Below are positions 1 through 64,000 of a DNA stretch of 64,000 bases, in pieces (position 1 is the first letter of the stretch; each line of letters begins with the position of its first letter). The stretch comes from Acuticoccus mangrovi (GTDB lineage: Bacteria > Pseudomonadota > Alphaproteobacteria > Rhizobiales > Amorphaceae): positions 1 through 64,000 of the forward strand of contig NZ_JAEKJA010000013.1 of assembly GCF_016411865.1 (NCBI RefSeq). Direction: 5' to 3'. The notes beneath the pieces are model-generated. The model worked only from the letters and a program-made list of their open reading frames with translations, made no database searches and was not told the DNA's origin. The position numbers and the translations under genes were made by a program.

Positions 1-41
1 ACCGCCGTAAGTGGGTCAGATTTGGATCGGCGTTGACAACG

Positions 42-422
42 ATGCGGTTGTATGCCGCCGGGGACATCGTTCGGCTCGACTGCCACCTGCGGCTTGGCTT
101 CCCGGGAGCACGACAGGCAGGGCTCCTGACCTATGACGAGGGATCGGCCTTCCGGCTGACACTGAGGGGAGTGCCCACGTCGCGCAGGATCATCGAATAT
201 CTGATCCGGCGCCGGGCAGAGGGTGCAGCCGAAGTCTCGTACGACGAGCTTGCCACGGGTGCCATGATCACGCGCAGGGACGTTGGCCGGAGGCTGGGTC
301 TGCCTGAGGTCGGCCTCTGGCTGACGGAGAACGGGGTCGAGCGGATCGCCCGAAGAGGACGGGGGAATGTCGGCCGACTGATCTTCCCGTTTGGCAACCC
401 GAAAATGGGGTCAGGCGGATAA
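42..422 (+). CDS. Small hypothetical protein of the integrated element
   Basis: I do not recognise this 126-residue protein. The ATG at 42 is preferred over the in-frame TTG at 33, though neither has a strong ribosome site. Residues about 50-115 look alpha/beta with a helix pair followed by an Arg-rich turn (ARRGRGNVGR), which would fit a small winged-helix nucleic-acid-binding fold, but this is only an impression. There is no signal peptide or membrane segment. It lies left of a Bro-N gene and an integrase on the tRNA-Leu side of an integrated element, so it is probably element cargo. A structured stretch with a terminator follows its stop. Confidence 0.45.
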   Translation: MRLYAAGDIVRLDCHLRLGFPGARQAGLLTYDEGSAFRLTLRGVPTSRRIIEYLIRRRAEGAAEVSYDELATGAMITRRDVGRRLGLPEVGLWLTENGVERIARRGRGNVGRLIFPFGNPKMGSGG

Positions 423-454
423 GGGACTTTACCCGGACAACGGTATTTTCCGAC

Positions 455-548
455 CAACACCAACACCAAGTCACTCATGGTGGCACAACTCGGTGTCTGC
501 ACGCCGGACGTGCGTGGGACACCAGCACCCCTTCGATGGGGTGTTTTT
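455..548 (+). ncRNA. Candidate structured small RNA ending in a terminator
   Basis: Three hairpins follow each other with no reading frame that looks coding. The first pairs CACCA (464-468) with TGGTG (478-482). The second is a two-part stem, GGTGTC and GCACG (492-503) against CGTGC and GACACC (509-523). The third is the intrinsic terminator at 526-548. Such an array ending in a U-run is what a small RNA or a structured 3' UTR looks like. The 5' end is not defined: no convincing promoter is visible, and the RNA could simply be the tail of the upstream gene's message. Confidence 0.3.
526..548 (+). terminator. Intrinsic terminator
   Basis: The stem CACCCC / GGGGTG closes over the six-base loop TTCGAT and is followed directly by five T residues. 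This is a canonical Rho-independent terminator on the plus strand. Confidence 0.6.
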
Positions 549-1170
549 CTGCTTCCTCCAATCAATCGATGTTCGTGTTCCCCTGAAGTCCCTTTCACGG
601 GTCCTCGAATTGTCGGTGTGTCAGGGGCGAGGAGGCAGGGCACCCTCCCGCCCACTGAAGGCGCCCTTCACGGCGATCGACAGGTACGCGAAGGGGATCC
701 ACGGTTTCCGACAGGATGTCCAACTCGAAAATGCGTGTGTGCCGAAGGAGGAGTGGCCCCGCTCCGTCAAACTTTTCGCAAGGCGTCGGGGGTCAGCTCG
801 TGGGCCCCGAAGCGACAACGCTCGACATTCCTTCCTACGGAGCACCCGGAGATCCCTTCCATGGGGTGTTCTTCTTCCTTCTCCTGAAGAGGTGCCGGCA
901 GGGCCGCGCAGGACGGCACGGTCTGACGCTCCAGGGGAGGGGGCGTGTGGTGAAGGTCGCTGGGCGAGGGTCGGATCGCCGGGGCGATGGTCCGATCATC
1001 GAGCCGGGATGTCGTCGTGTGGGGGCAGAACCGTCGCCCGACCACCCTTCCGATCGTGCTTCAGTCTGTCCGAGGTCGATCGGATGAGGGTCGAGGGTGT
1101 CCGCATCCCTTCGGACGTCGGCGGTCCTCCTCCTTCGGTGACCGGGCCGAAAGCAGCCGAGAGTGACCCC
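549..1170. other. Non-coding stretch before the Bro-N gene
   Basis: I see no credible gene in these 622 bases: every frame that is open here has erratic composition unlike the neighbours. At 843-880 there is a weaker relative of the 526-548 terminator: CACCC (843-847) can pair with GGGTG (864-868), and a pyrimidine-rich TTCTTCTTCC tract follows. The bases CTTCgATGGGGTGTT and CTTCcATGGGGTGTT recur in both places, suggesting a duplicated element-borne regulatory module. No promoter for the Bro-N gene stands out. Confidence 0.35.
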
Positions 1171-1707
1171 ATGACCACCACCAACGACAACGCTTTCACG
1201 TTCACCTTCCGTGGCCTCCAGCTCCGCGCCTTCGACATCGAGGGGAGCGCGTGGTTCATCGCCAAGGACGTGTGCGACATGCTCGACCTCGCGGACGTGA
1301 CCTCCGCACTCCGCTCGATGCCCGGCGATGAAAAGTCCGCATCGAATGCAGCCTTTCCCGGCATGCGTGGTTCCCGCCCCCGGATCATCAACCGGGCGGG
1401 CTTCTTCCGCCTCGTGATGCGCTCCCGCAAGGCCGAGGCCGTGGAGATCCAGAACTGGGTCACCAGCGAGGTGCTTCCGCAGATCGAGGAGGTCGGCGGG
1501 TACATTCCGGTGGCCGAGGGGGACGACGAGCAGACCGTGCTCGCGAAGGCCCTCCTGATCGCCCAGCGCACCATCGAGAAGAAGGACGTGGTGATCGACC
1601 GCTTCCACGACCGCATCACGGTGCGGGAGTTCCTCGCGCAGATGACGAGGGAGAACGGCGTCTACTTCCTCGGCAAGCACTTCGCGAAGGCCGTGGGTAC
1701 CCGCTAG
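1171..1707 (+). CDS. Bro-N domain antirepressor-like protein
   Basis: This 178-residue protein carries a BRO N-terminal (Bro-N) domain at about residues 8-115. The marks are FTFRGLQLRAF, the WFIAKDVCDML helix, NRAGFFRLVMRS and the EIQNWVTSEVLPQI segment that normally ends the domain. Bro-N proteins are DNA-binding proteins of phages and integrative elements, often antirepressors. Residues 115-178 form a short helical tail, not a full KilA-C or ANT domain, so the protein is at the short end of the family. The ATG at 1171 is chosen because the domain begins eight residues in; the frame upstream is open but does not look coding. The gene converges on the integrase, and the two stop codons share the bases CTAG (1704-1707). 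Confidence 0.8.
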   Translation: MTTTNDNAFTFTFRGLQLRAFDIEGSAWFIAKDVCDMLDLADVTSALRSMPGDEKSASNAAFPGMRGSRPRIINRAGFFRLVMRSRKAEAVEIQNWVTSEVLPQIEEVGGYIPVAEGDDEQTVLAKALLIAQRTIEKKDVVIDRFHDRITVREFLAQMTRENGVYFLGKHFAKAVGTR

Positions 1708-3359
1708 CCCGGCGAGGGTGGCCGCCCGACATCGATCGGCGGGAAGGCATCGATCACTCGGGTCATCCCCTTGATGGTGTGGTCGCCATAGCGGTCGTGC
1801 ACGTCGCGGGCGGCGTGTCCCACGATGGCCCGCACCATGCTGTCGTCACAGCCCAGTTCCCGGGCGAGCGTCTGGAACCGGTGGCGCCAGGCGTGGAATG
1901 GCTGGACGTGGGGATCGTCCACGAGTTTCCGCATCTCCGTTCTCAGCCGGTTCGCCAGACCCACCACGGTCGCCTGTGGCCTGTCGGGATCCCTCGGGGT
2001 GACGAACAGGTGTCCCTCGGGGGCCTTGCGGACGAAGTCGGGGAATCCCGCGTCGACCAGCTGTGGATGAAGCGGCACGACGCGGGACTGGCCCGTCTTC
2101 ACGGAGCCGGCCTCGGGGGTGATGCGGATGACCCACCGATCGGCCTGCCGGAACACGTCGCAACGGCGCAACTGGCCGATCTCGCCGACACGTGCGCCCG
2201 TGAACGCAAGGAGCCATGGCACCCAGCGTCTTGCCGCGGCCGTCTTCGGCTTCTCCCGCTCGCCGGGCGTGTGGAAGGTAGCGTTCGAGAGGATCCGGCG
2301 TACCTCGTCCTCGGTGAAGCCCTTCGGCCTGACCTGGTCCTTCGGCCGTCCGAGGCGCACGGACACGCCCTCGGCCGGGTTCTCCGCGAGACGTCCGTTG
2401 GCCTTCGCCCAGCCGAACACCGACTTCAGCGCGGCGAGGGCGCCATCCTTCACCGTCTTGATGGAAACGCCTGCGGCCAGACGCTGATCCTTGAAGGCGA
2501 CGATATCCGCCCGCGTGACCCGGAGCGCATCCTCGTGGCCGAGATGGTTCGCCAGATGGCGGAAGGTGGTCCGCCACGCGCCGAGGGTCCGTTCGGAGCC
2601 CCCTCCGGCCTTCGCTTCCAGCCAGCGGCTCGCGATCAGGTCTGCGAGCGATACCTGCCGGGCGGGCTCGGGCGCCCGTCCGGTGCGTCCGCCTTGCGGA
2701 TCCGGCCGGGGGGAGGGAAGGGACGGGAAGCGATCCGCGTCGGGGTCGGGGCGGAAGTCGCTGTTCGCATGGCGCTCAAGCTGTCGCGAGGCCTGCACCA
2801 TGGCCCTTGCCGTTTCCTCCACGAGGAGATGGCGCGAGGTCTCGTCCACCAGATAGCCGTGCCGTGACAGCAGGTGATCCGCCAGATGACCGAAGCGGAT
2901 GTCAAGGGATGCGCGGCGCCGTGCGGCCTCGGTGTCGATGATCAGGGAGGCCTGACCATACTCCCCCTTCATCGCCAGCTCGTTGACGGCGTTGATCTCC
3001 TCCCAGAGGGCTGCCGACCCCGGGTCATCCCCGACGATCTCCATCCAGCCACGGTAGATCTCGCCCGCAAGCGCCACCGCCTCCCGCTTCGTCAGCCGGA
3101 TCGGCCCGTTGCGCAACGCCTCCCATGTGCGGTCGAGATCGGCGAGGGCCGCCGCTTCACGCACCTTGGCCTCCGCCGGATCGCGGGTGCCGAGGGAGAA
3201 CCACAGTTCCACAGTCTTCGGGCCGATGGACTTTTCGACTACGCGGTCGCCGATTCGCACGGCGATCGTCCGACCCCGGGCCTTGTCGAGGATGTCCCCG
3301 GGGATCCGCCGTCCGCACTGGAAGAGGGAGGACTTCGGACGCTTCATCGGAGAGGGCAT
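1704..3359 (-). CDS. Tyrosine recombinase/integrase of the element
   Basis: A 551-residue site-specific integrase. The N-terminal part (about 1-60) resembles the small DUF6538-type module seen in proteobacterial integrases. A SAM-like core-binding domain runs about 240-330 and the catalytic domain about 345-540. The catalytic set is visible: Arg in GARVGEIGQLRR (near 387), His and Arg in HAWRHRF (near 490), His in VGHAA (near 512) and the nucleophile Tyr in DRYGDH (near 523). A proline-rich linker (about 205-235) separates the halves. The start at 3359 is the first Met before the conserved module; an in-frame ATG lies at 3392. The gene starts 97 bases from the 3' end of tRNA-Leu, the usual place for an integrase that targets a tRNA gene. 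Confidence 0.93.
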   Translation of the reverse strand: MPSPMKRPKSSLFQCGRRIPGDILDKARGRTIAVRIGDRVVEKSIGPKTVELWFSLGTRDPAEAKVREAAALADLDRTWEALRNGPIRLTKREAVALAGEIYRGWMEIVGDDPGSAALWEEINAVNELAMKGEYGQASLIIDTEAARRRASLDIRFGHLADHLLSRHGYLVDETSRHLLVEETARAMVQASRQLERHANSDFRPDPDADRFPSLPSPRPDPQGGRTGRAPEPARQVSLADLIASRWLEAKAGGGSERTLGAWRTTFRHLANHLGHEDALRVTRADIVAFKDQRLAAGVSIKTVKDGALAALKSVFGWAKANGRLAENPAEGVSVRLGRPKDQVRPKGFTEDEVRRILSNATFHTPGEREKPKTAAARRWVPWLLAFTGARVGEIGQLRRCDVFRQADRWVIRITPEAGSVKTGQSRVVPLHPQLVDAGFPDFVRKAPEGHLFVTPRDPDRPQATVVGLANRLRTEMRKLVDDPHVQPFHAWRHRFQTLARELGCDDSMVRAIVGHAARDVHDRYGDHTIKGMTRVIDAFPPIDVGRPPSPG

Positions 3360-3455
3360 GCGGAGGAGCGTGCGGGCACCCGTATGGTGCACTCGGGCTT
3401 CGCGAACTCCGCAGAATGTCTGAACTTCAGGACTGGTGCGGCGGCCACCCTAAGG

Positions 3456-3500
3456 TGGTGCCCAGGAGAGGACTCGAACCTCCATGCCTTGCGGCACACG
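3456..3500. other. Putative attachment site at the tRNA 3' end
   Basis: The integrase gene lies immediately beyond the 3' end of tRNA-Leu, and element-type genes occupy everything to the left. Tyrosine integrases of this kind usually recombine in the T-arm or 3' part of a tRNA gene, so the crossover core is expected within about 3456-3500. The second copy of the core must lie left of the window: no repeat of the tRNA 3' sequence is visible in 1-3455. The exact core is not determined. Confidence 0.35.
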
Positions 3501-3540
3501 GACCTGAACCGTGCGCGTCTACCAGTTCCGCCACCTGGGC
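3456..3540 (-). tRNA. tRNA-Leu (anticodon CAG)
   Basis: Read on the minus strand, an 85-base tRNA with encoded CCA. The acceptor stem pairs GCCCAGG with CCTGGGC. The D-arm contains AACTGGTAGACGC, the anticodon stem CACGG / CCGTG encloses TTCAGGT giving anticodon CAG, a short class II variable arm follows, and the T-arm carries GGTTCGAGTCC. It decodes CUG. Its 3' end is the presumed integration target of the element at 1-3455, and the gene is kept intact. Confidence 0.95.
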
Positions 3541-3559
3541 ATCGTGCGTCGGAGCCCGC

Positions 3560-3588
3560 GACGTAAAGGGTGCTCGGCAGAAAGTCAA
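3560..3588 (-). promoter_or_regulatory. Candidate promoter of tRNA-Leu
   Basis: On the minus strand, TTGACT (3588-3583) is followed after 17 bases by TACGTC (3565-3560), 20 bases before the tRNA 5' end. The -35 is good and the -10 is weak but acceptable for a sigma-70 promoter. Confidence 0.4.
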
Positions 3589-3676
3589 TGCTCGCGACAT
3601 CCAGACCGCACAGGGCCGTTGCCTCCGGAGCCACAAGGCCCTAACCCTCTTCTAATTAAGGTCGACGAGGGGCACG

Positions 3677-4648
3677 ATGGAGCGCATTCCTTCCAAGCTT
3701 GTCACGGTGTTCGGCGGATCGGGGTTCATCGGCCGCTACGTGGTTCGCGAACTCGCGCGCCACGGCTGGCGCGTGCGCGTCGCTGTGCGGCGACCCGACC
3801 TCGTGGGCCACCTTCAGCCCATGGGAATGGTCGGGCAGATCCAACCGATCCAGGCCAACGTGCGCGACAAGGCGAGCGTCGCCCACGCCGTCTCCCATGT
3901 CGATGCGGTGGTGAACCTCGTCGGCATCCTCGCCGAGGGCGGCAAGCAGACCTTCGAGGCCGTGCAGGCCGAGGGGGCCGCCAACATCGCCGAGGCCGCC
4001 AAGGCCGCCGGCATCGGCCGCATGGTGCACCTGTCGGCGATCGGCGCCGATCCCAACGGCACGTCGAACTATGCCCGCACCAAGGCGAAGGGCGAGGCGG
4101 CCGTGCTCGCCGCGATGCCGTCGGCGGCCATCGTCCGCCCGTCCGTCGTGTTCGGCCCGGAGGACAGCTTCTTCAACCGCTTCGCCGGGATCGCGAAGAT
4201 CTCGCCGATACTGCCCATCGTGGGTGGCGAGACGCGCTTTCAGCCGATCTATGCCGGTGACGTCGGCGCTTTCGTCGCCGCGGCGGTCGACGGCCAGATG
4301 GACGGCGGCACGATCTACGAGCTCGGCGGTCCGGACGTGAAGACGTTCCGCGCGCTCATGGAGATGATGCTCGAGATCACCCGGCTGAAGCGCAAGATCG
4401 TCGAGATCCCCTTCGGCCTCGCCGCCTTCCAGGCGAAGCTGATGTCGATCCTGCCCAACGCGCCCCTCACGGTGGACCAAGTCGAATTGCTGAAGAGCGA
4501 CAACGTGGTGTCCGACGCGGCCGCGGCCGAGGGCCGCACCTTGGCGGCGGCGGGCATCGTTCCCCACAGTCTCGCGGTCACGCTGCCGACCTATCTCTGG
4601 ACCTACCGCAGCGGCGGACAGTTCGCCGAACCGGGCAGCGCCTCCTAG
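3677..4648 (+). CDS. Complex I NDUFA9-like NAD(P)-binding protein
   Basis: A 323-residue atypical short-chain dehydrogenase-fold protein of the bacterial NDUFA9 family. The Rossmann glycine motif VFGGSGFIGRYV is at residues 11-22. Family features follow: VNLVGIL near residue 78, MVHLSAIGAD near 117, YARTKAKGEAAV near 132 (active-site-like Tyr and Lys) and RPSVVFGPED near 154. In mitochondria NDUFA9 is an accessory subunit of NADH dehydrogenase that binds NADPH; bacterial relatives are usually annotated by similarity and their link to complex I is not firmly shown. In related genomes the next gene is uppP, as it would be here if the catabolic island at 4761-14773 were removed. Confidence 0.9.
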   Translation: MERIPSKLVTVFGGSGFIGRYVVRELARHGWRVRVAVRRPDLVGHLQPMGMVGQIQPIQANVRDKASVAHAVSHVDAVVNLVGILAEGGKQTFEAVQAEGAANIAEAAKAAGIGRMVHLSAIGADPNGTSNYARTKAKGEAAVLAAMPSAAIVRPSVVFGPEDSFFNRFAGIAKISPILPIVGGETRFQPIYAGDVGAFVAAAVDGQMDGGTIYELGGPDVKTFRALMEMMLEITRLKRKIVEIPFGLAAFQAKLMSILPNAPLTVDQVELLKSDNVVSDAAAAEGRTLAAAGIVPHSLAVTLPTYLWTYRSGGQFAEPGSAS

Positions 4649-4760
4649 CACCGACGGCATCCGATCGCCGCGAGAGGCGCGCCATCAGCGCCTCCGCCGG
4701 CGCCAACCCGGCGAAGGCGATAGTGGCGCCAGCGGTCGGCGTGTCGGAACGGCTTCGAGC

Positions 4761-5804
4761 CTAGGCCGGCTGGGGGTCGGCCGCTGTCCGCTCCAGATTC
4801 GCGAAGCTGAAGATCTCGTCGTAGGCGAAGAGTCCCTGGCTGCCGCCGGTGTGCCAGAACAATATGCGGCTCAGGGCGGCAAAGGTGCCGTCGGCGATCC
4901 GGGCGAGGAGGGCCGCCATCGCTTTGCCGGAGTAGACCGGATCGAGCAGGATCCCTTCGGTCTGGGCGACGAGGCGGACGGCCTCCAGCATCTCCGGCGT
5001 CGGCTGGCCGTAGCCGGCACCGACGAAGCCGTCGTCGACGTCCACCGCGTCTTCGGCGAGCCGCACGCCCGGTGCGATGCGCTCCAAAGTCTCCTCGGCG
5101 AGCGCCGTTACTAGCGGCGTCAGGACCTCGCGCGAACGGCCGACCGAGACGCCGGTGACGGGGATCGAGGAGCCCATCTTGGCGAGCCCCGCGAGAAGGC
5201 CCGCATGCGTGCCGAAGCTTCCGGTGGCGACGACGATCCGGTCGAAGGTCACACCGAGGTCGCTCATCTGGGCGAAGAGCTCGGGGATGGCGTCGGCGTA
5301 GGCGGCGGCGCCGACCACGCTGGAGCCGCCCGCCGGGATGACGTAGGGCCGCCGCCCGGCCGCGCGCAGCGCCTCGGCGTGCGCGTCGAGGGCGTCCGCG
5401 AGGCCCGTCCCTTTCGCCAGGAACTCGACCTCTGCGCCGAACAGGCGCGACAGCATGATGTTGCCGCCCTGGGCATAGGCTTCACCCCGTCCATCGACGG
5501 AGTCGGCGAGGAGCAGTCGGCAGTCGATCCCGAGCTTCGCGGCCGCCGCCGCCGTCTGGCGCGCATGGTTCGACTGCTTCGCGCCGGCCGTCAGTACGAT
5601 GTCGGCGCCTTGGTCGATCGCATCCGCCATCAGATATTCGAGCTTGCGCGCCTTGTTGCCGCCGCCGCCAAGCACGGTGCAGTCGTCGCGCTTGATCCAC
5701 AGTTCGGGGCCGCCGGTCGCCGCGGTGAGGCGCGGCATCGGTTCAAGGGGCGTCGGCAGGCCGGCTAAGCGGATCCGCGACATCTCGGCACGAGCGTTCG
5801 GCAC
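4761..5804 (-). CDS. D-cysteine desulfhydrase / ACC deaminase family PLP enzyme
   Basis: A 347-residue fold-type II pyridoxal-phosphate enzyme. The Schiff-base lysine is the K of GGGGNKARK (about residue 51). The phosphate-binding loop is likely near ATGSFGTHAG, and LFWHTGGSQGLF near the C-terminus matches the family. Relatives convert D-cysteine to pyruvate, ammonia and hydrogen sulfide, or deaminate 1-aminocyclopropane-1-carboxylate; the two are hard to tell apart by eye. The GTG at 5804 is chosen because GGAGAG precedes it by a few bases, while the in-frame ATG at 5783 has no ribosome site. It lies 17 bases behind dctM as the last gene of the operon, so its substrate probably derives from what the TRAP system imports. 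Confidence 0.85.
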   Translation of the reverse strand: MPNARAEMSRIRLAGLPTPLEPMPRLTAATGGPELWIKRDDCTVLGGGGNKARKLEYLMADAIDQGADIVLTAGAKQSNHARQTAAAAAKLGIDCRLLLADSVDGRGEAYAQGGNIMLSRLFGAEVEFLAKGTGLADALDAHAEALRAAGRRPYVIPAGGSSVVGAAAYADAIPELFAQMSDLGVTFDRIVVATGSFGTHAGLLAGLAKMGSSIPVTGVSVGRSREVLTPLVTALAEETLERIAPGVRLAEDAVDVDDGFVGAGYGQPTPEMLEAVRLVAQTEGILLDPVYSGKAMAALLARIADGTFAALSRILFWHTGGSQGLFAYDEIFSFANLERTAADPQPA

Positions 5805-5821
5805 GGGACTCTCCAAGTCGA

Positions 5822-7117
5822 TCACAATGTCGACATCAGGTTGGGCAGGAACAGGATGATCTGCGGAAAGGTCGTGAAGAGCACGACGGCGATCAGCATC
5901 ACGACGAAGTAGGGAAGCGAGGCGCGGCTGGCGCTGATCAGCGACACCTCGTTCTTGCTGATGGCGGAGAGCACGAAGAGGTTCATGCCCACCGGCGGCG
6001 TGATCATGCCGATCTCGATCAGCACCGTGATCATGACGCCGAGCCACACCGGGTCGAAGCCGAGCCTTGTCAGCAGCGGGTAGACGAGCGGCGTCGTCAT
6101 CAGGAGGAGCGACAGGCCGTCGAAGAAGCAGCCGAGGAGGATGTAGATCGCGACGATCACGAAGAAGACGCTCGTCGCCGAGAGGCCGGAATGGCTGATC
6201 GAGGTGATGATCTGCTGCGGCGCGCCGAGGATGCTGATCGCCTGCGCGAGCACCAGGGCGCCCACCACGACGAGGCCGATCGCACCGAACGCCACCGCGC
6301 CGGCCACGAACGACTTCCAGATCAGTTTGAGCGTGAGATCGCCCCAGACGACGCCGAGGAGGATCGCCGCGAGGACGCCGACGCCGGCCGACTCGGTCGG
6401 CGTCGCGATCCCGAACACGATGCTGCCGATGACGATCGTGAACAGCGCGATCAGCGGCAGCACGTCGACGAGACCGAGGAGTTTTTGCCGCAGCGTCACC
6501 GTCCGCGTGTCGCGCAGCGCCATGTCCTTGTTGCGGCTGGCGAGGAACGCGATCACCCCCATGAACATCAGCGCCAACAGGATCCCCGGCAGGATGCCGG
6601 CGACGAACAGCTTGCCGATCGAGACATTCTGCGTCGCGCCGTAGACGAGGAGGGTGTTGCTCGGCGGGATGAGGAGTCCCAGCGTGCCACCGGCTGCGAG
6701 GCTGCCGACGATGGCGGGGCGCGGATAGCCCTTCTGGGCGAGGACCGGGTAGGCGACCGAGCCGATCGCCGCGGCGGTCGCCGTGCTCGACCCGGCGACG
6801 CTGCCGAACAGCGTCGACACCGCGATGTTGGTGTGAAGCAGGCCGCCGGGGTAGCGCCGGAAGAACGGCTCCATCGAAGAATAGACCCGCCGTCCGAGCC
6901 CGCTGTAGAGGAGCAGCTCGCCCATCACGATGAAGGCCGGCACCGAGCTCATGGTCGCGTCGGTGAAGACGTTCCACACCGCGGTCACGGCGAGCGATTC
7001 GGCGCCGCCGGCGAGGAAGTGCAGGATGACGAGGCCGATCAGCCCGAGGCCGATGCCCACCGGAACCCCCGTGAGGGCGATGACGCCGAGGCCGCCGAGG
7101 ATGACGAGCCAGATCAT
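5822..7117 (-). CDS. dctM: TRAP transporter large permease (DctM family)
   Basis: A 431-residue inner-membrane protein with about a dozen hydrophobic segments, starting MIWLVILGGLGVIALTGVPV. Family motifs include LHFLAGG, PAFIVMGELLLYSGLGRR, the segment GSVAGSSTATAAAIGSVAYP and GYPRPAIVGSLAAGGTLG followed by IPPSN. DctM is the ion-coupled translocation subunit of TRAP uptake systems for carboxylates and related small molecules. Its ATG overlaps the dctQ stop by four bases (ATGA), so the two permease subunits are coupled. The sequence alone does not tell the substrate. Confidence 0.95.
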   Translation of the reverse strand: MIWLVILGGLGVIALTGVPVGIGLGLIGLVILHFLAGGAESLAVTAVWNVFTDATMSSVPAFIVMGELLLYSGLGRRVYSSMEPFFRRYPGGLLHTNIAVSTLFGSVAGSSTATAAAIGSVAYPVLAQKGYPRPAIVGSLAAGGTLGLLIPPSNTLLVYGATQNVSIGKLFVAGILPGILLALMFMGVIAFLASRNKDMALRDTRTVTLRQKLLGLVDVLPLIALFTIVIGSIVFGIATPTESAGVGVLAAILLGVVWGDLTLKLIWKSFVAGAVAFGAIGLVVVGALVLAQAISILGAPQQIITSISHSGLSATSVFFVIVAIYILLGCFFDGLSLLLMTTPLVYPLLTRLGFDPVWLGVMITVLIEIGMITPPVGMNLFVLSAISKNEVSLISASRASLPYFVVMLIAVVLFTTFPQIILFLPNLMSTL

Positions 7118-7647
7118 GGGCGCGACTCCACGGGGTCGAGCTTCATGGCGTCGAGGTCGCCGATCTCGCCGGCGGTGGGGCTCGAGTTGAGCGGGCGACG
7201 GATCAGCCACAGCGTGACGATCACCGTCAGCACCATTCCGACCGGCATGATCGCCATCCAGGGCCAGGCGATGAGGTTGGCGACGAGGGTGCGCACCTCC
7301 CACTGGTAGGAGGTCGCGGTGAAGTCGTAGGAGAGCCACGCGAAGGCGAGGCAGAAGAACGCGGTGAGGAGGCGGGCGACGGCGTCGGCGACCCGGCGCA
7401 GCGCTGGGGGATAGCGCTCCACGAGAAGCGTGATGCGGATGTTCTGCCCGGTGTACTCGCAGTAGGGCAGCATCAGGAAGACGATGCCGGCGAACGCGAG
7501 GCCGACGAGCTCCTCACCGAAGGCGAGCGGGGCGCCGACGATGTAGCGCATCACCACGCTCACCAGGATGACCCCGGTCATGAAGACCGAAGTGGCGACC
7601 GCGACGGCGGCGATCACCCTGGCGGTCCAGTCGATTATGCGATCCAT
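7114..7647 (-). CDS. dctQ: TRAP transporter small permease (DctQ family)
   Basis: A 177-residue protein with four predicted transmembrane helices at about residues 8-30, 45-65, 85-108 and 130-155. PLAFGEELVGLAFAG and PYCEYTGQNIRI match the DctQ pattern. It partners DctM in the membrane. The start at 7647 is the Met before the first helix; the frame runs further upstream without looking coding. It is separated from dctP by 106 bases containing two stable hairpins, but is fused by a four-base overlap to dctM. Confidence 0.9.
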   Translation of the reverse strand: MDRIIDWTARVIAAVAVATSVFMTGVILVSVVMRYIVGAPLAFGEELVGLAFAGIVFLMLPYCEYTGQNIRITLLVERYPPALRRVADAVARLLTAFFCLAFAWLSYDFTATSYQWEVRTLVANLIAWPWMAIMPVGMVLTVIVTLWLIRRPLNSSPTAGEIGDLDAMKLDPVESRP

Positions 7648-7697
7648 CGCTGCGTTCCCCAGGTGGTGGATGTGGCCCGGGCTTCCGAGCCGTGCGT

Positions 7698-7745
7698 CCC
7701 CTCGCGGAAGGGGAGGGGCCGCCCGGCCCTCTTCGGTCGGGCGGC
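7698..7745 (-). promoter_or_regulatory. Tandem hairpins between dctP and dctQ
   Basis: Two stems sit in the gap after the dctP stop. GCCGCCCG and CGGGCGGC (7718-7725 with 7738-7745) form a perfect 8-bp stem, and CCCCTC with GAGGGG (7698-7703 with 7713-7718) form a second that competes slightly with it. No U-run follows. Such intercistronic stems often protect the upstream binding-protein message or lower expression of the permease genes. Confidence 0.5.
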
Positions 7746-7753
7746 GGACAACG

Positions 7754-8782
7754 TCAGTGGGCCATGGCGTGAATCTTCTCGTAGTTCGCCGTCGCGCTCT
7801 CGCCGAGGGAGCGCATCTTGGCTTCCCAGATCTCGAGGGCGGCGTCGCGATAGGCCTTCTGGTCGGCCTCCGAGAACGGCTCGACCACCTTGACGCCCGC
7901 CGCGATGGCTTCGGCCGAGATCGCGTCGTTGTGCGAGCCGGAGAGGAACGGCTCGGCCGATTCCAGGCCGATCTTCTCACCGACCTCGAAGAGCATCGCC
8001 TGCGTTTCGGGCTTCAGCTTGTCGAACGCGCGCTTGGAGGCGACGATGCCCCACGGCGGCACGTTGTAGGGGGTGATGTAGGCGGCATAGGGGGCCACTT
8101 CGTGCAGCGAGATGTCGAGCGACATGCCGATCAGGTGCTGCGCGCAGTCCACCACGCCGGTCGACATCGCCACGTAGAGGTCGTACTGGCCGATGATCTG
8201 GGCCGACACGCCGAGCTTGGCCCACAGGTCGACCGAGAATTTGTCGCTGACGCGCAGCTTCTTGGAGCGCAGCTCCTCCAGCGTGTTGATCGGCTCCTTG
8301 CAGAATACCTCGACGGTGGAGAGCTGGTTGCTGACGAAACCGAGCAGCACGGTGTCATAGCGGGCGTAGATGCCGCCATAGATCTCGTGCAGCAGCGGGT
8401 AGAGCTCGACGAGCTTGGCGCGCGTCGGCACCGAGCCGAAGGCGATCGTGTAGGCGAGCTCGGGCACGTCGCGTGCCATGTAGCCCGGCGCGATGAGCGC
8501 CGCCTGGACGGCGTTGCCCGGCGGCAGGATGCGGATGAGGTCGACGTCTTTGATGCCGAGCGAGGCGCTCGGGTAGAGCGTGATCTCGAGGTCGCCATTC
8601 GAGCGCTCGTTCACCTCGTCGACGAATTCCTTGACGTATTTGGCCTCCTCGCGCGTGTCGGAGATGACCATGTGCATGCGCCACTCGTTCTCGGCGGCCG
8701 TTGCGCCGCCGGCCGTCGCGCTCGCCGCGGCGAGGGTCGCAATCGCCGCGACGGTTCGGCGAAGGTGCGTCATCTTGAGCAT
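7754..8782 (-). CDS. dctP: TRAP transporter substrate-binding protein (DctP family)
   Basis: A 342-residue periplasmic protein with a signal peptide (MLKMTHLRRTVAAIATLAAA, cleavage probably after residue 28-30). The mature part begins ENEWRMHMVISDTREE. DctP-family features include GDLEITLYPSASLG, LRSKKLRVSDKFS and MSTGVVDCAQHL. The usual substrate-binding Arg of the DctP family is expected near KLRVSDK. The ATG at 8782 has a GGAT ribosome site. It follows hyuB by 11 bases, so binding protein and hydrolases are co-transcribed. The ligand is unknown; a cyclic amide such as a hydantoin, oxoproline or thiazolidine derivative would fit the neighbours. Confidence 0.93.
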   Translation of the reverse strand: MLKMTHLRRTVAAIATLAAASATAGGATAAENEWRMHMVISDTREEAKYVKEFVDEVNERSNGDLEITLYPSASLGIKDVDLIRILPPGNAVQAALIAPGYMARDVPELAYTIAFGSVPTRAKLVELYPLLHEIYGGIYARYDTVLLGFVSNQLSTVEVFCKEPINTLEELRSKKLRVSDKFSVDLWAKLGVSAQIIGQYDLYVAMSTGVVDCAQHLIGMSLDISLHEVAPYAAYITPYNVPPWGIVASKRAFDKLKPETQAMLFEVGEKIGLESAEPFLSGSHNDAISAEAIAAGVKVVEPFSEADQKAYRDAALEIWEAKMRSLGESATANYEKIHAMAH

Positions 8783-8793
8783 CTGTTGATCCT

Positions 8794-10518
8794 TCAGGTC
8801 TCTATCGGTCCGTAGGCGGCGGTCGCGGCCCCTTCCGAGACGCGTCCGTTTTCGATGTCCTCACGCAGCCGGTCGCGATCGCGCTCGTGCGGGTCGCCGT
8901 AACCGGCGCCCCCCGGCGTCTCGATCAGCAGCGTGTCGCCGGCGTGCATGGTGGTGACGATCTTCGAGGGGATGACCTCGCGTGTGCCGTCGGCGCGCAC
9001 GATGAGGGAGTTCGTCGGCGCGCCCGCGCCGCCGCCGGCATAGCCGCGCGCTTGGCTGTTGTGCCGCTCGCCGCGATGGGTGAGGGTCAGCTCTCCGTCG
9101 AGGAGGGTGTAGGCGGTGCTGATGCCGAGCCCGCCGCGGAACTTGCCGGGCCCGCCCGAGTCGATCCGCAGCCGGCGCTCCACGACGTGGATCGGCGCAT
9201 CCGCCTCCAGCGCCTCGACGGGCTGGTTCATCACGTTGCCGACGTCGGTCTCGAGCGCGTCGATGCCGTCGCCGGCCGAGTGGGCGCCGGTGCCGCCGAC
9301 GAGGGCCTGTCCTGTGACGTAGCGCGTCCCGTCCGACCGGCGTCCACCCATCGCGAGGGTGATCGTGGAGTGCGAGCCGTCGGCGGGAAAGGCGCCCGGC
9401 GCCGCCTCGCGCAAGGCGCCGAGGATGCAACCGGTCGCCCGCTTGATCGTGGCGGTGCGCGCGTTGACCGGCGCCGGCGGTACCGGGTCGAACAGAGTGC
9501 CGCGCTTCACGATCACCTTCAGCGGGCGGAAGCAGCCGCCGTTGGTCGGGATCGTCGGATCGGCGAGGGCGCGGATCGCGAAGCAGCCGGCCGCGAGAGC
9601 GCCGGAGGGTACGCTGTTGAAGGGGCCGCGCACCTGCGGATCGGAGGCGCTGAAGTCGCAGGTCAGCCCCGCGTCGTCGATCGTGACCGCCACGGCGATC
9701 TTGACCCGGCGCTCGAGGTCGACACCGTCGTTGTCGAGATAGTCGACGTAGGGAAACGTGCCGCGCGGCAGTGCGGCGAGGCTCTGCCGGGTGAGGAGCT
9801 CGGAGCGGTCGAGCAGCGTGTCGAAGACGGCGGCGAGGTCGTGGGCGCCATAGGTCTCGGCGAGCGCGCACAGGCGCCGTGCGCCGATGGTGCAGGCCGC
9901 GATCTGGGCGTTGAGGTCGCCCATCAGAAGGTCGGGCGTGCGCACGTTGAGTTTGAGGATGGCGAGAAGCGTCTCGTTCATACGCCCGCGGTCGCGCAGC
10001 TTCAGCGGCGGCAGGCGCAGCCCTTCCTGGAAGATCTCGGTCGCATGGGTGGGCAGCGATCCCGCCGACATGCCGCCGACGTCCTGGTGGTGGGTGATCG
10101 CCGTCGCCAGCGCGACGAGGGTGCCGTCGTAGAACACCGGCGCGACGAGATAGATGTCGGGCAGATGCGTGCCGCCGAGATAGGGGTCGTTCATCGCGTA
10201 GATGTCACCCTCGGCCATCTCGGCCGGCGGGAAGGTGGCGATGAAGCGCTCCACCATCGGGATCATGGTGGCGAGGTGGAGCGGGATCGCGGTCGCCTGC
10301 GCCAGCGTCTGGCCGGAGACGGTGAAGAGGCTCGCCGAAGCGTCGAGCCCCTCCTTCACGAACGGCGAGAAGGAGCTGCGCACCAGCGTCGTCTGCATCT
10401 CGTTGGCGATGCCGTCGAGCTTGTTGCGGATCACCTCGACGGTGATCGGGTCGAGCGCCTCGCCGTGGGTGGAGCCGCAGAGCGTGGTCGCCGGGCTCAG
10501 CGTGAGGGCGGGAGGCAT
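8794..10518 (-). CDS. hyuB: Hydantoinase B / 5-oxoprolinase beta-type subunit
   Basis: A 574-residue HyuB-family protein. It begins with LDPITVEVIRNKLDGIANEM, the family signature, followed by RSSFSPFVKEGLDASA, the metal-binding-like NDPYLGGTHLPDIY, and THHQDVGGMSAGS. The C-terminal half has GGTGAHSAGDGIDALETDVGN and TPGGAGYGDP. With HyuA it forms the ATP-dependent ring-opening enzymes of the hydantoinase / 5-oxoprolinase / acetone carboxylase superfamily. The ATG at 10518 shares one base with the hyuA stop (TGATG). No gamma subunit is present, which argues against acetone carboxylase and for an ATP-dependent hydantoinase or oxoprolinase. Confidence 0.93.
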   Translation of the reverse strand: MPPALTLSPATTLCGSTHGEALDPITVEVIRNKLDGIANEMQTTLVRSSFSPFVKEGLDASASLFTVSGQTLAQATAIPLHLATMIPMVERFIATFPPAEMAEGDIYAMNDPYLGGTHLPDIYLVAPVFYDGTLVALATAITHHQDVGGMSAGSLPTHATEIFQEGLRLPPLKLRDRGRMNETLLAILKLNVRTPDLLMGDLNAQIAACTIGARRLCALAETYGAHDLAAVFDTLLDRSELLTRQSLAALPRGTFPYVDYLDNDGVDLERRVKIAVAVTIDDAGLTCDFSASDPQVRGPFNSVPSGALAAGCFAIRALADPTIPTNGGCFRPLKVIVKRGTLFDPVPPAPVNARTATIKRATGCILGALREAAPGAFPADGSHSTITLAMGGRRSDGTRYVTGQALVGGTGAHSAGDGIDALETDVGNVMNQPVEALEADAPIHVVERRLRIDSGGPGKFRGGLGISTAYTLLDGELTLTHRGERHNSQARGYAGGGAGAPTNSLIVRADGTREVIPSKIVTTMHAGDTLLIETPGGAGYGDPHERDRDRLREDIENGRVSEGAATAAYGPIET

Positions 10519-12566
10519 CAGGCGTTCTCCGCACGGGTCAGGAGGAGGGTGCCTCCGGCGAGGACGCTGGCGTGCCAGCCGAGGCCGATGACGGTGGTGG
10601 TGTCGGCCTGCTCGATGATCGCAGGTCCCTCGATGGCGGTCCCGACGGCGAGACGCTCGCGCTCGTAGAGCCGGGCATCGACCTTGCCGGCGCCGGGCAG
10701 CACCACGGTGCGCGTGCCCTTGAAGGCTTCGGCGTCGGGTGGCGTGTCGGCCGGGGGCGTGTCGGCCTCGGGCCACACCTGATGAACCACGCGCAACGCC
10801 GTCAGCATGGCCGGCTGCCGCTCCGCGTGTCCGAACACGCGGTCGTGGACGGACAGGAAGGCCTCGTAGAGCGCGCCGAGCGGGTCGGGTCCGTCCATTG
10901 CGAGCGGCACCTCGAGGTGGTGCGACTGGCCGACGAAGCAGAGGTCCGCGAAGTACGAGACGACCCGCCGCGACAGGTCGACGCCTTCGAGCCGCATCAG
11001 CGCCTCGCATTCGGCGTCGAGCGCGGCGAGCGCGGCCTCGAGCTCGGCGAGGCCGAAGGCGTCGAGGCGGCGTTGCATGCCGCTCGAGGCCTCGTGCTCG
11101 ACGGGGGCCGACAGAAGCCCTGCGGCGGCGAGAACGCCCGGATGGCGGGGCACGACGATGCGCCGGATGGAAAGCTCCTCGGCGAGAGCCGTGGCGTGGA
11201 CCGCCCCCGCGCCACCGAGCGGCACGAGCGCGAAGCTGCGCGCGTCGAGCCCCTGGTTGACCGAGACGGCGCGGATGCCCTCCGCCATCTGTGCGTTGAC
11301 GACGCGGTGGATGCCGAGCGCCGCCTCCTCGATGCCGAGGCCGAGCGGCGTGGCGATCTCGCGCGCGATCACCTCGTGCGAAAGCTCCGGCTGGAGGCTG
11401 AGCCGGCCGCCCGCGAAGTAGGCGGGGTTGAGATAACCGAGGACGATGGAGGCGTCGGTGACGGTCGCGTTGCGCCCTCCGCGCCCATAGCAGGCGGGGC
11501 CCGGCTCCGAGCCCGCCGAATGCGGTCCGACGCGCAGCCCTCCCGCGCCGTCGAGCCAGGCGATGGACCCGCCGCCGGCGCCGATGGCGTTGACGTCGAC
11601 CATGCTCACCCGCACCGGATAGCCGTCGACGAGGCCTTCGGGACGCAGCATCGGCTTGCCGCGGCTGATGAGGGCGATGTCGGAGCTCGTGCCGCCGATG
11701 TCGACGGTGATGAGGTCCTGCTGGGCGGCGCTCTCGCCGGCGATGCGGCCGCCAACGACGCCCGCCGCCGGCCCCGACAGGAACAGGCGGATCGGCCTCA
11801 GCCGGGCGACGGCCGCCGAGGCGACGCCGCCGCGCGACTGCATCACCTGCAGGCTGGCCGGAACGCTGGCGGCCTTGAGCCCGGCGTCGAGGCGGGAGAG
11901 GTAGGTGTCGAGGGTCGGCTTGACGTAGGCGTCGAAGGCGGTCGCGAGGGTCCGCTCGTATTCGCGGAAGGCCGGGTTCACCTCGTGCGAGAGCGACACG
12001 GCAAGGTGCGGGTAGAGCTCGAGGGCGATCTCGCGGGTGCGTGCCTCGTGGGTGGGGTTGAGGAACGAGAAGAGATAGGCGACCGCGATCGCCGCGACGC
12101 CCTTGTTCTCGACGAGGTCGGTGACGGCCGCGCGCACCGCATCCTCGTCGAGCGGCACGAGCACGGTGCCCGCCGCGTCGATCCGCTCGGGGACCTCGCG
12201 GCGGCGCGCGCCGGGGGCGAGGAAACCCGGCACCTGGCTGACCATCTTGACGGCGTACATTTCCTTGCGGAACTGCCGGCCGATGTCGAGCACGTCGCCG
12301 AACCCCTTGGTGGCGAGGAGGCCGACCCGCGCGCCCTTACGCTCGAGCACGGCGTTGGTGGCGACGGTCGTGCCGTGGATGAAGCGGGTGACGTCGGCGG
12401 CGTCGATCCCCCATTCGCGCCGGGCGTGGGCGAGCGCTTCGAGGATCGCCTCGCTCGGCTCGGACGGGGTGCTCGGAACCTTGAGTATGCGCGGCGGCTG
12501 ACCCGGGGCGCGGCAGACGAGGTCGGTGAAGGTTCCGCCCGTGTCGACGCCGATCTCGATACTCAT
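10518..12566 (-). CDS. hyuA: Hydantoinase A / 5-oxoprolinase alpha-type subunit
   Basis: A 682-residue HyuA-family ATPase subunit. The ASKHA-fold phosphate loop IGVDTGGTFTDLV is at residues 5-17, HGTTVATNAVLERKGARVG near 66, and TVDIGGTSSDIALI begins the second half near residue 287. GAGGGSIAWLDGAGGLRVGP and AGSEPGPACYGRGG are typical of the hydantoinase_A domain. It phosphorylates the cyclic substrate with ATP before HyuB-catalysed ring opening. The ATG at 12566 is chosen because the phosphate loop follows at once; upstream frame is open but unlike the family. It is the first gene of the six-gene operon hyuA-hyuB-dctP-dctQ-dctM-desulfhydrase. A LysR-type box lies 96 bases upstream. Confidence 0.94.
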   Translation of the reverse strand: MSIEIGVDTGGTFTDLVCRAPGQPPRILKVPSTPSEPSEAILEALAHARREWGIDAADVTRFIHGTTVATNAVLERKGARVGLLATKGFGDVLDIGRQFRKEMYAVKMVSQVPGFLAPGARRREVPERIDAAGTVLVPLDEDAVRAAVTDLVENKGVAAIAVAYLFSFLNPTHEARTREIALELYPHLAVSLSHEVNPAFREYERTLATAFDAYVKPTLDTYLSRLDAGLKAASVPASLQVMQSRGGVASAAVARLRPIRLFLSGPAAGVVGGRIAGESAAQQDLITVDIGGTSSDIALISRGKPMLRPEGLVDGYPVRVSMVDVNAIGAGGGSIAWLDGAGGLRVGPHSAGSEPGPACYGRGGRNATVTDASIVLGYLNPAYFAGGRLSLQPELSHEVIAREIATPLGLGIEEAALGIHRVVNAQMAEGIRAVSVNQGLDARSFALVPLGGAGAVHATALAEELSIRRIVVPRHPGVLAAAGLLSAPVEHEASSGMQRRLDAFGLAELEAALAALDAECEALMRLEGVDLSRRVVSYFADLCFVGQSHHLEVPLAMDGPDPLGALYEAFLSVHDRVFGHAERQPAMLTALRVVHQVWPEADTPPADTPPDAEAFKGTRTVVLPGAGKVDARLYERERLAVGTAIEGPAIIEQADTTTVIGLGWHASVLAGGTLLLTRAENA

Positions 12567-12661
12567 GGGGTAACTCACTCCGCTGGGTTCGACCGATCGC
12601 GACCTCGCGAGGTTCACGGATCTTCGCGCCTGCGAAAAGAGCTGGAGCCGCAAGACATTTC

Positions 12662-12680
12662 TTTGCTCGGTGCAACAATC
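12662..12680. promoter_or_regulatory. LysR-type operator upstream of hyuA
   Basis: TTGC-N5-GCAA (12662-12674), a perfect T-N11-A palindrome, lies between the lysR stop and hyuA. On the minus strand it reads as part of CGATTGTTGCA, the same 11 bases found at 13686-13696 in the lysR divergent region. The shared bases suggest one regulator binds both. Confidence 0.5.
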
Positions 12681-12696
12681 GCGCGGAGGATCTGTC

Positions 12697-13641
12697 TCAG
12701 GCGTCCCAGCTCGGGTGGCGGAAGTGAGCGGCCAGATGGTCGATGAAGGCGCGCACCTTGGGGGCGAGGTGGCGGGCCGAGGGATAAGCGACGTAGATCC
12801 CGGCTTCCGGTACGCTGTGCCATCCCGGCAGGACGTTCACCAGGCGGCCGGACTGCAGGTTGCGGTAGCCGATATAGCGGGGCACGAGGCCGACCCCGAG
12901 CCCGGCGAGCGCCGCCTCGTGGACCGCCTCGGAGTCGTCGCAGCGGAACGTTCCGCTGATGGGAACGCTCAGGTTGGCGTTGCCGTCGCTGAGGCTCCAG
13001 AGATTGCCTGCCGACGCGTAGCGATTGTAGCGGATGCAGCTGTGCAGGCTGAGATCGCTCGGCGCGGTGAGCGGTGGCGCTGCCTCGAGATAGTCGGGCG
13101 AGGCCATCAGGATGCGCGTGTTCGGCGCGATCGCTCGGATCTTGACCGACGAATCCGTGGGCGTCCCGATGCGCACGGCGAGGTCGAAGCCTTCCTTCAC
13201 GAGGTCGACGAACACGTCGGAGAAGCTCGCGTCGATCGACACCTTCGGGTGCGTCGCCAGAAAGCGCGCGATCACCGGCGCCACGTGTCGGCGGCCGAAG
13301 GCGACGGGGAGGCTGATCCGCAGGACGCCGCGCGGCTCTGCGTTGCGGGCGGAGATCTCGTCGTTCGCCTCCGACAGGCGGGCGAGGATGCTGCGGCACT
13401 CGGCGAGGTAGGTCTCGCCGAGCTCGGACAGGGCGACACGGCGCGTGGTGCGCACGATGAGCTGAACGCCGAGCTCCTCCTCGAGCTGACTGATGCGGCG
13501 GCTGACCGACGAGGAGGTGAGATTGAGCGCATCCGCCGCGCCCGAGAAGCTGCGCCGTTCGGCGACCGCGACGAAGGTTACGATCCGTCCGAGCTGATCC
13601 GGGGAGACGTTGAAGCCGAAGACATCACACTGATGATGCAT
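12697..13641 (-). CDS. LysR family transcriptional regulator
   Basis: A 314-residue LysR regulator. The winged helix-turn-helix is at about residues 12-70 (LGRIVTFVAVAERRSFSGAA, then LTSSSVSRRISQLEEELG). The effector-binding domain follows (about 95-305), with the VLRISLPVAFGRRHVAPVI hinge. The ATG at 13641 gives the usual 11-residue lead before the helix-turn-helix; the frame stays open to 13821 but would overlap the divergent gene. It is transcribed away from the gene at 13784 and toward hyuA, in front of which lies a LysR box. It probably controls the island in response to its substrate. Confidence 0.93.
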   Translation of the reverse strand: MHHQCDVFGFNVSPDQLGRIVTFVAVAERRSFSGAADALNLTSSSVSRRISQLEEELGVQLIVRTTRRVALSELGETYLAECRSILARLSEANDEISARNAEPRGVLRISLPVAFGRRHVAPVIARFLATHPKVSIDASFSDVFVDLVKEGFDLAVRIGTPTDSSVKIRAIAPNTRILMASPDYLEAAPPLTAPSDLSLHSCIRYNRYASAGNLWSLSDGNANLSVPISGTFRCDDSEAVHEAALAGLGVGLVPRYIGYRNLQSGRLVNVLPGWHSVPEAGIYVAYPSARHLAPKVRAFIDHLAAHFRHPSWDA

Positions 13642-13685
13642 TACTGGGCAGTCCGAGGGGGAGGTCAAATCATAGGCGCTTTCCC

Positions 13686-13714
13686 CGATTGTTGCAAACG
13701 GCGAAAGATTGTTG
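13686..13714. promoter_or_regulatory. LysR-type operator in the divergent intergenic region
   Basis: CGATTGTTGCA (13686-13696) contains the half site of the T-N11-A element TTGC-AAACG-GCGA (13692-13704). A second GATTGTTG follows at 13707-13714, 20 bases on, i.e. about two helical turns. It lies 45-95 bases from both the lysR start and the 13784 gene, where LysR proteins normally bind. Confidence 0.45.
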
Positions 13715-13783
13715 TCTCCCGCACGGCCTTGCTGGTGTGCAGCACGCAGATCCAATGGTGTGGTGCCAAACCAGAGAGTCGTC

Positions 13784-14773
13784 ATGCCGACCACACCAAG
13801 CCGCTCCGCGCTCCCGACCATCAGAATCGCGTGTGGGGCCTACGATCGGGTCGCGCCCCTTGCCGACGGACACGTGACGGCCGACGGCTACCGCCTCGAG
13901 ATGCAGCTGATGGATCCGCACGACCTGCCGGGCTCCTTTCTCACCTGCGAAGACGTGGCGATGGCCGAGCTCTCCCTCGGCCAGTACGTCCAGCTTCTCG
14001 CCGCCGGGCGAGACGATCTCGTCGCCTTGCCGATCTTCCTGGCGATGGGCTTCCGCTTCGACGCGGTCTATGGCGCGCGCGGCGGGCCGGTCTCCACGAT
14101 CTCCGACCTCGACGGCGCCCGCATCGGGGTGCCGATGTATTTCGGCACGTCGATCACGTGGATCCGCGGGGTGCTGGAGGACTTTTACGGCGTCGACTTC
14201 GCGCGCTCGCGATGGGTGGTCGGGGCGGTCGACGGTGCCGCCGGCGAACCGCGCCGGCATCACCCGGCCGGCGCCGACGTGAGCTATGTCCGACCCGGCG
14301 ACTGCCTGTCGGCCATGTTGCGGCGCGGCGAGGTCGACGCCCTCCTCAGCTACGAGATTCCGTCGGCCTACCGCAGCGGTCACGCGGAGCGCCTCATCGC
14401 CGACATCGCCGCGGCCGAGACCGCCTACCATGCGTGGACGGGCATCATTCCGCTCGTCCACTGCCTCGTGGGCCGGCGCGCGGATTTCGCCAACGATCCC
14501 GCCCGCTATTCCAGCCTGACGACCGCCTTCACGGCCGCCAAGGACATGGCGCTCGCGCGGCTCGGGGACATGTCCTGCTTCACCACGTCGCTGCCGTTCC
14601 TGCCGCGGCCCGTGGAGCGGGCGGTGGAGATGCTGGGGGTGGACTTCTGGCCCTACGGCCTGGAGCGCAACCGCAAGGCGGTGGAGACCTTCCTCGACTA
14701 CACGGTGCGCCACGGCCTCCTCAGCCAGCAGCTGACCGTGGCGGACCTCTTCCCCTTCGAGGCCATGCATTAG
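13784..14773 (+). CDS. 4,5-dihydroxyphthalate decarboxylase-like / periplasmic-binding-fold protein
   Basis: A 329-residue protein similar to the family annotated as 4,5-dihydroxyphthalate decarboxylase, which has a type 2 periplasmic-binding fold. Features are RIACGAYDRVAPLADGHV near the start, ISDLDGARIGVPMYFGTS near 110, YVRPGDCLSAMLRRGEVDAL near 167 and LSYEIPSAYRSG. There is no signal peptide, so it is probably cytoplasmic. Many members are not true phthalate enzymes, and no phthalate dioxygenase genes are nearby, so the substrate is open. The ATG at 13784 is used because the domain begins a few residues later. It is transcribed divergently from lysR and is likely a member of the same regulon as hyuAB-dctPQM. 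Confidence 0.75.
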   Translation: MPTTPSRSALPTIRIACGAYDRVAPLADGHVTADGYRLEMQLMDPHDLPGSFLTCEDVAMAELSLGQYVQLLAAGRDDLVALPIFLAMGFRFDAVYGARGGPVSTISDLDGARIGVPMYFGTSITWIRGVLEDFYGVDFARSRWVVGAVDGAAGEPRRHHPAGADVSYVRPGDCLSAMLRRGEVDALLSYEIPSAYRSGHAERLIADIAAAETAYHAWTGIIPLVHCLVGRRADFANDPARYSSLTTAFTAAKDMALARLGDMSCFTTSLPFLPRPVERAVEMLGVDFWPYGLERNRKAVETFLDYTVRHGLLSQQLTVADLFPFEAMH

Positions 14774-14858
14774 CCTTCCCGAGGCGCTCGTCACGCCCCG
14801 TTGAGCGGGGTCCGCGGCGAACGGAGCCGGGGGCCTGTGGGCGCGGTGGTCTTGTCCC

Positions 14859-15671
14859 TCAGCCGAAGTGGAGCGCGGCGAGGCCGATCACGCCCACCGC
14901 GATGCGCCACCAGGCGAACGGCGTGAAGCCGTGACGGGATACGAAGTCGAGCAGGCCCCGCACCACGATCACCGCTGCCACGAAGGCGGCGACGAAACCC
15001 ACCGCGATGATCAGCGCGTCGTTCATCGAGAGCGCGTCGCGGTTGGCGTAGAGGTCGTAGGCGAAGGCGCCGGTCATCGTCGGCAGGGCGAGAAAGAAGG
15101 AGAACTCGGCCGCCGCCCGCTTGTCGGCTCCGAGGAGCAGCGCCCCGCCGATCGTCGCGCCGGAGCGCGACACGCCCGGCACCAGCGCCAGCATCTGGCA
15201 GCAGCCGATGGCGAAGGCGAGCCACAGCGGAAACTGGGTGGCGTCGTGGAAGCGCGGCGTAAGAGCCTTCCGGTCGATGTAGAGGAGGGCGATGCCACCG
15301 ACGATCAGCGTCGTGCAGATCAGGGAGGGCGTCTCGAAGAGCACCTCCTTGATGAAGGAGTGGAGCAGCACCCCCGCCACCGCCGCCGGCAGGAAGGCGA
15401 GCAGGATGCCGGCGATGAAGCGGCGGGCCGCCGGATCGTAGGGCGTCGCGAAGACGATCTGCGTGAGCCGCGCGGTGTAGACGGCGAGAAGGGCGCAGAT
15501 CGCGCCGAGCTGGATCAGCACCTCGAACGTTTTGCCCGTCGAGTGGAAGTCGATGAGCTCGCCGAGGAGGAGGATGTGACCGGTGGAGGAGACGGGGATG
15601 AATTCGGTCAGCCCCTCGACGATGCCCAAGACGATCGCCGAGGCGATCGTCCCGGTGTCTACCGCTTCCAT
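14859..15671 (-). CDS. uppP: Undecaprenyl-diphosphatase
   Basis: A 270-residue BacA/UppP-type integral membrane phosphatase that recycles undecaprenyl pyrophosphate for peptidoglycan and glycan synthesis. Motif 1 is [17 protein letters not shown] (catalytic Glu near residue 18-22 and the SSTGH Ser/His), and motif 2 is [12 protein letters not shown] (Arg near 174). Eight or so hydrophobic helices are visible. The ATG at 15671 is preferred over the in-frame ATG at 15686 because AAGGG lies seven bases before it. It diverges from fzlA. Confidence 0.95.
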
Positions 15672-15778
15672 AAAAGCGCCCTTCATTCTATTGGCACAGA
15701 CCGCTATATCGCGGCTGACGTGATTGCGCTTCCCGCCGGCGGCGCATCAGTCCGGTTTTCCAGCGTCAGGCGTTCTCG

Positions 15779-16468
15779 ATGATCCTCCATCACCATCCTT
15801 TTCTGGCGCCATGTCGGTTCGTCCGGCTGGCTCTTGCCGAGCATGCGCTGGAGGTGGACCTCGTGTCCGAGCCCTTCTGGGAGGCGCGCGAGAGCTTCGT
15901 CGCCGTCAACCCGGGCCTCACCCTGCCGATGGGCTACGACCATGGTCGCGGCCCCTTGATCGGCGCCACCGTGCTGATGGAGTATCTCGACGAGCGCTAC
16001 GGCGCCGGCCGGCCGCGCCACCGGCTGATGCCGTCGGACCCCTTCCAGCGCGCCGAGGTGCGGCGTCTCGTGGAATGGTTCCTGGTGAAGTTCGAGGAGG
16101 AGGTGGCCGGACCCTTCGTGACCGAGCGCATCCTCAAGGTGGAAATCCCCAACCGCCACGGCGGCGGCGCGCCCGATTCGCGGGCGCTGCGCGTGGCGCG
16201 GGAGAATATCGTCGGCCACATGCACTATCTCGGATCCATCGCCTCGGCGCGGAATTGGCTCGCCGGCGAGCAATTCTCCTTCGCCGACCTCGCCGCCGGC
16301 GCGGCTCTCTCGGTGATCGACTATCTCGGCGAAGCGCCGTGGGATGCCGACCCGGCGGTGAAGACTTGGTATCAGCGGCTGAAGTCGCGCCCCGCCTTCC
16401 GTCCCCTCCTGAGCGACCGGGCGCGCCTCGTCCACCCGGCGCCCCATTATGCCGACCTCGACTTCTGA
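15779..16468 (+). CDS. fzlA: FzlA-like glutathione S-transferase fold protein
   Basis: A 229-residue GST-fold protein. The thioredoxin-like N-terminal half (HHHPFLAPCRFVRLALAEH, residues 4-22) and the helical C-terminal half (WLAGEQFSFADLAAGAALSV) are clear. The C-terminal end PHYADLDF matches the conserved tail of Caulobacter FzlA, which binds and curves FtsZ filaments in alphaproteobacteria and is not known to be a detoxifying enzyme. Its position between uppP and queG is typical of the order. queG starts 20 bases before the stop, so the two are coupled. Confidence 0.8.
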   Translation: MILHHHPFLAPCRFVRLALAEHALEVDLVSEPFWEARESFVAVNPGLTLPMGYDHGRGPLIGATVLMEYLDERYGAGRPRHRLMPSDPFQRAEVRRLVEWFLVKFEEEVAGPFVTERILKVEIPNRHGGGAPDSRALRVARENIVGHMHYLGSIASARNWLAGEQFSFADLAAGAALSVIDYLGEAPWDADPAVKTWYQRLKSRPAFRPLLSDRARLVHPAPHYADLDF

Positions 16469-17612
16469 TCGAGCCGGGGAGGGCGCCCGCTCCGACGCCG
16501 CGGCCGCGGCGCGCGCCTTCGTCATGGAGGACGCCGCCGCGCTCGGCTTCGACGAGGCGCGCATTCTCGACCCGCGTCAGGTGAGCGGGACCCTCGGCGC
16601 GCGCCTCGACGCCGCCCTCGCCGACGGCCACCACGGCGACATGGTCTGGCTCGCCACCACCGCCGACCGCCGGCGCCATCCGCTGGCGCTCTGGGCGGAC
16701 GTCGGCGCGGTGGTGATGGTGGCGATGAACTACGGCCCGTCCGCCGATCCCCTCGAGGGCCTCGCCCACAAGGACCGCGGGCTGATCTCCGCCTATGCGC
16801 GCGGACGGGACTATCACGACCTCATGAAGGGTCGCCTCAAGACGCTGGCGCAGCGCCTCGTTGCCCGTCACGGCGGCGACGTGAAGGTGTTCGTCGACAC
16901 GGCGCCGGTCATGGAGAAGCCCCTTGCCGCTCTCGCCGGCATCGGCTGGCAGGGCAAGCACACCAATCTGGTGTCGCGGCGGCACGGCTCGTGGCTCTTT
17001 CTCGGCGCGCTCTTCACCACCTTGCAGCTTCCGGGGGACGCGCCCCATGCCGACCATTGCGGCTCCTGCCGGCGCTGCCTCGACGTCTGTCCGACCGACG
17101 CCTTCCCGGCACCCTACCGGCTCGATGCGCGGCGCTGCCTCGCCTATCTCACGGTGGAAGCGAAGACGATGATCCCGCGCCCGTTTCGGCGCCCGATGGC
17201 GAACCGCGTGTTCGGCTGCGACGATTGCCTCGCCGTCTGCCCCTGGAACCGCTTTGCGAGCACGGCGCGGGAGGCGAAGCTCGCCGGCGGAGACGATGCG
17301 ATGGAGCCGCCGCTTGCCGTTCTCGCCGAACTGGACGATCCCTCATTCCGCGCCCGCTTCGCCGGATCGCCGGTGAAGCGGGTGGGGCGAGAGCGCTTCG
17401 TGCGCAACGTGATGGTGGCCGTCGGCAACGCGCACGACCCGGCGTTCGAGCCGGTCATCATCGCCCGGACCGCCGACGATGCGCCGCAGGTGCGCGCCGC
17501 CGCCGCCTGGGCAGCCCGTGAGACGATGGCGCCCGAGCGCGTCCGTCGCCTTGCCGAACAGCGTCTGGAAAAGGAGCGCGATCCTATGGTGCGCGCGGAG
17601 TGGGCGGCGTGA
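16449..17612 (+). CDS. queG: Epoxyqueuosine reductase
   Basis: A 387-residue cobalamin- and iron-sulfur-dependent enzyme making queuosine from epoxyqueuosine, the last step in the tRNA wobble-base pathway. GYGPS-like AMNYGPSADP is near residue 95. The two 4Fe-4S clusters are carried by CGSCRRCLDVCP (near 205) and CDDCLAVCPW (near 257), with a further Cys in DARRCLAYL. A HEAT-like repeat closes the protein (FVRNVMVAVGN onward). It overlaps fzlA by 20 bases and the next gene by four (GTGA). Confidence 0.95.
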   Translation: MPTSTSDRAGEGARSDAAAAARAFVMEDAAALGFDEARILDPRQVSGTLGARLDAALADGHHGDMVWLATTADRRRHPLALWADVGAVVMVAMNYGPSADPLEGLAHKDRGLISAYARGRDYHDLMKGRLKTLAQRLVARHGGDVKVFVDTAPVMEKPLAALAGIGWQGKHTNLVSRRHGSWLFLGALFTTLQLPGDAPHADHCGSCRRCLDVCPTDAFPAPYRLDARRCLAYLTVEAKTMIPRPFRRPMANRVFGCDDCLAVCPWNRFASTAREAKLAGGDDAMEPPLAVLAELDDPSFRARFAGSPVKRVGRERFVRNVMVAVGNAHDPAFEPVIIARTADDAPQVRAAAAWAARETMAPERVRRLAEQRLEKERDPMVRAEWAA

Positions 17613-18496
17613 GCGAGCCGCACGACATGCGATTGGTGGCCCTCGGCTTCGGCTACAGCGCCAAGGCGTTCATGCGTCGGGTCCGACCGAAGAGCGTGGT
17701 CGGCACCACGCGCTCGGCGGAAAAGGCCGACGATCTCCACCAATGGGGCGTGCGCTCCATTCTGATGCATGGCGAGCCGAGCGCGACGCTCGCCGAAGCG
17801 CTGCGCGAGGCGACGCACGTTCTGGTGTCGGCGGCGCCCGGGGAGCGGGGCGATCCGTTTCTGCACCAGGTGGAGCGCGATCTCGCCCACGCCGAACAGC
17901 TGGAGTGGATCGGCTATCTCTCCACCGTCGGCGTCTACGGCGACCATCAGGGCGCGGAGGTGGACGAGCGGGCCCAGTGCATGCCGATGTCCGACCGCGG
18001 CGTCTGGCGGCTCGGGGCGGAGGAGGCCTGGTCGGCGCTCGGACGACGGATCGGCGTGCCGGTGGGCATCTTCCGCCTTGCCGGCATCTACGGGCCGGGC
18101 CGCAACAAGCTCGTCTCGCTCGCCGAAGGTCGGGCCAGGCGGGTGATCAAGAAGGGGCAGGTGTTCAACCGCATCCACGTGGACGACATCGCCGCGACCC
18201 TCGAGGCCGCCGTCGCCCGGCCGCAGCATCGCATCTACAACGTCGCCGACGACCTGCCCGCCCCGCCGGAGGACGTCTTGACCTACGCCGCCGAGCTCAT
18301 GGGCGTCGATCCGCCGCCCGCCGTGCCGTTCGATGATGCCGCCCTCTCCCCGATGGCGCGCACCTTCTATGGCGAGGTGAAGCGTGTTTCCAATCGCCGC
18401 ATCCGCACGGAGCTGGGCGTGCGCCTCGCAAACCCCACCTATAGGGAAGGATTGAGAGGCTTGTGGGAGAGCGGACGATGGAACGAACGCTTCTGA
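17609..18496 (+). CDS. NAD-dependent epimerase/dehydratase-like SDR (YeeZ-like)
   Basis: A 295-residue extended short-chain dehydrogenase-fold protein. The glycine motif is reduced to LGFGYSAKAF near residue 10, followed by VVGTTRS, YLSTVGVYGDH (Ser/Tyr region near residue 105) and FRLAGIYGPGRN. The YxxxK catalytic motif is not obvious, so its reaction is unclear. The GTG at 17609 is selected because GGAG precedes it by eight bases and because GTGA overlaps the queG stop; a GTG three codons earlier is less likely. It follows queG in many alphaproteobacteria. Confidence 0.85.
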   Translation: MSEPHDMRLVALGFGYSAKAFMRRVRPKSVVGTTRSAEKADDLHQWGVRSILMHGEPSATLAEALREATHVLVSAAPGERGDPFLHQVERDLAHAEQLEWIGYLSTVGVYGDHQGAEVDERAQCMPMSDRGVWRLGAEEAWSALGRRIGVPVGIFRLAGIYGPGRNKLVSLAEGRARRVIKKGQVFNRIHVDDIAATLEAAVARPQHRIYNVADDLPAPPEDVLTYAAELMGVDPPPAVPFDDAALSPMARTFYGEVKRVSNRRIRTELGVRLANPTYREGLRGLWESGRWNERF

Positions 18497-18735
18497 TCGC
18501 CGCGGCGGCGGTGCTGACGGTGGGGCCGGTCGCCGCACAATCCGCCGACCAGTATCAGAACCGGCTGAACCTGCAGAATTCGCAGCGCCAGCTCGATCAG
18601 ATCTCGCGTGATCGGCAGATCACCACGCGCGACACGACGCGCGCCATCAACGACCGGATCGACCGGCAGTCGCTGCAGCGCCAGATCGACGCCAACTCGA
18701 TGCCGCGCTACACCGTCGATCCGCAGCAGCGCTGA
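18478..18735 (+). CDS. Small secreted hypothetical protein
   Basis: An 85-residue protein with a clear signal peptide (MERTLLIAAAAVLTVGPVAA) and a mature, very hydrophilic segment rich in Gln, Arg and Asp (QNRLNLQNSQRQLDQ, then RQITTRDTTR) that looks helical. I do not recognise its family. The ATG at 18478 has GGGAGAG before it and overlaps the SDR gene by 19 bases. It is closed off by the strong inverted repeat at 18751-18799. A periplasmic or membrane-associated role is likely. Confidence 0.65.
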   Translation: MERTLLIAAAAVLTVGPVAAQSADQYQNRLNLQNSQRQLDQISRDRQITTRDTTRAINDRIDRQSLQRQIDANSMPRYTVDPQQR

Positions 18736-18750
18736 CGGCGCGCGGCGTCG

Positions 18751-18799
18751 GCCCAATGACAAACGCCGGCGCGGAGGGCGCCGGCGTTTGTCATTGGGC
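18751..18799. terminator. Perfect 22-bp inverted repeat, bidirectional terminator
   Basis: A 22-base stem with no mismatch around the five-base loop GGAGG, between convergent genes. The core AAACGCCGGCGC / GCGCCGGCGTTT puts a T-run after the stem in both directions, and the flanks GCCCAATGAC / GTCATTGGGC extend the pairing. It should stop both the queG operon and leuA. Confidence 0.75.
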
Positions 18800-18900
18800 T
18801 CTCGCTAGAGCTCGGGGCGGGTCGACGAACTCGGGCTCGTCGCCCCGCTCCGGCGCCATCCTGGGGAGAGGAGGGGCGGCCCACCGGTCCTCCCCCCACG

Positions 18901-20439
18901 TCAGGCGGCGTTGACGGCCTGGGCGTGCTGGCGGCGGCGCGCCATCAGCTTGTTGACGGCCGCGACATAGGCTTTGGCCGAGGCGACGAGGGTGTCGACG
19001 TCGGCGCCGCGGCCCGATTCGATGCGGCCGCCCTGCTCCAGGCGAACCGATACCTCGGCCTGCGCGTCGGTCCCCTCGGTGACGGCGTGCACCTGGTAGA
19101 GGGAGAGCTTCGCCTCGTGCGGCAGAATCTTCTTCACCGCGTTGAACACGGCGTCCACCGGGCCCGATCCCGTCGCCTCCTCGGTGACGTGGCGGCCGTT
19201 GACGTCCATCACCAGGATCGCCTTCTGCGGCCCGCCGGTGCCGGCGATCACCGTCAGCGACATCACCTTGGCGCTCTCCGCGTCCTCGGTGATGTGATCC
19301 TCGATCAGCGCCTCGATGTCCTCGTCGTAGACGTGCTTCTTGCGGTCGGCGAGGTCCTTGAAGCGGCGGAACGCCTCCTGCAGGGCGTTGCCGCCCAGTT
19401 CGTAGCCGAGCTCGGCGAGCTTCTCCTTGAAGGCGTGGCGCCCGGAGTGCTTGCCCATGACGAGCGAGGTGGCCCGCACGCCGACGTCCTCCGGCCGCAT
19501 GATCTCGTAGGTCTCGGCGTGCTTCAGCATGCCGTCCTGATGGATGCCGGATTCGTGGGCGAAGGCGTTCTTGCCGACGATCGCCTTGTTGTACTGCACC
19601 GTGAAGCCGGAGGCGACGGCGACGAGCTTCGAGGCGCGGGTGAGCTGCGTGGTGTCGACGCGGGTGGTGTAGGGCAGCACGTCGGCGCGGGTTCTGACCG
19701 CCATCACGATCTCCTCCAGCGCGGCGTTGCCCGCCCGCTCGCCGAGACCGTTGATGGTGCATTCCACCTGCCGTGCGCCGCCTTCCACGCCCGCCAGCGA
19801 GTTGGCGACGGCGAGGCCCAGATCGTTGTGGCAGTGGACGGAGAAGACCGCCTTGTCGGCGTCCGGCACGTTGGCGCGGACATACTCGAACATCGCCTTG
19901 TACTCCGCCGGGACGCAGTAGCCGACGGTGTCCGGCAGGTTGATGGTGGTGGCGCCGGCGCGGATCGCCACCTCGACGCATTTCGCCAGATAGTCGAGCG
20001 GGGTGCGCGTCGCGTCCATCGCCGACCACTCGATGTCGTCGCACAGGTTGCGGGCCTGGCGCACCGTCGCGTTGATGATCTCGAGCACCTCGTCCTGATT
20101 CTTCTTCATCTGGTGCTCCAGATGGATCGGGGAGGTGGAGACGAAGGTGTGAATGCGCGGGCGCCTGGCGTGCCGCACGGCCTCGCCGGCGCGATCGATG
20201 TCGGCCGGGATCGCGCGGGCGAGGCCGGCGATGACGCTGGTCTCCACCTGACGAGCGATCTCCGATACCGCCTCGAAGTCTCCCTCGGAGGCGATCGGGA
20301 AGCCGGCCTCGATCACGTCCACCCCCATCTCGTCGAGCAGGGTGGCGATCTGGACCTTCTCGTCCAGCGTCATGGAGGCGCCGGGGCTTTGCTCGCCGTC
20401 GCGCAGGGTGGTGTCGAAAATGATGATCTGATCGCTCAT
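18901..20439 (-). CDS. leuA: 2-isopropylmalate synthase
   Basis: A 512-residue enzyme that condenses acetyl-CoA with 2-oxoisovalerate, the first committed step of leucine synthesis. [12 protein letters not shown] is at residues 9-20, the metal-binding HCHNDLG near 205, and the C-terminal regulatory LeuA dimer domain covers about 395-500 (leucine feedback site). It stands alone, without leuB, C or D. A short ORF with four consecutive Leu codons and adjacent hairpins lies 100-195 bases upstream, so leucine-sensitive attenuation is likely. Confidence 0.97.
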
Positions 20440-20478
20440 GGCTCTTGTCCTAGGGCGGCGGGCGTACGGCCGGACCGC

Positions 20479-20548
20479 ATGATCGGGTCTGTGTTTCGAT
20501 CATCCCCTGAACGTGCGCCCGTCTCGGCGGGCCGCCGACGCTCAGGGG
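20479..20548 (-). promoter_or_regulatory. Hairpins of a leuA attenuator
   Basis: Directly behind the leader peptide, ACGCTCAGGGG (20538-20548) pairs over 11 bases, with one G-U pair, with CCCCTGAACGT (20504-20514). The leader stop codon lies within this stem. Next to it ATGATCG (20479-20485) pairs with CGATCAT (20497-20503). No U-run follows the second stem, so termination may be Rho-dependent or the control may be translational. Confidence 0.45.
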
Positions 20549-20634
20549 CTGGTAAGGAGAAGGAGGCCGAGCGCGCCCGTCCCGATCGTAGCGATCGGCC
20601 GCAGAGGGCATGGGAGGGCGTCGGTATGTCTCAT
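20542..20634 (-). CDS. Leucine-rich leader peptide of leuA
   Basis: A 30-codon ORF beginning MRHTDALPCPLRPI and ending ALGLLLLTSP. It holds seven Leu codons, four of them in a row (CTC CTT CTC CTT) five codons from the end and just before the hairpin region. This is the arrangement of classical amino-acid attenuation: ribosomes short of charged tRNA-Leu would stall on the run. The ribosome site is weak, and the ORF is short enough to arise by chance, but position, composition and the stop codon within a hairpin agree. Confidence 0.55.
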   Translation of the reverse strand: MRHTDALPCPLRPIATIGTGALGLLLLTSP

Positions 20635-20696
20635 GGCGCGTGTTTGTACACCCGTGCCGCTTCGTTGACCAGTGGCTTTCTCGCCGCCGCCGCCGG

Positions 20697-21254
20697 CTAA
20701 TTCGACTTCGCACCGCCCGGCGACAGCAGCACCCGCACCCGCGAGCGCGATTCCACCCGGGCGATGCCGGTGTCGAGGTTCACCGTGATCGTGTCGCCGG
20801 TGATGACGTTGCCGTCCTGCGACAGCGTCACGTTGCCGTTGAGCGCCAGGGTGCGGTCGTCGAAATTGACCGTTCCGGCGTCACCCGTCGCCGACTGGCC
20901 GTTGGCGGTGAGGAGCACCTTCCCGTCGGCCTCGAGGCGCGAGATGCGCTGGTTCTGCGGCGTCGCCGGGGCATCTCCGTCGGTGCGCGGGGCTTGCGGG
21001 TTCGCGGCATAGTGGACGGTGAGGCGCGAGGTCTGCAGCGAGGCCTCCTTCTGGCGCACCGTCACGTTGCCGGTGAACACGGCGATGTTGGACTTGTCCT
21101 GAACCTCGAGGGCGTCGGCCTCGATCTCGATCGGGGTGTTCTGATCGGACCCGAAGTCGGCGAAGCCCGTCTGGAGTGTCTGCGCGGCCGAGGCGGAGAG
21201 ACTGGCCGCAAGGATGGCGATGACGAGCCCTGCGCGCGCCCATGGGAAGATCAT
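20697..21254 (-). CDS. lptA: LPS transport periplasmic protein LptA
   Basis: A 185-residue OstA-domain protein that forms the periplasmic bridge carrying lipopolysaccharide to the outer membrane. A signal peptide covers about residues 1-24 (ILAASLSASAAQ). The mature part starts with TPIEIEADALEVQD and shows the repeated strand pattern IAVFTGNVTVRQKEA and ALNGNVTLSQDGNVITGD. The ATG at 21254 has GGAG nine bases upstream. It follows lptC by 31 bases. Unusually, no lptB or rpoN follows in this orientation; leuA does. Confidence 0.92.
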   Translation of the reverse strand: MIFPWARAGLVIAILAASLSASAAQTLQTGFADFGSDQNTPIEIEADALEVQDKSNIAVFTGNVTVRQKEASLQTSRLTVHYAANPQAPRTDGDAPATPQNQRISRLEADGKVLLTANGQSATGDAGTVNFDDRTLALNGNVTLSQDGNVITGDTITVNLDTGIARVESRSRVRVLLSPGGAKSN

Positions 21255-21285
21255 AACGGTCGTCTCCGGATGATGCCTTAATCGG

Positions 21286-21936
21286 TCAAGGTGCGGGGTT
21301 GATGACAATGGAGACGCCACCCGTCATCCGGATGCGTGCGCCACCTTCGGTGATGTCGATGCGACCGGCGCGGATGTGGCCGCGCGGCGAGGTGATCTCG
21401 ATGCCGCCGTCGCCTTCCACCCGGCCTTCGCGCAGGAACACGGTGGCCGCGTTCAGCTGAGCCTCGTTGCCGTCCGAGGAGACCAGCGACACGCCCTCAG
21501 ACACGTCGAGCACCTCGGTGCTCGTGTTGTAGGTCGCCTCGTTGCCGTGGATCGTCACGCGCTGGTCGTTACCCATGTCGAGATCGGCGTTGAGCCCTTC
21601 GAGGGTGAGCCGCGCCGGATTGAGGAGGCTCTGCACCGCACGGTCGGCGACCACCTCGTAACGCCGCCCTTCGCCGAGATGACCGGCGAGGCGGGGGGAA
21701 TTCATCACCAGCCCGTCGGCGGTGAGCGACAGGCCGGCAAGCGCGGAGAAGGGCAGCAGCTTCGGCAGCACCGCCGCCGCCGTGAGGCCGAGCGCGATGA
21801 TGGCGCTCACGATCGGAATGACGACCCTAAGCCGGCGGACGCGCCGCGTGTGCCGGCGAGCGCGACGCTGCTCGAGGTGACGCCCGCCGTCGGCGGTCGC
21901 GTCCGCATAGGAGAAGGTGGCGCTCGCGTCGGTCAT
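21286..21936 (-). CDS. lptC: LPS export system protein LptC
   Basis: A 216-residue bitopic inner-membrane protein. A cytoplasmic Arg-rich stretch is followed by one transmembrane helix (VVIPIVSAIIALGLTAAAV, about 38-58) and a periplasmic beta-jellyroll of OstA type (SLTADGLVMNSPRLAGH onward, ending GRIDITEGGARIRM). It hands lipopolysaccharide from the LptBFG transporter to LptA. Its start codon overlaps the RNase D stop by four bases (ATGA), so it is co-translated with that gene. Confidence 0.9.
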   Translation of the reverse strand: MTDASATFSYADATADGGRHLEQRRARRHTRRVRRLRVVIPIVSAIIALGLTAAAVLPKLLPFSALAGLSLTADGLVMNSPRLAGHLGEGRRYEVVADRAVQSLLNPARLTLEGLNADLDMGNDQRVTIHGNEATYNTSTEVLDVSEGVSLVSSDGNEAQLNAATVFLREGRVEGDGGIEITSPRGHIRAGRIDITEGGARIRMTGGVSIVINPAP

Positions 21937-22547
21937 GAGTGGGCGAAGATGTCTGTTTCGGGCCAGCCGGCAAGGTCGAGGGTCACGCGCGTCGGGAGGA
22001 AGGCGAAGATCTCGCGGGCGAGGGCGAGGCGTTCTTCGCGCTCCAGCATGCCGGTGAGCACGTCGCGAATCCTGTGGAGGTAGAGCACGTCGGAGGCCGC
22101 ATAGGTGAGCTGCGCGTCGGACAGGCTGGGCGAGCCCCAGTCCGAGCTCTGCTGCTGCTTGGAGATGTCCTCGCCCACGAGCTCGCGGGCGAGCTCCTTG
22201 AGGCCGTGCCGATCCGTGTAGGTGCGCACCAGCTTGGAGGCGATCTTGGTGCAGTAGACGGGCGCCGGCATGACCCCGAACGTCGCCCTCAGGATGCCCA
22301 TGTCGAACCGGGCATAGTGGAAGATCTTTTCCACGGCCGGATCGGCGAGCAGTGCCTGGAGGTGGGGGGCTTCCCTCTGCCCCCGGGCGATCTGTACGAT
22401 GTCCACGGAGCCGTCGCCCGTCGACATCTGCACGACGCAGAGGCGATCACGCGGGTATTGCAGCCCCATCGCCTCGGTATCGATGGCTATGGAGGAGATG
22501 CCAGCATGCGGGACGGGCAGATCACCCTGATGGTGTCGGATCTTCAC
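21933..22547 (-). CDS. Ribonuclease D-type 3'-5' exonuclease
   Basis: A 204-residue DEDDy exonuclease. The catalytic acids are in AIDTEAMGL (Asp, Glu), FHYARFDMGIL (Asp) and YAASDVLYLHRIRD (Tyr, Asp). It lacks the HRDC domain of full-length RNase D, as is normal for the short alphaproteobacterial version. It trims RNA 3' ends. The GTG at 22547 is chosen since GGAG lies five bases ahead and the family starts with this KIRHHQGDLP segment; the ATG at 22571 is an alternative. It heads an operon with lptC and lptA. Confidence 0.88.
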   Translation of the reverse strand: MKIRHHQGDLPVPHAGISSIAIDTEAMGLQYPRDRLCVVQMSTGDGSVDIVQIARGQREAPHLQALLADPAVEKIFHYARFDMGILRATFGVMPAPVYCTKIASKLVRTYTDRHGLKELARELVGEDISKQQQSSDWGSPSLSDAQLTYAASDVLYLHRIRDVLTGMLEREERLALAREIFAFLPTRVTLDLAGWPETDIFAHS

Positions 22548-22696
22548 CGTGGCTCCAAGTTTACGTGTCATGCCCTGTGATGGGGATGAAACCGCGCCTT
22601 GACAATGTTTTCCGTCGCATCGGGTGCATTTGATATGCCGATGCCTCATTTGCGTGTCATTGAGGAAACGGCTTCGCGAATGTTCGGGAGTTGCGA

Positions 22697-24229
22697 ATGC
22701 CATGCCGTTTGAGAGGGGAGCGTCGTGTGGTCGCGGCACTCCTCGCCGGTCTGATGATCGCGCCGCCGCCTGTCGCCGCGGCGGGCGCCAGCGTGGCGAC
22801 GCTTGCGAGCACCGGCGGGTCGATCGCCGAAGTCACCGTGGCGACCACCGAGGATCCGGCAGAAGCCGTGCCGGAAGCGTCCGGCACTCCCCGGGACGGG
22901 ACCGAAGACGCCACAGACGCCGCGGGCGAAGCCACCGAGGATGCCGTCGGGGCGAGCGCCGAGGACGAGCCGGCCGAAGCCGAAAGGGAGAAGACGGAGG
23001 AGGACGCGGCGAAGGCGGCGGAGACGGCCGAGCTTTGCCGCCTCCTCGTCACGGCCGCCGATCGCTACCGCGTGCCGCACGACTTCTTCATTCGGCTGAT
23101 CTGGAAGGAGAGCCGCTTCAACGCCGGCGCGGTCAGCCCGATGGGGGCGGAGGGGATCGCCCAGTTCATGCCCGGCACCGCCCGCATCCGCGGCCTCGCC
23201 AATCCGTTCGACCGGAGGGAGGCCCTCTTCGCCTCCGCCCATTTCCTCGCCGACCTCAAGCAGCGCTTCGGCTCCTGGGGGCTCGCGGCGGCCGGCTACA
23301 ATGGCGGGCCGAACCGCGTGCCGCCCTTCGTCGCCGGCGACGGGGGGCTGCCCTACGAGACCATCGACTACGTCTTCTCGATCACTGGACGCTCGGCCCA
23401 CTATTGGGCGCTGCGGGCGCGCCGGGCCGCGACGCGGGCGGCGGAGGCGGCCGTGCTGGAGGCGCGCTGGGAGGCCGACGTGCTCGGCTCGATGGGATCG
23501 CTCGGCGGTGCCGCACCCGCCGCGATCCCGACGCCCCTGGAGCGGCCTGCAGCGACTTCGACGACGGCGGAGCGGCCTGCAGCGACTTCGACGACGGCGG
23601 AGCGGCCTGCCGCGACTTTGACCACGGCGGAGCGGCCTGCTGCGACCCCGCTGACGGCAAAGCGGCCTGCCGCGACCCCGGTAACGACGGAGCCGTCTGC
23701 CGCGCTGGAGGTGGAGGCGGTCGAAGGGTCCTCCGGCGCGGACGCGACCGCCGCGCCACCCGCCGCCGAGGACGACGGCTCTGCGACGGCCGAGCCCGTG
23801 GAGGTGGCAGCCGCCGCGGGCGACGTCATCTCCGACGCGGAGAGCGTCGCGACGGAGATGCCGACCCCGCAGCCGCGGCCCGACTACCAGGCCGAGATCG
23901 ATTGCCCGACGCTCATCGCTCGCCTCGGGCGGCAGCGTTCCGTCGCCCCGCCTGCGGATACGGCCGGCGGGTGGACGCCGTGGGGGGCGCAGGTCGCGGG
24001 CCACCCGAATCGGACCATCGCCATGCGCCAATATGCTCGGCTCAAGCCCCGTCTGCCGGGCGATCTCGTCGCCAAGGGGCCGCACGTGGTGCTCCGCCGC
24101 TTCGCGGCGCGCGGCCGGCGGCCGATTCACGCGGTGCAGTTCGGCGCGACCAACCGGGCCGAGGCACAGGCGCTCTGCAAGCGCATCTCGGCCGCGCTTG
24201 CGCCGTGCGTGGTCGTTCGCAACAGCTGA
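22697..24229 (+). CDS. Secreted lytic transglycosylase with C-terminal SPOR-like domain
   Basis: A 510-residue exported protein. After a signal peptide (about 1-28) comes an acidic, Glu/Ala-rich linker (35-105). The SLT domain is at about 110-235: the catalytic Glu is in IWKESRFNAGAVSPMGAEG (near residue 138), with GIAQFMPGTA and AAGYNGGPNRV behind it. A Pro/Ala/Thr region with five 10-residue repeats (ERPAATSTTA type) spans about 282-332. The last 75 residues (RTIAMRQYARLKPRLPGDLV, then FGATNRAEAQALCKRI) resemble a SPOR peptidoglycan-binding domain. It cleaves glycan strands, probably at sites chosen by the SPOR domain. The ATG at 22697 has GGGAG six bases before it. Confidence 0.88.
   Translation: MPCRLRGERRVVAALLAGLMIAPPPVAAAGASVATLASTGGSIAEVTVATTEDPAEAVPEASGTPRDGTEDATDAAGEATEDAVGASAEDEPAEAEREKTEEDAAKAAETAELCRLLVTAADRYRVPHDFFIRLIWKESRFNAGAVSPMGAEGIAQFMPGTARIRGLANPFDRREALFASAHFLADLKQRFGSWGLAAAGYNGGPNRVPPFVAGDGGLPYETIDYVFSITGRSAHYWALRARRAATRAAEAAVLEARWEADVLGSMGSLGGAAPAAIPTPLERPAATSTTAERPAATSTTAERPAATLTTAERPAATPLTAKRPAATPVTTEPSAALEVEAVEGSSGADATAAPPAAEDDGSATAEPVEVAAAAGDVISDAESVATEMPTPQPRPDYQAEIDCPTLIARLGRQRSVAPPADTAGGWTPWGAQVAGHPNRTIAMRQYARLKPRLPGDLVAKGPHVVLRRFAARGRRPIHAVQFGATNRAEAQALCKRISAALAPCVVVRNS
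23541..23690 (+). repeat. Five tandem 30-bp coding repeats
   Basis: Five head-to-tail 30-base units beginning AGCGGCCTGC. The first two are identical and the later ones drift (TTTG, CCCCG variants). Each encodes a ten-residue R-P-A-A-T-x-x-T-x-x unit of the transglycosylase linker. The identity of the first two points to recent slippage or unequal crossing-over, so the number may vary between strains. Confidence 0.9.
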
Positions 24230-24318
24230 ACAATTCGCCAATTGCAAACGAACGAGAACTCGGCCCACAACTGACTCAAATCGACAAGAAGACATTTAGT
24301 AGCGTGAGGCCGAACGGA

Positions 24319-25386
24319 ATGGAGACGCGTCCCACTGGAGCGATCGGGTTGGTGCGGGCGAACGGCTTCGGTCCCCTTCCAAATCTGTTCGAGGAGCGCG
24401 CCGGAGAGGCCGCCTTGTGGCGGATGTTCGAGGGCGCCGGCCTCCCGGCCGATGTGACCGGGCTTCCCGACATCCCGATCCCGTTTCGCTCCATGGTCAA
24501 CATCATCGGGCGATGCGGGCTCTATCTCGATGATCGCACCTTCGGTCTCGACATCGGCGAGCAGATGGCCGGCAAGGCGTTCGGGCGCTGGGGCCAATAT
24601 ACGATCAGCGCCCTCACGCTCGGCACGGCGATCGCACGGCTGTCCACCACCGTGTCGGCGCACCACAACCAGGGGACCGTTCGGCTGGTGCGGGACGAGG
24701 AGCGCCTCATCCTGCGCAACTTCGACCGCCCCGTCGACATCGACAGGCGTCACCACAGCGATCACCTGATCCCCATCCTCCTCGGTTTCTGCCGGATTTA
24801 CCTCGGTGAGGATTGGCTGCCGGAATGGATCGAAGTGGGCTACCCGCACGATCCGGGGGTGCTGCTCCTCGAAGAGCGGCTCGGTGTTCCGGTCCATTGC
24901 GGCAAGCCGGGCGTCGGCGTTCCGCTGGCGGGCGCCGACCTCGCGCAAGTCCGGCTCCTGCCGGACCACGCCCTCAACGGGCCGGTGACCTTTCGCGAGG
25001 TGGTGGCCGACAGCGTGATGCGCGACGCCCCGGAGCCTGCCCGCTCACTGTCCGCGCTGGTGAGCCTGCGCCTCCTCGACGGCCGCTCCGACATCGAGGG
25101 GGCGGCGCAGCTCGCGGGACTGGGCGTACAGACGCTGCAGCGGCGACTGCGCGAAAAGGGCTATTCCTATCGCGAGGTCGTGGACGCGGCGCGGCGCGAG
25201 CGCGCGATCGCGATGCTGTTGGAGACCGATCTCTCGCTCGTTCAGATCGCCGTCGCGCTCGGCTATCAGGAGCATTCCGGCTTCACTCGCGCCTTCAAGC
25301 GCTGGGTTGGCGTTTCTCCGTCGGAGTTCCGCAGCATCTGCGGACGCTCACCACGAACTCCGAGGCTCTCTGACGCAAATTGGTAA
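24319..25386 (+). CDS. AraC family regulator with N-terminal ligand domain
   Basis: A 355-residue AraC-type regulator. Residues about 25-205 match the arabinose-binding-domain subfamily (FEGAGLPADVTGLPDIPIPF, then GLDIGEQMAGKAFGRWG). The double helix-turn-helix occupies about 250-345 (AQLAGLGVQTLQRRLREKGYS, then LVQIAVALGYQEHSGFTRAF). Ligand unknown. The ATG at 24319 has GAGG nine bases ahead. It is bounded by AT-richer patches (24230-24310 and 25387-25480) that stand out from the flanking GC-rich DNA and suggest acquisition. Confidence 0.88.
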   Translation: METRPTGAIGLVRANGFGPLPNLFEERAGEAALWRMFEGAGLPADVTGLPDIPIPFRSMVNIIGRCGLYLDDRTFGLDIGEQMAGKAFGRWGQYTISALTLGTAIARLSTTVSAHHNQGTVRLVRDEERLILRNFDRPVDIDRRHHSDHLIPILLGFCRIYLGEDWLPEWIEVGYPHDPGVLLLEERLGVPVHCGKPGVGVPLAGADLAQVRLLPDHALNGPVTFREVVADSVMRDAPEPARSLSALVSLRLLDGRSDIEGAAQLAGLGVQTLQRRLREKGYSYREVVDAARRERAIAMLLETDLSLVQIAVALGYQEHSGFTRAFKRWVGVSPSEFRSICGRSPRTPRLSDANW

Positions 25387-25612
25387 GTTATGTTCGTTCA
25401 TGTCGCGTAACGTATTGTCTGTTGGGTTTAGAGTTTCAACGATCTATTAAGATAAAGCTAGAGTATGGTGCGTTTAAGCGGAATCACATCGGATCTGCTC
25501 CGTCGAAACGGTGCGGCGACGGTCGTTGCCAGGAGGATCTTCCTCTCCATGGCGACCAACCGCGCGGGCCGCGGCGAGCCGGCGATCTCGATGGGAGGAC
25601 TCTTCCCCCCTC
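25387..25612. other. AT-richer non-coding patch
   Basis: The first hundred bases are clearly lower in GC than the rest of the window. I see no gene. A short open frame from 25465 lacks recognisable content. The patch separates the AraC gene from the protease remnant. Confidence 0.4.
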
Positions 25613-25935
25613 AATATCGACCTGAGCACACCGTCCGCCGACGCCGCCGAGGTGATTCCGCATCTCGGCTCGGCAGGTTGGCTGCGGCCTGACGGCTCGA
25701 TCGATCCAAGCAGCGTCACCGCCATCGTTCATGATGGCGGCCCCCTTTCGCCATCGGCGAGCATAACTGTGTGGTGCTCGTCGGCTGGGATCAGGACCTT
25801 CCCGAAGATGCCCTCTTCACCTGGTCCCAGCACTCCAGGAAACGGGCGGCTCCGGCTGCCCGTTTCCATCTGGCGTTCGCGCGATCGCGCCCGGAGGGGC
25901 GCCCTCTGGGCAATCAGCCACAAGCCCGGACATGA
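25613..25935 (+). pseudogene. Frameshifted remnant of a papain-like (C1) cysteine peptidase
   Basis: Two pieces in different frames read in order like the end of a C1 peptidase domain. The first frame gives WLRPDGSIDPSSVTAIVHDG, resembling the segment before the active-site His. After a shift near 25745, the next frame gives AIGEHNCVVLVGWDQDL, resembling the His-containing GHAVLIVGWDD motif, and ends at TGA 25933-25935. The N-terminal part with the catalytic Cys is missing. The match is short and the active-site His may be the H in GEHN, so the call is tentative. It appears to be debris left beside the AraC gene. Confidence 0.35.
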
Positions 25936-25958
25936 TCGGGGCGTCCGGGCGACGCGCC

Positions 25959-26723
25959 TTAGCGCGGCGCCATGCGGATCGCGCCGTCGAGGCGGATCAC
26001 CTCGCCGTTGAGGAGCGGGTTCTGGACGATCGCCGCCACGAGATCGGCATATTCGGCGGGCTTGCCGAGGCGCTTGGGGAACGGCACCTGCTCCCCGAGC
26101 GAGTTCACCACCTTCTCGCCGAGACCGATCAGGAGCGGCGTCTCGAAGATCCCGGGCGCGATGGTCATCACGCGGATGCCGTATTGGGAGAGGTCGCGCG
26201 CCAGCGGCAGGGTGAGGGCGGCGATGCCGCCCTTCGAGGCGGCGTAGGCGGCCTGCCCGATCTGGCCGTCATAGGCGGCGACGGAGGCGGTGGAGACGAT
26301 CACGCCGCGCTCGCCGTCCTCGGTGACCGGATCAGTCGCCGACATGCCGAGCGCGGAGAGGGCCGAGGCGCGGAAGGAGCCGACGAGGTTCACGTCGATC
26401 ACCTTGGCGAACATGTCGAACGGATGGGCGGCGCCGCGCGACACCGTCTTCGCGACCGGCGCGATACCGGCGCAGTTGACGAGGATGCGCTCCTGTCCGT
26501 GCGCGGCGCGGGCGGCCTCGAAGCCGGCCTTCAGGCTGTCTTCGCTGGTCACGTCCACCTTGGCGTAGACGCCGCCGAGCTCTTCGGCGACGGCCGCGCC
26601 GGCATCGGACATGTCGAAGATCGCGACCTTGGCACCTTCGGCGGCGAGCCGTCGGGCCGTCGCCTCGCCGAGCCCCGAGGCGCCGCCGGTGACGACGGCG
26701 GCGGGCGCGGTGGAGAGTTTCAT
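25959..26723 (-). CDS. SDR family oxidoreductase (3-hydroxyacyl-CoA dehydrogenase type 2-like)
   Basis: A 254-residue classical short-chain dehydrogenase. The cofactor motif VVTGGASGLGEATA is at residues 9-22, an acidic residue (FDMSD) favours NAD, NCAGIAP is near 83, and the catalytic set is Ser in VSTASVAAYDG and Tyr/Lys in YAASKGG. Its overall pattern resembles type 2 3-hydroxyacyl-CoA dehydrogenases of fatty-acid oxidation. It lies 31 bases behind the MBL gene and could be the last gene of the ABC/cNMP/MBL operon or a separate unit. Confidence 0.9.
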   Translation of the reverse strand: MKLSTAPAAVVTGGASGLGEATARRLAAEGAKVAIFDMSDAGAAVAEELGGVYAKVDVTSEDSLKAGFEAARAAHGQERILVNCAGIAPVAKTVSRGAAHPFDMFAKVIDVNLVGSFRASALSALGMSATDPVTEDGERGVIVSTASVAAYDGQIGQAAYAASKGGIAALTLPLARDLSQYGIRVMTIAPGIFETPLLIGLGEKVVNSLGEQVPFPKRLGKPAEYADLVAAIVQNPLLNGEVIRLDGAIRMAPR

Positions 26724-26754
26724 CGGGGGCGCTCCTTGCTATCGCGCAAACGGG

Positions 26755-27642
26755 TCAGCTCACCGTGGAGGCGAGCGCGTTCGAGGTCTCGAGCAGCCGT
26801 CCGCCGCGCAGGGTGAAGGTCTGGCCCTGATAGGCGACGGAGGTGGTCGGCATCCGCCGCCGCGCGTCCTCCAGAAGCCGGTCGAGCTCGTCGTCGGTCC
26901 GGTCGGGATCGTGGTGGAAGAGCACGGGTATCTTGACGCCGGCCCGGGCGGCGAGCGCCAGCGCCTCGCCGGGGGTCGAATGGCCCCAGCCGACGAAGCG
27001 GGGATATTCGCTGTCGAGATACATCGCGTCGTAGATCATCACGTCGGCGCCCTCGACGAGCTCGGCGATGGGATCGTCGATCGCCGGGTTGCCGTGCTCG
27101 TGGTCGGTGATGATGGCGATGGAGGAGCCGGCATGGTCGAAGCGGTAGCCGCAGGCGTTGCCGGGATGGTTGAGCCGCACGGTGCGCACGGTGACGCCGC
27201 AGTCGAGGGTGATGGTCTCGCCGGCCTTGTAGCTGCGGAAGAAGGTGTTGTTGAGCGCCGACGTCGCGACCGGGAAGATCGGCGGACTCATCATCCGCTC
27301 GATGATCTTCTCCAGCGTGCCGCCGGGCGGCACGTGGCCGGCCCACAGGTTCACCTTCACCGTCGGATCGTAGGCGAGGCAGAAGAAGGGCAGGCCGCAG
27401 AGATGGTCCATGTGGGTGTGGGTGAAGAGCACGTCCACCTGGCTGACGCCGCGGCGGGCGAGGGCGCCTCCAGCGGGCCGGATGCCGGAGCCGCAGTCGA
27501 TGAGGATGGTCTTCTCGCCCACCCGCAGCTCGAAGCAGGTCGTCTCGCCGCCGTAGCGCAGGGTGTCGCGGCCGGGCGCCGGGATCGATCCGCGGGCGCC
27601 CCAGATGGTGAGGGACAGCGTATCGGGTGTCTGCTCAACCAT
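26755..27642 (-). CDS. Metallo-beta-lactamase-fold hydrolase
   Basis: A 295-residue MBL-fold protein of the kind starting IWGARGSIPAPG and RYGGETTCFELR, with the metal motif HTHMDH at about residues 75-80 and later ligands in NHPGN, ITDHEHG and FHHDPDR. This subgroup includes phosphodiesterase-like enzymes acting on cyclic phosphates and RNase Z relatives; the true substrate is not known. It overlaps the cyclic-nucleotide-binding gene by eight bases. Together they suggest it could hydrolyse the signal that the neighbour binds, which is inference. There is no signal peptide. Confidence 0.9.
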   Translation of the reverse strand: MVEQTPDTLSLTIWGARGSIPAPGRDTLRYGGETTCFELRVGEKTILIDCGSGIRPAGGALARRGVSQVDVLFTHTHMDHLCGLPFFCLAYDPTVKVNLWAGHVPPGGTLEKIIERMMSPPIFPVATSALNNTFFRSYKAGETITLDCGVTVRTVRLNHPGNACGYRFDHAGSSIAIITDHEHGNPAIDDPIAELVEGADVMIYDAMYLDSEYPRFVGWGHSTPGEALALAARAGVKIPVLFHHDPDRTDDELDRLLEDARRRMPTTSVAYQGQTFTLRGGRLLETSNALASTVS

Positions 27643-28093
27643 CGGCGAGGGCGGCGCGGAGCCGTCCGAATTCGCGTGTGGTGCGCTCGAGGCGATGAGC
27701 GAGGGCGCGCATCACCTCCACCGCCATGTCCGGGAAATTGGTGAGGAGCTTGAAGAAGTGCTCCTTGGAGACGGCGAGCGCCACGAGGTCGGAGGTGGCG
27801 CGGACGGTGGCGGTGCGCGGCACGTCGATCAGAATGGCGATCTCACCGACGATATCGTTCTCTTTGACGGTGGCGACGAGCTGCTCGCCGTTGACGCTCT
27901 GGATCACCACGTCGGCGTTGCCCGCCAGGATGATGTAGGCGGTATCGCCGAAGTCGCCTTCTTCGACGAGATTCTCACCGGCATCGAACCGCACGCGCTC
28001 CGATAGGAAGGCGAGAAGCCTCAGCTTCTGGTCGTCCACATTGCGGAAGAGGGGGATCTTCCGCAGCGCGGCGGCGTCACTCTCCAGACTCAT
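27635..28093 (-). CDS. Stand-alone cyclic-nucleotide-binding domain protein
   Basis: A 152-residue Crp/Fnr-type sensor domain with no DNA-binding part. The beta-roll runs about 15-115: VRFDAGENLVEEGDFGDTAY, the phosphate-binding cassette around NDIVGEIAILIDVPRTATVR (Gly-Glu and Arg), then a C-helix (PDMAVEVMRALAHRLERT). In PKA- or CAP-type domains the cassette holds cAMP or cGMP. Lacking an output domain, it probably acts on a partner protein, most simply the ABC transporter whose gene it overlaps by four bases (ATGA) or the MBL enzyme it overlaps by eight. Confidence 0.9.
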   Translation of the reverse strand: MSLESDAAALRKIPLFRNVDDQKLRLLAFLSERVRFDAGENLVEEGDFGDTAYIILAGNADVVIQSVNGEQLVATVKENDIVGEIAILIDVPRTATVRATSDLVALAVSKEHFFKLLTNFPDMAVEVMRALAHRLERTTREFGRLRAALADG

Positions 28094-30729
28094 GACGCCT
28101 CCTTCTCGAGGGCTTCGACGGCCACGCCGTCGATCGCGATCTGTTGCACGCTATCCCATGGACCTTGAGCGACCAACCTGCCCTCGCGCATCACCGCCAC
28201 CTTGTCGAGCGTTTTGGCGATCTGCGGGTCAGCCGTGCCGACGATCAGCGTGTGCTCGGCGCAGGCGTCCATGATGCGCGTCATCAGCGCCTTGTCGCCG
28301 TCGGCCACCGCGTCGAGGATCAGGACGTCCGGCCGCTTGACGAGCGCGCGCACCAGGCCGATGCGGCGCCGCTGGCTCGCCGAGAGCCGTCCGCCGGCGA
28401 CACCCACCTCGAAGTTGAGCCCGGCGCGGGCGATCGGGTCGCGCAGTCCGAGTTCCTTCACCGTGTCGCGCAGCAGGTTGTCGATGCGCTCGGACGCGCC
28501 GCGACGGTCGACCCGCGGCTTACCGAACAGGATGTTCTCCTCCACCGAGAGGGGCGGGATGTAGCTCGCCTCGTCGAACAGCGCGTAGCGGTCGTTGCCC
28601 TTCAGCGCCTTGTGGACGTACTCGCGGGCGCCGACGATCTTGGCCTCCTGCTCGGCGTCGAGCGTCACGATGCGGTGGCGGCCGGGCACCAGGCGGAAGG
28701 CGAGGCCGACGAAGGCGTCCGCATCCTCCTGCGGCAGCGGCTTCTGCGGCTTGGCGTTGTAGCGGCGCAGGCGCTGCTCGAAGAGCGGGATCTCGTCCGC
28801 GGAGAGGAAGGAGTAGTCGCCGATCAGGCTGGCGTCGGCTCCGGTGTCGGAGAACAGCTCGATCATGGTGGCGGCGACCGAGGCGCCGATGTCGACGAGG
28901 AGGTCGTAGACCTTCGCGGTCTTCAGCGCGTCGCGCACCGTCGGGTCGAACGCCGCCTCCCACACCCGCGAGCCCGGGTCGCTCGGCACGGCGAAGAGGG
29001 TGTTCTCGCCGAGCGTCGCCGAGTTGTTGAGCTCGCCCGAGGTCCACAGCTCGACGAGTCCGGCCCAGCTCTTGTCCTCGGTGGCGCGGCGGACCACCTC
29101 GGCGCGGGCGGTCATGATCTTGTCGGCAAAGCTCTCGGTGAGCTGCTCCTCGAGATGGGCGGCGAGGCCGAGGCGATAGAGGTCGCCCTCGAGCCCCACG
29201 AGCTCGACGAGCTCGATCAGCCGGTCGTCGAGCTCGGACGGGTCGCTGACGCCGGCCCGCTCGTAGTCCTCCCACGGAGCGGAGATGTCGAGCAGCGAGT
29301 TGCCGGTCAGCGTCGCCTCGGCGTAGCGCAGCGAGCTGACGTCGCCCGTGCCGCCGTTCTCGCCGTCCCGGCGCGGCTCGGTTCTGAGGCTGTAGACGAT
29401 GTTGTCGCGGATGGTGTCGTTGAAGATGTAGGGCTCGCTGCCGACGAAGGAGACGTGGCGCGCCACCATCGCGTGGGAGAGCTCGTCGATGCGGTGGCCG
29501 TCGATGGTCACCCGGCCGGCGATCGGCGGGAGGAGGCCGGCGATTGCGAGCAGCAGCTCGCTGCGCCCCGACCCGTCGCGGCCATAGACGGCGAGACGGG
29601 CCTTCGGCTTCACCTCCATCGACACGTCGAGCACCTCCTGCCCGCTGCCGCCGCCGCTGACGGCGAGGGAGGAGAGGGCGATGGTGGGGGTCGTGAGGTT
29701 GATCGCATCCTCGCCGAGGCCGTCGAGGCGGTGCGTCGGCACGGCGTCGTCGACGTCGAAATTCTCCACCACCGTCTGGTACTTCACCGACACGTTGGCG
29801 AGGTTCTGGTACCAGTTCAGCAGCTCCTTCCAGGGCGAGGCGAGGTCCTTGTAGGCGGCAAGCACCGCCACCAGGGCACCGAACGACATCGAGCCGTTGA
29901 TCACCAGCACACCGCCCACCGAATAGAAGAAGAAGGGCGGGAGCTGGTTGAGAAAGTTATTGAGGAATTTAATCATGTACTTGCGACGGAAGATCGCAAG
30001 CCGGATCCGGTAGTTGAGGAACAGGCGGTCCGACAGGTCCGCGAGGTGGTAGCGGGCCGTGTCGTTGGCCTTGATGTCGGTGGCGGCGCTGACGGTCTCG
30101 GCGATGCGGTCGGAGATCACCCGGATGTTCTTGATCCGGTCGCGCGTCAGCATGATGACGCGGCGCTGCAGCTTGGGGATCACGTAGGCCTGCAGCGGAT
30201 AGAGCGACACCGCCGCCGCGCCGAGGAACGGGTCCTGGGCGAAGATGAAGACGATGTAGACGAGCAGCGTGCCGCCCTGGAAGGCGGGCGTGGCGATCGC
30301 CTCGCCGATGAACACGCCGACGTCCTCCACCTCGGCGGTGATCATCGGGATGATCTCGCCGCCCGACACCTTGCGGAAGCGGGTGAGGGGAAAGCGGAGA
30401 ATGTAGTTGTACAGGATGTAGCGCAGGCGGCGAAGCATCCGCTCGCCCGAGACGCCCTTGTAGATGTTCAGGACATATTTAACGCCGTTGTTCAGAACGA
30501 CGAGGCCGAGGAAGATGCCGCAGAGCACGATCAGATAGGGGATCTGCGTCAGCTCGAAACCCATGATCGACTTCGGAAAATCTTTGCCCGAAATGGCATC
30601 GTTGACGATCCACTTCGGCAGTTCTAGCGTCATATAGAGAATCGGGAACGACACCACGGTCATCCCGAGGATGATGATTTGCTGGCGCTTCGAGTACCGC
30701 CAAATAAAGCCGAACAGGGTGCTTTCCAT
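28090..30729 (-). CDS. ABC exporter with split, degenerate nucleotide-binding domain
   Basis: An 879-residue half-transporter-like protein. The membrane domain (about 15-320) has six hydrophobic segments of the type 1 exporter fold. The nucleotide-binding domain starts near 350 but is split: GRDGSGRSE (near 385) stands for Walker A with Arg replacing the key Lys, then VGSEPYIFNDTIRDNIVYS (near 435), then roughly 290 extra residues, then LSVEENILFG (near 726), the signature LSASQRRR (near 781), Walker B VLILDAVAD (near 805, no catalytic Glu) and GTADPQ where the switch His should be. ATP hydrolysis is therefore doubtful or non-standard. It is the first gene of the operon with the cyclic-nucleotide-binding and MBL proteins, and diverges from the glycosyltransferase cluster. 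Confidence 0.85.
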   Translation of the reverse strand: MESTLFGFIWRYSKRQQIIILGMTVVSFPILYMTLELPKWIVNDAISGKDFPKSIMGFELTQIPYLIVLCGIFLGLVVLNNGVKYVLNIYKGVSGERMLRRLRYILYNYILRFPLTRFRKVSGGEIIPMITAEVEDVGVFIGEAIATPAFQGGTLLVYIVFIFAQDPFLGAAAVSLYPLQAYVIPKLQRRVIMLTRDRIKNIRVISDRIAETVSAATDIKANDTARYHLADLSDRLFLNYRIRLAIFRRKYMIKFLNNFLNQLPPFFFYSVGGVLVINGSMSFGALVAVLAAYKDLASPWKELLNWYQNLANVSVKYQTVVENFDVDDAVPTHRLDGLGEDAINLTTPTIALSSLAVSGGGSGQEVLDVSMEVKPKARLAVYGRDGSGRSELLLAIAGLLPPIAGRVTIDGHRIDELSHAMVARHVSFVGSEPYIFNDTIRDNIVYSLRTEPRRDGENGGTGDVSSLRYAEATLTGNSLLDISAPWEDYERAGVSDPSELDDRLIELVELVGLEGDLYRLGLAAHLEEQLTESFADKIMTARAEVVRRATEDKSWAGLVELWTSGELNNSATLGENTLFAVPSDPGSRVWEAAFDPTVRDALKTAKVYDLLVDIGASVAATMIELFSDTGADASLIGDYSFLSADEIPLFEQRLRRYNAKPQKPLPQEDADAFVGLAFRLVPGRHRIVTLDAEQEAKIVGAREYVHKALKGNDRYALFDEASYIPPLSVEENILFGKPRVDRRGASERIDNLLRDTVKELGLRDPIARAGLNFEVGVAGGRLSASQRRRIGLVRALVKRPDVLILDAVADGDKALMTRIMDACAEHTLIVGTADPQIAKTLDKVAVMREGRLVAQGPWDSVQQIAIDGVAVEALEKEAS

Positions 30730-30819
30730 CGTGGCCGGACGTTAGCATCAGCCAACGGCCGGGGGAACGTTTATCTCCGGTTGTTGCGCCCTTGCGCTGC
30801 GTGTCGCATAGCTGTTGAG

Positions 30820-30834
30820 TTAGCGCGGCGCTAA
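30820..30834. promoter_or_regulatory. Palindromic candidate operator between the ABC and glycosyltransferase operons
   Basis: TTAGCGC-G-GCGCTAA is a perfect 7-bp inverted repeat around one base. It lies 35 bases before the glycosyltransferase start and 91 before the ABC start, well placed to control both directions. The regulator is unknown. Confidence 0.4.
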
Positions 30835-30868
30835 TTTCGGTGCGCGCAGGCTTCCGGATGGCTGAACT

Positions 30869-32083
30869 ATGCCGACCGAACATCCGCGGATCCTGATCTA
30901 CTCGCACGATTCGTTCGGGCTGGGTCACTTGCGCCGCTGCCGCGCCATCGCTCATTCGATGGTGGCGGCCATGCCACGCCTGTCGGTGATCATCCTGTCG
31001 GGATCGCCGATCATCGGCAGCTTCGACTTTCGTCCGCGGGTCGACTTCGTGCGCGTCCCCGGCGTGATCAAGCTGCGCGACGGGGCCTACTCGCCCCATT
31101 CGCTGCGGCTCGACATCGAGCACATGCTGAAGTTGCGCGCCTCGATCATCGAGCACACGGCCGACGTGTTCGACCCCGACATCTTCCTCGTCGACAAGGA
31201 GCCGCTCGGCCTGCGTGGCGAGGTGGAGGACACGCTCAACATGCTGAAGCGGCGCGGCACGCGTCTCGTCCTCGGGCTGCGCGACGTGATGGACGACCCC
31301 GCGAGCCTCGCCGACGAGTGGGACCGCAAGCACGCCGTGCGCGCGCTCGAGGAGATCTACGACGACATCTGGGTCTACGGAAAGCAGGCCGTGCACGACC
31401 CGCTCGAAGGCATCGCCGTGTCGGAGAAGGTGCGCGACAAGATGCTGTTCACCGGCTACCTCCGCCGCGAGATCCCCGATAGCGACGACCACGCCGAGGA
31501 GAACCCCTTCGGCGACGAGCCCTTCATCCTCGTGACCCCGGGCGGCGGCGGCGACGGGATGGAGCTCGTCGACTGGGTGCTGAAGGCCTACGAGGCGCAC
31601 GAGCGGCCGCTGTTCCCCGCGCTCATCGTGCTCGGTCCCTTCATGCCGCCGGACGCGCAGGCGCGCTTCAAGGCGCGGGCCGAGGCGCTGCGCCACGTGC
31701 ATCTCATCCGCTTCACCCCGGTGATCGAGCGCCTGATGGCCCAGGCGACGGCGATCGTCGGCATGGGCGGCTACAATATCTTCTGTGAGATCCTGTCCTT
31801 CGACAAACCGACCCTGCTCGTGCCGCGCATCGTGCCGCGGCGCGAGCAGGCGATCCGGGCGGCGAAGGCCGAGGCGGCGGGACTCCTCACGTCGCTTCCC
31901 ATCGATTCCTACCCGGATGTCGAGATGATGATCGAGGCACTTGCCAACCTGCCGGACCAGCGGCGCCCGTCCGCCGCGGGGTTCACCGAGCTCCTGTCGG
32001 GGCTCGACACCATCAACCACCGGGCGGCGGAGATCCTGCAGGCGCCGCGCCGGGCGGCCCCGGCCCTGACGCTCGTGCGCTGA
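30869..32083 (+). CDS. MurG-like (GT-B fold) glycosyltransferase
   Basis: A 404-residue GT-B protein resembling the MurG / UDP-GlcNAc-dependent group annotated as predicted glycosyltransferase. The N-terminal domain opens ILIYSHDSFGLGHLRRCRAI (Gly-His acceptor loop). The C-terminal domain has ILVTPGGGGDGMELVDWVL near residue 220 and the nucleotide-sugar loop GMGGYNIFCEILSFDKPTLL near 295. There is no membrane segment. It is first of four overlapping glycosyltransferase genes and shares one base with the next (TGATG). Donor and acceptor are unknown. Confidence 0.85.
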   Translation: MPTEHPRILIYSHDSFGLGHLRRCRAIAHSMVAAMPRLSVIILSGSPIIGSFDFRPRVDFVRVPGVIKLRDGAYSPHSLRLDIEHMLKLRASIIEHTADVFDPDIFLVDKEPLGLRGEVEDTLNMLKRRGTRLVLGLRDVMDDPASLADEWDRKHAVRALEEIYDDIWVYGKQAVHDPLEGIAVSEKVRDKMLFTGYLRREIPDSDDHAEENPFGDEPFILVTPGGGGDGMELVDWVLKAYEAHERPLFPALIVLGPFMPPDAQARFKARAEALRHVHLIRFTPVIERLMAQATAIVGMGGYNIFCEILSFDKPTLLVPRIVPRREQAIRAAKAEAAGLLTSLPIDSYPDVEMMIEALANLPDQRRPSAAGFTELLSGLDTINHRAAEILQAPRRAAPALTLVR

Positions 32084-33312
32084 TGGCGAAGGGTCGCATC
32101 GCCGTCGTCGTGAAGGGCTATCCGCGCCTGTCGGAGACCTTCATCGCGCAGGAGATTCTGGGGCTCGAGCGGCTCGGTCTCGATCTCCTCATCGTGTCGC
32201 TCCGCAAGCCCTACGACGGCGCCGTCCACGCGCTCCATCGGGAGATCTCGGCACCCGTCCTCTACCTGCCCGAGTATCTGAAGGACGATCCGGCGCGGGT
32301 GCGGGCGGGGCGCAACGTGGCGGCGAGGCTGCCGGGCTACGCCGAGGCGGAGGCGATCTATGCCGCCGACCTCGCGCGCGACCCCTCGGCGAGCCGCCGT
32401 CGTCGCTGGGGCCAGGCCGCCGTGCTCGCGGCCGAGCTGCCTGGCGACATCGCGATGATCTACGTGCACTTCCTGCACACGCCCGCGTCGGTCGCCCGCT
32501 ATGCCGCCACCATGCGGGGCCTGCCGTTCGCCTTCTCCGCCCACGCCAAGGACATCTACACGACGCCCGACTGGGAGATCGCCGAGAAGATCGCCGCGGC
32601 CGAGTGGGGCGTCACCTGCACCGCCGCCAACGTCGCGCGGCTCAGGGCTCTCGCCGACCGGCCCGACAAGGTGACGCTCGGCTATCACGGGCTCGATCTC
32701 TCGCGCTTTCCCGCTCCGCCCGAGCGGACGGGGGCGGGGCCGGTGCGCTTCCTGTCGGTCTGCCGGGCGGTGGAGAAGAAGGGGCTCGACGACCTCTTGC
32801 GCGCGCTCGCCAAGCTGCCGGCGGACCTCGACTGGCGGTTCGAGCACGTCGGTGGCGGCGGGCTCGTCGCGCGGCTCGAAAAGCTCGCCGAGCGGCTCGG
32901 CATCGCCGACCGCGTGACCTTCTCCGGCGCGATGGCGCAGGACGGGGTGATCGAGGCCTATCGCCGGGCCGACGTCTTCGTGCTGGCGAGCCGGGTGGCG
33001 AAGAACGGCGACCGCGACGGGCTGCCCAACGTGATCATGGAGGCGATGGCGCTCGGGCTGCCGGTGGTCTCCACCCGCGTGTCGGCGGTGCCGGAGATCG
33101 TGACGGAGGAGACCGGCATCCTGGTCGAGCAGCGCGATCCGGCCGCGCTCGCGGACGCGATGGCCCGCGTGGGCGGCGATCCGGCCTTGCGCGCCCGCCT
33201 CGCCGAGGCGGGGATCAGCCGCGTCAAGACGCGCTTCTCGCCCATGCCGACGCTCGAGCTCCTGGCGAGCCGCCTCTCGGGAGACGACGAGCCCGCTCAC
33301 CGCGCTGCATGA
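32083..33312 (+). CDS. Glycosyltransferase family 4 protein
   Basis: A 409-residue GT-B enzyme of the GT4 family. It starts KGRIAVVVKGYPRLSETFI, typical of colanic-acid/exopolysaccharide-type transferases. The donor site motif is DGLPNVIMEAMALGLPVVST (EX7E-type, about 305-325). FSAHAKDIY near 145 and VCRAVEKKGLDDLLRAL near 225 are usual for the family. It overlaps both neighbours, so the four transferases are made together. Confidence 0.9.
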   Translation: MAKGRIAVVVKGYPRLSETFIAQEILGLERLGLDLLIVSLRKPYDGAVHALHREISAPVLYLPEYLKDDPARVRAGRNVAARLPGYAEAEAIYAADLARDPSASRRRRWGQAAVLAAELPGDIAMIYVHFLHTPASVARYAATMRGLPFAFSAHAKDIYTTPDWEIAEKIAAAEWGVTCTAANVARLRALADRPDKVTLGYHGLDLSRFPAPPERTGAGPVRFLSVCRAVEKKGLDDLLRALAKLPADLDWRFEHVGGGGLVARLEKLAERLGIADRVTFSGAMAQDGVIEAYRRADVFVLASRVAKNGDRDGLPNVIMEAMALGLPVVSTRVSAVPEIVTEETGILVEQRDPAALADAMARVGGDPALRARLAEAGISRVKTRFSPMPTLELLASRLSGDDEPAHRAA

Positions 33313-34388
33313 GGGTTGCCGTCCTCGCGCCGATGAAGCCGCCGGATCATCCGGTGCCCTCCGGCGACCGCACCTTCGTCCGGCTGATCCTCGCGGCGCT
33401 GGCGCGGGGCGGGCACGAAGCGGCGCTCGTCTCCCGCCTCGTCACGTGGAGGCGCACGCCGGAGGGGCTCGACGCCCTGCTTGCCGAGGCGGAGCGGGAA
33501 GCCGCGCGCCTCGCCGCCCTCTGGCGGACTGAGGGGGCGCCCGACGCGATCCTCACCTATCACAACTACCACAAGGCGCCCGATCTCCTCGGGCCGCGGC
33601 TCGCGGCGGCGTTCGATCTGCCTTACGCGATCATCGAGGCGAGCCGGGCGCCGCGCCACGCCGACGGCCCCTGGGCGCGCCACTTCGCCCTCGCCGACGC
33701 CGCGCTCGACCGGGCCGACCGCGTCGCCGCCGTGACGGCCTACGACATGCCGGGGCTCGCCGCCCATCTGCCGCAGCGGCTCGTCCACCTGCCGCCCTTC
33801 ATCGACACCGCGCCCTTCGCCGGCCCGCGCGAAGAGGGTGGCGCACCGCTCGTATCCGCCGCGATGATGCGGGAGGGGCGCAAGGCGGAGAGCCTTGCCG
33901 TCCTCGCCGACGCCTTCGCCCTCGTCCGGCAGGCGGTGCCCGCGACGCGCCTCGTCGTCGCCGGCGACGGGCCGGCGCGCTCCCGGCTGGAGCCGCTTTT
34001 TCCGCCCGGCGTCTTCCGCGGCGCGCTGGAGCAGGCGGCGCTCGGCCGACTCCTGCGCAGCGCCGAGATCTTCATGTGGCCGGCGATCGACGAGCCCTTC
34101 GGTTTCCTCTTTCTGGAGGCGCAGGCGGCCGGTCTCGCGGTGGTGGGCGGGGCGACCCGCGGCACCGTGGACGTGGTGGTGGACGGGGAGACCGGGATCC
34201 TCGTGCCGCCGCACGACGCCGGCGCCATCGCCGACGCCACGCTGGCGCTCCTGGCCGATACGCCGCGCCGCCGCGCGATGGGCGAGGCCGCCGCCCGCTT
34301 TGCCGCCCGCCACGACCTCGCGGCCGGCGCCGCCCGCGTCACGGCGCTTCTGAACGCCGCCGCCGCGCACCGGGGATGCCGGCGGTGA
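33309..34388 (+). CDS. Glycosyltransferase family 4 protein
   Basis: A 359-residue GT-B transferase. It starts MRVAVLAPMKPPDHPVPSGD, and the donor site is EPFGFLFLEAQAAGLAVVGG near 260 (EX7E). AILTYHNYHKAPDLLGPRL is in the acceptor domain. The ATG at 33309 overlaps the preceding stop (ATGA). Being smaller and Ala/Arg-rich, it looks like a divergent family member. Confidence 0.88.
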   Translation: MRVAVLAPMKPPDHPVPSGDRTFVRLILAALARGGHEAALVSRLVTWRRTPEGLDALLAEAEREAARLAALWRTEGAPDAILTYHNYHKAPDLLGPRLAAAFDLPYAIIEASRAPRHADGPWARHFALADAALDRADRVAAVTAYDMPGLAAHLPQRLVHLPPFIDTAPFAGPREEGGAPLVSAAMMREGRKAESLAVLADAFALVRQAVPATRLVVAGDGPARSRLEPLFPPGVFRGALEQAALGRLLRSAEIFMWPAIDEPFGFLFLEAQAAGLAVVGGATRGTVDVVVDGETGILVPPHDAGAIADATLALLADTPRRRAMGEAAARFAARHDLAAGAARVTALLNAAAAHRGCRR

Positions 34389-35503
34389 CGCGCGTTCTGA
34401 TCTGGGTGCAGCACCTCCTGGGCACCGGCCACACCGTGCGGGCGGCGGCGATCGGCCATGCTCTCGCCGCGCGCGGTACCGCGGTGACGCTGGTTCTCGG
34501 CGCCCGCCCGCCGGCGACCCTCGGTCTTGCCGGGCTCGACGTGGTGCAGCTTCCCCCGGTGCTCGCCACCGACGGCAGCTTCACCACCATCCTCGGCGAG
34601 GATGGCCGCCCCTACGCCGACTGGCAGCCGGCTCGCCGCGCCGCCTTCGACGAGGTGGTGCGCTCGGTGCGGCCCGATGCGGTGCTCACCGAGACCTTCC
34701 CCCTCGGCCGCCGCGCCTTCGCCGGCGAGATCGTGCCGGCGCTCGCCTCCCTCAAGGGCCGCGTGCCGATCGCGGCCTCGGTGCGCGACGTGCTGGTGCG
34801 AAAGAGCGCCGCCAAGGAAGCGGCGATGGCGGCGCTGGTGTCGGACTGGTTCGATATGGTGCTCGTCCACGCCGACCCGGCCTTCGTGCGGCTCGAGGAG
34901 AGTTTTGGGGCGACGGCCGCCTTTGCCGAGCGCATTCGCTACACGGGGTTCGTCCACGCTCCGGCGCCACCCGTCTCGGCGGGGGACGGGGAGGGGGAGA
35001 TCCTCGTCTCGTCCGGCGGGGGCGGCGTCGGCGCGGCGCTGGTGGAGGCGGCGATCGGCGCGGCGCGGCTGACGCCGGGGCGGGACTGGCGCATCCTCAC
35101 CTCGCCGCAGCTCGGCGACCGGCTCTCGGCGTGGCGCCGGGCGGCGCCGGCGGGCGTCACCCTCGAGCCCAACCGCCCCGACTTCCGCAGCCTCCTCGCC
35201 CGTGCCGAGCTCTCGGTGAGCCAGGCGGGCTACAACACCGTCCTCGACGTATTGATTGCCGGGGTGCGGGCCGTGCTCGTTCCCTTCGCGGCGCACGAGG
35301 AGACCGAGCAGTCCGACCGGGCCGCCGCGCTCGCCCGGCGCGGCCTCGCCGAGGTGATCGACGAGGATGCGCTCACCACCGAACGCCTCGCGAGCGCCGT
35401 CGCCGCCTCGTTCGCCGCGCCACCGCCGCCGCGTCCGGCGATCGACGTCGACGGAGCCGCCCGCACCGCCGAGATCCTGTTGGCGGCGGCGAAGGGCGGC
35501 TGA
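34376..35503 (+). CDS. MurG-like glycosyltransferase
   Basis: A 375-residue GT-B protein related to the first gene of the cluster. It opens with RVLIWVQHLLGTGHTVRAAA (Gly-His loop) and has ILVSSGGGGVGAALVEAAIG and the donor loop VSQAGYNTVLDVLIAGVRAV. The ATG at 34376 is listed; the GTG at 34385 overlaps the preceding stop as GTGA, has GGGG nine bases before it, and is an equally good start. It ends the four-gene transferase run. The paired MurG-like enzymes flanking two GT4 enzymes suggest stepwise assembly of a defined oligosaccharide. Confidence 0.85.
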   Translation: MPAVTRVLIWVQHLLGTGHTVRAAAIGHALAARGTAVTLVLGARPPATLGLAGLDVVQLPPVLATDGSFTTILGEDGRPYADWQPARRAAFDEVVRSVRPDAVLTETFPLGRRAFAGEIVPALASLKGRVPIAASVRDVLVRKSAAKEAAMAALVSDWFDMVLVHADPAFVRLEESFGATAAFAERIRYTGFVHAPAPPVSAGDGEGEILVSSGGGGVGAALVEAAIGAARLTPGRDWRILTSPQLGDRLSAWRRAAPAGVTLEPNRPDFRSLLARAELSVSQAGYNTVLDVLIAGVRAVLVPFAAHEETEQSDRAAALARRGLAEVIDEDALTTERLASAVAASFAAPPPPRPAIDVDGAARTAEILLAAAKGG

Positions 35504-35542
35504 GCACGCCTCTCGCGGGCGCCGTCTCATCGAATGCGCTTT

Positions 35543-35571
35543 TCCCGCTCGAGCGTTTCCCTGGAGCGGGA
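35543..35571 (+). terminator. Hairpin between the glycosyltransferases and the deacetylase
   Basis: TCCCGCTC (35543-35550) pairs with GAGCGGGA (35564-35571) over a 13-base loop. There is no U-run after it, so termination, if any, is partial. It lies in the 184-base gap that separates the four transferases from the deacetylase. Confidence 0.35.
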
Positions 35572-35687
35572 CGTGCTCTAAGCCGGTGCGCCGAGGACGC
35601 CGAGGATGGGCCTATGATGACGACAGGACGCGGCACCCCCCTTCGTCGTCGCCGTTGCGTGGCAGATTGGTGGAGGATGGAGCGTCG

Positions 35688-36425
35688 ATGGAGGATGGTG
35701 GGCTGATGGAGGGTCTCGCCCCGCTCGTCGCCGCGCTCGATGCGGCGGCCGCCGCCGGCCGTCCGCGCGCCTTCTGGTGGCGCGACGACGACGCCGTGCG
35801 CGTCGGCCCGCGGCTGTGCGCCTTGCGGGAGGTGGCGGCGCGGCACGGCGCGCCGCTCTCGCTCGCGGTGATCCCCGCCGGGGTGGAGGCGGGCCTTCTC
35901 GACTGGTGCGGCGAGGAGGGGGTGGACGTGCTGCAGCACGGCGTCGCCCACGCAAACCACGAGCGGCACGGCAAGTCCGCCGAGCTCGGCGCCGCCCGCC
36001 CGGTGGCGACGATCGTCGCCGAGTGCGTCGCCGCCCGCGAGCGCCTCGCCCGATCGGCGGCGTTCCTGCCGGTGATGGTGCCGCCGTGGAACCGCATGCG
36101 CGAGGACCTCGCGCCCGCTCTCGCCGAGGCCGGCTATCGGGGCCTCTCCCGCTTTGGCGGCCCGCCCGTCGCCGGCGTGCTGCTGCGGGTCGACACCCAC
36201 GTCGACCCCATCGCCTGGCGCACCACGCGCGATCTCCACGCGCCCGAAATCCGCGCCGCCATCCTGGCGGAGGCGATGGCCGGGGAGGGCCCCGTCGGCC
36301 TCCTCACCCACCACGCCGTCCACACCGCGGCGGTCGACGCCTTCGTCGCCGCCTTCGTGCGCCTCGTCAGCGCGCACGAGGGCGCCGTCTGGCGCTCCGC
36401 CCGCGATCTCTTCGGAGCGAGCTGA
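35688..36425 (+). CDS. Polysaccharide-deacetylase-like protein
   Basis: A 245-residue protein with features of the NodB-like carbohydrate esterase fold. [10 protein letters not shown] near residue 30 supplies the Asp pair, [18 protein letters not shown] near 85 the metal-binding His residues, PPWNRM near 130 the conserved segment before a second acid, and GLLTHHAVH near 205 the last His. There is no signal peptide, so it would work in the cytoplasm, which is unusual for deacetylases of exported polymers but fits modification of a lipid-linked intermediate. Starts at 35688 (GGAG five bases before) and 35706 are both possible. It overlaps ruvX by one base. Confidence 0.75.
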
Positions 36426-36901
36426 TGGACCCCTTCACCCCCATCGAGGAGATCGGCGGCGTCCACGGCGCGCTCTTCGGCCTCGATTTCGGCACCAAGA
36501 CCATCGGCATCGCCGTCTCCGACGAAGGCTGGCGCATCGCCTCGCCGCTCCACACCATCCGGCGGACGAAGTTCAAGGCCGATGCGGAGGCGCTGCTCGC
36601 GCTCGCGGCGCGCTACAATGTGGGCGCCTTCGTCATCGGCATGCCGTTCAACATGGACGGCTCCGCCGGGCCGCGGGTGCAGTCGACGCGCGACTTCGCC
36701 CGCAACGTCTCCCGCCTCACCGAGCGTCCGTTGGTCGCGTGGGACGAGCGCTGGTCGACCGTCGCCGCGGAGCGCTCGCTCATCGAGACCGACACCTCGC
36801 GCGCCAAGCGCCGCGCCGCGATCGACAAGGTGGCCGCCACGATGATCCTGCAAGGCGCGCTCGACCGGCTGCGCGTCCTCGGCCTGCCGAAAAGAGATTG
36901 A
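36425..36901 (+). CDS. ruvX: Holliday-junction resolvase RuvX (YqgF)
   Basis: A 158-residue RNase H-fold protein. Catalytic-type acids are in [17 protein letters not shown] (residues 17-33), DERWST (near 98) and the C-terminal [10 protein letters not shown] (near 137). The family is involved in 16S rRNA 5' end maturation and has been called a putative resolvase. Start ATG overlaps the preceding stop (TGATG). Confidence 0.93.
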
Positions 36902-36950
36902 ACGGCTTCGCGTTCGGGTGCTTGGTGAGCCCCCCGCAGGGAGCCGCGCC

Positions 36951-37565
36951 ATGTTCGACCTTTCCGTGATCCTCACCTTCGTCTTCGCCTCGGCGGCGAT
37001 CGCCATCGTTCCGGGGCCGACGATCAGCCTCATCGTGGCGAATTCGCTGCGCTCGGGTACGTCGGCGGGGCTCGCCAACATCGCCGGCACCCAGCTCGGG
37101 GTCGCCACCATGATCGTCGTGGTGGCGCTGGGCCTCGACGTGGTGGTGGCGGTGATGGGCGAGGCCTTCGTCTACGTGAAGCTCGCGGGCGCGGCCTATC
37201 TCGTCTATCTCGGCATCAAGCTGCTGCGCTCCGACGGCACCTTCGCCGCCCGCCGCGCCGAGCGCCGTTCGCTGCTCGGATACGGCGTTCAGGGCTTTCT
37301 CGTCATCTGGTCGAACCCCAAGGCGCTGCTCTTCTTCGGCGCCTTCATCCCGCCCTTCGTGGATCCGGCCGAGCCCGCCTGGCTCCAGGTCGCCGTCTAC
37401 GGCGGCATCTTCATGGCGGTGGCGACGCCGCTCGACAGCGCCTACGCGGTCCTCGCCGGGCGCGCCGGGTCGATGTTCAACCGCCAGCGGGTGCGCCTTC
37501 TGGAGAAGGTCGGCGGGGGCATGCTCCTCCTCGGCGGCGCGGCCCTCGCGCTGACGCGGCGGTGA
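36951..37565 (+). CDS. LysE family amino-acid/metabolite exporter
   Basis: A 204-residue membrane protein of the LysE/RhtB family. The signature IVPGPTISLIVANSLRSG is at about residues 16-33, followed by GTQLGVATMIVVVALG and IWSNPKALLFFGAF. Five to six hydrophobic helices are present. It exports amino acids or similar metabolites; the substrate cannot be told. The ATG at 36951 is used, where the first helix begins. Confidence 0.9.
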   Translation: MFDLSVILTFVFASAAIAIVPGPTISLIVANSLRSGTSAGLANIAGTQLGVATMIVVVALGLDVVVAVMGEAFVYVKLAGAAYLVYLGIKLLRSDGTFAARRAERRSLLGYGVQGFLVIWSNPKALLFFGAFIPPFVDPAEPAWLQVAVYGGIFMAVATPLDSAYAVLAGRAGSMFNRQRVRLLEKVGGGMLLLGGAALALTRR

Positions 37566-37625
37566 GGCGATCGACTTTCGCTCGGAAAAGACGACGGGCT
37601 TCTTCCCGCCGGGCCCGGGCGCATC

Positions 37626-37631
37626 TATATT
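37626..37631 (+). promoter_or_regulatory. -10 element of the 6S RNA promoter
   Basis: TATATT lies seven bases before the 5' end of the RNA inferred from pairing of its termini. The -35 is not consensus. Confidence 0.5.
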
Positions 37632-37637
37632 GGCGGT

Positions 37638-37794
37638 GACGAGGCTGTTCGGCTCGACAGGAACTTGAATCCCCGGGGCCTTATCGATCCTAAAGGGAGC
37701 TGTTCCTGACCTGGCCCGTGGGCTGGGACATACGGCGCCCACCTACTTTGTAGGTCCCGGGATCGAACCTTCCATCGGCCGAGGCGGCTTCGTC
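37638..37794 (+). ncRNA. ssrS: 6S RNA, alphaproteobacterial type
   Basis: About 157 bases. The ends pair as GACGAGGC (37638-37645) with GCTTCGTC (37787-37794), one G-U pair included. The central bubble contains the alphaproteobacterial landmarks GGGGCCTTATCGATCC and CCTAAAGGGAGCTG, and the 3' half has ACCTACTTTGTAGGT and GGGATCGAACC. 6S RNA mimics an open promoter and holds sigma-70 RNA polymerase in stationary phase. It sits in front of gap, separated by 262 bases. Ends are set from secondary structure and the upstream TATATT box. Confidence 0.85.
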
Positions 37795-37825
37795 ACTTCC
37801 CCCTTTCCGACATCATCGGTCCACC

Positions 37826-37857
37826 GTTTCGCCGGCGCGCCAGCGCGCGGCCGAAAC
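37826..37857 (+). terminator. Hairpin between the 6S RNA and gap
   Basis: GTTTCG (37826-37831) pairs with CGAAAC (37852-37857), and GCGCGC runs inside extend the stem. A CTTTTCT tract lies some 12 bases later. It could end the 6S transcript or be part of the gap leader. The rest of 37795-38056 shows no gene; CGGAGG precedes the gap start. Confidence 0.4.
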
Positions 37858-38056
37858 GTGCTGGGACTTTTCTGCGATCCGGCACGTTCGGGCAGTGGAT
37901 CCGTCTTTTTGACGGGATAGTTACCAGCTTGAGCGATCGGGGACGCCGAGGGGCTTTCCTTGGCCCGTGCGGCAAGGCATGGCAACGCGCAAGCCTGCTC
38001 TTGCTCTTGTGGCCCGGCTGCGACAGAAGCAGAGGAAATTCACTCGGAGGCGACAC

Positions 38057-39058
38057 ATGGCTGTCAAGGTGGCAATCAACGGATTCGGACGGATCGGGCG
38101 CAACGTGCTGCGCGCGATCGTGGAATCGGGGCGGACGGACATCGAGGTCGTCGCCGTCAACGACCTCGGCCCAGTCGAGACCAACGCCCACCTTCTGCGC
38201 TACGACAGCGTGCACGGCCGCTTCCCCGCCGAGGTGAAGGTCGACGGCGACACCATCGACGTCGGCTACGGCAAGATCCGCGTCACCGCCGAGCGCGACC
38301 CGAAGGCCCTGCCCTGGAGCGACGTCGACATCGCGATGGAGTGCACCGGCATCTTCACCGCGCGCGACAAGGCGGCGATGCATCTCGAGAACGGGTCCAA
38401 GCGGGTCCTCGTCTCCGCCCCGGCCTCGGGCGCGGACAAGACCATCGTCTTCGGCGTCAATGACGACGTGCTGACGAGCGAGGATCTCGTGGTCTCCAAC
38501 GCCTCGTGCACCACCAACTGCCTGGCGCCGGTGGCCTACGTGCTCGACAAGGCGATCGGCATCAAGCGCGGCTTCATGACGACGATCCACTCCTATACGG
38601 GCGACCAGCCGACGCTCGACACGATGCACAAGGATCTCTACCGCGCCCGTGCTGCGGCGATGAGCATGATCCCGACCTCGACCGGCGCGGCGCGCGCCGT
38701 GGGGCTGGTGCTGCCGCAGCTCAACGGCAAGCTCGACGGCGTCTCGATCCGCGTGCCGACGCCGAACGTGTCGGTGGTCGACCTCACCTTCGAGGCCGCG
38801 CGCGACACCTCGGTCGAGGAGATCAACGCCACCATCAAGGAGGCCGCCGCCGGCGAGCTCGACGGCATCCTCGGCGTCACCGACGACAAGCTGGTGTCGA
38901 TGGACTTCAACCACGACAGCCATTCCTCGATCTTCGCCACCGACCAGACCAAGGTGATGGACAGCAACTTCTGCCGCATCCTCTCCTGGTACGACAACGA
39001 GTGGGGCTTCTCGAACCGCATGGCCGACACGGCCGTCGCGATGGCGAAGACCATCTGA
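38057..39058 (+). CDS. gap: Glyceraldehyde-3-phosphate dehydrogenase
   Basis: A 333-residue type I GAPDH. The cofactor loop is [14 protein letters not shown] (residues 6-19), the catalytic Cys is in [12 protein letters not shown] (near 151), and [13 protein letters not shown] marks the C-terminal end. It interconverts glyceraldehyde-3-phosphate and 1,3-bisphosphoglycerate. The ATG at 38057 has CGGAGG six bases ahead. The next genes are a GNAT gene, pgk and fba. Confidence 0.97.
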
Positions 39059-39060
39059 CG

Positions 39061-39642
39061 ATGCTGCCTTTCCCTCCCCGCATGCGTCTCGCGCGGACGA
39101 GCGACGGTCCTGCCCTCGCCGACCTCGTGAATTTCGCGGGGGAGGGATTGCCGCTGCATCTGTGGAAGGAGCTCGCGGGTCCCGACGAGGACCCGTGGGA
39201 GATCGGGGCGGCGCGCCAGGTCAAGCGCGCCGAGGACGGCCAGATGGTGGTGATCGAGGAAGCCGGCACCGTGGTGGCGGCGATGAACGGCTATCCCATC
39301 TGCGGCGTCGTCGAGATCGGCGAGGCGATGCCGCCGATCTTCCGGCCGCTCCAGATGCTCGAGAACATGGTGGTGGGGACCTGGTACCTCAACGTCGTCG
39401 CCACCTATCCGCGGGCGCGCGGCCGGGGGCTCGGCTCCCGCCTCCTCGCCTACGCCGAAGGGCGGGCGGTGGAGGAGGGGCTGGCGGCCGTCTCCATCAT
39501 CGTGGCCGACGAGAATGTGGGGGCGCGGCGGCTCTACGAGCGGCTCGGCTATGGCGAAATCGCCCGCGCCGACATAGTGAAGGACGGGTGGGACAACCCG
39601 TCGTCCCAATGGATTCTGTTGAAGAAGGCGATCGAAGCGTGA
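39061..39642 (+). CDS. GNAT family N-acetyltransferase
   Basis: A 193-residue acetyltransferase domain. The acetyl-CoA loop is [18 protein letters not shown] (near residue 120) and the last strand-turn is [15 protein letters not shown]. It starts two bases after the gap stop and its stop overlaps pgk (GTGA), so it is translated as part of the glycolytic operon. Its substrate is unknown; position suggests a small molecule or protein linked to carbon flow. Confidence 0.9.
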
Positions 39643-40841
39643 CGGGTGTCAAAAGCCTCGACCAGATCGGCGATGTCGCCGGCAAGCGCGTCATGGTGCG
39701 CGTGGACCTCAATGTGCCGATGCAGGCAGGCCGCGTCACCGACGCGACGCGTCTCCTGGCGGTGAAGCCCACCATCCTGGAGCTCGCCGACAAGGGGGCG
39801 AAGGTGATCCTGCTCGCCCACTTCGGCCGGCCGAAAGGCAAGGTGGTGCCCGAGATGTCGCTGAAGCCGGTGGTGCCGGCGCTCGCCGACGTGCTCGGCC
39901 GCGAGGTGGCCTTCGCCGAGGACTGCACCGGCGAGGCGGCCGCCGCCGCCGTCGCGGCGCTGCCGGCGGGCGGCGTGCTCGTCCTCGAGAACACCCGCTT
40001 CCACGCGGGCGAGGAGAAGAACGACGCCGCCTTCGCCGACGCCCTCGCCGCGAACGGCGACCTCTACGTCAACGACGCCTTCTCCGCCGCCCACCGCGCC
40101 CACGGTTCGACCGAGGCGCTCGCCCACCGCCTGCCGGCCTATGCGGGCCGGGCGATGGAGGCCGAGCTCGCCGCGCTCCAGAAGGCGCTCGGCACACCCA
40201 AGCGGCCGGTGATGGCGATCGTCGGCGGCGCCAAGGTGTCGACCAAGATCGCGCTTCTCGAAAACCTCGTCGCCAAGGTCGACGCCCTGGTGGTCGGCGG
40301 CGGCATGGCGAACACCTTCCTTCACGCCCTCGGCATCGACGTCGGCCGCTCGCTCTGCGAGCCCGATCAGGCCGACACCGCCCGCCGCATCATGACGGCG
40401 GCCGAGCGCGCGGGCTGCGCCATCATGCTGCCGCACGACGCTCTGGTGGCGGAGAAGTTCGAGGCTGACGCCCCCCACCTCCACATCGGCGTGGACGAGG
40501 GGGTGGACCACGACAAGATGATCCTCGACGTCGGCCCCAACACGATCGAGGCGATCAACGGCGAGATGGACCACGCGGCGACGCTCGTGTGGAACGGCCC
40601 GCTCGGCGCCTTCGAGATTCCTCCCTTCGATCAGGGGACCGTCGCCGCGGCGCGTCACGCCGCCGCCTGCACCAAGAAGGGGCTGCTGACGGTGGCCGGC
40701 GGCGGCGACACCGTGGCCGCTCTCGCCCACGCCGGTGTGGCGGACGAGTTCACCTATCTTTCCACCGCCGGTGGCGCCTTCCTGGAGTGGCTGGAAGGAA
40801 AGGCGTTGCCCGGTGTTGAAGCTTTGAAGTCGGCGAGCTGA
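39639..40841 (+). CDS. pgk: Phosphoglycerate kinase
   Basis: A 400-residue kinase. [11 protein letters not shown] is near residue 19, AHFGRPKGK near 58, [16 protein letters not shown] near 110, [11 protein letters not shown] near 193 and GGGDTVAAL near 350. It makes ATP from 1,3-bisphosphoglycerate. The GTG at 39639 overlaps the GNAT stop. Compared with other Pgk proteins the length is normal. Confidence 0.97.
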
Positions 40842-40886
40842 GCGCTAAAAGCAGCACAAGCGCAGAGGGTCCAAGGGAGTTTTGAG

Positions 40887-41915
40887 ATGACCGAGACACT
40901 GGCTGGAATTGCCAAGGCCATGGTGCAGGACGGACAGGGGATCCTGGCCGCCGATGAGAGCACCGGCACCATCAAGAAGCGGTTCGACCAGATCGGTGTC
41001 GAGAACACCGAGGAGAACCGTCGCGCCTACCGCGAAATGCTCTTCACCGCCGACGAGGCGATGAAGAACTACGTATCCGGCGTGATTCTCTACGACGAGA
41101 CGCTGCGCCAGTCGGCGAAGAGCGGCCGCACCTTCGTGGAGATCATGAAGGCTTCGGGCTCCGTGCCGGGCATCAAGGTCGACATGGGCGCCAAGCCGCT
41201 CGCCGGCTTCCCGGGCGAGAAGGTGACGGAAGGCCTCGACGGCCTGCGCGAGCGCCTCAAGGAGTACTACGAGCTCGGCGCGCGCTTTGCGAAGTGGCGC
41301 GCGGTGATCGACATCGCCGAGGGTCTGCCGACCCGCGGCGCCCTCGCGGCCAACGCCCACGCCCTCGCCCGCTACGCGACGCTCTGCCAGGAAGCCGGGA
41401 TCGTGCCGATCGTGGAGCCGGAAGTGATCATGGACGGGCCGAACTCCGGCCACACCATCGAGCGCTGCTACGAGGTGACCGAGCTCGCCCTCAACATGGT
41501 GTTCGACGAGCTGTTCGCCCAGCGCGTGGACCTCACCGGCATGGTGCTGAAGCCCAACATGGTCGTCCCCGGCCAGAAGGGGCCGCAGGTGCAGGCCGAG
41601 ACGGTCGCCGAGATGACCATCGCCTGCCTCAAGGCGACGGTGCCGCCGGCGGTGCCGGGCATCGCCTTCCTGTCGGGCGGCCAGTCCGACGAGGCGGCCA
41701 CCGAGCACCTCGCGATCATGAACAAGATCGGCGGCTTCCCCTGGAAGATGACCTTCTCCTATGGCCGCGCGCTGCAGCAGGCGGCGCTGAAGGCGTGGGG
41801 CGGACGCGAGGAGAACGTGCCGGCGGCGCAGGCGGCGTTCACCCATCGGGCCCGGATGAATGGTCGCGCTGCGACGGGCACCTGGAGCCCGGAAGACGAG
41901 CGCGAGGCGGCGTAA
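40887..41915 (+). CDS. Fructose-bisphosphate aldolase, class I
   Basis: A 342-residue class I aldolase that cleaves fructose-1,6-bisphosphate through a Schiff base. ILAADESTGTIKKRF is at about residues 19-33, the Schiff-base Lys is in GMVLKPNMVVPG (near 222), and FLSGGQSDEAATEHL and FSYGRALQQAALKAW follow. It needs no metal. It is 45 bases after pgk and completes the triose-phosphate cluster. Confidence 0.96.
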   Translation: MTETLAGIAKAMVQDGQGILAADESTGTIKKRFDQIGVENTEENRRAYREMLFTADEAMKNYVSGVILYDETLRQSAKSGRTFVEIMKASGSVPGIKVDMGAKPLAGFPGEKVTEGLDGLRERLKEYYELGARFAKWRAVIDIAEGLPTRGALAANAHALARYATLCQEAGIVPIVEPEVIMDGPNSGHTIERCYEVTELALNMVFDELFAQRVDLTGMVLKPNMVVPGQKGPQVQAETVAEMTIACLKATVPPAVPGIAFLSGGQSDEAATEHLAIMNKIGGFPWKMTFSYGRALQQAALKAWGGREENVPAAQAAFTHRARMNGRAATGTWSPEDEREAA

Positions 41916-41924
41916 GGCGAGCCT

Positions 41925-42518
41925 TTGCGTCAGCGTTTGATCCTCGTCGCGCCGGCGCAGCTACCGAGCGCGGCCCTCGCCGAGGCGATCGGCGGGGGCG
42001 ACGTCGCCGCCGTCGTCCTGCCGGCGGCGTCCGCTGAGACCGACGAGCTCGTCCGCGTCGCGCAGCAGGCTGGCGTCGCGGCCCTTCTCGGCTATGATTT
42101 CGAGAGCGGGGCCGCGCTGCCGTGGCCCGTGCAGCACGGTGCCGACGGCATCCACGCGAGCGGTGGCTTCGACGAATGCTACCGCGCGGTCGATACCCGC
42201 CCCGAGGGCGCGACGATCGGCGCATTGGCGCGCGACCGTCACGAGGCGATGACACTGGGCGACACGGGCGCAGACTATATCTGGTTCGGCGACGATGCCC
42301 GTCTCGACGAGGACGCTCTCGCCCTCGCATCGTGGTGGCAGGCGCTGTTCGAGGTGCCTGCCGTCATTGCCGGCCCGTGTGAGTGGAGTGCGATCGACCG
42401 GTTGATCGCGACGAAATCGGAGTTCATCGCCGTGAACGTGTTTCAGGGTTCGGTCGGGCCCGGCGAGCAGGTGGCCTACATCAATGCGCGCCTTCAGAAC
42501 GGTGTCGCCGCGTCGTGA
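41925..42518 (+). CDS. Thiamine-phosphate-synthase-like TIM-barrel protein
   Basis: A 197-residue protein of the ThiE/TenI fold. ATIGALARDRHEAMTLGDTG and ADYIWFGDDARLDEDA match the family's second half, but the pyrophosphate- and pyrimidine-binding residues of true ThiE are not evident, so catalysis is uncertain. The start is TTG at 41925, with AAGGCGAG in front. It follows fba by nine bases and overlaps the Sel1 gene by four (GTGA), an arrangement common behind class I aldolase in related bacteria. Confidence 0.75.
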   Translation: MRQRLILVAPAQLPSAALAEAIGGGDVAAVVLPAASAETDELVRVAQQAGVAALLGYDFESGAALPWPVQHGADGIHASGGFDECYRAVDTRPEGATIGALARDRHEAMTLGDTGADYIWFGDDARLDEDALALASWWQALFEVPAVIAGPCEWSAIDRLIATKSEFIAVNVFQGSVGPGEQVAYINARLQNGVAAS

Positions 42519-44830
42519 GGCGCGCGGGCGCGCTGGTCCTGTCACTTGCGATCGGCACCGGGGCGGCAGCGCAGGACGGCCCCGGGACGGGCGAGGTGCG
42601 TCCGCCGCTCACCGCGGAGACCACCACCCCGACCGCTGAAGCCACCCCATCGACCGCGCCGCCGGCCATCCGAGACGGCGTGGCGACGGACCCCTTGGCG
42701 AGCGTTCCGGAGGCTTCCCCCCGGGCGCCCGCGGACGATGTCGACGATCCCCCGGCGGCGGCTGCCGAAAGCGCCGAAGCCGCCGAGACCGAGCCCCCGT
42801 CGCCTCCGGCCGACGCGACCGAGGCGACGGAGGAGGCGGTTCCCCTCGCCCCGGCGCCAGGTACCGAAGGTCCGGCTCCTGCTTCATCGCCCACCGCGTC
42901 GCCCCCCACCGCCTCATCCCCCATCGGGGCGCCTGCCGACGAGAGCGCCGCTCCGGTGGAGGAGGGGGCGTCGCTTCCCTCGCCGGAGGCGGACGGGGCG
43001 GAGCATGAAGCGCCGGCGAGTGGCGAGCCGCCGGATGCGGACGCGCCCGCGCTGGCCCCCGTGCGCGTCGTCACGCCGGAGGAACCGCCGCTGCGGGACG
43101 TGACGCCCCGCGCCGACGACACGTCCGCCATCGACACGTCCACCACCGATACATCAGCCGGCGATACGTCCACCACCGGTGCGCCGGTGGAGCCGCTGCC
43201 GCCGGAGCCGTCCGCCGCATCGCCGGACGACATCGCGCCGCAGGCCGACGACACCGCTCCGGCAACGAACGCCGAGCGGCCACCGGTCGAGCCAGGCGCC
43301 TCGCCGATGCCGATGCCGACGCCGACGGAGAGTGAGGCCGAGCCGACGGAGGACGACGCCATCGGCGACCTCGCCGAACGCAACCGCGTCTCCGACTCCG
43401 AGCTGCCACAGCCCGTCCCCCCCGAGGCGCCACCTGCGACATCGGGCGACATCCCGGCCGAGGCCACCCCGCCTGCCATCGCCCCGCCCGCCATCATCCC
43501 GCCTGCCGATACGCCGCCCGTCGACGCCCCGGCGGGCGAAGGGGCGCCGGCCGAGCCCCCGATGCCGGTGCCGGATGCCGAAGCGCCGACGAGCGGCGTT
43601 CCGGCCGACGCCGCTTCCGACAAGCGTCCCGGCACGGTGCCCGAGGAGACCGGCGCGGCACCGGAGCCGCTCGAAAAGCCGCGAGCGGTGCCGCGGGACG
43701 AGCCGTCGGGCACGGCGGCACCCTCCGCACCGAGGGCGCCGAGCCGGCCGCCCCGCACGACCACCACCACCACGGTCATTCCGCCGCGCACCCCCGGGGC
43801 CGCCGACGATCTTCTCGGCCGGTCACGTCGCGACTTCCTGCCGATGCCGCTCAGCCGTCCGATGGTTCTGCCGCAGCAGGAAGCGCCCGGCGTGGTGGTG
43901 TCGGCCGCCCATACGGACGAGGGCGCGGTGGTGGACGTCGGACCCTCGGCGATCCCCCAGCCGATGCTCGACGCCGGCACGGGCACCGGCGAGACGCTGC
44001 GCCTCGCCCACTACGCCTTCGGCGCCTATCAGCGCGGTCTCTACAACACCGCCTTCAATGTGGCCCTGCGCGCCGCCGCCGAGGACGACGCCGATGCGGC
44101 CGCCCTCATCGGCCGCCTCTACGAGGAGGCGCTCGGGGTGCCGCAGGACTTCGAGAAGGCGGCCGGGTGGTACGCCATCGCCGCCGATCTCGGCAACGCC
44201 GGGGCCGAGAACCGCCTCGGTGCGATGATGCTCGCCGGGCGCGGCCTGCCGCAGGACGCCGGGCGCGCCGCCGACACCTTCGAGGCGGCCGCCGAGGCCG
44301 GCAGCGCCGGTGCCGCCCACAGCCTCGCCCTCATGTACATCAAGGGCGAGGGACGAAAGGTCGATCTCGACGCCGCCTTCAAATGGATGAAGCAGGCGGC
44401 CGAGGGCGGTATCAGCGCCGCCCAGTTCGCCCTCGCGGTGATGTACGAGGAGGGGCAGGGCACGCTGCCCGACGACGCCGAGGCGACGCGCTGGTATGGC
44501 CGGGCCGCGCGCGCCGGCGATCGATCGGCGGTGCTCCCCTACGCGATGCGCCTCTTCAACGGCGTCGGCGTCGTCCCGAACGAGGCCGTCGCCGCCCACT
44601 ATTTCGCCGAGGCGGCCCGCCGCGGCAATCCGGTGGCGATGAACCGCTATGCCCGCATCCTCGCCAACGGCCGCGGCGTCGCCGCCGACCCGGTCGAGGC
44701 GATCAAGTGGCACCTCATCGCCCGCGGCGCCGGCATCTCCGATCTCTTCCTCGACGGCTACATGGGTACCGCCGATGCCGACGTGGTGGCCGAGGCGCAG
44801 CGCCGCGCCGGCGCCTTCCGCGGCGGTTGA
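42515..44830 (+). CDS. Secreted Sel1-repeat protein with long disordered region
   Basis: A 771-residue exported protein. A signal peptide (VRRAGALVLSLAIGTGAAAQ) leads into about 450 residues of Pro, Ala, Glu, Asp and Thr with no folded domain. From about residue 490 to 765 come six or seven Sel1-like repeats (for example AAALIGRLYEEALGVPQDFE, AHSLALMYIKGEGRKVDLDA), which make an alpha-solenoid for protein contacts. The disordered arm may span the periplasm or peptidoglycan. The GTG at 42515 overlaps the ThiE-like stop. Function unknown. Confidence 0.85.
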   Translation: MRRAGALVLSLAIGTGAAAQDGPGTGEVRPPLTAETTTPTAEATPSTAPPAIRDGVATDPLASVPEASPRAPADDVDDPPAAAAESAEAAETEPPSPPADATEATEEAVPLAPAPGTEGPAPASSPTASPPTASSPIGAPADESAAPVEEGASLPSPEADGAEHEAPASGEPPDADAPALAPVRVVTPEEPPLRDVTPRADDTSAIDTSTTDTSAGDTSTTGAPVEPLPPEPSAASPDDIAPQADDTAPATNAERPPVEPGASPMPMPTPTESEAEPTEDDAIGDLAERNRVSDSELPQPVPPEAPPATSGDIPAEATPPAIAPPAIIPPADTPPVDAPAGEGAPAEPPMPVPDAEAPTSGVPADAASDKRPGTVPEETGAAPEPLEKPRAVPRDEPSGTAAPSAPRAPSRPPRTTTTTTVIPPRTPGAADDLLGRSRRDFLPMPLSRPMVLPQQEAPGVVVSAAHTDEGAVVDVGPSAIPQPMLDAGTGTGETLRLAHYAFGAYQRGLYNTAFNVALRAAAEDDADAAALIGRLYEEALGVPQDFEKAAGWYAIAADLGNAGAENRLGAMMLAGRGLPQDAGRAADTFEAAAEAGSAGAAHSLALMYIKGEGRKVDLDAAFKWMKQAAEGGISAAQFALAVMYEEGQGTLPDDAEATRWYGRAARAGDRSAVLPYAMRLFNGVGVVPNEAVAAHYFAEAARRGNPVAMNRYARILANGRGVAADPVEAIKWHLIARGAGISDLFLDGYMGTADADVVAEAQRRAGAFRGG

Positions 44831-44965
44831 GGCGGCTCGCGTCGGCGCAGAGGTTGCCCTTGGGCCGCCACTGTGTTTACCACGCCGCGGAACCCCGCCG
44901 GGGCGTGTTCTGCGTGCACGGAACCGGTCCCCGTTTCGTGACATGACAACCCTTAGAGACGAGCC

Positions 44966-45529
44966 ATGAAGATCAACGGCAACGAAATTCGCCCCGGCAA
45001 CGTGCTGGAGCACCAAGGCACGCTATGGGCGGCCGTGAAGGTGCAGCACGTGAAGCCGGGCAAGGGCGGCGCCTTCGCCCAGGTGGAGCTGAAGAACCTC
45101 CTCGACGGCCGCAAACTCAACGAGCGCTTCCGCTCCGCCGACACCGTCGAGCGCGTGCGCCTGGAACAGAAGGACTTCCAGTTCCTTTACGAGCAGGGCG
45201 ACGACCTCGTGTTCATGGACAACAACAGCTATGAGCAGATCGAGCTGTCGAAGGACTTCGTCGGCGAGCGCGCCGCCTTCCTGCAGGACGGCATGACCGT
45301 GACGCTGGAGATGTACGAGGAGAAGCCCATCGGCATCTCGCTGCCGCAGCACGTGACGCTGGAGATCGCCGAGGCCGACGCGGTGGTGAAGGGGCAGACC
45401 GCCTCCTCGAGCTACAAGCCGGCGGTACTCGAGAACGGCGTCAAGGTGATGGTTCCGCCCTTCATCGCGGCCGGCGAGAAGATCGTCGTCGACACCGAGG
45501 AAATCTCCTACGTCCGCCGGGCGGACTGA
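44966..45529 (+). CDS. efp: Translation elongation factor P
   Basis: A 187-residue EF-P with the KOW-like domain first and two OB domains behind. The modifiable lysine is in [11 protein letters not shown] (K33), the loop that enters the ribosome to help at polyproline stretches. The extremely proline-rich proteins of this window (Sel1 and FtsX-like) would be natural clients. It is followed after 45 bases by suhB. Confidence 0.96.
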
Positions 45530-45574
45530 TCGGAGCGCCATGATGACGATGCGCCACGTGCGCGGGGGTCGCTG

Positions 45575-46387
45575 ATGGCCCGTTCCGCACTCCTCAACGT
45601 GATGGTGGCGGCCGCCGAGAAGGCCGGCCGCAGCCTCGCCCGCGACTTCGGCGAGGTCGAGAACCTGCAGGTCTCGCGCAAGGGGCCGGCCGACTTCGTG
45701 TCGAAGGCCGACATGCGGGCCGAGGAGATCGTCTACAAGGAGCTCTCCAAGGCACGCCCGGGCTACTCCTTCCTGATGGAGGAGAGCGGCCTCACCAAGG
45801 GCGACGACGATCAGCACCGCTGGATCGTCGATCCGCTCGACGGCACCTCCAACTTCCTGCACGCGATCCCGATCTTCGCGGTGTCGATCGCGCTGGAGCG
45901 ACAGGGCGAGCTCGTCGCCGGGGTGGTCTACAATCCGGCGATGAACGAGCTCTACGTGGCCGAGCGCGGTCAGGGCGCCTTCCTCAACGACCGCCGCATG
46001 CGCGTCGCCGCCCGTGCCGATCTCGCCGACACGTTGATCGGCACCGGGCTGCCCTTCCTGGGCCACGGCAATCACGTCCGCGCCCTCGCCGAGCTGCAGC
46101 CGTTGATGGGCCGCGTCGCGGGCATCCGCCGGGCGGGCGCCGCCGCGCTCGACCTCGCCTTCGTCGCCGCCGGTCGGCTCGACGGCTTCTGGGAGCACGA
46201 GTTGAAGCCATGGGATATGGCCGCCGGCATCGTGCTGGTGCGCGAGGCGGGCGGCTTCGTCAGCGACGGCTCCGGCGGCGACAAGATGCTGTCGACGGGC
46301 ACCGTGGTCGCCGGCAACGAGACCGTGCAGCGGGCGCTGCTGAAGAACGTCAAGACCGTCGCCGACGGGCATCCCGTCGGCGCCTGA
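45575..46387 (+). CDS. suhB: Inositol monophosphatase family protein
   Basis: A 270-residue Mg-dependent phosphatase. Metal sites are Glu in LMEESGL, Asp/Asp in WIVDPLDGTSNF (near residue 85) and Asp in LKPWDMAAGIVLVREAGG (near 212). In many alphaproteobacteria it follows efp. Members hydrolyse inositol-1-phosphate and in enterobacteria SuhB also acts on rRNA transcription. Confidence 0.94.
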   Translation: MARSALLNVMVAAAEKAGRSLARDFGEVENLQVSRKGPADFVSKADMRAEEIVYKELSKARPGYSFLMEESGLTKGDDDQHRWIVDPLDGTSNFLHAIPIFAVSIALERQGELVAGVVYNPAMNELYVAERGQGAFLNDRRMRVAARADLADTLIGTGLPFLGHGNHVRALAELQPLMGRVAGIRRAGAAALDLAFVAAGRLDGFWEHELKPWDMAAGIVLVREAGGFVSDGSGGDKMLSTGTVVAGNETVQRALLKNVKTVADGHPVGA

Positions 46388-46416
46388 GCCCGCCGCTCGT
46401 CCGCGAGTTTCGGCCG

Positions 46417-46449
46417 AGGGCCGACGCGATCCTCGCACGCGTCGGCCCT
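46417..46449. terminator. Terminator between convergent suhB and pbpC
   Basis: AGGGCCGACGCG (46417-46428) pairs perfectly over 12 bases with CGCGTCGGCCCT (46438-46449) around a nine-base loop. It lies between the two stops and could serve both directions, though U-runs are short. Confidence 0.6.
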
Positions 46450-46484
46450 TCCGATCGGTCCGCCAAACCCGATCGGCGCCCCCG

Positions 46485-48557
46485 TCAGTTCACCGAGAAG
46501 GAAACGCGCTCCGACGCGCCGTCGTCGGTCACCACGGTCAGCGTGTGGTGGCCGGGGGTGACGTCGATCTGCGCGCTGCGGCGGTTGACGCGCACCGGCA
46601 GCGGCCGGCCGTCGAGGAGCCAGGTGTCGACGGCGCGGCCGAGCACGCGGGCGATGAGGGGATCGCGCCCGCCGTCGGCGCGAGTGAGGGCGATCGAGGC
46701 GTCGGCCGGCGGGAAGGCGATGGCGAGGTCCTGATCGGCCCGCACCGTCGCGTCGCCGCGCGGCGCGAAGCGCTGGAGCGGGGGCGGAAGGTCCGCCGTG
46801 GCGGTGGCGACGGGCGGCGGCGGCAGCGGGTGGAGGCCGATGCGGGCGAAGGCGTCGAACAGGATCGGCGCGGCGTCGGTCCACCCGGTGAGGGCGGCGA
46901 CGGGGGTCCCGTCGGGCCGCCCCACCCACACGGCGACGACGTGGCGGGCGTCGTAGCCGACGGCCCAGGCGTCGCGATAGCCGTAGGAGGTGCCGGTCTT
47001 ATAGGCGATCTCGTTGGGCCGCGCGTTCTTCGGCGGCCGCATGGTGGTGAGGATCGCCGAGACGGCCCGTGCGGCGCGCGGCTCCAGGAGACGGTTTGGG
47101 ATCGCGGGACGCTCCGCCGTCGCGTGGAGGGCGACCGGGCGCCCGTCGCGGGCGAGCGCCGTATAGAGGCCGGCGAGGTCGACGAGGCGGGTGCCGAAGC
47201 CGCCGAGGCCGATCGCGAGCGTCGGCCCGTAGCGCTCGGGAAGCGCGACGGTGGCGCCCGCCTCTTGTAGGCGCACCGCGAGCCGCACCGCGCCAAGCGA
47301 ATCGAGCAGCGCCACCGCCGGCACGTTGAGCGACTGCTTCAGCGCCTCCGCGGCGGTGACGAGGCCCTGGAACGTCTTGTCGAAATTCTCCGGCTGATAG
47401 CCCGCGAAGCTCTTGGGCCGGTCCTCCATCAGCGTACCCGGAGCGATGAGGCCGGCCTCGATGGCGAGCCCGTAGATGAACGGCTTCAGCGTGGACCCCG
47501 GCGAGCGCAGCGCCTCGGTCATGTCGACGTGGCCGGCGCGGCGGGCGTCGAGGAAGTTCGCCGAGCCCACCTCGGCGCGGATCTCGCCGGTCCTAAGGTC
47601 GGCGACGAGGATCGCGGCGGAGACGCGGGGGCCGATGTGGTCGACGCGGCTCGCGGCGAGCGTTTCGAGCTGGGCCTGCCAGCCGGCGTCGAGGGTGGTG
47701 GCGATCAGCCGCGCGTCGGGCGAGGCGGCGTGCAGCCGGCGGGCGAGGTGCGGGGCGAGGCGGGGCACCGGCCGACGGCGCGTCGGCACGGCCTCGCTCT
47801 TCGCCTCGCGGGCGTCGCGGGCGGAGATTACGCCGCGGCCGGCGAGGCGGTCGAGCACGCGGTCGCGCGCGGCGCGGGCGGCCTGCGGGTGCCGGTCGGG
47901 CCGCCGCGTTTCGGGCGACTGCGGCAGCGCTACGAGAAGCGCCGCCTGAGCGAGGGTGAGCCGCGCCGGCTCGCGCCCGAAATAGGCGAGGCTCGCCGCC
48001 CGCACCCCTTCGATGTTGCCGCCGTAGGGGGCGCCGTTGAGGTAGATTTCGAGGATCTCGTCCTTGCCGAGGCGGCGCTCCAGCTGGAGCGCGCGGACGG
48101 CCTCGCTCGCCTTGCGCCAGAAGGTGCGTTCTCGCGCTCCGGTGAGGAGGCGCACGGCCTGCATGGTGAGGGTGGAGGCGCCCGATACGATCTGCCCGGC
48201 GCCGAGCGCCTGCCCCGCCGCCCGCAGCGCCGCCCGCGGGTCGACGCCCGCATGGTCACGAAAACGCTGATCCTCGTAGGCGACGAGGAGATCGACGAAG
48301 CCGGGGTCCACCTCGTCGAGGCGCACGGGCAGGCGCCAGCGGCCGCCCTCGTCGGTGAAGGCGCGCAACAGCTCACCGTGGCGGTCGACGACCACGGTGG
48401 AGGGGGCCGGCACTTCGAGTGGAGGCGGGTAGCGCGTGTCGAGGATGGGCAGTGCCACCGCGCCCGCCGCGGCGAGGAGGGCGACCCCGGCGAGCGCCGC
48501 GAGCCCCGCCCGGAGCGGGCGGCGGTAGCGGCGGTGTCGGGGGGCGGGGTCGGTCAT
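46485..48557 (-). CDS. pbpC: Penicillin-binding protein 1C
   Basis: A 690-residue bifunctional peptidoglycan synthase. A transmembrane anchor is at about 17-37. The GT51 transglycosylase domain has AYEDQRFRDHAGVD (catalytic Glu) and QIVSGASTLTMQAVRLLTG near residue 115. The transpeptidase domain has SPGSTLKPFIYG (active Ser) near 335 and KTGTSYGYRDAWAVGYD near 510. A C-terminal PBP1C domain (about 600-690) follows. Its gene lies 101 bases behind the alpha-2-macroglobulin gene, the usual defence-and-repair pairing. The ATG at 48557 fits the domain start; the frame runs on upstream as a shadow. Confidence 0.95.
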   Translation of the reverse strand: MTDPAPRHRRYRRPLRAGLAALAGVALLAAAGAVALPILDTRYPPPLEVPAPSTVVVDRHGELLRAFTDEGGRWRLPVRLDEVDPGFVDLLVAYEDQRFRDHAGVDPRAALRAAGQALGAGQIVSGASTLTMQAVRLLTGARERTFWRKASEAVRALQLERRLGKDEILEIYLNGAPYGGNIEGVRAASLAYFGREPARLTLAQAALLVALPQSPETRRPDRHPQAARAARDRVLDRLAGRGVISARDAREAKSEAVPTRRRPVPRLAPHLARRLHAASPDARLIATTLDAGWQAQLETLAASRVDHIGPRVSAAILVADLRTGEIRAEVGSANFLDARRAGHVDMTEALRSPGSTLKPFIYGLAIEAGLIAPGTLMEDRPKSFAGYQPENFDKTFQGLVTAAEALKQSLNVPAVALLDSLGAVRLAVRLQEAGATVALPERYGPTLAIGLGGFGTRLVDLAGLYTALARDGRPVALHATAERPAIPNRLLEPRAARAVSAILTTMRPPKNARPNEIAYKTGTSYGYRDAWAVGYDARHVVAVWVGRPDGTPVAALTGWTDAAPILFDAFARIGLHPLPPPPVATATADLPPPLQRFAPRGDATVRADQDLAIAFPPADASIALTRADGGRDPLIARVLGRAVDTWLLDGRPLPVRVNRRSAQIDVTPGHHTLTVVTDDGASERVSFSVN

Positions 48558-48627
48558 CGCGGGGGTCACTCGCAGTGGTGGGCCGTTCTGGCGGATGGTC
48601 GCTTCGGAGCCTTCCGCCCGGAGAGCT

Positions 48628-48651
48628 GCCCCGGCGGCGGACCGCCGGGGC
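48628..48651 (-). promoter_or_regulatory. Intercistronic hairpin between the macroglobulin gene and pbpC
   Basis: GCCCCGGCGG and CCGCCGGGGC form a perfect 10-bp stem around a four-base loop, eight bases behind the macroglobulin stop. No U-run follows. It may tune the ratio of the two proteins. Confidence 0.5.
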
Positions 48652-48658
48652 GCGACGG

Positions 48659-51600
48659 TCAGCGCGTCGGCGTGACGGCGAGGAAGCCGGAGCCGGTGCG
48701 GGCGACATATTGGGGCTGGTACATGTCCGAGACCTCCGCCGCCGGCAGCGTGAAGGTTCCGGGCGTGATCGCCCGCACCATGTAGCTCACGGTGATCGGC
48801 TCGAACGTGTTGCCCTCCGACAGCGTCCAGGCCGCGGCGAACCGGTCGTCGCGGAACTCGGTGTACTCCGGCGCCTGTCCCACCGAGGCCATCGGCATCG
48901 CCGCGACGTCGTTGGCGCCGACGAGGCGAGGGTTCTCGATCTCGAAGCCCGCCGGCAATAGGTCGGTCAGCATGATGCGCATCGCCGGCTTCTCCGTCTT
49001 CTGCACGGTGAGGCGCACGACGAGGCGCGTGTTCTGAGCGACCTCGGAGGGGTCGACCTCGACCCCGTCGAGCCCGTGATAGGTGCGCGTGATGGTGAGG
49101 CCGCTCTCCGTCGCCGGCAGCGGCGTGAGCGGCGTGCCCGCCACGGTGGCCGCCACGGCGACGGTCTCCGTGCCGCTGTTGCCGATGGTGACGCCCGCAT
49201 CGAGCGCCGCCGCGTCGAGGGCGCGGTAGAGCGGGGCCTCGAGCGGTGCGCCGTCGAGCGTGACGCTTCCCGGCGCCGGCCGCGTCGCGTTGGCGCTGAG
49301 GAGGAGCCAGGCCGCCTCCTGGGTGGAGTAGGTGTCGTCGTCGCGCGCCTTGATGCCGTCGAGGAGGCCGGAGAGGCCGGCGACGGTGTCCTCGCCCACG
49401 CGGCTCTCGGCGGCGAGGGTCACGATGGCGGCGGCGTCGCGCAGCGGCGTGCCGTAGTCCATCAGCCCGGTGGGGGCGGGGGTGAAGGAGGCGTTCTGGA
49501 AGAGCCGGTCCGCCAGCGGCTGATCGCCGGAGAGGGCGAGCGAGGCGGCGAGCTGCGCGCGGGAGAGGCCGGTCGGGAAGTCGTCGAGCTTCTCCTCGGC
49601 GAAGTAGCGCAGGTCGCCGATGGCGGCCCGCCCGTTGCGGGCGAGCACGTAGGTCGCATAGGCGATCTCCGCGCCCCGCTGCCCGTCCACGTCGCCGATA
49701 TAGGAGAGGGTGGACTGGAGGCGGTTGAGGCCGTTCTCGAAGGCGATGCGGGGGACCTGGTAGCCGGCCTCGCGGGCGCGGGTCAGGAAGTCCATCACGT
49801 AGGCCGTCAGCCACATGTCGTAGCCCGGCGACCAGAGGCCGAAGCCGCCCGCCGCGCTCTGGAAGGCGACCACGCGCTCGATCGCCGTCTCGATGCGCGC
49901 CGGGATGTCGGCGTCGTTCCGAAGCCCCACCGAGGCGGCCACCTCGTTGAGGTAGAGGAGGGGGAGGGCGCGGCTCACGGTCTGCTCGGCGCAGCCATAG
50001 GGGAAGCGGTCGAGCATCATCACGAGGCCCGCGGTGTCGATCTCGCCGGAGCCGATCGACACGGTGGCGCTCGCCCCGGTGTCGTAGCCCTCGAGGAGGT
50101 CGGCGCCGAGGGTGGTGGTGTTGCCGGGGGCGAGGGCGACGCGGCGCTGCGCGCGCACCGGCGTCGCCGCCGGCCGCACCACGACGGTGTAGTCGGACGC
50201 GAGATCGATCCCGTCCGGCCCGGTGAGGTGGGCGACGATCGCGGCCTCGCCGGTGCCGGTCGCCGACAGCGGCATCTCGATGGAGGTGCGCTCGTCGGCG
50301 GCGAGGGTGAAGCGCTCGCTTTCGGGCTCCAGCGCGATCGGTCCGGCGGCGGTGACGGAGAGGGTGTAGTCGCCGGCGGGGCCGGAGACGTTGTGGAGGT
50401 CGAAGCGCATCCGCGTCGCGTCGCCCGGGGCGAGGAAGCGCGGCAGGCTGCCGGCGACCACCACCGGATCGCGCACCACCATGTCGGCGGCGGCGTTGCC
50501 GATCTGGCTCTTGTTCCAGGCGATCGCCATCACCCGCAGCGTGCCGTTGAAGGCCGGCACGTCGAAGGTGGCGTGGGCGGTGCCGTCGGCATCGGTCTCG
50601 ATGACGCCGGTGAAGAGCGACACGGGCTCCTCCGTCGGCGGCAGCGCGTCGGTGCCGGAGGCGATGCCGTCGCCGCCGGAGCGGATGCGGCCGCGCGGCG
50701 CGCCGCCGGCGTCGATGAGGTCGCCGTAGAGGTCGCGCAGCTCCACCGCCAGGCGGCGCTGGCCGAGATAATATTCGGTCGGGTCCGGCGCTTCGTAGCG
50801 GGTGAGGTTGAGGATGCCGACGTCGACCGCCGCGACGGTGAGGTGGGCCGTCTCGCCCGGCGCGAGCCCCGTCACGGTGACCGGCACCGAGACGGTCTGG
50901 CGGGGCGCCGTGACCTCCGGCACGTCGATGGCGACGTCGAGGCGCCGCTCGGCGGTGTCGATCGCGAGGTGGGCGATGCCGACGGCGCGCTGCGGCAGCG
51001 GCGGCCCGCCCGCGACGTCGGCGGGACGGAAGAGGGTCGCGGCGACGTAGGCCCCCGGCGCCCAGTCGGCGCGCACCGGAAGCGCCACCTCGGCGCCCTC
51101 GGCGGGCACGTCGAGGCTGGTCGAATAGCGCAGCGAGCCGGTAAGCACCGTCACCAGCGCCCGGCCGGCGTGGCGCGGCAGGATGCGCAGGTGCGCCGTC
51201 TCGCCGGCGGCGTAGCTCTCCTTGTCGAGATGGACCTCGAGCACGTCGGGCGTCTCGGCGCTCGAGGAGGTGCTGACCCAGCCGGAGGAGAACACCGTGG
51301 AGGTGGCGACGGCGCCGTTGTCGGTGTCCACCACCTCGAAGCGGTAGCGGCCCCAGGAGGTCGGGAAGGAGACCTTGGCCGGCGCGTCGGCGCCGACCGT
51401 GGCGGTGCCGCTCGCGACGCGCTCCAGCCGCTCCGTGGCGTCGTAGAACCACGAATTGTCGCGGCGATACCACTGGTAGCTGTGGACGATGCGGGTGAGC
51501 GTCCACTCGACTTCGGCGCCGGTGCGGGCGCGCGCGCCGTCGAGGGCGATGATGTTGAACGACGCCTCGGCGCCCTCGCGCACGCGGTCGTCGGCGAAGT

Positions 51601-54037
51601 TGGGCTTCACGCCGAGAAGCGGCGCACCCGTTTCCACCGGCACGGTGAGGGTGTCCGCCACCTGCCGTCCGCCGGGCTCGCGCACGGAGACGGCGACGCG
51701 CGCCTCGAGCGCCCCCGTCGCGTCGCTCGCCTCGGGGATCGGCACGGCAAAGCTCGCGCGGCCGGTGGGGCCGGTGCGCGGCAGGTTGAAGAGCGGCACG
51801 CGCTCCGGCGTGAAGGGCTCGGCGTCGAGGCCGAAGCGGTAGCCCTCGAAGCCGGCGACGCCCGCGGCCTGGCGTAGCGTCACGCTACCCTCGATCATGA
51901 GGTCGGCGGCAGGGGCGCCGTAGAGGAAGTCGGCCGCGAGGCGAGCCTCGAGGCTGCCGCCGGCGTCGACGGTGGTGGCGTCGGAGGTGAGGTCGACGGC
52001 GATGCGCTGGGGCACGAAGTCTTCCACCAGGAAGGTGGTGGTGCCGACGGCGGGACCCTCGGGATCGATGTGCGCCGTCAGCTCCCAGGTGCCGGTGGCG
52101 GCGTTGGTGGTGAGCGGCAGGTCGACGGCGACGCCGCCCGCGTCGTCGGCCCGGGCGGCGATGCGGCGGGAGAGGACGCCGTCGGGGCGGGTGAGCTTGA
52201 GCGTCACCGGCAGCGACAGGGCGACGGCCGTGTCGTCGCGCACGAGCACGGTCGCGTGCACGGTCTCGCCGGCGCGGTAGACGCCGCGCTCGGTGGCGAG
52301 GAAGGCGTCGACCGGCCCCGGCGCGGTACGGCCCGCGACGCCGCGGTCGGTGAGCTCGAAGGCGCCGCCGACGAGGCTGAGGAAGGCATAGTCGTCGCCG
52401 GTGCGGGCGGTGACGACGGCGGGGGCCTGGCCGCCGCTGATGGGCGCGGTGGAGACGAGGCGGGCGTGGCCATCGGCGTCGGTGGTCGCGGTGGCGAGCA
52501 CCTCGTCGTTGCGGGCGAGGAGCGTCACCTCCACGCCGTCGCTGGGCGCGGCGGTGCGCAGCGAGCGCACGAACACGTCGACCGTCCCGTCGGAGGAGAA
52601 GGTGGACAGGCCGATGTCGGAGATGACGAACCACTGCGTCGCCACCTGCTCGGAGCGGTTGGCGAGCTCGGCCGGCACCGCGGTGAGCACGTAGACGCCG
52701 GGCTCGGTGCGCGTCAGCACGGAGTCGACGGGAAAGAGGGTGGTCACCTCCTCGTTGGTGACGGAGGCGACGTCCATCGTGCCCTTCCAGGCGACGGCGC
52801 CGGTCTCGTCGCTGATGTTGTCGACTTGGTAGGGCCAGAGCTGGCTCTTGAAGTCGCCGCTGCGCACCACGTCGGCGAGGTTGCGGTCGTTGATGCGGTA
52901 GAGCGTCAGCTCCAGCTTCGCCGTGTTGATGGTGGTGACGGGGACGCCCTTGGCGGAGGCGGGCAGCACGTAGCGGTTCGATTCGAAGCGGGCGATGGGC
53001 GAGCGGTCACGCACGTAGATGCGGTATTCGCTGGCGCTCGGAAGGGTTTCGCCGACGGTCGAGGGCAGCCCCTCGCGCAGGGTCACGTCGTAGCGCCCGC
53101 CGTGGGAAAGGCCCTCGACGCAGAGCTGCTGGCTGTCGACCGACAGGGTGGGCGAGGCGATGCTGTCCACCGACACGAAGCGCTCGAGGTCCGCCGCCTC
53201 GCCCTTCAGCCCCTCGGAGAACTGGATGCACATGCGCGGGCTCTGCGTGTCGGCGTCGACGGAGTAGTCGAGCACGCGGAAGCCGTGGTTCCGGCGCAGC
53301 GTCTCGAGGCGCTCCACCTCGGCCTGGCTGAGGTTGAGCGTGACGCTCGCCGCCGCCGCCTCGATGGCGGGGCGGAAGAGGTTCTGCCGCTCCAGCGCGC
53401 GCGACAGGGCGGCGAGGGCGCGTCCCTGGTCGATCGGGGTGGTGGCGTCGCGGATCGCGAGATAGGCGGCGGCGCCGGCGAGGCGGTTCGCCTCCACCCG
53501 GTCGGACCAGTTCGGATAGTTGGTGCCGAGGAGGGTGCGCGCGAAGCTCAGCCAGGCGTCGGCGTCGTGGTCGGTGAGGCCGTTCGCGGCGGTGGGGGTG
53601 AGGAGGCCGATCGCCTGTCCCGTGCGGTTCGCGGCGGCGACCTGGGCTTCGAGGCGCGCCGCCTCCGTGGCGACGTCGGACGGGAGGAAGGCGAGGTCGG
53701 GCAGCGGCAACGCGTCGGCCGGAACGCTGTCGCGCACGATGGCCGAGGTGGCGCCCGCATAGGGGGAGGGCGTCGGCTGGGTGTTCTTCAGGAAGCACCA
53801 GCGGGCGCGCTCGTTGTAGGTGAAGGCCTTGCACGCGGTGTCGCCGAGGCAGGCGCTCTCGCATTCGCCGAGCGGAACGCGGCGCAGGGTGCGGTAGTCG
53901 CCGCCCGGAAGGTCCTGCCCAGCGAAACGCTCCAGCGTGCGCTCGGCCTGCGCCGGGGCGGCTGCGAGCGCCAGCAGCGTGGCCCCGATGGCAAGCCGCG
54001 CGATGCGTGCCGCGCGTGTCGTTAGGCCTTCGATCAT
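48659..54037 (-). CDS. Bacterial alpha-2-macroglobulin (YfhM type) with N-terminal PAN domain
   Basis: A 1792-residue exported protease trap. After a signal peptide (about 1-31) comes a PAN/Apple-like Cys-rich module (ECESACLGDTACKAF, then RARWCFLKN), then the macroglobulin domains and the thioester motif GCAEQ near residue 1347, followed by the alpha-hairpin thioester domain and a C-terminal receptor-like domain. YfhM proteins bait and bind proteases in the periplasm and pair with PBP1C for cell-wall repair. There is no lipobox, so the mature form is soluble or anchored by other means. The start at 54037 gives the signal peptide. It diverges from the channel gene. Confidence 0.94.
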   Translation of the reverse strand: MIEGLTTRAARIARLAIGATLLALAAAPAQAERTLERFAGQDLPGGDYRTLRRVPLGECESACLGDTACKAFTYNERARWCFLKNTQPTPSPYAGATSAIVRDSVPADALPLPDLAFLPSDVATEAARLEAQVAAANRTGQAIGLLTPTAANGLTDHDADAWLSFARTLLGTNYPNWSDRVEANRLAGAAAYLAIRDATTPIDQGRALAALSRALERQNLFRPAIEAAAASVTLNLSQAEVERLETLRRNHGFRVLDYSVDADTQSPRMCIQFSEGLKGEAADLERFVSVDSIASPTLSVDSQQLCVEGLSHGGRYDVTLREGLPSTVGETLPSASEYRIYVRDRSPIARFESNRYVLPASAKGVPVTTINTAKLELTLYRINDRNLADVVRSGDFKSQLWPYQVDNISDETGAVAWKGTMDVASVTNEEVTTLFPVDSVLTRTEPGVYVLTAVPAELANRSEQVATQWFVISDIGLSTFSSDGTVDVFVRSLRTAAPSDGVEVTLLARNDEVLATATTDADGHARLVSTAPISGGQAPAVVTARTGDDYAFLSLVGGAFELTDRGVAGRTAPGPVDAFLATERGVYRAGETVHATVLVRDDTAVALSLPVTLKLTRPDGVLSRRIAARADDAGGVAVDLPLTTNAATGTWELTAHIDPEGPAVGTTTFLVEDFVPQRIAVDLTSDATTVDAGGSLEARLAADFLYGAPAADLMIEGSVTLRQAAGVAGFEGYRFGLDAEPFTPERVPLFNLPRTGPTGRASFAVPIPEASDATGALEARVAVSVREPGGRQVADTLTVPVETGAPLLGVKPNFADDRVREGAEASFNIIALDGARARTGAEVEWTLTRIVHSYQWYRRDNSWFYDATERLERVASGTATVGADAPAKVSFPTSWGRYRFEVVDTDNGAVATSTVFSSGWVSTSSSAETPDVLEVHLDKESYAAGETAHLRILPRHAGRALVTVLTGSLRYSTSLDVPAEGAEVALPVRADWAPGAYVAATLFRPADVAGGPPLPQRAVGIAHLAIDTAERRLDVAIDVPEVTAPRQTVSVPVTVTGLAPGETAHLTVAAVDVGILNLTRYEAPDPTEYYLGQRRLAVELRDLYGDLIDAGGAPRGRIRSGGDGIASGTDALPPTEEPVSLFTGVIETDADGTAHATFDVPAFNGTLRVMAIAWNKSQIGNAAADMVVRDPVVVAGSLPRFLAPGDATRMRFDLHNVSGPAGDYTLSVTAAGPIALEPESERFTLAADERTSIEMPLSATGTGEAAIVAHLTGPDGIDLASDYTVVVRPAATPVRAQRRVALAPGNTTTLGADLLEGYDTGASATVSIGSGEIDTAGLVMMLDRFPYGCAEQTVSRALPLLYLNEVAASVGLRNDADIPARIETAIERVVAFQSAAGGFGLWSPGYDMWLTAYVMDFLTRAREAGYQVPRIAFENGLNRLQSTLSYIGDVDGQRGAEIAYATYVLARNGRAAIGDLRYFAEEKLDDFPTGLSRAQLAASLALSGDQPLADRLFQNASFTPAPTGLMDYGTPLRDAAAIVTLAAESRVGEDTVAGLSGLLDGIKARDDDTYSTQEAAWLLLSANATRPAPGSVTLDGAPLEAPLYRALDAAALDAGVTIGNSGTETVAVAATVAGTPLTPLPATESGLTITRTYHGLDGVEVDPSEVAQNTRLVVRLTVQKTEKPAMRIMLTDLLPAGFEIENPRLVGANDVAAMPMASVGQAPEYTEFRDDRFAAAWTLSEGNTFEPITVSYMVRAITPGTFTLPAAEVSDMYQPQYVARTGSGFLAVTPTR

Positions 54038-54102
54038 GATCGCCTCCCTTGTATGCGAGCTATTTTAGCTTGATCGGAAAGGTGTTGGAACGAGGATCGC
54101 GG

Positions 54103-54996
54103 ATGACCGTCACGCATGATGGAGGGCCGAGAGGCCGATGCGCGGCGACACGCGGAAGGACGGCAATGGCGAGAGTTGGCCCAAATACGACGGCACCGGC
54201 ACCGGTGGATCCGGAGGACAGCCGCAGGGTGCGCGCCATCCGGCGGGCGCGCGAGCTCTATTACGGCGCGTCGCCGGCCTCGCGGCGCTTCCGCTTCGCG
54301 CTCCTCACCTTCGACGTGCTGTCGATCGCCTATTTCGTGGCGAGCACGGTGACGTTCACGGCCGCCCACTACCAGTGGCTCGATTTCGTGATCGGCTCGG
54401 TGCTGCTCGTCGACTTTCTCGTGCGCTTCGCGATCGCCCGGCAGCAGCTCCATACCGTGCGCCGGCTGTCCTTCTGGATCGATCTCGTGGTGATCGTGTC
54501 GCTGTTCGGCTCCGCGCTGGTGCCCAATCTCGACTACGCCCGCATCCTGCGCATGATGCGGGTGCTGCGCTCCTACCGCCTGCTCGTGGAGCTGCGGCGC
54601 GACTTCATCACCTTCCGCCAGCAGGAGGAGGTGGTGGAGTCGGCGGTGAACCTCGTCGTCTTCATCTTCATCATGACGTCGATGGTGCTGGTCGTGGAGC
54701 GGGACACCAATCCGGACGTCAACACCTTTCTCGACGCGCTCTATTTCACCGTCGCGACGCTCACCACCACCGGCTTCGGCGACATCGTGCCGACCGGCGC
54801 CGCCGGTCGGCTCCTTTCGATCGTCATCATGGTGTTCGGCGTCGGTCTGTTCGTGCGTCTGATCCAGGCCCTCTTCCGACCCACCAAGGTGAACTACACC
54901 TGCCCCACCTGCGGCCTCGAGCGGCACGATCTCGACGCGGTGCACTGCAAGCATTGCGGGTCGATCGTGAACATCCCGACCGAGGGGGCGGTGTAG
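54103..54996 (+). CDS. Voltage-gated-type potassium channel with C-terminal zinc ribbon
   Basis: A 297-residue membrane protein. Six hydrophobic segments span about 65-250, the fourth followed by the Arg-rich ARILRMMRVLRSYRLLVELR, like a voltage sensor. The pore loop gives the selectivity filter ATLTTTGFGDIVP (near residue 220), i.e. a TTGFGD type filter for potassium. The C-terminus has YTCPTCGLERHD and HCKHCGSIV: two CxxC pairs forming a zinc ribbon in the cytoplasm (about 266-290). The ATG at 54103 has AGGA seven bases before it. Promoters of this gene and the macroglobulin share 65 bases. Confidence 0.9.
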   Translation: MTVTHDGGPRGRCAATRGRTAMARVGPNTTAPAPVDPEDSRRVRAIRRARELYYGASPASRRFRFALLTFDVLSIAYFVASTVTFTAAHYQWLDFVIGSVLLVDFLVRFAIARQQLHTVRRLSFWIDLVVIVSLFGSALVPNLDYARILRMMRVLRSYRLLVELRRDFITFRQQEEVVESAVNLVVFIFIMTSMVLVVERDTNPDVNTFLDALYFTVATLTTTGFGDIVPTGAAGRLLSIVIMVFGVGLFVRLIQALFRPTKVNYTCPTCGLERHDLDAVHCKHCGSIVNIPTEGAV

Positions 54997-55011
54997 GCGG
55001 CCCGCCCGCGC

Positions 55012-55449
55012 TCAATAGCGGACGCGGATGTGGGTGTTCGCCCGGCCATGGCGGCGCACCAGGTTGTAGAGGGTGCGCGCGTTCGCCGGCGACAGGCGCA
55101 CGCAGCCGTGCGAGGCCGGTCGGCCGAGGCTCTTGGTGTAGTAGGTGCCGTGGATCGCATAGCCGCCGCGGAAGAAGATGGCGTTGGGCATCGGCGAGTT
55201 GTTGTACTTGCGCGAGTAGTATTCGCGGTACATCCGCGTCGGCCGATAGGAGCCGGTGGGGGTGCGGTAGCCCTTGCGGCCCGAGGAAATCTTCCACGTA
55301 TAGGCCGGTTGCCCGTTGACGGACACGTACATCCGCTGCGCCGACAGGTCGACGGTGGCGCTGACGCGGTTGGCGTGGGCGGTGGCGGGGGCGAGCAGCG
55401 CCGCCACCACGAGGGCGGCGGCCAGGCAGGCGGCAAAGGGATGACGCAT
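55012..55449 (-). CDS. L,D-transpeptidase (YkuD domain)
   Basis: A 145-residue secreted enzyme. A signal peptide covers about 1-27 (AALVVAALLAPATAHA), and the YkuD domain follows at once, with catalytic His in YAIHGTYYTKSLGRPASHG and the active Cys in HGCVRLSPANA. It forms 3-3 peptidoglycan cross-links or anchors proteins. The ATG at 55449 has GGAG nine bases before it; an in-frame ATG at 55476 is less likely. It converges with the channel gene with only 15 bases between. Confidence 0.9.
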   Translation of the reverse strand: MRHPFAACLAAALVVAALLAPATAHANRVSATVDLSAQRMYVSVNGQPAYTWKISSGRKGYRTPTGSYRPTRMYREYYSRKYNNSPMPNAIFFRGGYAIHGTYYTKSLGRPASHGCVRLSPANARTLYNLVRRHGRANTHIRVRY

Positions 55450-55675
55450 GGCAAAAGTCTCCAAGAAATCGAACACGCCGGCGGCGCAGGGAGAAATGGT
55501 GAGGCGAAACGGGGACCCAGAGCAAAATCAAATGGATGATCGAAACGATTTTCGGCGACGCTGTGACATGGATACGTCGCTATGCCCTCTTCCGGGGCAC
55601 GGCAACAGTATTGAGCATCGATAATGGACCGGCGAGGTAAGAATTTCTCGCCGAGTTCGGTCACGGATGCGTGAA

Positions 55676-56320
55676 CTACTGTCCGGAGCCGGTGTCGGCG
55701 GCGAGGGCGGCGCGGACGAGACGCTCGGCCTGCGGGCCGCCCCAGGGCGCCGCGCCGGCGAGGGTGCCGGCGACGCAGCCGTCCGAGCCCACGAGGAGGG
55801 TCGTGGGCATGCCGAGCGCGAGACCCGCGGTGCGCAGCGAGTTGAAGAGGGCGAGGGTGGGCTCGCGATGATAGGCGAGCGCTTCGGCGTTGGTCTCGGC
55901 GAGGAAGTCTTCCGGCCGGTTCGCGTCGTTGCTGTCGATCGACACCGCCACCACCTCGAACGCATCGCTGCCGAGGCGCTGCTGCAGTTGGGCGAGATCG
56001 GCCATCTCGGCGCGGCAGGGGGCGCACCACGTCGCCCAGAGGTTGAGGAGGATGGTGCGGCCGGCGAAGTCCGACAGGGTGCGCCCGTCGCCGTAAGGCA
56101 GGTCGACGAGGCTGACGGGGGTGGTGGTCTGGAAGGCGGCCATCGGTCCCTCGGCGAGCGGGGCGGTCGCCTTCTGGATCGCCGTGGCGGCGCGGCATTG
56201 CGAGGCGCCGCCCGGACCACTAAAGAGATCCGGCCGCGCGGTGACGAGAACCGCCGCGGCGAACACCATGACGACACCGACCGCGGCCGTGCCGAGGATG
56301 AGCCAACGATGCCGCGCCAC
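55676..56320 (-). CDS. tlpA: TlpA-like membrane-anchored thioredoxin
   Basis: A 214-residue thioredoxin-fold protein with a single N-terminal anchor ([19 protein letters not shown]). The redox site is [13 protein letters not shown] (near residue 101). [13 protein letters not shown] holds the cis-Pro. TlpA-type proteins reduce disulfides in the periplasm, e.g. for cytochrome oxidase assembly. The GTG at 56320 has GGAGG five bases in front and is preferred over longer starts that overlap argH. It diverges from argH. Confidence 0.9.
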
Positions 56321-56349
56321 CTGAACCTCCAGTCTGCGTTGAAGCGCCC

Positions 56350-57797
<1,448 letters not shown>

Positions 57798-57801
<4 letters not shown>

Positions 57802-57977
57802 TCCGCGCGGCGCTGCTTCTCGCGATGCTCGCCGCGCTCGCCGCCTGCGGACGGGCCGGCTCGCCCGAACCTCCGCCGGGCTTCAACGCGATCCCCCGCG
57901 CCCCGGTGGACGTGACCGATCCGGACGGGACCACCGCGCCCGACCGCCCCTTCGTGCTCGATCCGATTCTTCAATAA
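57798..57977 (+). CDS. lptM: Small lipoprotein LptM
   Basis: A 59-residue lipoprotein. It begins [21 protein letters not shown]; the lipobox LAAC puts the lipidated Cys at residue 17. The short mature part is Pro-rich ([13 protein letters not shown]) and ends FVLDPILQ. LptM-type proteins promote disulfide maturation of the outer-membrane translocon LptD. The GTG overlaps the argH stop, and the TAA overlaps the lysA ATG. It is too short for most automatic gene calls. Confidence 0.85.
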
Positions 57978-59296
57978 TGCATCATTTCGCCCTGCTGGAT
58001 GGCGTGCTTCACGCCGAGGACGTGCCGCTTCCGGCGATCGCCAAGGCGGTGGGCACGCCGTGCTATATCTACTCGGCGGCGACCTTCGTCCGCCATTATC
58101 GCGTGTTCGCCGGCGCGCTGGCCGCGGCGGGGGTGCCGCACCTCGTCTGCTACGCCATGAAGGCGAACTCCAACCAGGCCGTGCTGTCGCTGCTCGCCCA
58201 CGAGGGGGCGGGGATGGACGTCGTGTCCGGCGGCGAGCTGATGCGGGCGCAGGCGGCGGGCGTGCCGGGCGAGCGCATCGTCTTCTCCGGCGTCGGCAAG
58301 ACCGATGCCGAGCTCGCGGCGGCGCTCGACGCGGGCATCCTCTGCTTCAACGCCGAATCGGAGAGCGAATTGTTCCGCCTCTCCGCCATCGCCGTGGAGA
58401 AGGGGATACGCGCCCCGGTGTCGCTGCGGGTGAACCCCGACGTCGACGCCAAGACCCACGCCAAGATCGCCACCGGCGCGTCGGAGACGAAGTTCGGCAT
58501 CCCGGTGTCGCGGGCGCGCGGGATCTACGCCGAGGCGGCCGCGCTGCCCGGCCTCAAGGTGTCGGGCGTCGACATGCACATCGGCTCGCAGATCACCTCG
58601 CTCGACCCGTTCGGCCACGCCTTCCAGGTGCTCGGTGATCTCCTTGACGCGCTGCGGAGCGATGGGCACGCGATCGACCACATCGATCTCGGCGGCGGCC
58701 TCGGCGTGCCCTACGAGGTGGCGCGGCCCGATCCGCCGCTGCCGGAGGAATATGCCGCGCTCGTCGCCCGTCACGCCAACCGCTTCGGCTGCCGGGTCAT
58801 CCTGGAGCCGGGCCGGATGATCGCCGCCAACGCCGGGATCCTGTTGACCCGGGTGATCCATCGTAAGACCGGCGAGGCGAAGACCTTCCTCGTCGCCGAT
58901 GCGGCGATGAACGACCTCATCCGCCCGACCCTCTACGACGCCCATCACGAGGTGTGGTCGGTGGAGCGTCGGCCGGGGGAGGAGGAGCCCGTGGATATCG
59001 TCGGCCCGGTCTGCGAGACCGGCGACTATCTGGCGCTCGGCCGGCCGATGCCGCCGGTGGAGCGGGGCGACCTCCTCGCCATCATGACGGCGGGGGCCTA
59101 CGGCGCGGTGCAGGCCTCGACCTACAACACGCGCACGCTGGTGCCGGAAGTGCTGGTGTCGGGTCATCGCTTCCACGTCGTCCGGCCGGCCTTCGCCCCG
59201 GCCGAACAGATCGCCCGCGAAAGCGTTCCGGACTGGATCGACGAGGCGTCCGCCGCGGCGGGCTTGCCGGAGGCTTGCGCCGAGGAGCGGCGCTAA
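57977..59296 (+). CDS. lysA: Diaminopimelate decarboxylase
   Basis: A 439-residue PLP enzyme making lysine from meso-diaminopimelate. The Schiff-base Lys is in CYAMKANSNQ (near residue 59). HIGSQIT, DLGGGLGVPY, EPGRMI and the Cys of PVCETGDYLAL (near 344) complete the family signature. It is the third of the coupled genes argH-lptM-lysA. Confidence 0.97.
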   Translation: MHHFALLDGVLHAEDVPLPAIAKAVGTPCYIYSAATFVRHYRVFAGALAAAGVPHLVCYAMKANSNQAVLSLLAHEGAGMDVVSGGELMRAQAAGVPGERIVFSGVGKTDAELAAALDAGILCFNAESESELFRLSAIAVEKGIRAPVSLRVNPDVDAKTHAKIATGASETKFGIPVSRARGIYAEAAALPGLKVSGVDMHIGSQITSLDPFGHAFQVLGDLLDALRSDGHAIDHIDLGGGLGVPYEVARPDPPLPEEYAALVARHANRFGCRVILEPGRMIAANAGILLTRVIHRKTGEAKTFLVADAAMNDLIRPTLYDAHHEVWSVERRPGEEEPVDIVGPVCETGDYLALGRPMPPVERGDLLAIMTAGAYGAVQASTYNTRTLVPEVLVSGHRFHVVRPAFAPAEQIARESVPDWIDEASAAAGLPEACAEERR

Positions 59297-59301
59297 GCCG
59301 C

Positions 59302-59336
59302 GGCCCGGGCGCCGTCGCGCGCGCCGAGCTCGGGCC
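59302..59336 (+). terminator. Hairpin after lysA
   Basis: GGCCCGGGC (59302-59310) and GCTCGGGCC (59328-59336) pair with one mismatch, six bases behind the stop. There is no U-run. The remaining bases to 59569 hold no gene. Confidence 0.35.
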
Positions 59337-59569
59337 GGAGCGCTCGTTGCGCTCATGTTGCAGTGCACTGAGATTGCATCGCTTTCGCTTCGGTGGGGTG
59401 GCTCGTCGCAGCGATTCTGGCGGATTTTCCAGCTCCCGCGGCGGGGGTATCGGCGGCGGCGCACACAAGCGATCGTGAGGGGATGAGGCCGGGAGTGCCT
59501 TGCTGTCACCTCAAACGTCGGTAAGCTCAACCGCTGGTCGCGAGCACCATCGGATGGGGGACGGGGACC

Positions 59570-62083
59570 ATGAACTCTTCGCTCAATCGGCGTCTGACCC
59601 GGCTGATCTTGTCGGCCCGCGCGGCGATCGCGTGGGAGCGCATCTGGCCGGCCGTGGCGCCGATGGTGGGCGTGGTGGTCGTCTTCCTGGCGAGCGCCTG
59701 GATGGGATTGTGGATCGGGTTGCCGAGCCTTGCGAAGATCGCTGGGCTCGCCGCCTTCGCCATCCTGTTCGTGCTCGCCGGCTGGCGCCTCCTGCGCCTC
59801 AGGATGCCGCAGCGCGAGGAAGCGGTGCGGCGGTTGGAGGCCGAGGCCGCGCTCGACCATCGCCCCCTCGGCGCCTACGAGGACGACCTCGCCTCCGGGC
59901 AGGACCCCTTCGCCCAAAGCCTCTGGCGCGAGCACAGGCGCCGCGCCGAGGCCCGCCTCGCGGCGCTTCGCATGTCCCTGCCGCATGCCGATCTCGTGCG
60001 CCACGACCCCTACGCGGTGCGCGCGGCGGTCGGCATCATCGGCTTCATCGGCCTTCTCGTGGGGGCGGGGGCGCTCGCGGAGCGGCTCATCACGCCGTTC
60101 GACTTCAACGATCCCCTCGTCGCCGATGCCGGCCCCGACTTCCGTCTCGACGCCTGGGTCACGCCGCCGGCCTATACCGGCCGCTCGCCGCTCTTCCTGT
60201 CGTCGGCGACGCGGGTGGAGACCGGCAACGGCATCCGCGTTCCCGCCGGCTCCGTGCTCACGGTGCGCAGCCAGGGCGCCGGCGCCGTCAGCATGACCGT
60301 CTCCGACGGGAAGGGCGTCCATGCGGCGGCGATGCAGCCGGTCGGCGAGGCGGGCGAGGGCGAGGTGGTGGCCCGCGAGGGCAACGTGACCATCGACGGG
60401 ACGACCGCCGTCGAGGTGACGCGCGACGGGCATGCGCTCGAGGGATGGCAGTTCGTCGCCGACGACGATCTGCCGCCCACCGTGCAGTTCGCCGAGGCGC
60501 CGCTCACCAACGACCGCAACGGCTTCGAGCTGCGCTACCAGCTCGACGACGACTACGGCATCGCGTCGGCGGAGGCCGTGGTGCATCCGATCGAGGCGCC
60601 GAAGGGGGGGCGCCCGCTGGTGGAAGATCCGAGCTTCGCGCTGACCTTGCCGGGCGGATCGGGCATGCGCGGTTCGGCGCGGACGGTGCAAGACCTGTCG
60701 AGCCACCCCTACGCCGGTCGCGAGGTGTCCATCACGCTGACGGCGACGGACGGCGTCGGCCAGACCGGCGAGAGCGCGCCCGCGATCTTCCGCCTTCCCG
60801 CGCGCGTCTTCACCAACCCGATGGCGAAGGCCATCGTGGAGCAGCGCGCGATCCTCGCCATGGACGCGGAGGCCCAGCCCCGGGTGATCGACGCGATGGA
60901 TCTCCTGTTGCTGACGCCGCAGGACGTCGGCAGCGCCGGCGCCTTCCTCGCCGTGCGCGCCGCCTACGACGATCTCGTCGCCGCCCACACGGACGACGAG
61001 CTGCGCGACATGCTCCAGAAGATGTGGGAGCTCGCGCTGATGCTCGAGGACGACGGCATGAGCGACGTGGAGCGCGCCTTGCAGGCCGCTCAGGAGCGCT
61101 TGCGCCAGGCGCTGGAGGACGGCGCTTCGGAGGAGGAGATCGCCCGCCTGACGCAGGAGCTGCGCGAGGCGATGATGCGCTACATGCAGGCCCTCGCCGA
61201 GCGGATGCAGAACCAGCCGCCGCAGCAGATGGACCCCAACGCCCAGCAGCTCACCCAGAACGACCTCGACCAGATGCTTCAGCGCATCGAGGAGCTCGCC
61301 CGGCAAGGCCGCCAGGAGGAGGCCGAGGCGCTGCTCTCGGAGCTGCAGCAGATGATGCAGAACCTGCAGATGGCCCAGCGCGGTCAGGGTCAGCAGGGCG
61401 GCGACCCGATGGGCGAGGACGGCCGCACCCTCGACCAGCTCGGCCGCATGATCCAGCGCCAGCAGCAGCTCATGGACGAAACCTACGGGATGAACCAGGG
61501 CGAGAACGGGCAGGACGGCCGCTTCGGCGACCGCCAGCAGCGTCGCGGCCAAGGCGGTGAGAGGGGCGAGGGCCAACAGATGAGCCCGTCGGAGCGGGCC
61601 GAGGCGATGCGGCGGCTGCAGCAGCAGCAGTCGGAGCTCCGCTCCGAGCTCGAGGAGCTGATGCGGCGCCTCGAGGAGCAGGGCTTCGAGCCGGGCGAAC
61701 GGCTCGGCGACGCCGAAGGCTCCATGGGCGAGGCCGGTGAGGCGCTCGGCAACTCCGAGCCCGGCCAGGCGGTGGACGACCAGTCCGACGCCCTCCAGGC
61801 GCTGCGCGAAGGGGCGCAGAGCATGGCCCAGCAGCTCGCCGAAGCGCGTCAGCCCGGTGGCGGCGGGCCCGAGGACACCGGCGCCCCGCGGCAGGGTCCG
61901 GGCCGCGATCCGCTCGGACGCGCCCGCCGGGAAGGCTCCTACGCCGACACCCGCCGTCTCGGCATTCCCGACGAGATCGAGAGCCAGCGGGCCCGCCAGA
62001 TCCTGCAGGAGTTGCGCAAGCGCCTCGGCGACATGAACCTGCCCCGCCTCGAACGCGACTATCTGGAGCGCCTCCTCCCCTGA
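59570..62083 (+). CDS. TIGR02302 family membrane protein (DUF4175)
   Basis: An 837-residue protein with membrane helices near residues 28-50, 55-73 and 150-172, then a large periplasmic part. The first periplasmic domain is beta-rich (DFRLDAWVTPPAYTGRSPLF onward). From about 520 to 790 it is a Gln-, Met- and Glu-rich helical region (ELLSELQQMMQNLQMAQRGQ type), probably coiled coil. Function unknown; it is confined to alphaproteobacteria and sits between lysA and ftsE, hinting at an envelope role. Confidence 0.9.
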   Translation: MNSSLNRRLTRLILSARAAIAWERIWPAVAPMVGVVVVFLASAWMGLWIGLPSLAKIAGLAAFAILFVLAGWRLLRLRMPQREEAVRRLEAEAALDHRPLGAYEDDLASGQDPFAQSLWREHRRRAEARLAALRMSLPHADLVRHDPYAVRAAVGIIGFIGLLVGAGALAERLITPFDFNDPLVADAGPDFRLDAWVTPPAYTGRSPLFLSSATRVETGNGIRVPAGSVLTVRSQGAGAVSMTVSDGKGVHAAAMQPVGEAGEGEVVAREGNVTIDGTTAVEVTRDGHALEGWQFVADDDLPPTVQFAEAPLTNDRNGFELRYQLDDDYGIASAEAVVHPIEAPKGGRPLVEDPSFALTLPGGSGMRGSARTVQDLSSHPYAGREVSITLTATDGVGQTGESAPAIFRLPARVFTNPMAKAIVEQRAILAMDAEAQPRVIDAMDLLLLTPQDVGSAGAFLAVRAAYDDLVAAHTDDELRDMLQKMWELALMLEDDGMSDVERALQAAQERLRQALEDGASEEEIARLTQELREAMMRYMQALAERMQNQPPQQMDPNAQQLTQNDLDQMLQRIEELARQGRQEEAEALLSELQQMMQNLQMAQRGQGQQGGDPMGEDGRTLDQLGRMIQRQQQLMDETYGMNQGENGQDGRFGDRQQRRGQGGERGEGQQMSPSERAEAMRRLQQQQSELRSELEELMRRLEEQGFEPGERLGDAEGSMGEAGEALGNSEPGQAVDDQSDALQALREGAQSMAQQLAEARQPGGGGPEDTGAPRQGPGRDPLGRARREGSYADTRRLGIPDEIESQRARQILQELRKRLGDMNLPRLERDYLERLLP

Positions 62084-62334
62084 GCCGCTTCGGGGGCCTG
62101 TGCGGCCGGGCGGATCGGCCGCGTGGCGGGGCTCCCTTCGCCGGCCGCCGCTTGCTCCCGTGCCGTCGTCGTGCGAGAGGGCACGAGGATCGTGGAATTC
62201 GCACCGCTTTCGCGGTTGCGGGCGCAAGCCGTGCTAGTCTGACATTTCCCGATGGACGGGTCGCGAGGGACCCGCGACGATAGCGCACGGCATCCTCGGC
62301 AGCGGGGGCGGACGGGACGCAAGGAGGTCACCGC

Positions 62335-62374
62335 GGCTCATGATCGCGCTGGAGGGCTCATGATCGCGCTGGAG
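62335..62374 (+). repeat. 20-bp tandem duplication at the ftsE start
   Basis: Two perfect adjacent copies of GGCTCATGATCGCGCTGGAG (62335-62354 and 62355-62374). Each contains ATG ATC GCG CTG GAG, so the ftsE start region exists twice. The 20-base shift puts the first ATG out of frame. Confidence 0.95.
62340..62363 (+). CDS. Upstream minicistron MIALEGS
   Basis: The first duplicated start gives ATG, six further codons and TGA, encoding MIALEGS. The stop overlaps the ftsE ATG as ATGA. AAGGAGG at 62321-62327, 12 bases ahead, is the only strong ribosome site in the region. Ribosomes may thus first translate the minicistron and then restart at ftsE. Confidence 0.5.
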   Translation: MIALEGS

Positions 62375-63019
62375 AATGTGGGGCTGCGCTACGGGAACGG
62401 GCCCGAGATCCTGCGCGATCTCTCCTTCTCGATCCCGCCGCGCTCGTTCCAGTTTCTCACCGGCCCGTCCGGCGCGGGCAAGACCTCGCTGATGCGCCTG
62501 CTCTCCCTCTCCCTGCGCCCCTCGCGCGGCTTCATGAGTCTCTTCGGCTCCGACGTCAGCCTGCTCGACCGGCGCGACATTCCGGCGATGCGCCGCCGCA
62601 TCGGCGTGGTGTTCCAGGATTTCCGCTTGCTCGATCACCTCTCCACCTACGACAACGTGGCGCTTCCCTTGCGCATCCAGGGTCGTGATCCGGCGAGCTT
62701 CCGCACCGACGTGGACGAGCTTCTGAAGTGGGTCGGCCTCGCCCATCGCAAGCACGCCTTCCCGCCCGTCCTCTCGGGCGGTGAGAAGCAGCGCGCGGCA
62801 ATCGCGCGAGCGCTCATCACCCAGCCCGACGTGCTCCTCGCGGACGAGCCCACCGGCAACGTCGATCCGCCGATGGCGAAGCGCCTCCTGCGTCTCTTCC
62901 TGGAGCTCAACCGGCTCGGCACCTCGGTGGTGATCGCCACCCACGACATCGGCCTGATGGATCAGGTGGATGCGCCCCGGCTGATCCTGTTCGACGGCCA
63001 CCTCGAGGCATCGGCCTGA
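62360..63019 (+). CDS. ftsE: Cell division ATP-binding protein FtsE
   Basis: A 219-residue ABC ATPase. Walker A is GPSGAGKTSL (near 36), the Q-loop VVFQDFRLLD (near 86), the signature LSGGEKQRAAIARAL (near 138), Walker B DVLLADEPTGNVD (near 158) and the switch His in VIATHDIGLM. All motifs are intact. FtsEX controls amidases that split septal peptidoglycan. The ATG at 62360 follows GGAGGG, a Shine-Dalgarno-like run supplied by the duplicated segment. Its stop shares one base with the next gene (TGATG). Confidence 0.93.
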   Translation: MIALENVGLRYGNGPEILRDLSFSIPPRSFQFLTGPSGAGKTSLMRLLSLSLRPSRGFMSLFGSDVSLLDRRDIPAMRRRIGVVFQDFRLLDHLSTYDNVALPLRIQGRDPASFRTDVDELLKWVGLAHRKHAFPPVLSGGEKQRAAIARALITQPDVLLADEPTGNVDPPMAKRLLRLFLELNRLGTSVVIATHDIGLMDQVDAPRLILFDGHLEASA

Positions 63020-64000
63020 TGGAGGGCGGGCCGCGCGACGTGGACGGTCAGGGCGGGCGGCGCTCCTACGACGAGGGCGAGCGTTCGCGCGAGCGTCAGC
63101 CCACCGCAAGACGCGACGTGCCGCGCGACGGGAAGCGCGACGCCGACCGGCCCCGGACGACCCGCCCGCCGAACGGGCGCCCCCCGGTCGATCCGCACGT
63201 CGCCACCGCCGGAGCCCGCCGCGAGTCCGCCAAGCCGCTCTCGCCCGCTCCGCGTTCGTCCGATCCGCGTTCGCCCAATCCCCGTCCGCCGGCCGGCAGC
63301 GAGCCGGCGCGGCGCGAGGTGCGGCCGACCGCAGATCCCCACGCCACCGGCGCGGCCAACGCCTCGCCGAAGCCAAGCGGCGCGGTCAACGCCTCGCCGA
63401 GGCCCTCCGCCGCGTCCCGGCCGGGGATGACGCCGCGCCCGGCGAGCGCGCGGCCGCCCGGGGCCCGCGACCCGCGCAGCGTCGAAAGCGGGCGCAGCAA
63501 CCGTCCGGAGGAGCCAAGGCGTTCGGCGCCCGTAGGCGAGCCCCGGGGGCGGACCGCGCCGTCGAACGAGGCGCCCGCACCCAAGCGCGAGGTCGACGCG
63601 GGGGAGAGCCGCGCGTCCGGTCGCACCCTCGTTCGCCGACGCGTGCCGGAGGAGCCGCGCGCCGTCCCCGTCGCTGCGCCCGCGCCGCCGGAGGAGGCGG
63701 CGGGTCGCCGTCCGCGGCGGCTCGCGACGCGGGAGACCGAGGCGCCGCCGGCCGAGGACGGCGTCGGCCGGCGGCGCGAGATGCGGCGTCGGGTGCGCGC
63801 TCGCCGCTCCGCCTTGCCGCCGGAGGAGGACGACGCCGAGCCCCGTTCGCCCGAGCCGCGCACCTCCGACCTACGCTCTGAGGAGCCACGTCCCCCCGAG
63901 ACACGCCCCCCCGAACCGCGTTCGCCCGAGGCCCGCGCCCCCGAGCGTCGCGCCGCCGACCCGCCGGTACCGCGCGCCACTCCGTCCTCGATGCCGGGGG
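63019..64000 (+). CDS. Probable FtsX, N-terminal disordered part (incomplete)
   Basis: The frame from the ATG at 63019 is open to the window end (327 codons). It is almost entirely Arg, Pro, Ala, Glu, Asp and Ser with no folded domain, and shows short recurring pieces such as PRSPEPR, PRPPETR and PEARAPERR. No membrane segment is reached. Coupling to ftsE by TGATG makes ftsX the natural identity, but the FtsX domain itself must lie beyond 64000. Rhizobial FtsX proteins have shorter cytoplasmic leads, so an extension of this size is unusual. The minus strand here is also open but only as a mirror of the composition. Confidence 0.6.
   Translation, partial: MEGGPRDVDGQGGRRSYDEGERSRERQPTARRDVPRDGKRDADRPRTTRPPNGRPPVDPHVATAGARRESAKPLSPAPRSSDPRSPNPRPPAGSEPARREVRPTADPHATGAANASPKPSGAVNASPRPSAASRPGMTPRPASARPPGARDPRSVESGRSNRPEEPRRSAPVGEPRGRTAPSNEAPAPKREVDAGESRASGRTLVRRRVPEEPRAVPVAAPAPPEEAAGRRPRRLATRETEAPPAEDGVGRRREMRRRVRARRSALPPEEDDAEPRSPEPRTSDLRSEEPRPPETRPPEPRSPEARAPERRAADPPVPRATPSSMPG

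Follow-up and report, generated by a model that had tools for sequence, protein, structure and literature searches.

Three overlapping genes of Acuticoccus mangrovi code for an ABC exporter-like protein, a free-standing cyclic-nucleotide-binding domain protein (CNB) and an MBL-fold metallohydrolase (MBL). They are found in a stretch of 64,000 nucleotides (contig NZ_JAEKJA010000013.1, positions 1 to 64,000), which is named here the window. The question raised by this locus is whether the three proteins act together, the transporter being controlled by a cyclic nucleotide that the neighbouring enzyme could remove, as put forward in a preliminary description made from the sequence.

Gene organization and distribution of the module

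Table 1. Features of the A. mangrovi window in the region of the ABC, CNB and MBL genes.
Feature	Coordinates	Strand	Size	Remarks
SDR-family oxidoreductase	25959-26723	-		31 bases past the MBL gene
MBL, MBL-fold metallohydrolase	26755-27642	-	295 aa	HxHxDH and other candidate metal ligands conserved
CNB, free-standing cyclic-nucleotide-binding domain protein	27635-28093	-	152 aa	phosphate cassette GE...PRTA
ABC exporter-like protein	28090-30729	-	879 aa	
Intergenic region separating the ABC gene from the divergent glycosyltransferase cluster	30730-30868		139 bases	
GT1, glycosyltransferase-like	30869-32083	+		syntenic neighbour on the divergent side; MJ1255 and Glyco_tran_28_C match weakly, under cut-off
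GT2, glycosyltransferase group 1	32083-33312	+		syntenic neighbour; best hit in NCBIfam is EpsE, under cut-off
GT3, glycosyltransferase-like, divergent cluster	33309-34388	+		the block holds homologues in other genomes too
GT4, fourth glycosyltransferase-like gene	34376-35503	+		placed in cluster c4 from its position and by visual inspection; the Glyco_tran_28_C match behind it is that of the c4 representative
Polysaccharide-deacetylase-like protein	35688-36425	+		no Pfam match; named after its homologue next to the ABC block of pWSM1497, which carries this annotation

The overlaps between the ABC stop and the CNB start (28090-28093, 4 bases) and between the CNB stop and the MBL start (27635-27642, 8 bases) agree with those given in the preliminary description. 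Since ABC, CNB and MBL belong to conserved families encoded in a conserved order, their arrangement goes beyond chance. The SDR gene is possibly the last one of their transcription unit; close relatives of its product also come after MBL or a cyclase in several genomes. The preliminary description mentions neither this gene nor the divergent glycosyltransferase cluster, nor the repeat inside the ATPase domain described below. A scan for sigma-70-type promoters, beyond whose reach other promoter types lie, gave no match in the divergent intergenic region.

The ABC family is present in 57 of the 189 other genomes of the class sample and in 261 plasmid records, and orthologues of the module are carried by Sinorhizobium meliloti pSymB. 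Family members are usually annotated as 'ABC transporter ATP-binding protein'. Loci were compared in class, order and named sets; because these share genomes and ancestry, their counts do not amount to independent evidence. ORF calling was mechanical; the odd placements seen in 11/179 loci are in part true relocations and in part artefacts of ORF choice, and some of the neighbourhood analyses kept the ABC ORF for only 149 of the 178 loci. No publication on the ABC-CNB module was found among the open-access papers searched, subscription papers being mostly outside the search. The module is widespread in bacteria and, as far as could be found, apparently undescribed.

The ABC protein has an exporter fold and degenerate ATPase motifs

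The A. mangrovi ABC protein features ABC_membrane (3.6e-15) and ABC_tran (1.2e-18); no other Pfam domain, and in particular no peptidase domain, was detected at E <= 0.01. The TMD spans approximately residues 1-324 and the NBD residues ~345-862. The latter carries an insert of ~270 residues (~451-714) with a tandem repeat, whose R1 unit covers residues ~540-616 and whose R2 unit (~700-772) runs into the signature region. The combination of the two domains with an exporter fold is that of type IV ABC exporters, to which the protein compares with Z scores of 26-28 across ~420-440 residues.

The preliminary description rightly named this exporter degenerate. In Walker A (GRDGSGRS) the Lys is replaced by Arg and the Ser is retained, in Walker B (LILDAV) the Asp is retained and the catalytic Glu is replaced by Ala, and the protein has no SGGQ, no H-loop His and no Gln in the Q-loop stretch. 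The site of a competent ATPase, defined by Walker A GxxGxGK[S/T], Walker B DE, LSGGQ and the H-loop His, is not found in it. Among 169 distinct proteins of the family, Walker A K and S/T occur in five, Walker B D and E in 14 and the two together in none, while SGGQ is found in two, the H-loop His in 39 and a Gln in the Q-loop stretch in 38. Judged by its sequence, the ABC protein seems to be an exporter-fold membrane protein without ATPase machinery. Note that motif loss in the family is no proof of lost ATP binding.

The membrane part is the most conserved region of the family, with a mean pairwise identity of 0.60 for the TMD versus 0.40-0.43 for the NBD parts (64 ABC proteins). Relatives composed of a TMD only exist: 14 have no match to the family's NBD in the surrounding DNA that was retrieved; L302, at a contig edge, was excluded from this set. 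The branch uniting the full-length family has a support of 0.74 in a tree of every third of 169 full-length proteins.

The CNB gene is linked to the ABC gene

As stated earlier for this sensor, CNB has no DNA-binding part: the sole Pfam domain in its 152 residues is cNMP_binding (9.4e-20; PF00027, 70.8 bits versus a gathering score of 27.5). The sensor pocket is intact by sequence, residues G83-E84, P92-R93 and A95 of the phosphate cassette being invariant in 24/24 CNBs. A role of CNB as a transcription factor was rejected, as Pfam detected no DNA-binding domain in it. The label 'Crp/Fnr family transcriptional regulator' of the S. meliloti CNB was likewise discarded, this protein of only 154 residues being judged too short for such a regulator.

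CNB adjoins or is fused to the ABC protein in 166 of 177 loci (class 55/58, order 40/40 and named 71/79, sets that overlap). A single fused ABC-CNB ORF, with CNB at its carboxyl terminus, is found in 14/179 loci, and in Ruegeria the annotation gives one of these fusions as a single CDS. The predicted model of a natural fusion has a linker with pLDDT ~41-43. Because of the fusions in these 14 loci, the transporter is likely to be the output of the sensor. The preliminary description had named the transporter or the hydrolase as the probable output, and the link of CNB to the ABC protein is borne out by adjacency and fusion.

The MBL hydrolase occurs in two genomic arrangements

MBL matches Lactamase_B_2 (1.1e-23) and its metal ligands are intact by sequence, H80 and H244 being invariant and H75, H77, D79, H159, D180 and H221 present in at least 90% of 24 members. 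It scores 56.6 bits with the cyclic-nucleotide phosphodiesterase model NF041851, whose curated cut-off of 400 is not reached; 23 of the 24 members match this model at E <= 0.001, the best being A. mangrovi MBL. The score with RNase Z models is higher, at 80.6 bits, and also below their cut-off (252). PDB matches of the family profile include 6kns (2.4e-8) and Apyc1 (4.3e-4), the best matches being RNase Z structures. The earlier statement that this group has phosphodiesterase-like members agrees with the family's resemblance by profile to, among others, cyclic-nucleotide phosphodiesterases. The GPMC system of NCBIfam was rejected, as it amounts to just weak matches of the MBL and GT genes.

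In close relatives (ABC identity of at least 45%; overlapping samples) MBL lies within 2.5 kb downstream in 41 of 42 cases, and the trio is found in 22/22 such loci of the order sample and 19/20 of the named one, L174 being the exception. Over all loci, MBL is just downstream in 43/178, with a cyclase next on the same strand in 20 of these 43; the frequencies of direct downstream location are 0/54 (class), 24/38 (order) and 19/71 (named). The conservation of the trio, on which the preliminary description made its case depend, stands for the branch of A. mangrovi but is clade-restricted. In 17 of the 51 class genomes that encode both ABC and MBL, the latter is found 13.4-19.5 kb upstream of the ABC gene on the same strand, separated from it by a glycosyltransferase/oligopeptide-importer block. 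The linkage is thus kept in two arrangements, downstream in one clade and distant upstream elsewhere. A cyclase is near the distant MBL in 7/17 genomes; none is found in 11 of 18 regions around distant MBL.

Class III cyclases and glycan genes

A class III cyclase is encoded by 56 of the 57 ABC-bearing genomes versus 64/132 others, and the median number per genome of at least 3.3 Mb is 12 in 48 ABC genomes versus two in 26 others, counts per genome being capped near 16. Loci of the order and named samples often have cyclases close to the module, at 36.5 and 20.2 cyclase-domain ORFs per Mb, respectively. The genome-wide density in ABC genomes, at least 2.5 per Mb, comes from a different profile with the same cap and is a rough yardstick only; the enrichment is itself rough, the neighbourhood counts having used a profile built from linked cyclases. 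In the class sample a cyclase is found in 7/58 neighbourhoods (6.9 per Mb), which is not clearly above background, and enrichment there is not convincing. The Lys of DKFLGDG, a specificity feature of adenylate cyclases, is kept in 33 of 40 linked cyclases and is Gln in seven, while the Arg of VNxAxR is replaced by Lys in 32/40.

Glycosyltransferase genes divergent from the ABC gene are present in 34/54 class, 19-21/37 order and 50-60/70 named loci. A separate survey of homologues in the block did not score GT4, whose reference there was out of frame (6 stops). The ABC-CNB module sits inside the larger glycosyltransferase/oligopeptide-importer block and the closest A. mangrovi cyclase is on another contig, so the unit is not self-contained as had been supposed; the clade restriction of the trio speaks to the same effect. 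Neighbourhood cluster c22 was discarded as an artefact, since it is OppATP read on the opposite strand. A glycan role of the module is assigned by guilt by association. The S. meliloti orthologue of the ABC protein may be SMb20813, a guess from the gene numbering. One report calls SMb20813 an msbA homologue (PMC10945364), and another describes an effect of smb20804/20805 on capsular polysaccharide (PMC5539429), which is a nearby lead only.

Proposed mechanism and alternative explanations

The reading that we prefer, tentatively and at somewhat short of an even chance, is that of an ATPase-dead ABC protein under cyclic-nucleotide control via CNB, with MBL as phosphodiesterase, serving an envelope or extracellular glycan. 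Class III cyclases would make the cyclic nucleotide, most likely cAMP. CNB would bind it and relay its binding state to the ABC protein by a putative contact, probably through the modified NBD, and MBL would hydrolyse the nucleotide to reset the switch. The module would serve production or export of the presumed glycan substrate from the adjacent glycosyltransferases. The findings suggest control of the ABC protein by a second messenger rather than by ATP hydrolysis. Several observations count against this reading: the higher score of MBL with RNase Z models, the binding of ppGpp and not cAMP by the corresponding domain of HetC (see below), the scarcity of cyclases in class-sample neighbourhoods and around the distant MBL, and the replaced Lys and Arg residues of linked cyclases. 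The earlier idea of a cyclic-nucleotide transporter/enzyme module is largely right and partly supported. A bolder form of this proposal, to which we give a low probability, is an ATP-independent bacterial ABC protein whose NBDs were turned into a regulatory domain with a duplicated segment, the TMD being opened or closed by the cAMP-bound partner; some members of the family would have synthesis (cyclase), sensing (CNB) and destruction (MBL) of the signal encoded side by side.

Heterodimeric ABC exporters in which one site is degenerate are a familiar class, and the ABC protein could be the degenerate half of one whose competent subunit is encoded elsewhere, CNB tuning an ATP-driven glycan or lipid exporter. 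TM287/288 and TmrAB are among its nearest folds, its NBD still superposes on that of ComA (Z 28.1, rmsd 2.0, 231 residues aligned) and the A. mangrovi genome encodes several further exporter-like ABC proteins. As far as is known, degenerate subunits of heterodimers keep ATP binding, whereas Walker A and Walker B are both degenerate here; four exporter queries from the same genome aligned over more than 400 residues with a single ORF in 178 neighbourhoods, and the 14 TMD-only relatives also argue against this explanation, which is rather improbable. The NBD without intact ATPase motifs yet with a conserved extra segment, the TMD-only relatives and the adjoining glycosyltransferases would equally suit a non-transporting, SUR-like scaffold or receptor controlled by a cyclic nucleotide that recruits or regulates glycosyltransferases or another membrane machine. 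We regard this as unlikely, the better conservation of the TMD fitting a pore or substrate path equally well.

MBL might stand outside the circuit, as an RNA or small-molecule hydrolase located beside the pair in Hyphomicrobiales, with ABC-CNB alone as the functional unit. Its absence directly downstream in the class sample and its top NCBIfam matches to RNase Z models, below cut-off, favour this explanation, which we find doubtful but worth serious thought. Against it, MBL is encoded in 51/57 ABC genomes versus 33/132 others (genome size not controlled), and the same-strand upstream MBL genes, several with a cyclase close by, point to a kept linkage. A Pycsar-type anti-phage defence, in which a cyclase is paired with a cyclic-nucleotide-binding membrane effector, is suggested by PADLOC matches of CNB to PycTIR sensor models (4.8e-20) and of the cyclases to PycC models (1.3e-22, 1.1e-24). 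Such matches may mean no more than that domains are shared. The module moreover has a wide distribution in synteny with glycan genes, most linked cyclases keep the Lys as adenylate cyclases do, and the cyclase is frequently not adjacent to the module; this candidate was set aside as very improbable.

Relation to known systems and significance

The ABC protein shares its overall fold with the type IV exporters MsbA, Sav1866, TM287/288 and ComA and differs from them by the loss of the Walker motifs, the NBD insert with its tandem repeat and the link to CNB. CFTR and SUR are ABC proteins that act as channel or receptor, and both bind ATP; their likeness to the module is a functional analogy only, that of an ABC job other than ATP-driven transport. 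TIGR03896 (cyc_nuc_ocin, bacteriocin-type transport-associated protein) is a two-domain protein of bacteriocin clusters linked to an ABC exporter. Like CNB, it is a separate cyclic-nucleotide-binding protein, and CNB matches it at 9.7e-15 (54.7 bits) without reaching the cut-off of 161.05; the neighbours of CNB-ABC, in contrast, are glycan genes. The nearest studied case is HetC of Nostoc PCC 7120, described as a peptidase-containing ABC exporter whose N-terminal cyclic-nucleotide-binding domain is needed in vivo and bound ppGpp, not cAMP, peptidase and ATPase residues being required as well (PMC10986499). Both systems tie a cNMP-binding fold to an ABC exporter, but the ABC protein of the module has no peptidase domain in Pfam and has lost its ATPase motifs, and CNB is a separate gene or, if fused, C-terminal. 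Mycobacterial Rv1339 is reportedly an MBL cyclic-nucleotide phosphodiesterase. The same activity is ascribed to Apyc1 and YhfI (PMC9117128). MBL resembles these proteins and NF041851 by weak profile matches and conserved metal ligands; it falls far under the family cut-off and is nearer to RNase Z models.

If the gated ABC protein proposed above is real, bacteria would have in it a functional counterpart of CFTR and SUR, an ABC channel or flippase gated by a cyclic nucleotide, and its TMD-only relatives, which lack the NBD, would form a wider lineage around it. The usual annotation is probably wrong on ATP hydrolysis for a widespread proteobacterial family. Cyclase-rich genomes gain a concrete candidate membrane target for cyclic nucleotides beside glycan genes, and the orthologues on S. 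meliloti pSymB make the module testable in a genetic model.

Organization of the gene set

The genes coding the degenerate ABC exporter-like protein (ABC), the small cyclic-nucleotide-binding protein (CNB) and the MBL-fold metallohydrolase (MBL) overlap in the window by 4 bases (ABC/CNB) and 8 bases (CNB/MBL), as in the preliminary description, and a glycosyltransferase cluster begins on the opposite strand 139 bases upstream of ABC. The domain search of CNB agrees with the earlier statement that the sensor has no DNA-binding part. Relatives of the following SDR gene (68-78% identical) come after MBL or a cyclase in several genomes, so this gene may be part of the MBL-containing unit.

Features of the window (empty cells: no entry)
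Feature	Position	Strand	Description
ABC	28090-30729	minus	879 aa; ABC_membrane and ABC_tran matches
CNB	27635-28093	minus	152 aa; cNMP_binding is the sole domain match
MBL	26755-27642	minus	295 aa; Lactamase_B_2 match
SDR gene	25959-26723	minus	31 bases beyond MBL
ORF	22691-24229		lytic-transglycosylase-like, judged by eye
30-base repeat within this ORF	23539-23704		~5.5 copies; translates to ERPAATSTTA-type decapeptides

The ABC protein family

The ABC family is found in 57 genomes besides its own in the class-wide sample of 190 genomes (two of them, G178 and G139, have ABC in pieces) and in 57 of the 150 order-sample genomes, its own counted (E <= 1e-100). At least 570 stretches fit the family pattern with tblastn E <= 1e-3, the looser criterion of the genome_contigs scan; the 80 retained come from records labelled mostly Alphaproteobacteria and some Gammaproteobacteria. 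The source genome probably belongs to the Hyphomicrobiales (Alphaproteobacteria). Named near relatives of the ABC gene include, among the matches listed, those of Pseudoxanthobacter, Breoghania, Stappia and Roseibium. The class, order and named locus sets overlap.

ATPase motifs were counted in 169 pooled non-identical proteins, window protein included. At the Walker A position, 69 proteins have Lys and 80 have Arg; the residue that follows is Ser/Thr in 38 and acidic (Asp or Glu) in 101. In Walker B, 53 proteins have Asp and 78 have Glu; the H-loop His occurs in 39, a Gln within the Q-loop stretch in 38 and SGGQ in two. The Walker A Lys plus Ser/Thr pair is present in 5 proteins, the Walker B Asp plus Glu pair in 14 and both pairs in none. 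Many members thus retain single ATPase-motif residues but none of the 169 has the full set, which bears out the earlier term "degenerate". Mean pairwise identity (64 proteins) is 0.60 in the membrane part, 0.40 in the amino-terminal half of the ATPase domain (NBD), 0.41 in its insert and 0.43 in the carboxyl-terminal half.

This insert of ~270 residues, placed after the Q-loop and before the signature region, is family-wide (mean gap 1% in 59 full-length proteins). Its segment R1 (540-640) aligns with segment R2 (690-790), which runs into the signature region. The consensus alignment scores 109 against 27.8 +/- 4.7 for shuffles (z 17), the likeness exceeds z 3 in 152 of the 169 individual proteins, and both segments contain a motif of the type YN-x-x-A-x-x-x-(E/Q-D)N-(L/I)LFG. 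The AlphaFold model of ABC is an exporter half (pLDDT 87, pTM 0.83); VIA-align superposes the ComA NBD (231 of its 239 residues) onto residues 343-876 of ABC (rmsd 2.0, Z 28.1) and matches PDB entry 3qf4_A over 436 residues (Z 28.5). From the superpositions and the R1-R2 alignment, the NBD fold looks complete in the model and the insert is an addition arising partly by duplication.

Fourteen loci (L085, L087, L290-L301) code for proteins of 313-413 aa that resemble the membrane domain alone (TMD-only), with no best-hit match to the family NBD or CNB within the fetched 10-19 kb; an importer-type ABC ATPase lies elsewhere in 4 of these regions. When placed in a tree alongside 57 full-length proteins, 13 of the 14 TMD-only proteins branch outside the full-length family (support of the family branch 0.74) and L085 inside. 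These relatives suggest that a membrane domain of this type can persist without its own ATPase.

The sensor and its association with ABC

Within 700 bases downstream of ABC, fusions counted, a same-strand CNB match is present in 55 of 58 class and 40 of 40 order loci, and in 71 of the 79 named loci with room, among the matches listed. Over 179 loci, ABC and CNB form one ORF in 14 (in Ruegeria sp. B32 the fusion is annotated as a single CDS), are adjacent genes in 146, are oddly placed in 11 (partly ORF-choice artefacts, partly relocations in Gammaproteobacteria-labelled records) and CNB has no match in 8, one of them a TMD-only gene. Fusion and near-universal adjacency argue for a CNB-ABC partnership and are the best evidence that the sensor output is probably the ABC protein, one of the two outputs that had been proposed. 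Residues G83, E84, P92, R93 and A95 of the phosphate cassette are invariant (24/24); judged from sequence, the pockets are intact. According to PMC10986499, the comparable cyclic-nucleotide-type domain of HetC, a CNB-bearing ABC exporter of Nostoc PCC 7120, bound ppGpp and not cAMP; a cyclic nucleotide is therefore only a putative ligand of CNB.

Placement and kinship of MBL

Of the 38 order loci, 24 have MBL following on the same strand at no more than 2.5 kb, as do 19 of the 71 named loci among the matches listed; none of the 54 class loci does. Where ABC identity is >=45%, this arrangement is seen in 22 of 22 order loci and, among the matches listed, in 19 of 20 named loci (exception L174). 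Conservation of the trio, for which a survey had been suggested, thus holds at this identity and not across the class. Of the 57 ABC genomes, 51 contain MBL, versus 33 of 132 others, genome size being a confounder; in 17 of the 51, MBL is a same-strand gene located 13.4-19.5 kb upstream of ABC. The distant-MBL regions (L270-L286) group a response regulator, MBL and a PF13578 methyltransferase, facing an oligopeptide importer, a deacetylase-like gene and glycosyltransferases; not all of these genes are seen in each region. A cyclase is found in 7 of 17 (7 of 18 counting the G066 region).

MBL-family members match RNase Z models and, more weakly, cyclic-nucleotide phosphodiesterase models; for the window protein, all scores seen with both were below cut-off. 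Against structures, the family profile matches RNase Z best (3.1e-16), then 1zkp and 6kns (2.4e-8), and weakly the phosphodiesterase Apyc1 (4.3e-4). The matches to 6kns, which we take to be YhfI, and to Apyc1 agree with the earlier assignment to a group with phosphodiesterase-like members. YhfI prefers cAMP/cGMP according to PMC9117128.

Linked cyclases and glycosyltransferases

MBL is just downstream in 43 of 178 loci, 20 of which additionally carry a same-strand cyclase, belonging to one cluster, no more than 6.5 kb away; the Pseudovibrio order is ABC-CNB-MBL-cyclase-SDR (L168-L170, L175). On Mesorhizobium pWSM1497 an ABC-CNB-MBL-deacetylase-glycosyltransferase block lies amid several annotated cyclase genes. 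On S. meliloti pSymB, an importer and glycosyltransferases precede ABC and CNB, and farther upstream lie genes for a cyclase and a nucleotide sugar dehydrogenase; strain 2011 has an MBL homologue (43%) ~16 kb upstream on the opposite strand. Two further observations concern these replicons: seven ORFs match the cyclase-domain profile in the 39 kb around the pWSM1497 trio (L303, 281405-320113), an unusual density, and a gene annotated as polysaccharide lyase (L307:3100-4068) adjoins the cyclase in one version of the pSymB block.

Cyclase-domain ORFs near the module amount to 36.5 per Mb (order), 6.9 (class) and 20.2 (named, among the matches listed), with none in the 14 TMD-only control regions; the genome-wide average in ABC genomes is at least 2.5 per Mb, with a profile that differs from the neighbourhood one. 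Only the order and named sets show a clear enrichment. All of the 40 linked or closest cyclases retain both metal Asp; in DKFLGDG, 33 have the Lys that adenylate cyclases typically carry and 7 have Gln. The Asn is kept in 39, and Lys replaces the usual following Arg in 32. The closest cyclase in the own genome (46%) is on another contig, adjoining a glutathione-S-transferase-like gene; given this and the class loci without MBL downstream, the term "self-contained module" is not supported.

Glycosyltransferases are linked to ABC in 34 of 54 class loci, 19-21 of 37 order loci and, among the matches listed, 50-60 of 70 named loci. This linkage suggests that the substrate may be a glycan, either of the envelope or extracellular.

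Possible function

ABC exporters linked to CNB domains are already known in kind (HetC, TIGR03896). No account of this ABC-CNB family was found in searches of an open-access library, with respect to which the combination is new: an ABC family that lacks intact ATPase motifs and in which part of the NBD is duplicated, a sensor that is either free or fused carboxyl-terminally, and linkage to genes for phosphodiesterase-like enzymes and cyclases.

ABC might be the degenerate half of a heterodimeric exporter, but four queries found only 1 exporter-like ORF in 178 neighbourhoods, though a partner may be encoded at a distance from them. It might also be a scaffold that transports nothing, and MBL might be unrelated to ABC-CNB. 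Most likely, the ABC protein would no longer be driven by ATP, ligand binding to CNB would alter its state by contact between the two proteins, and MBL would clear the ligand.
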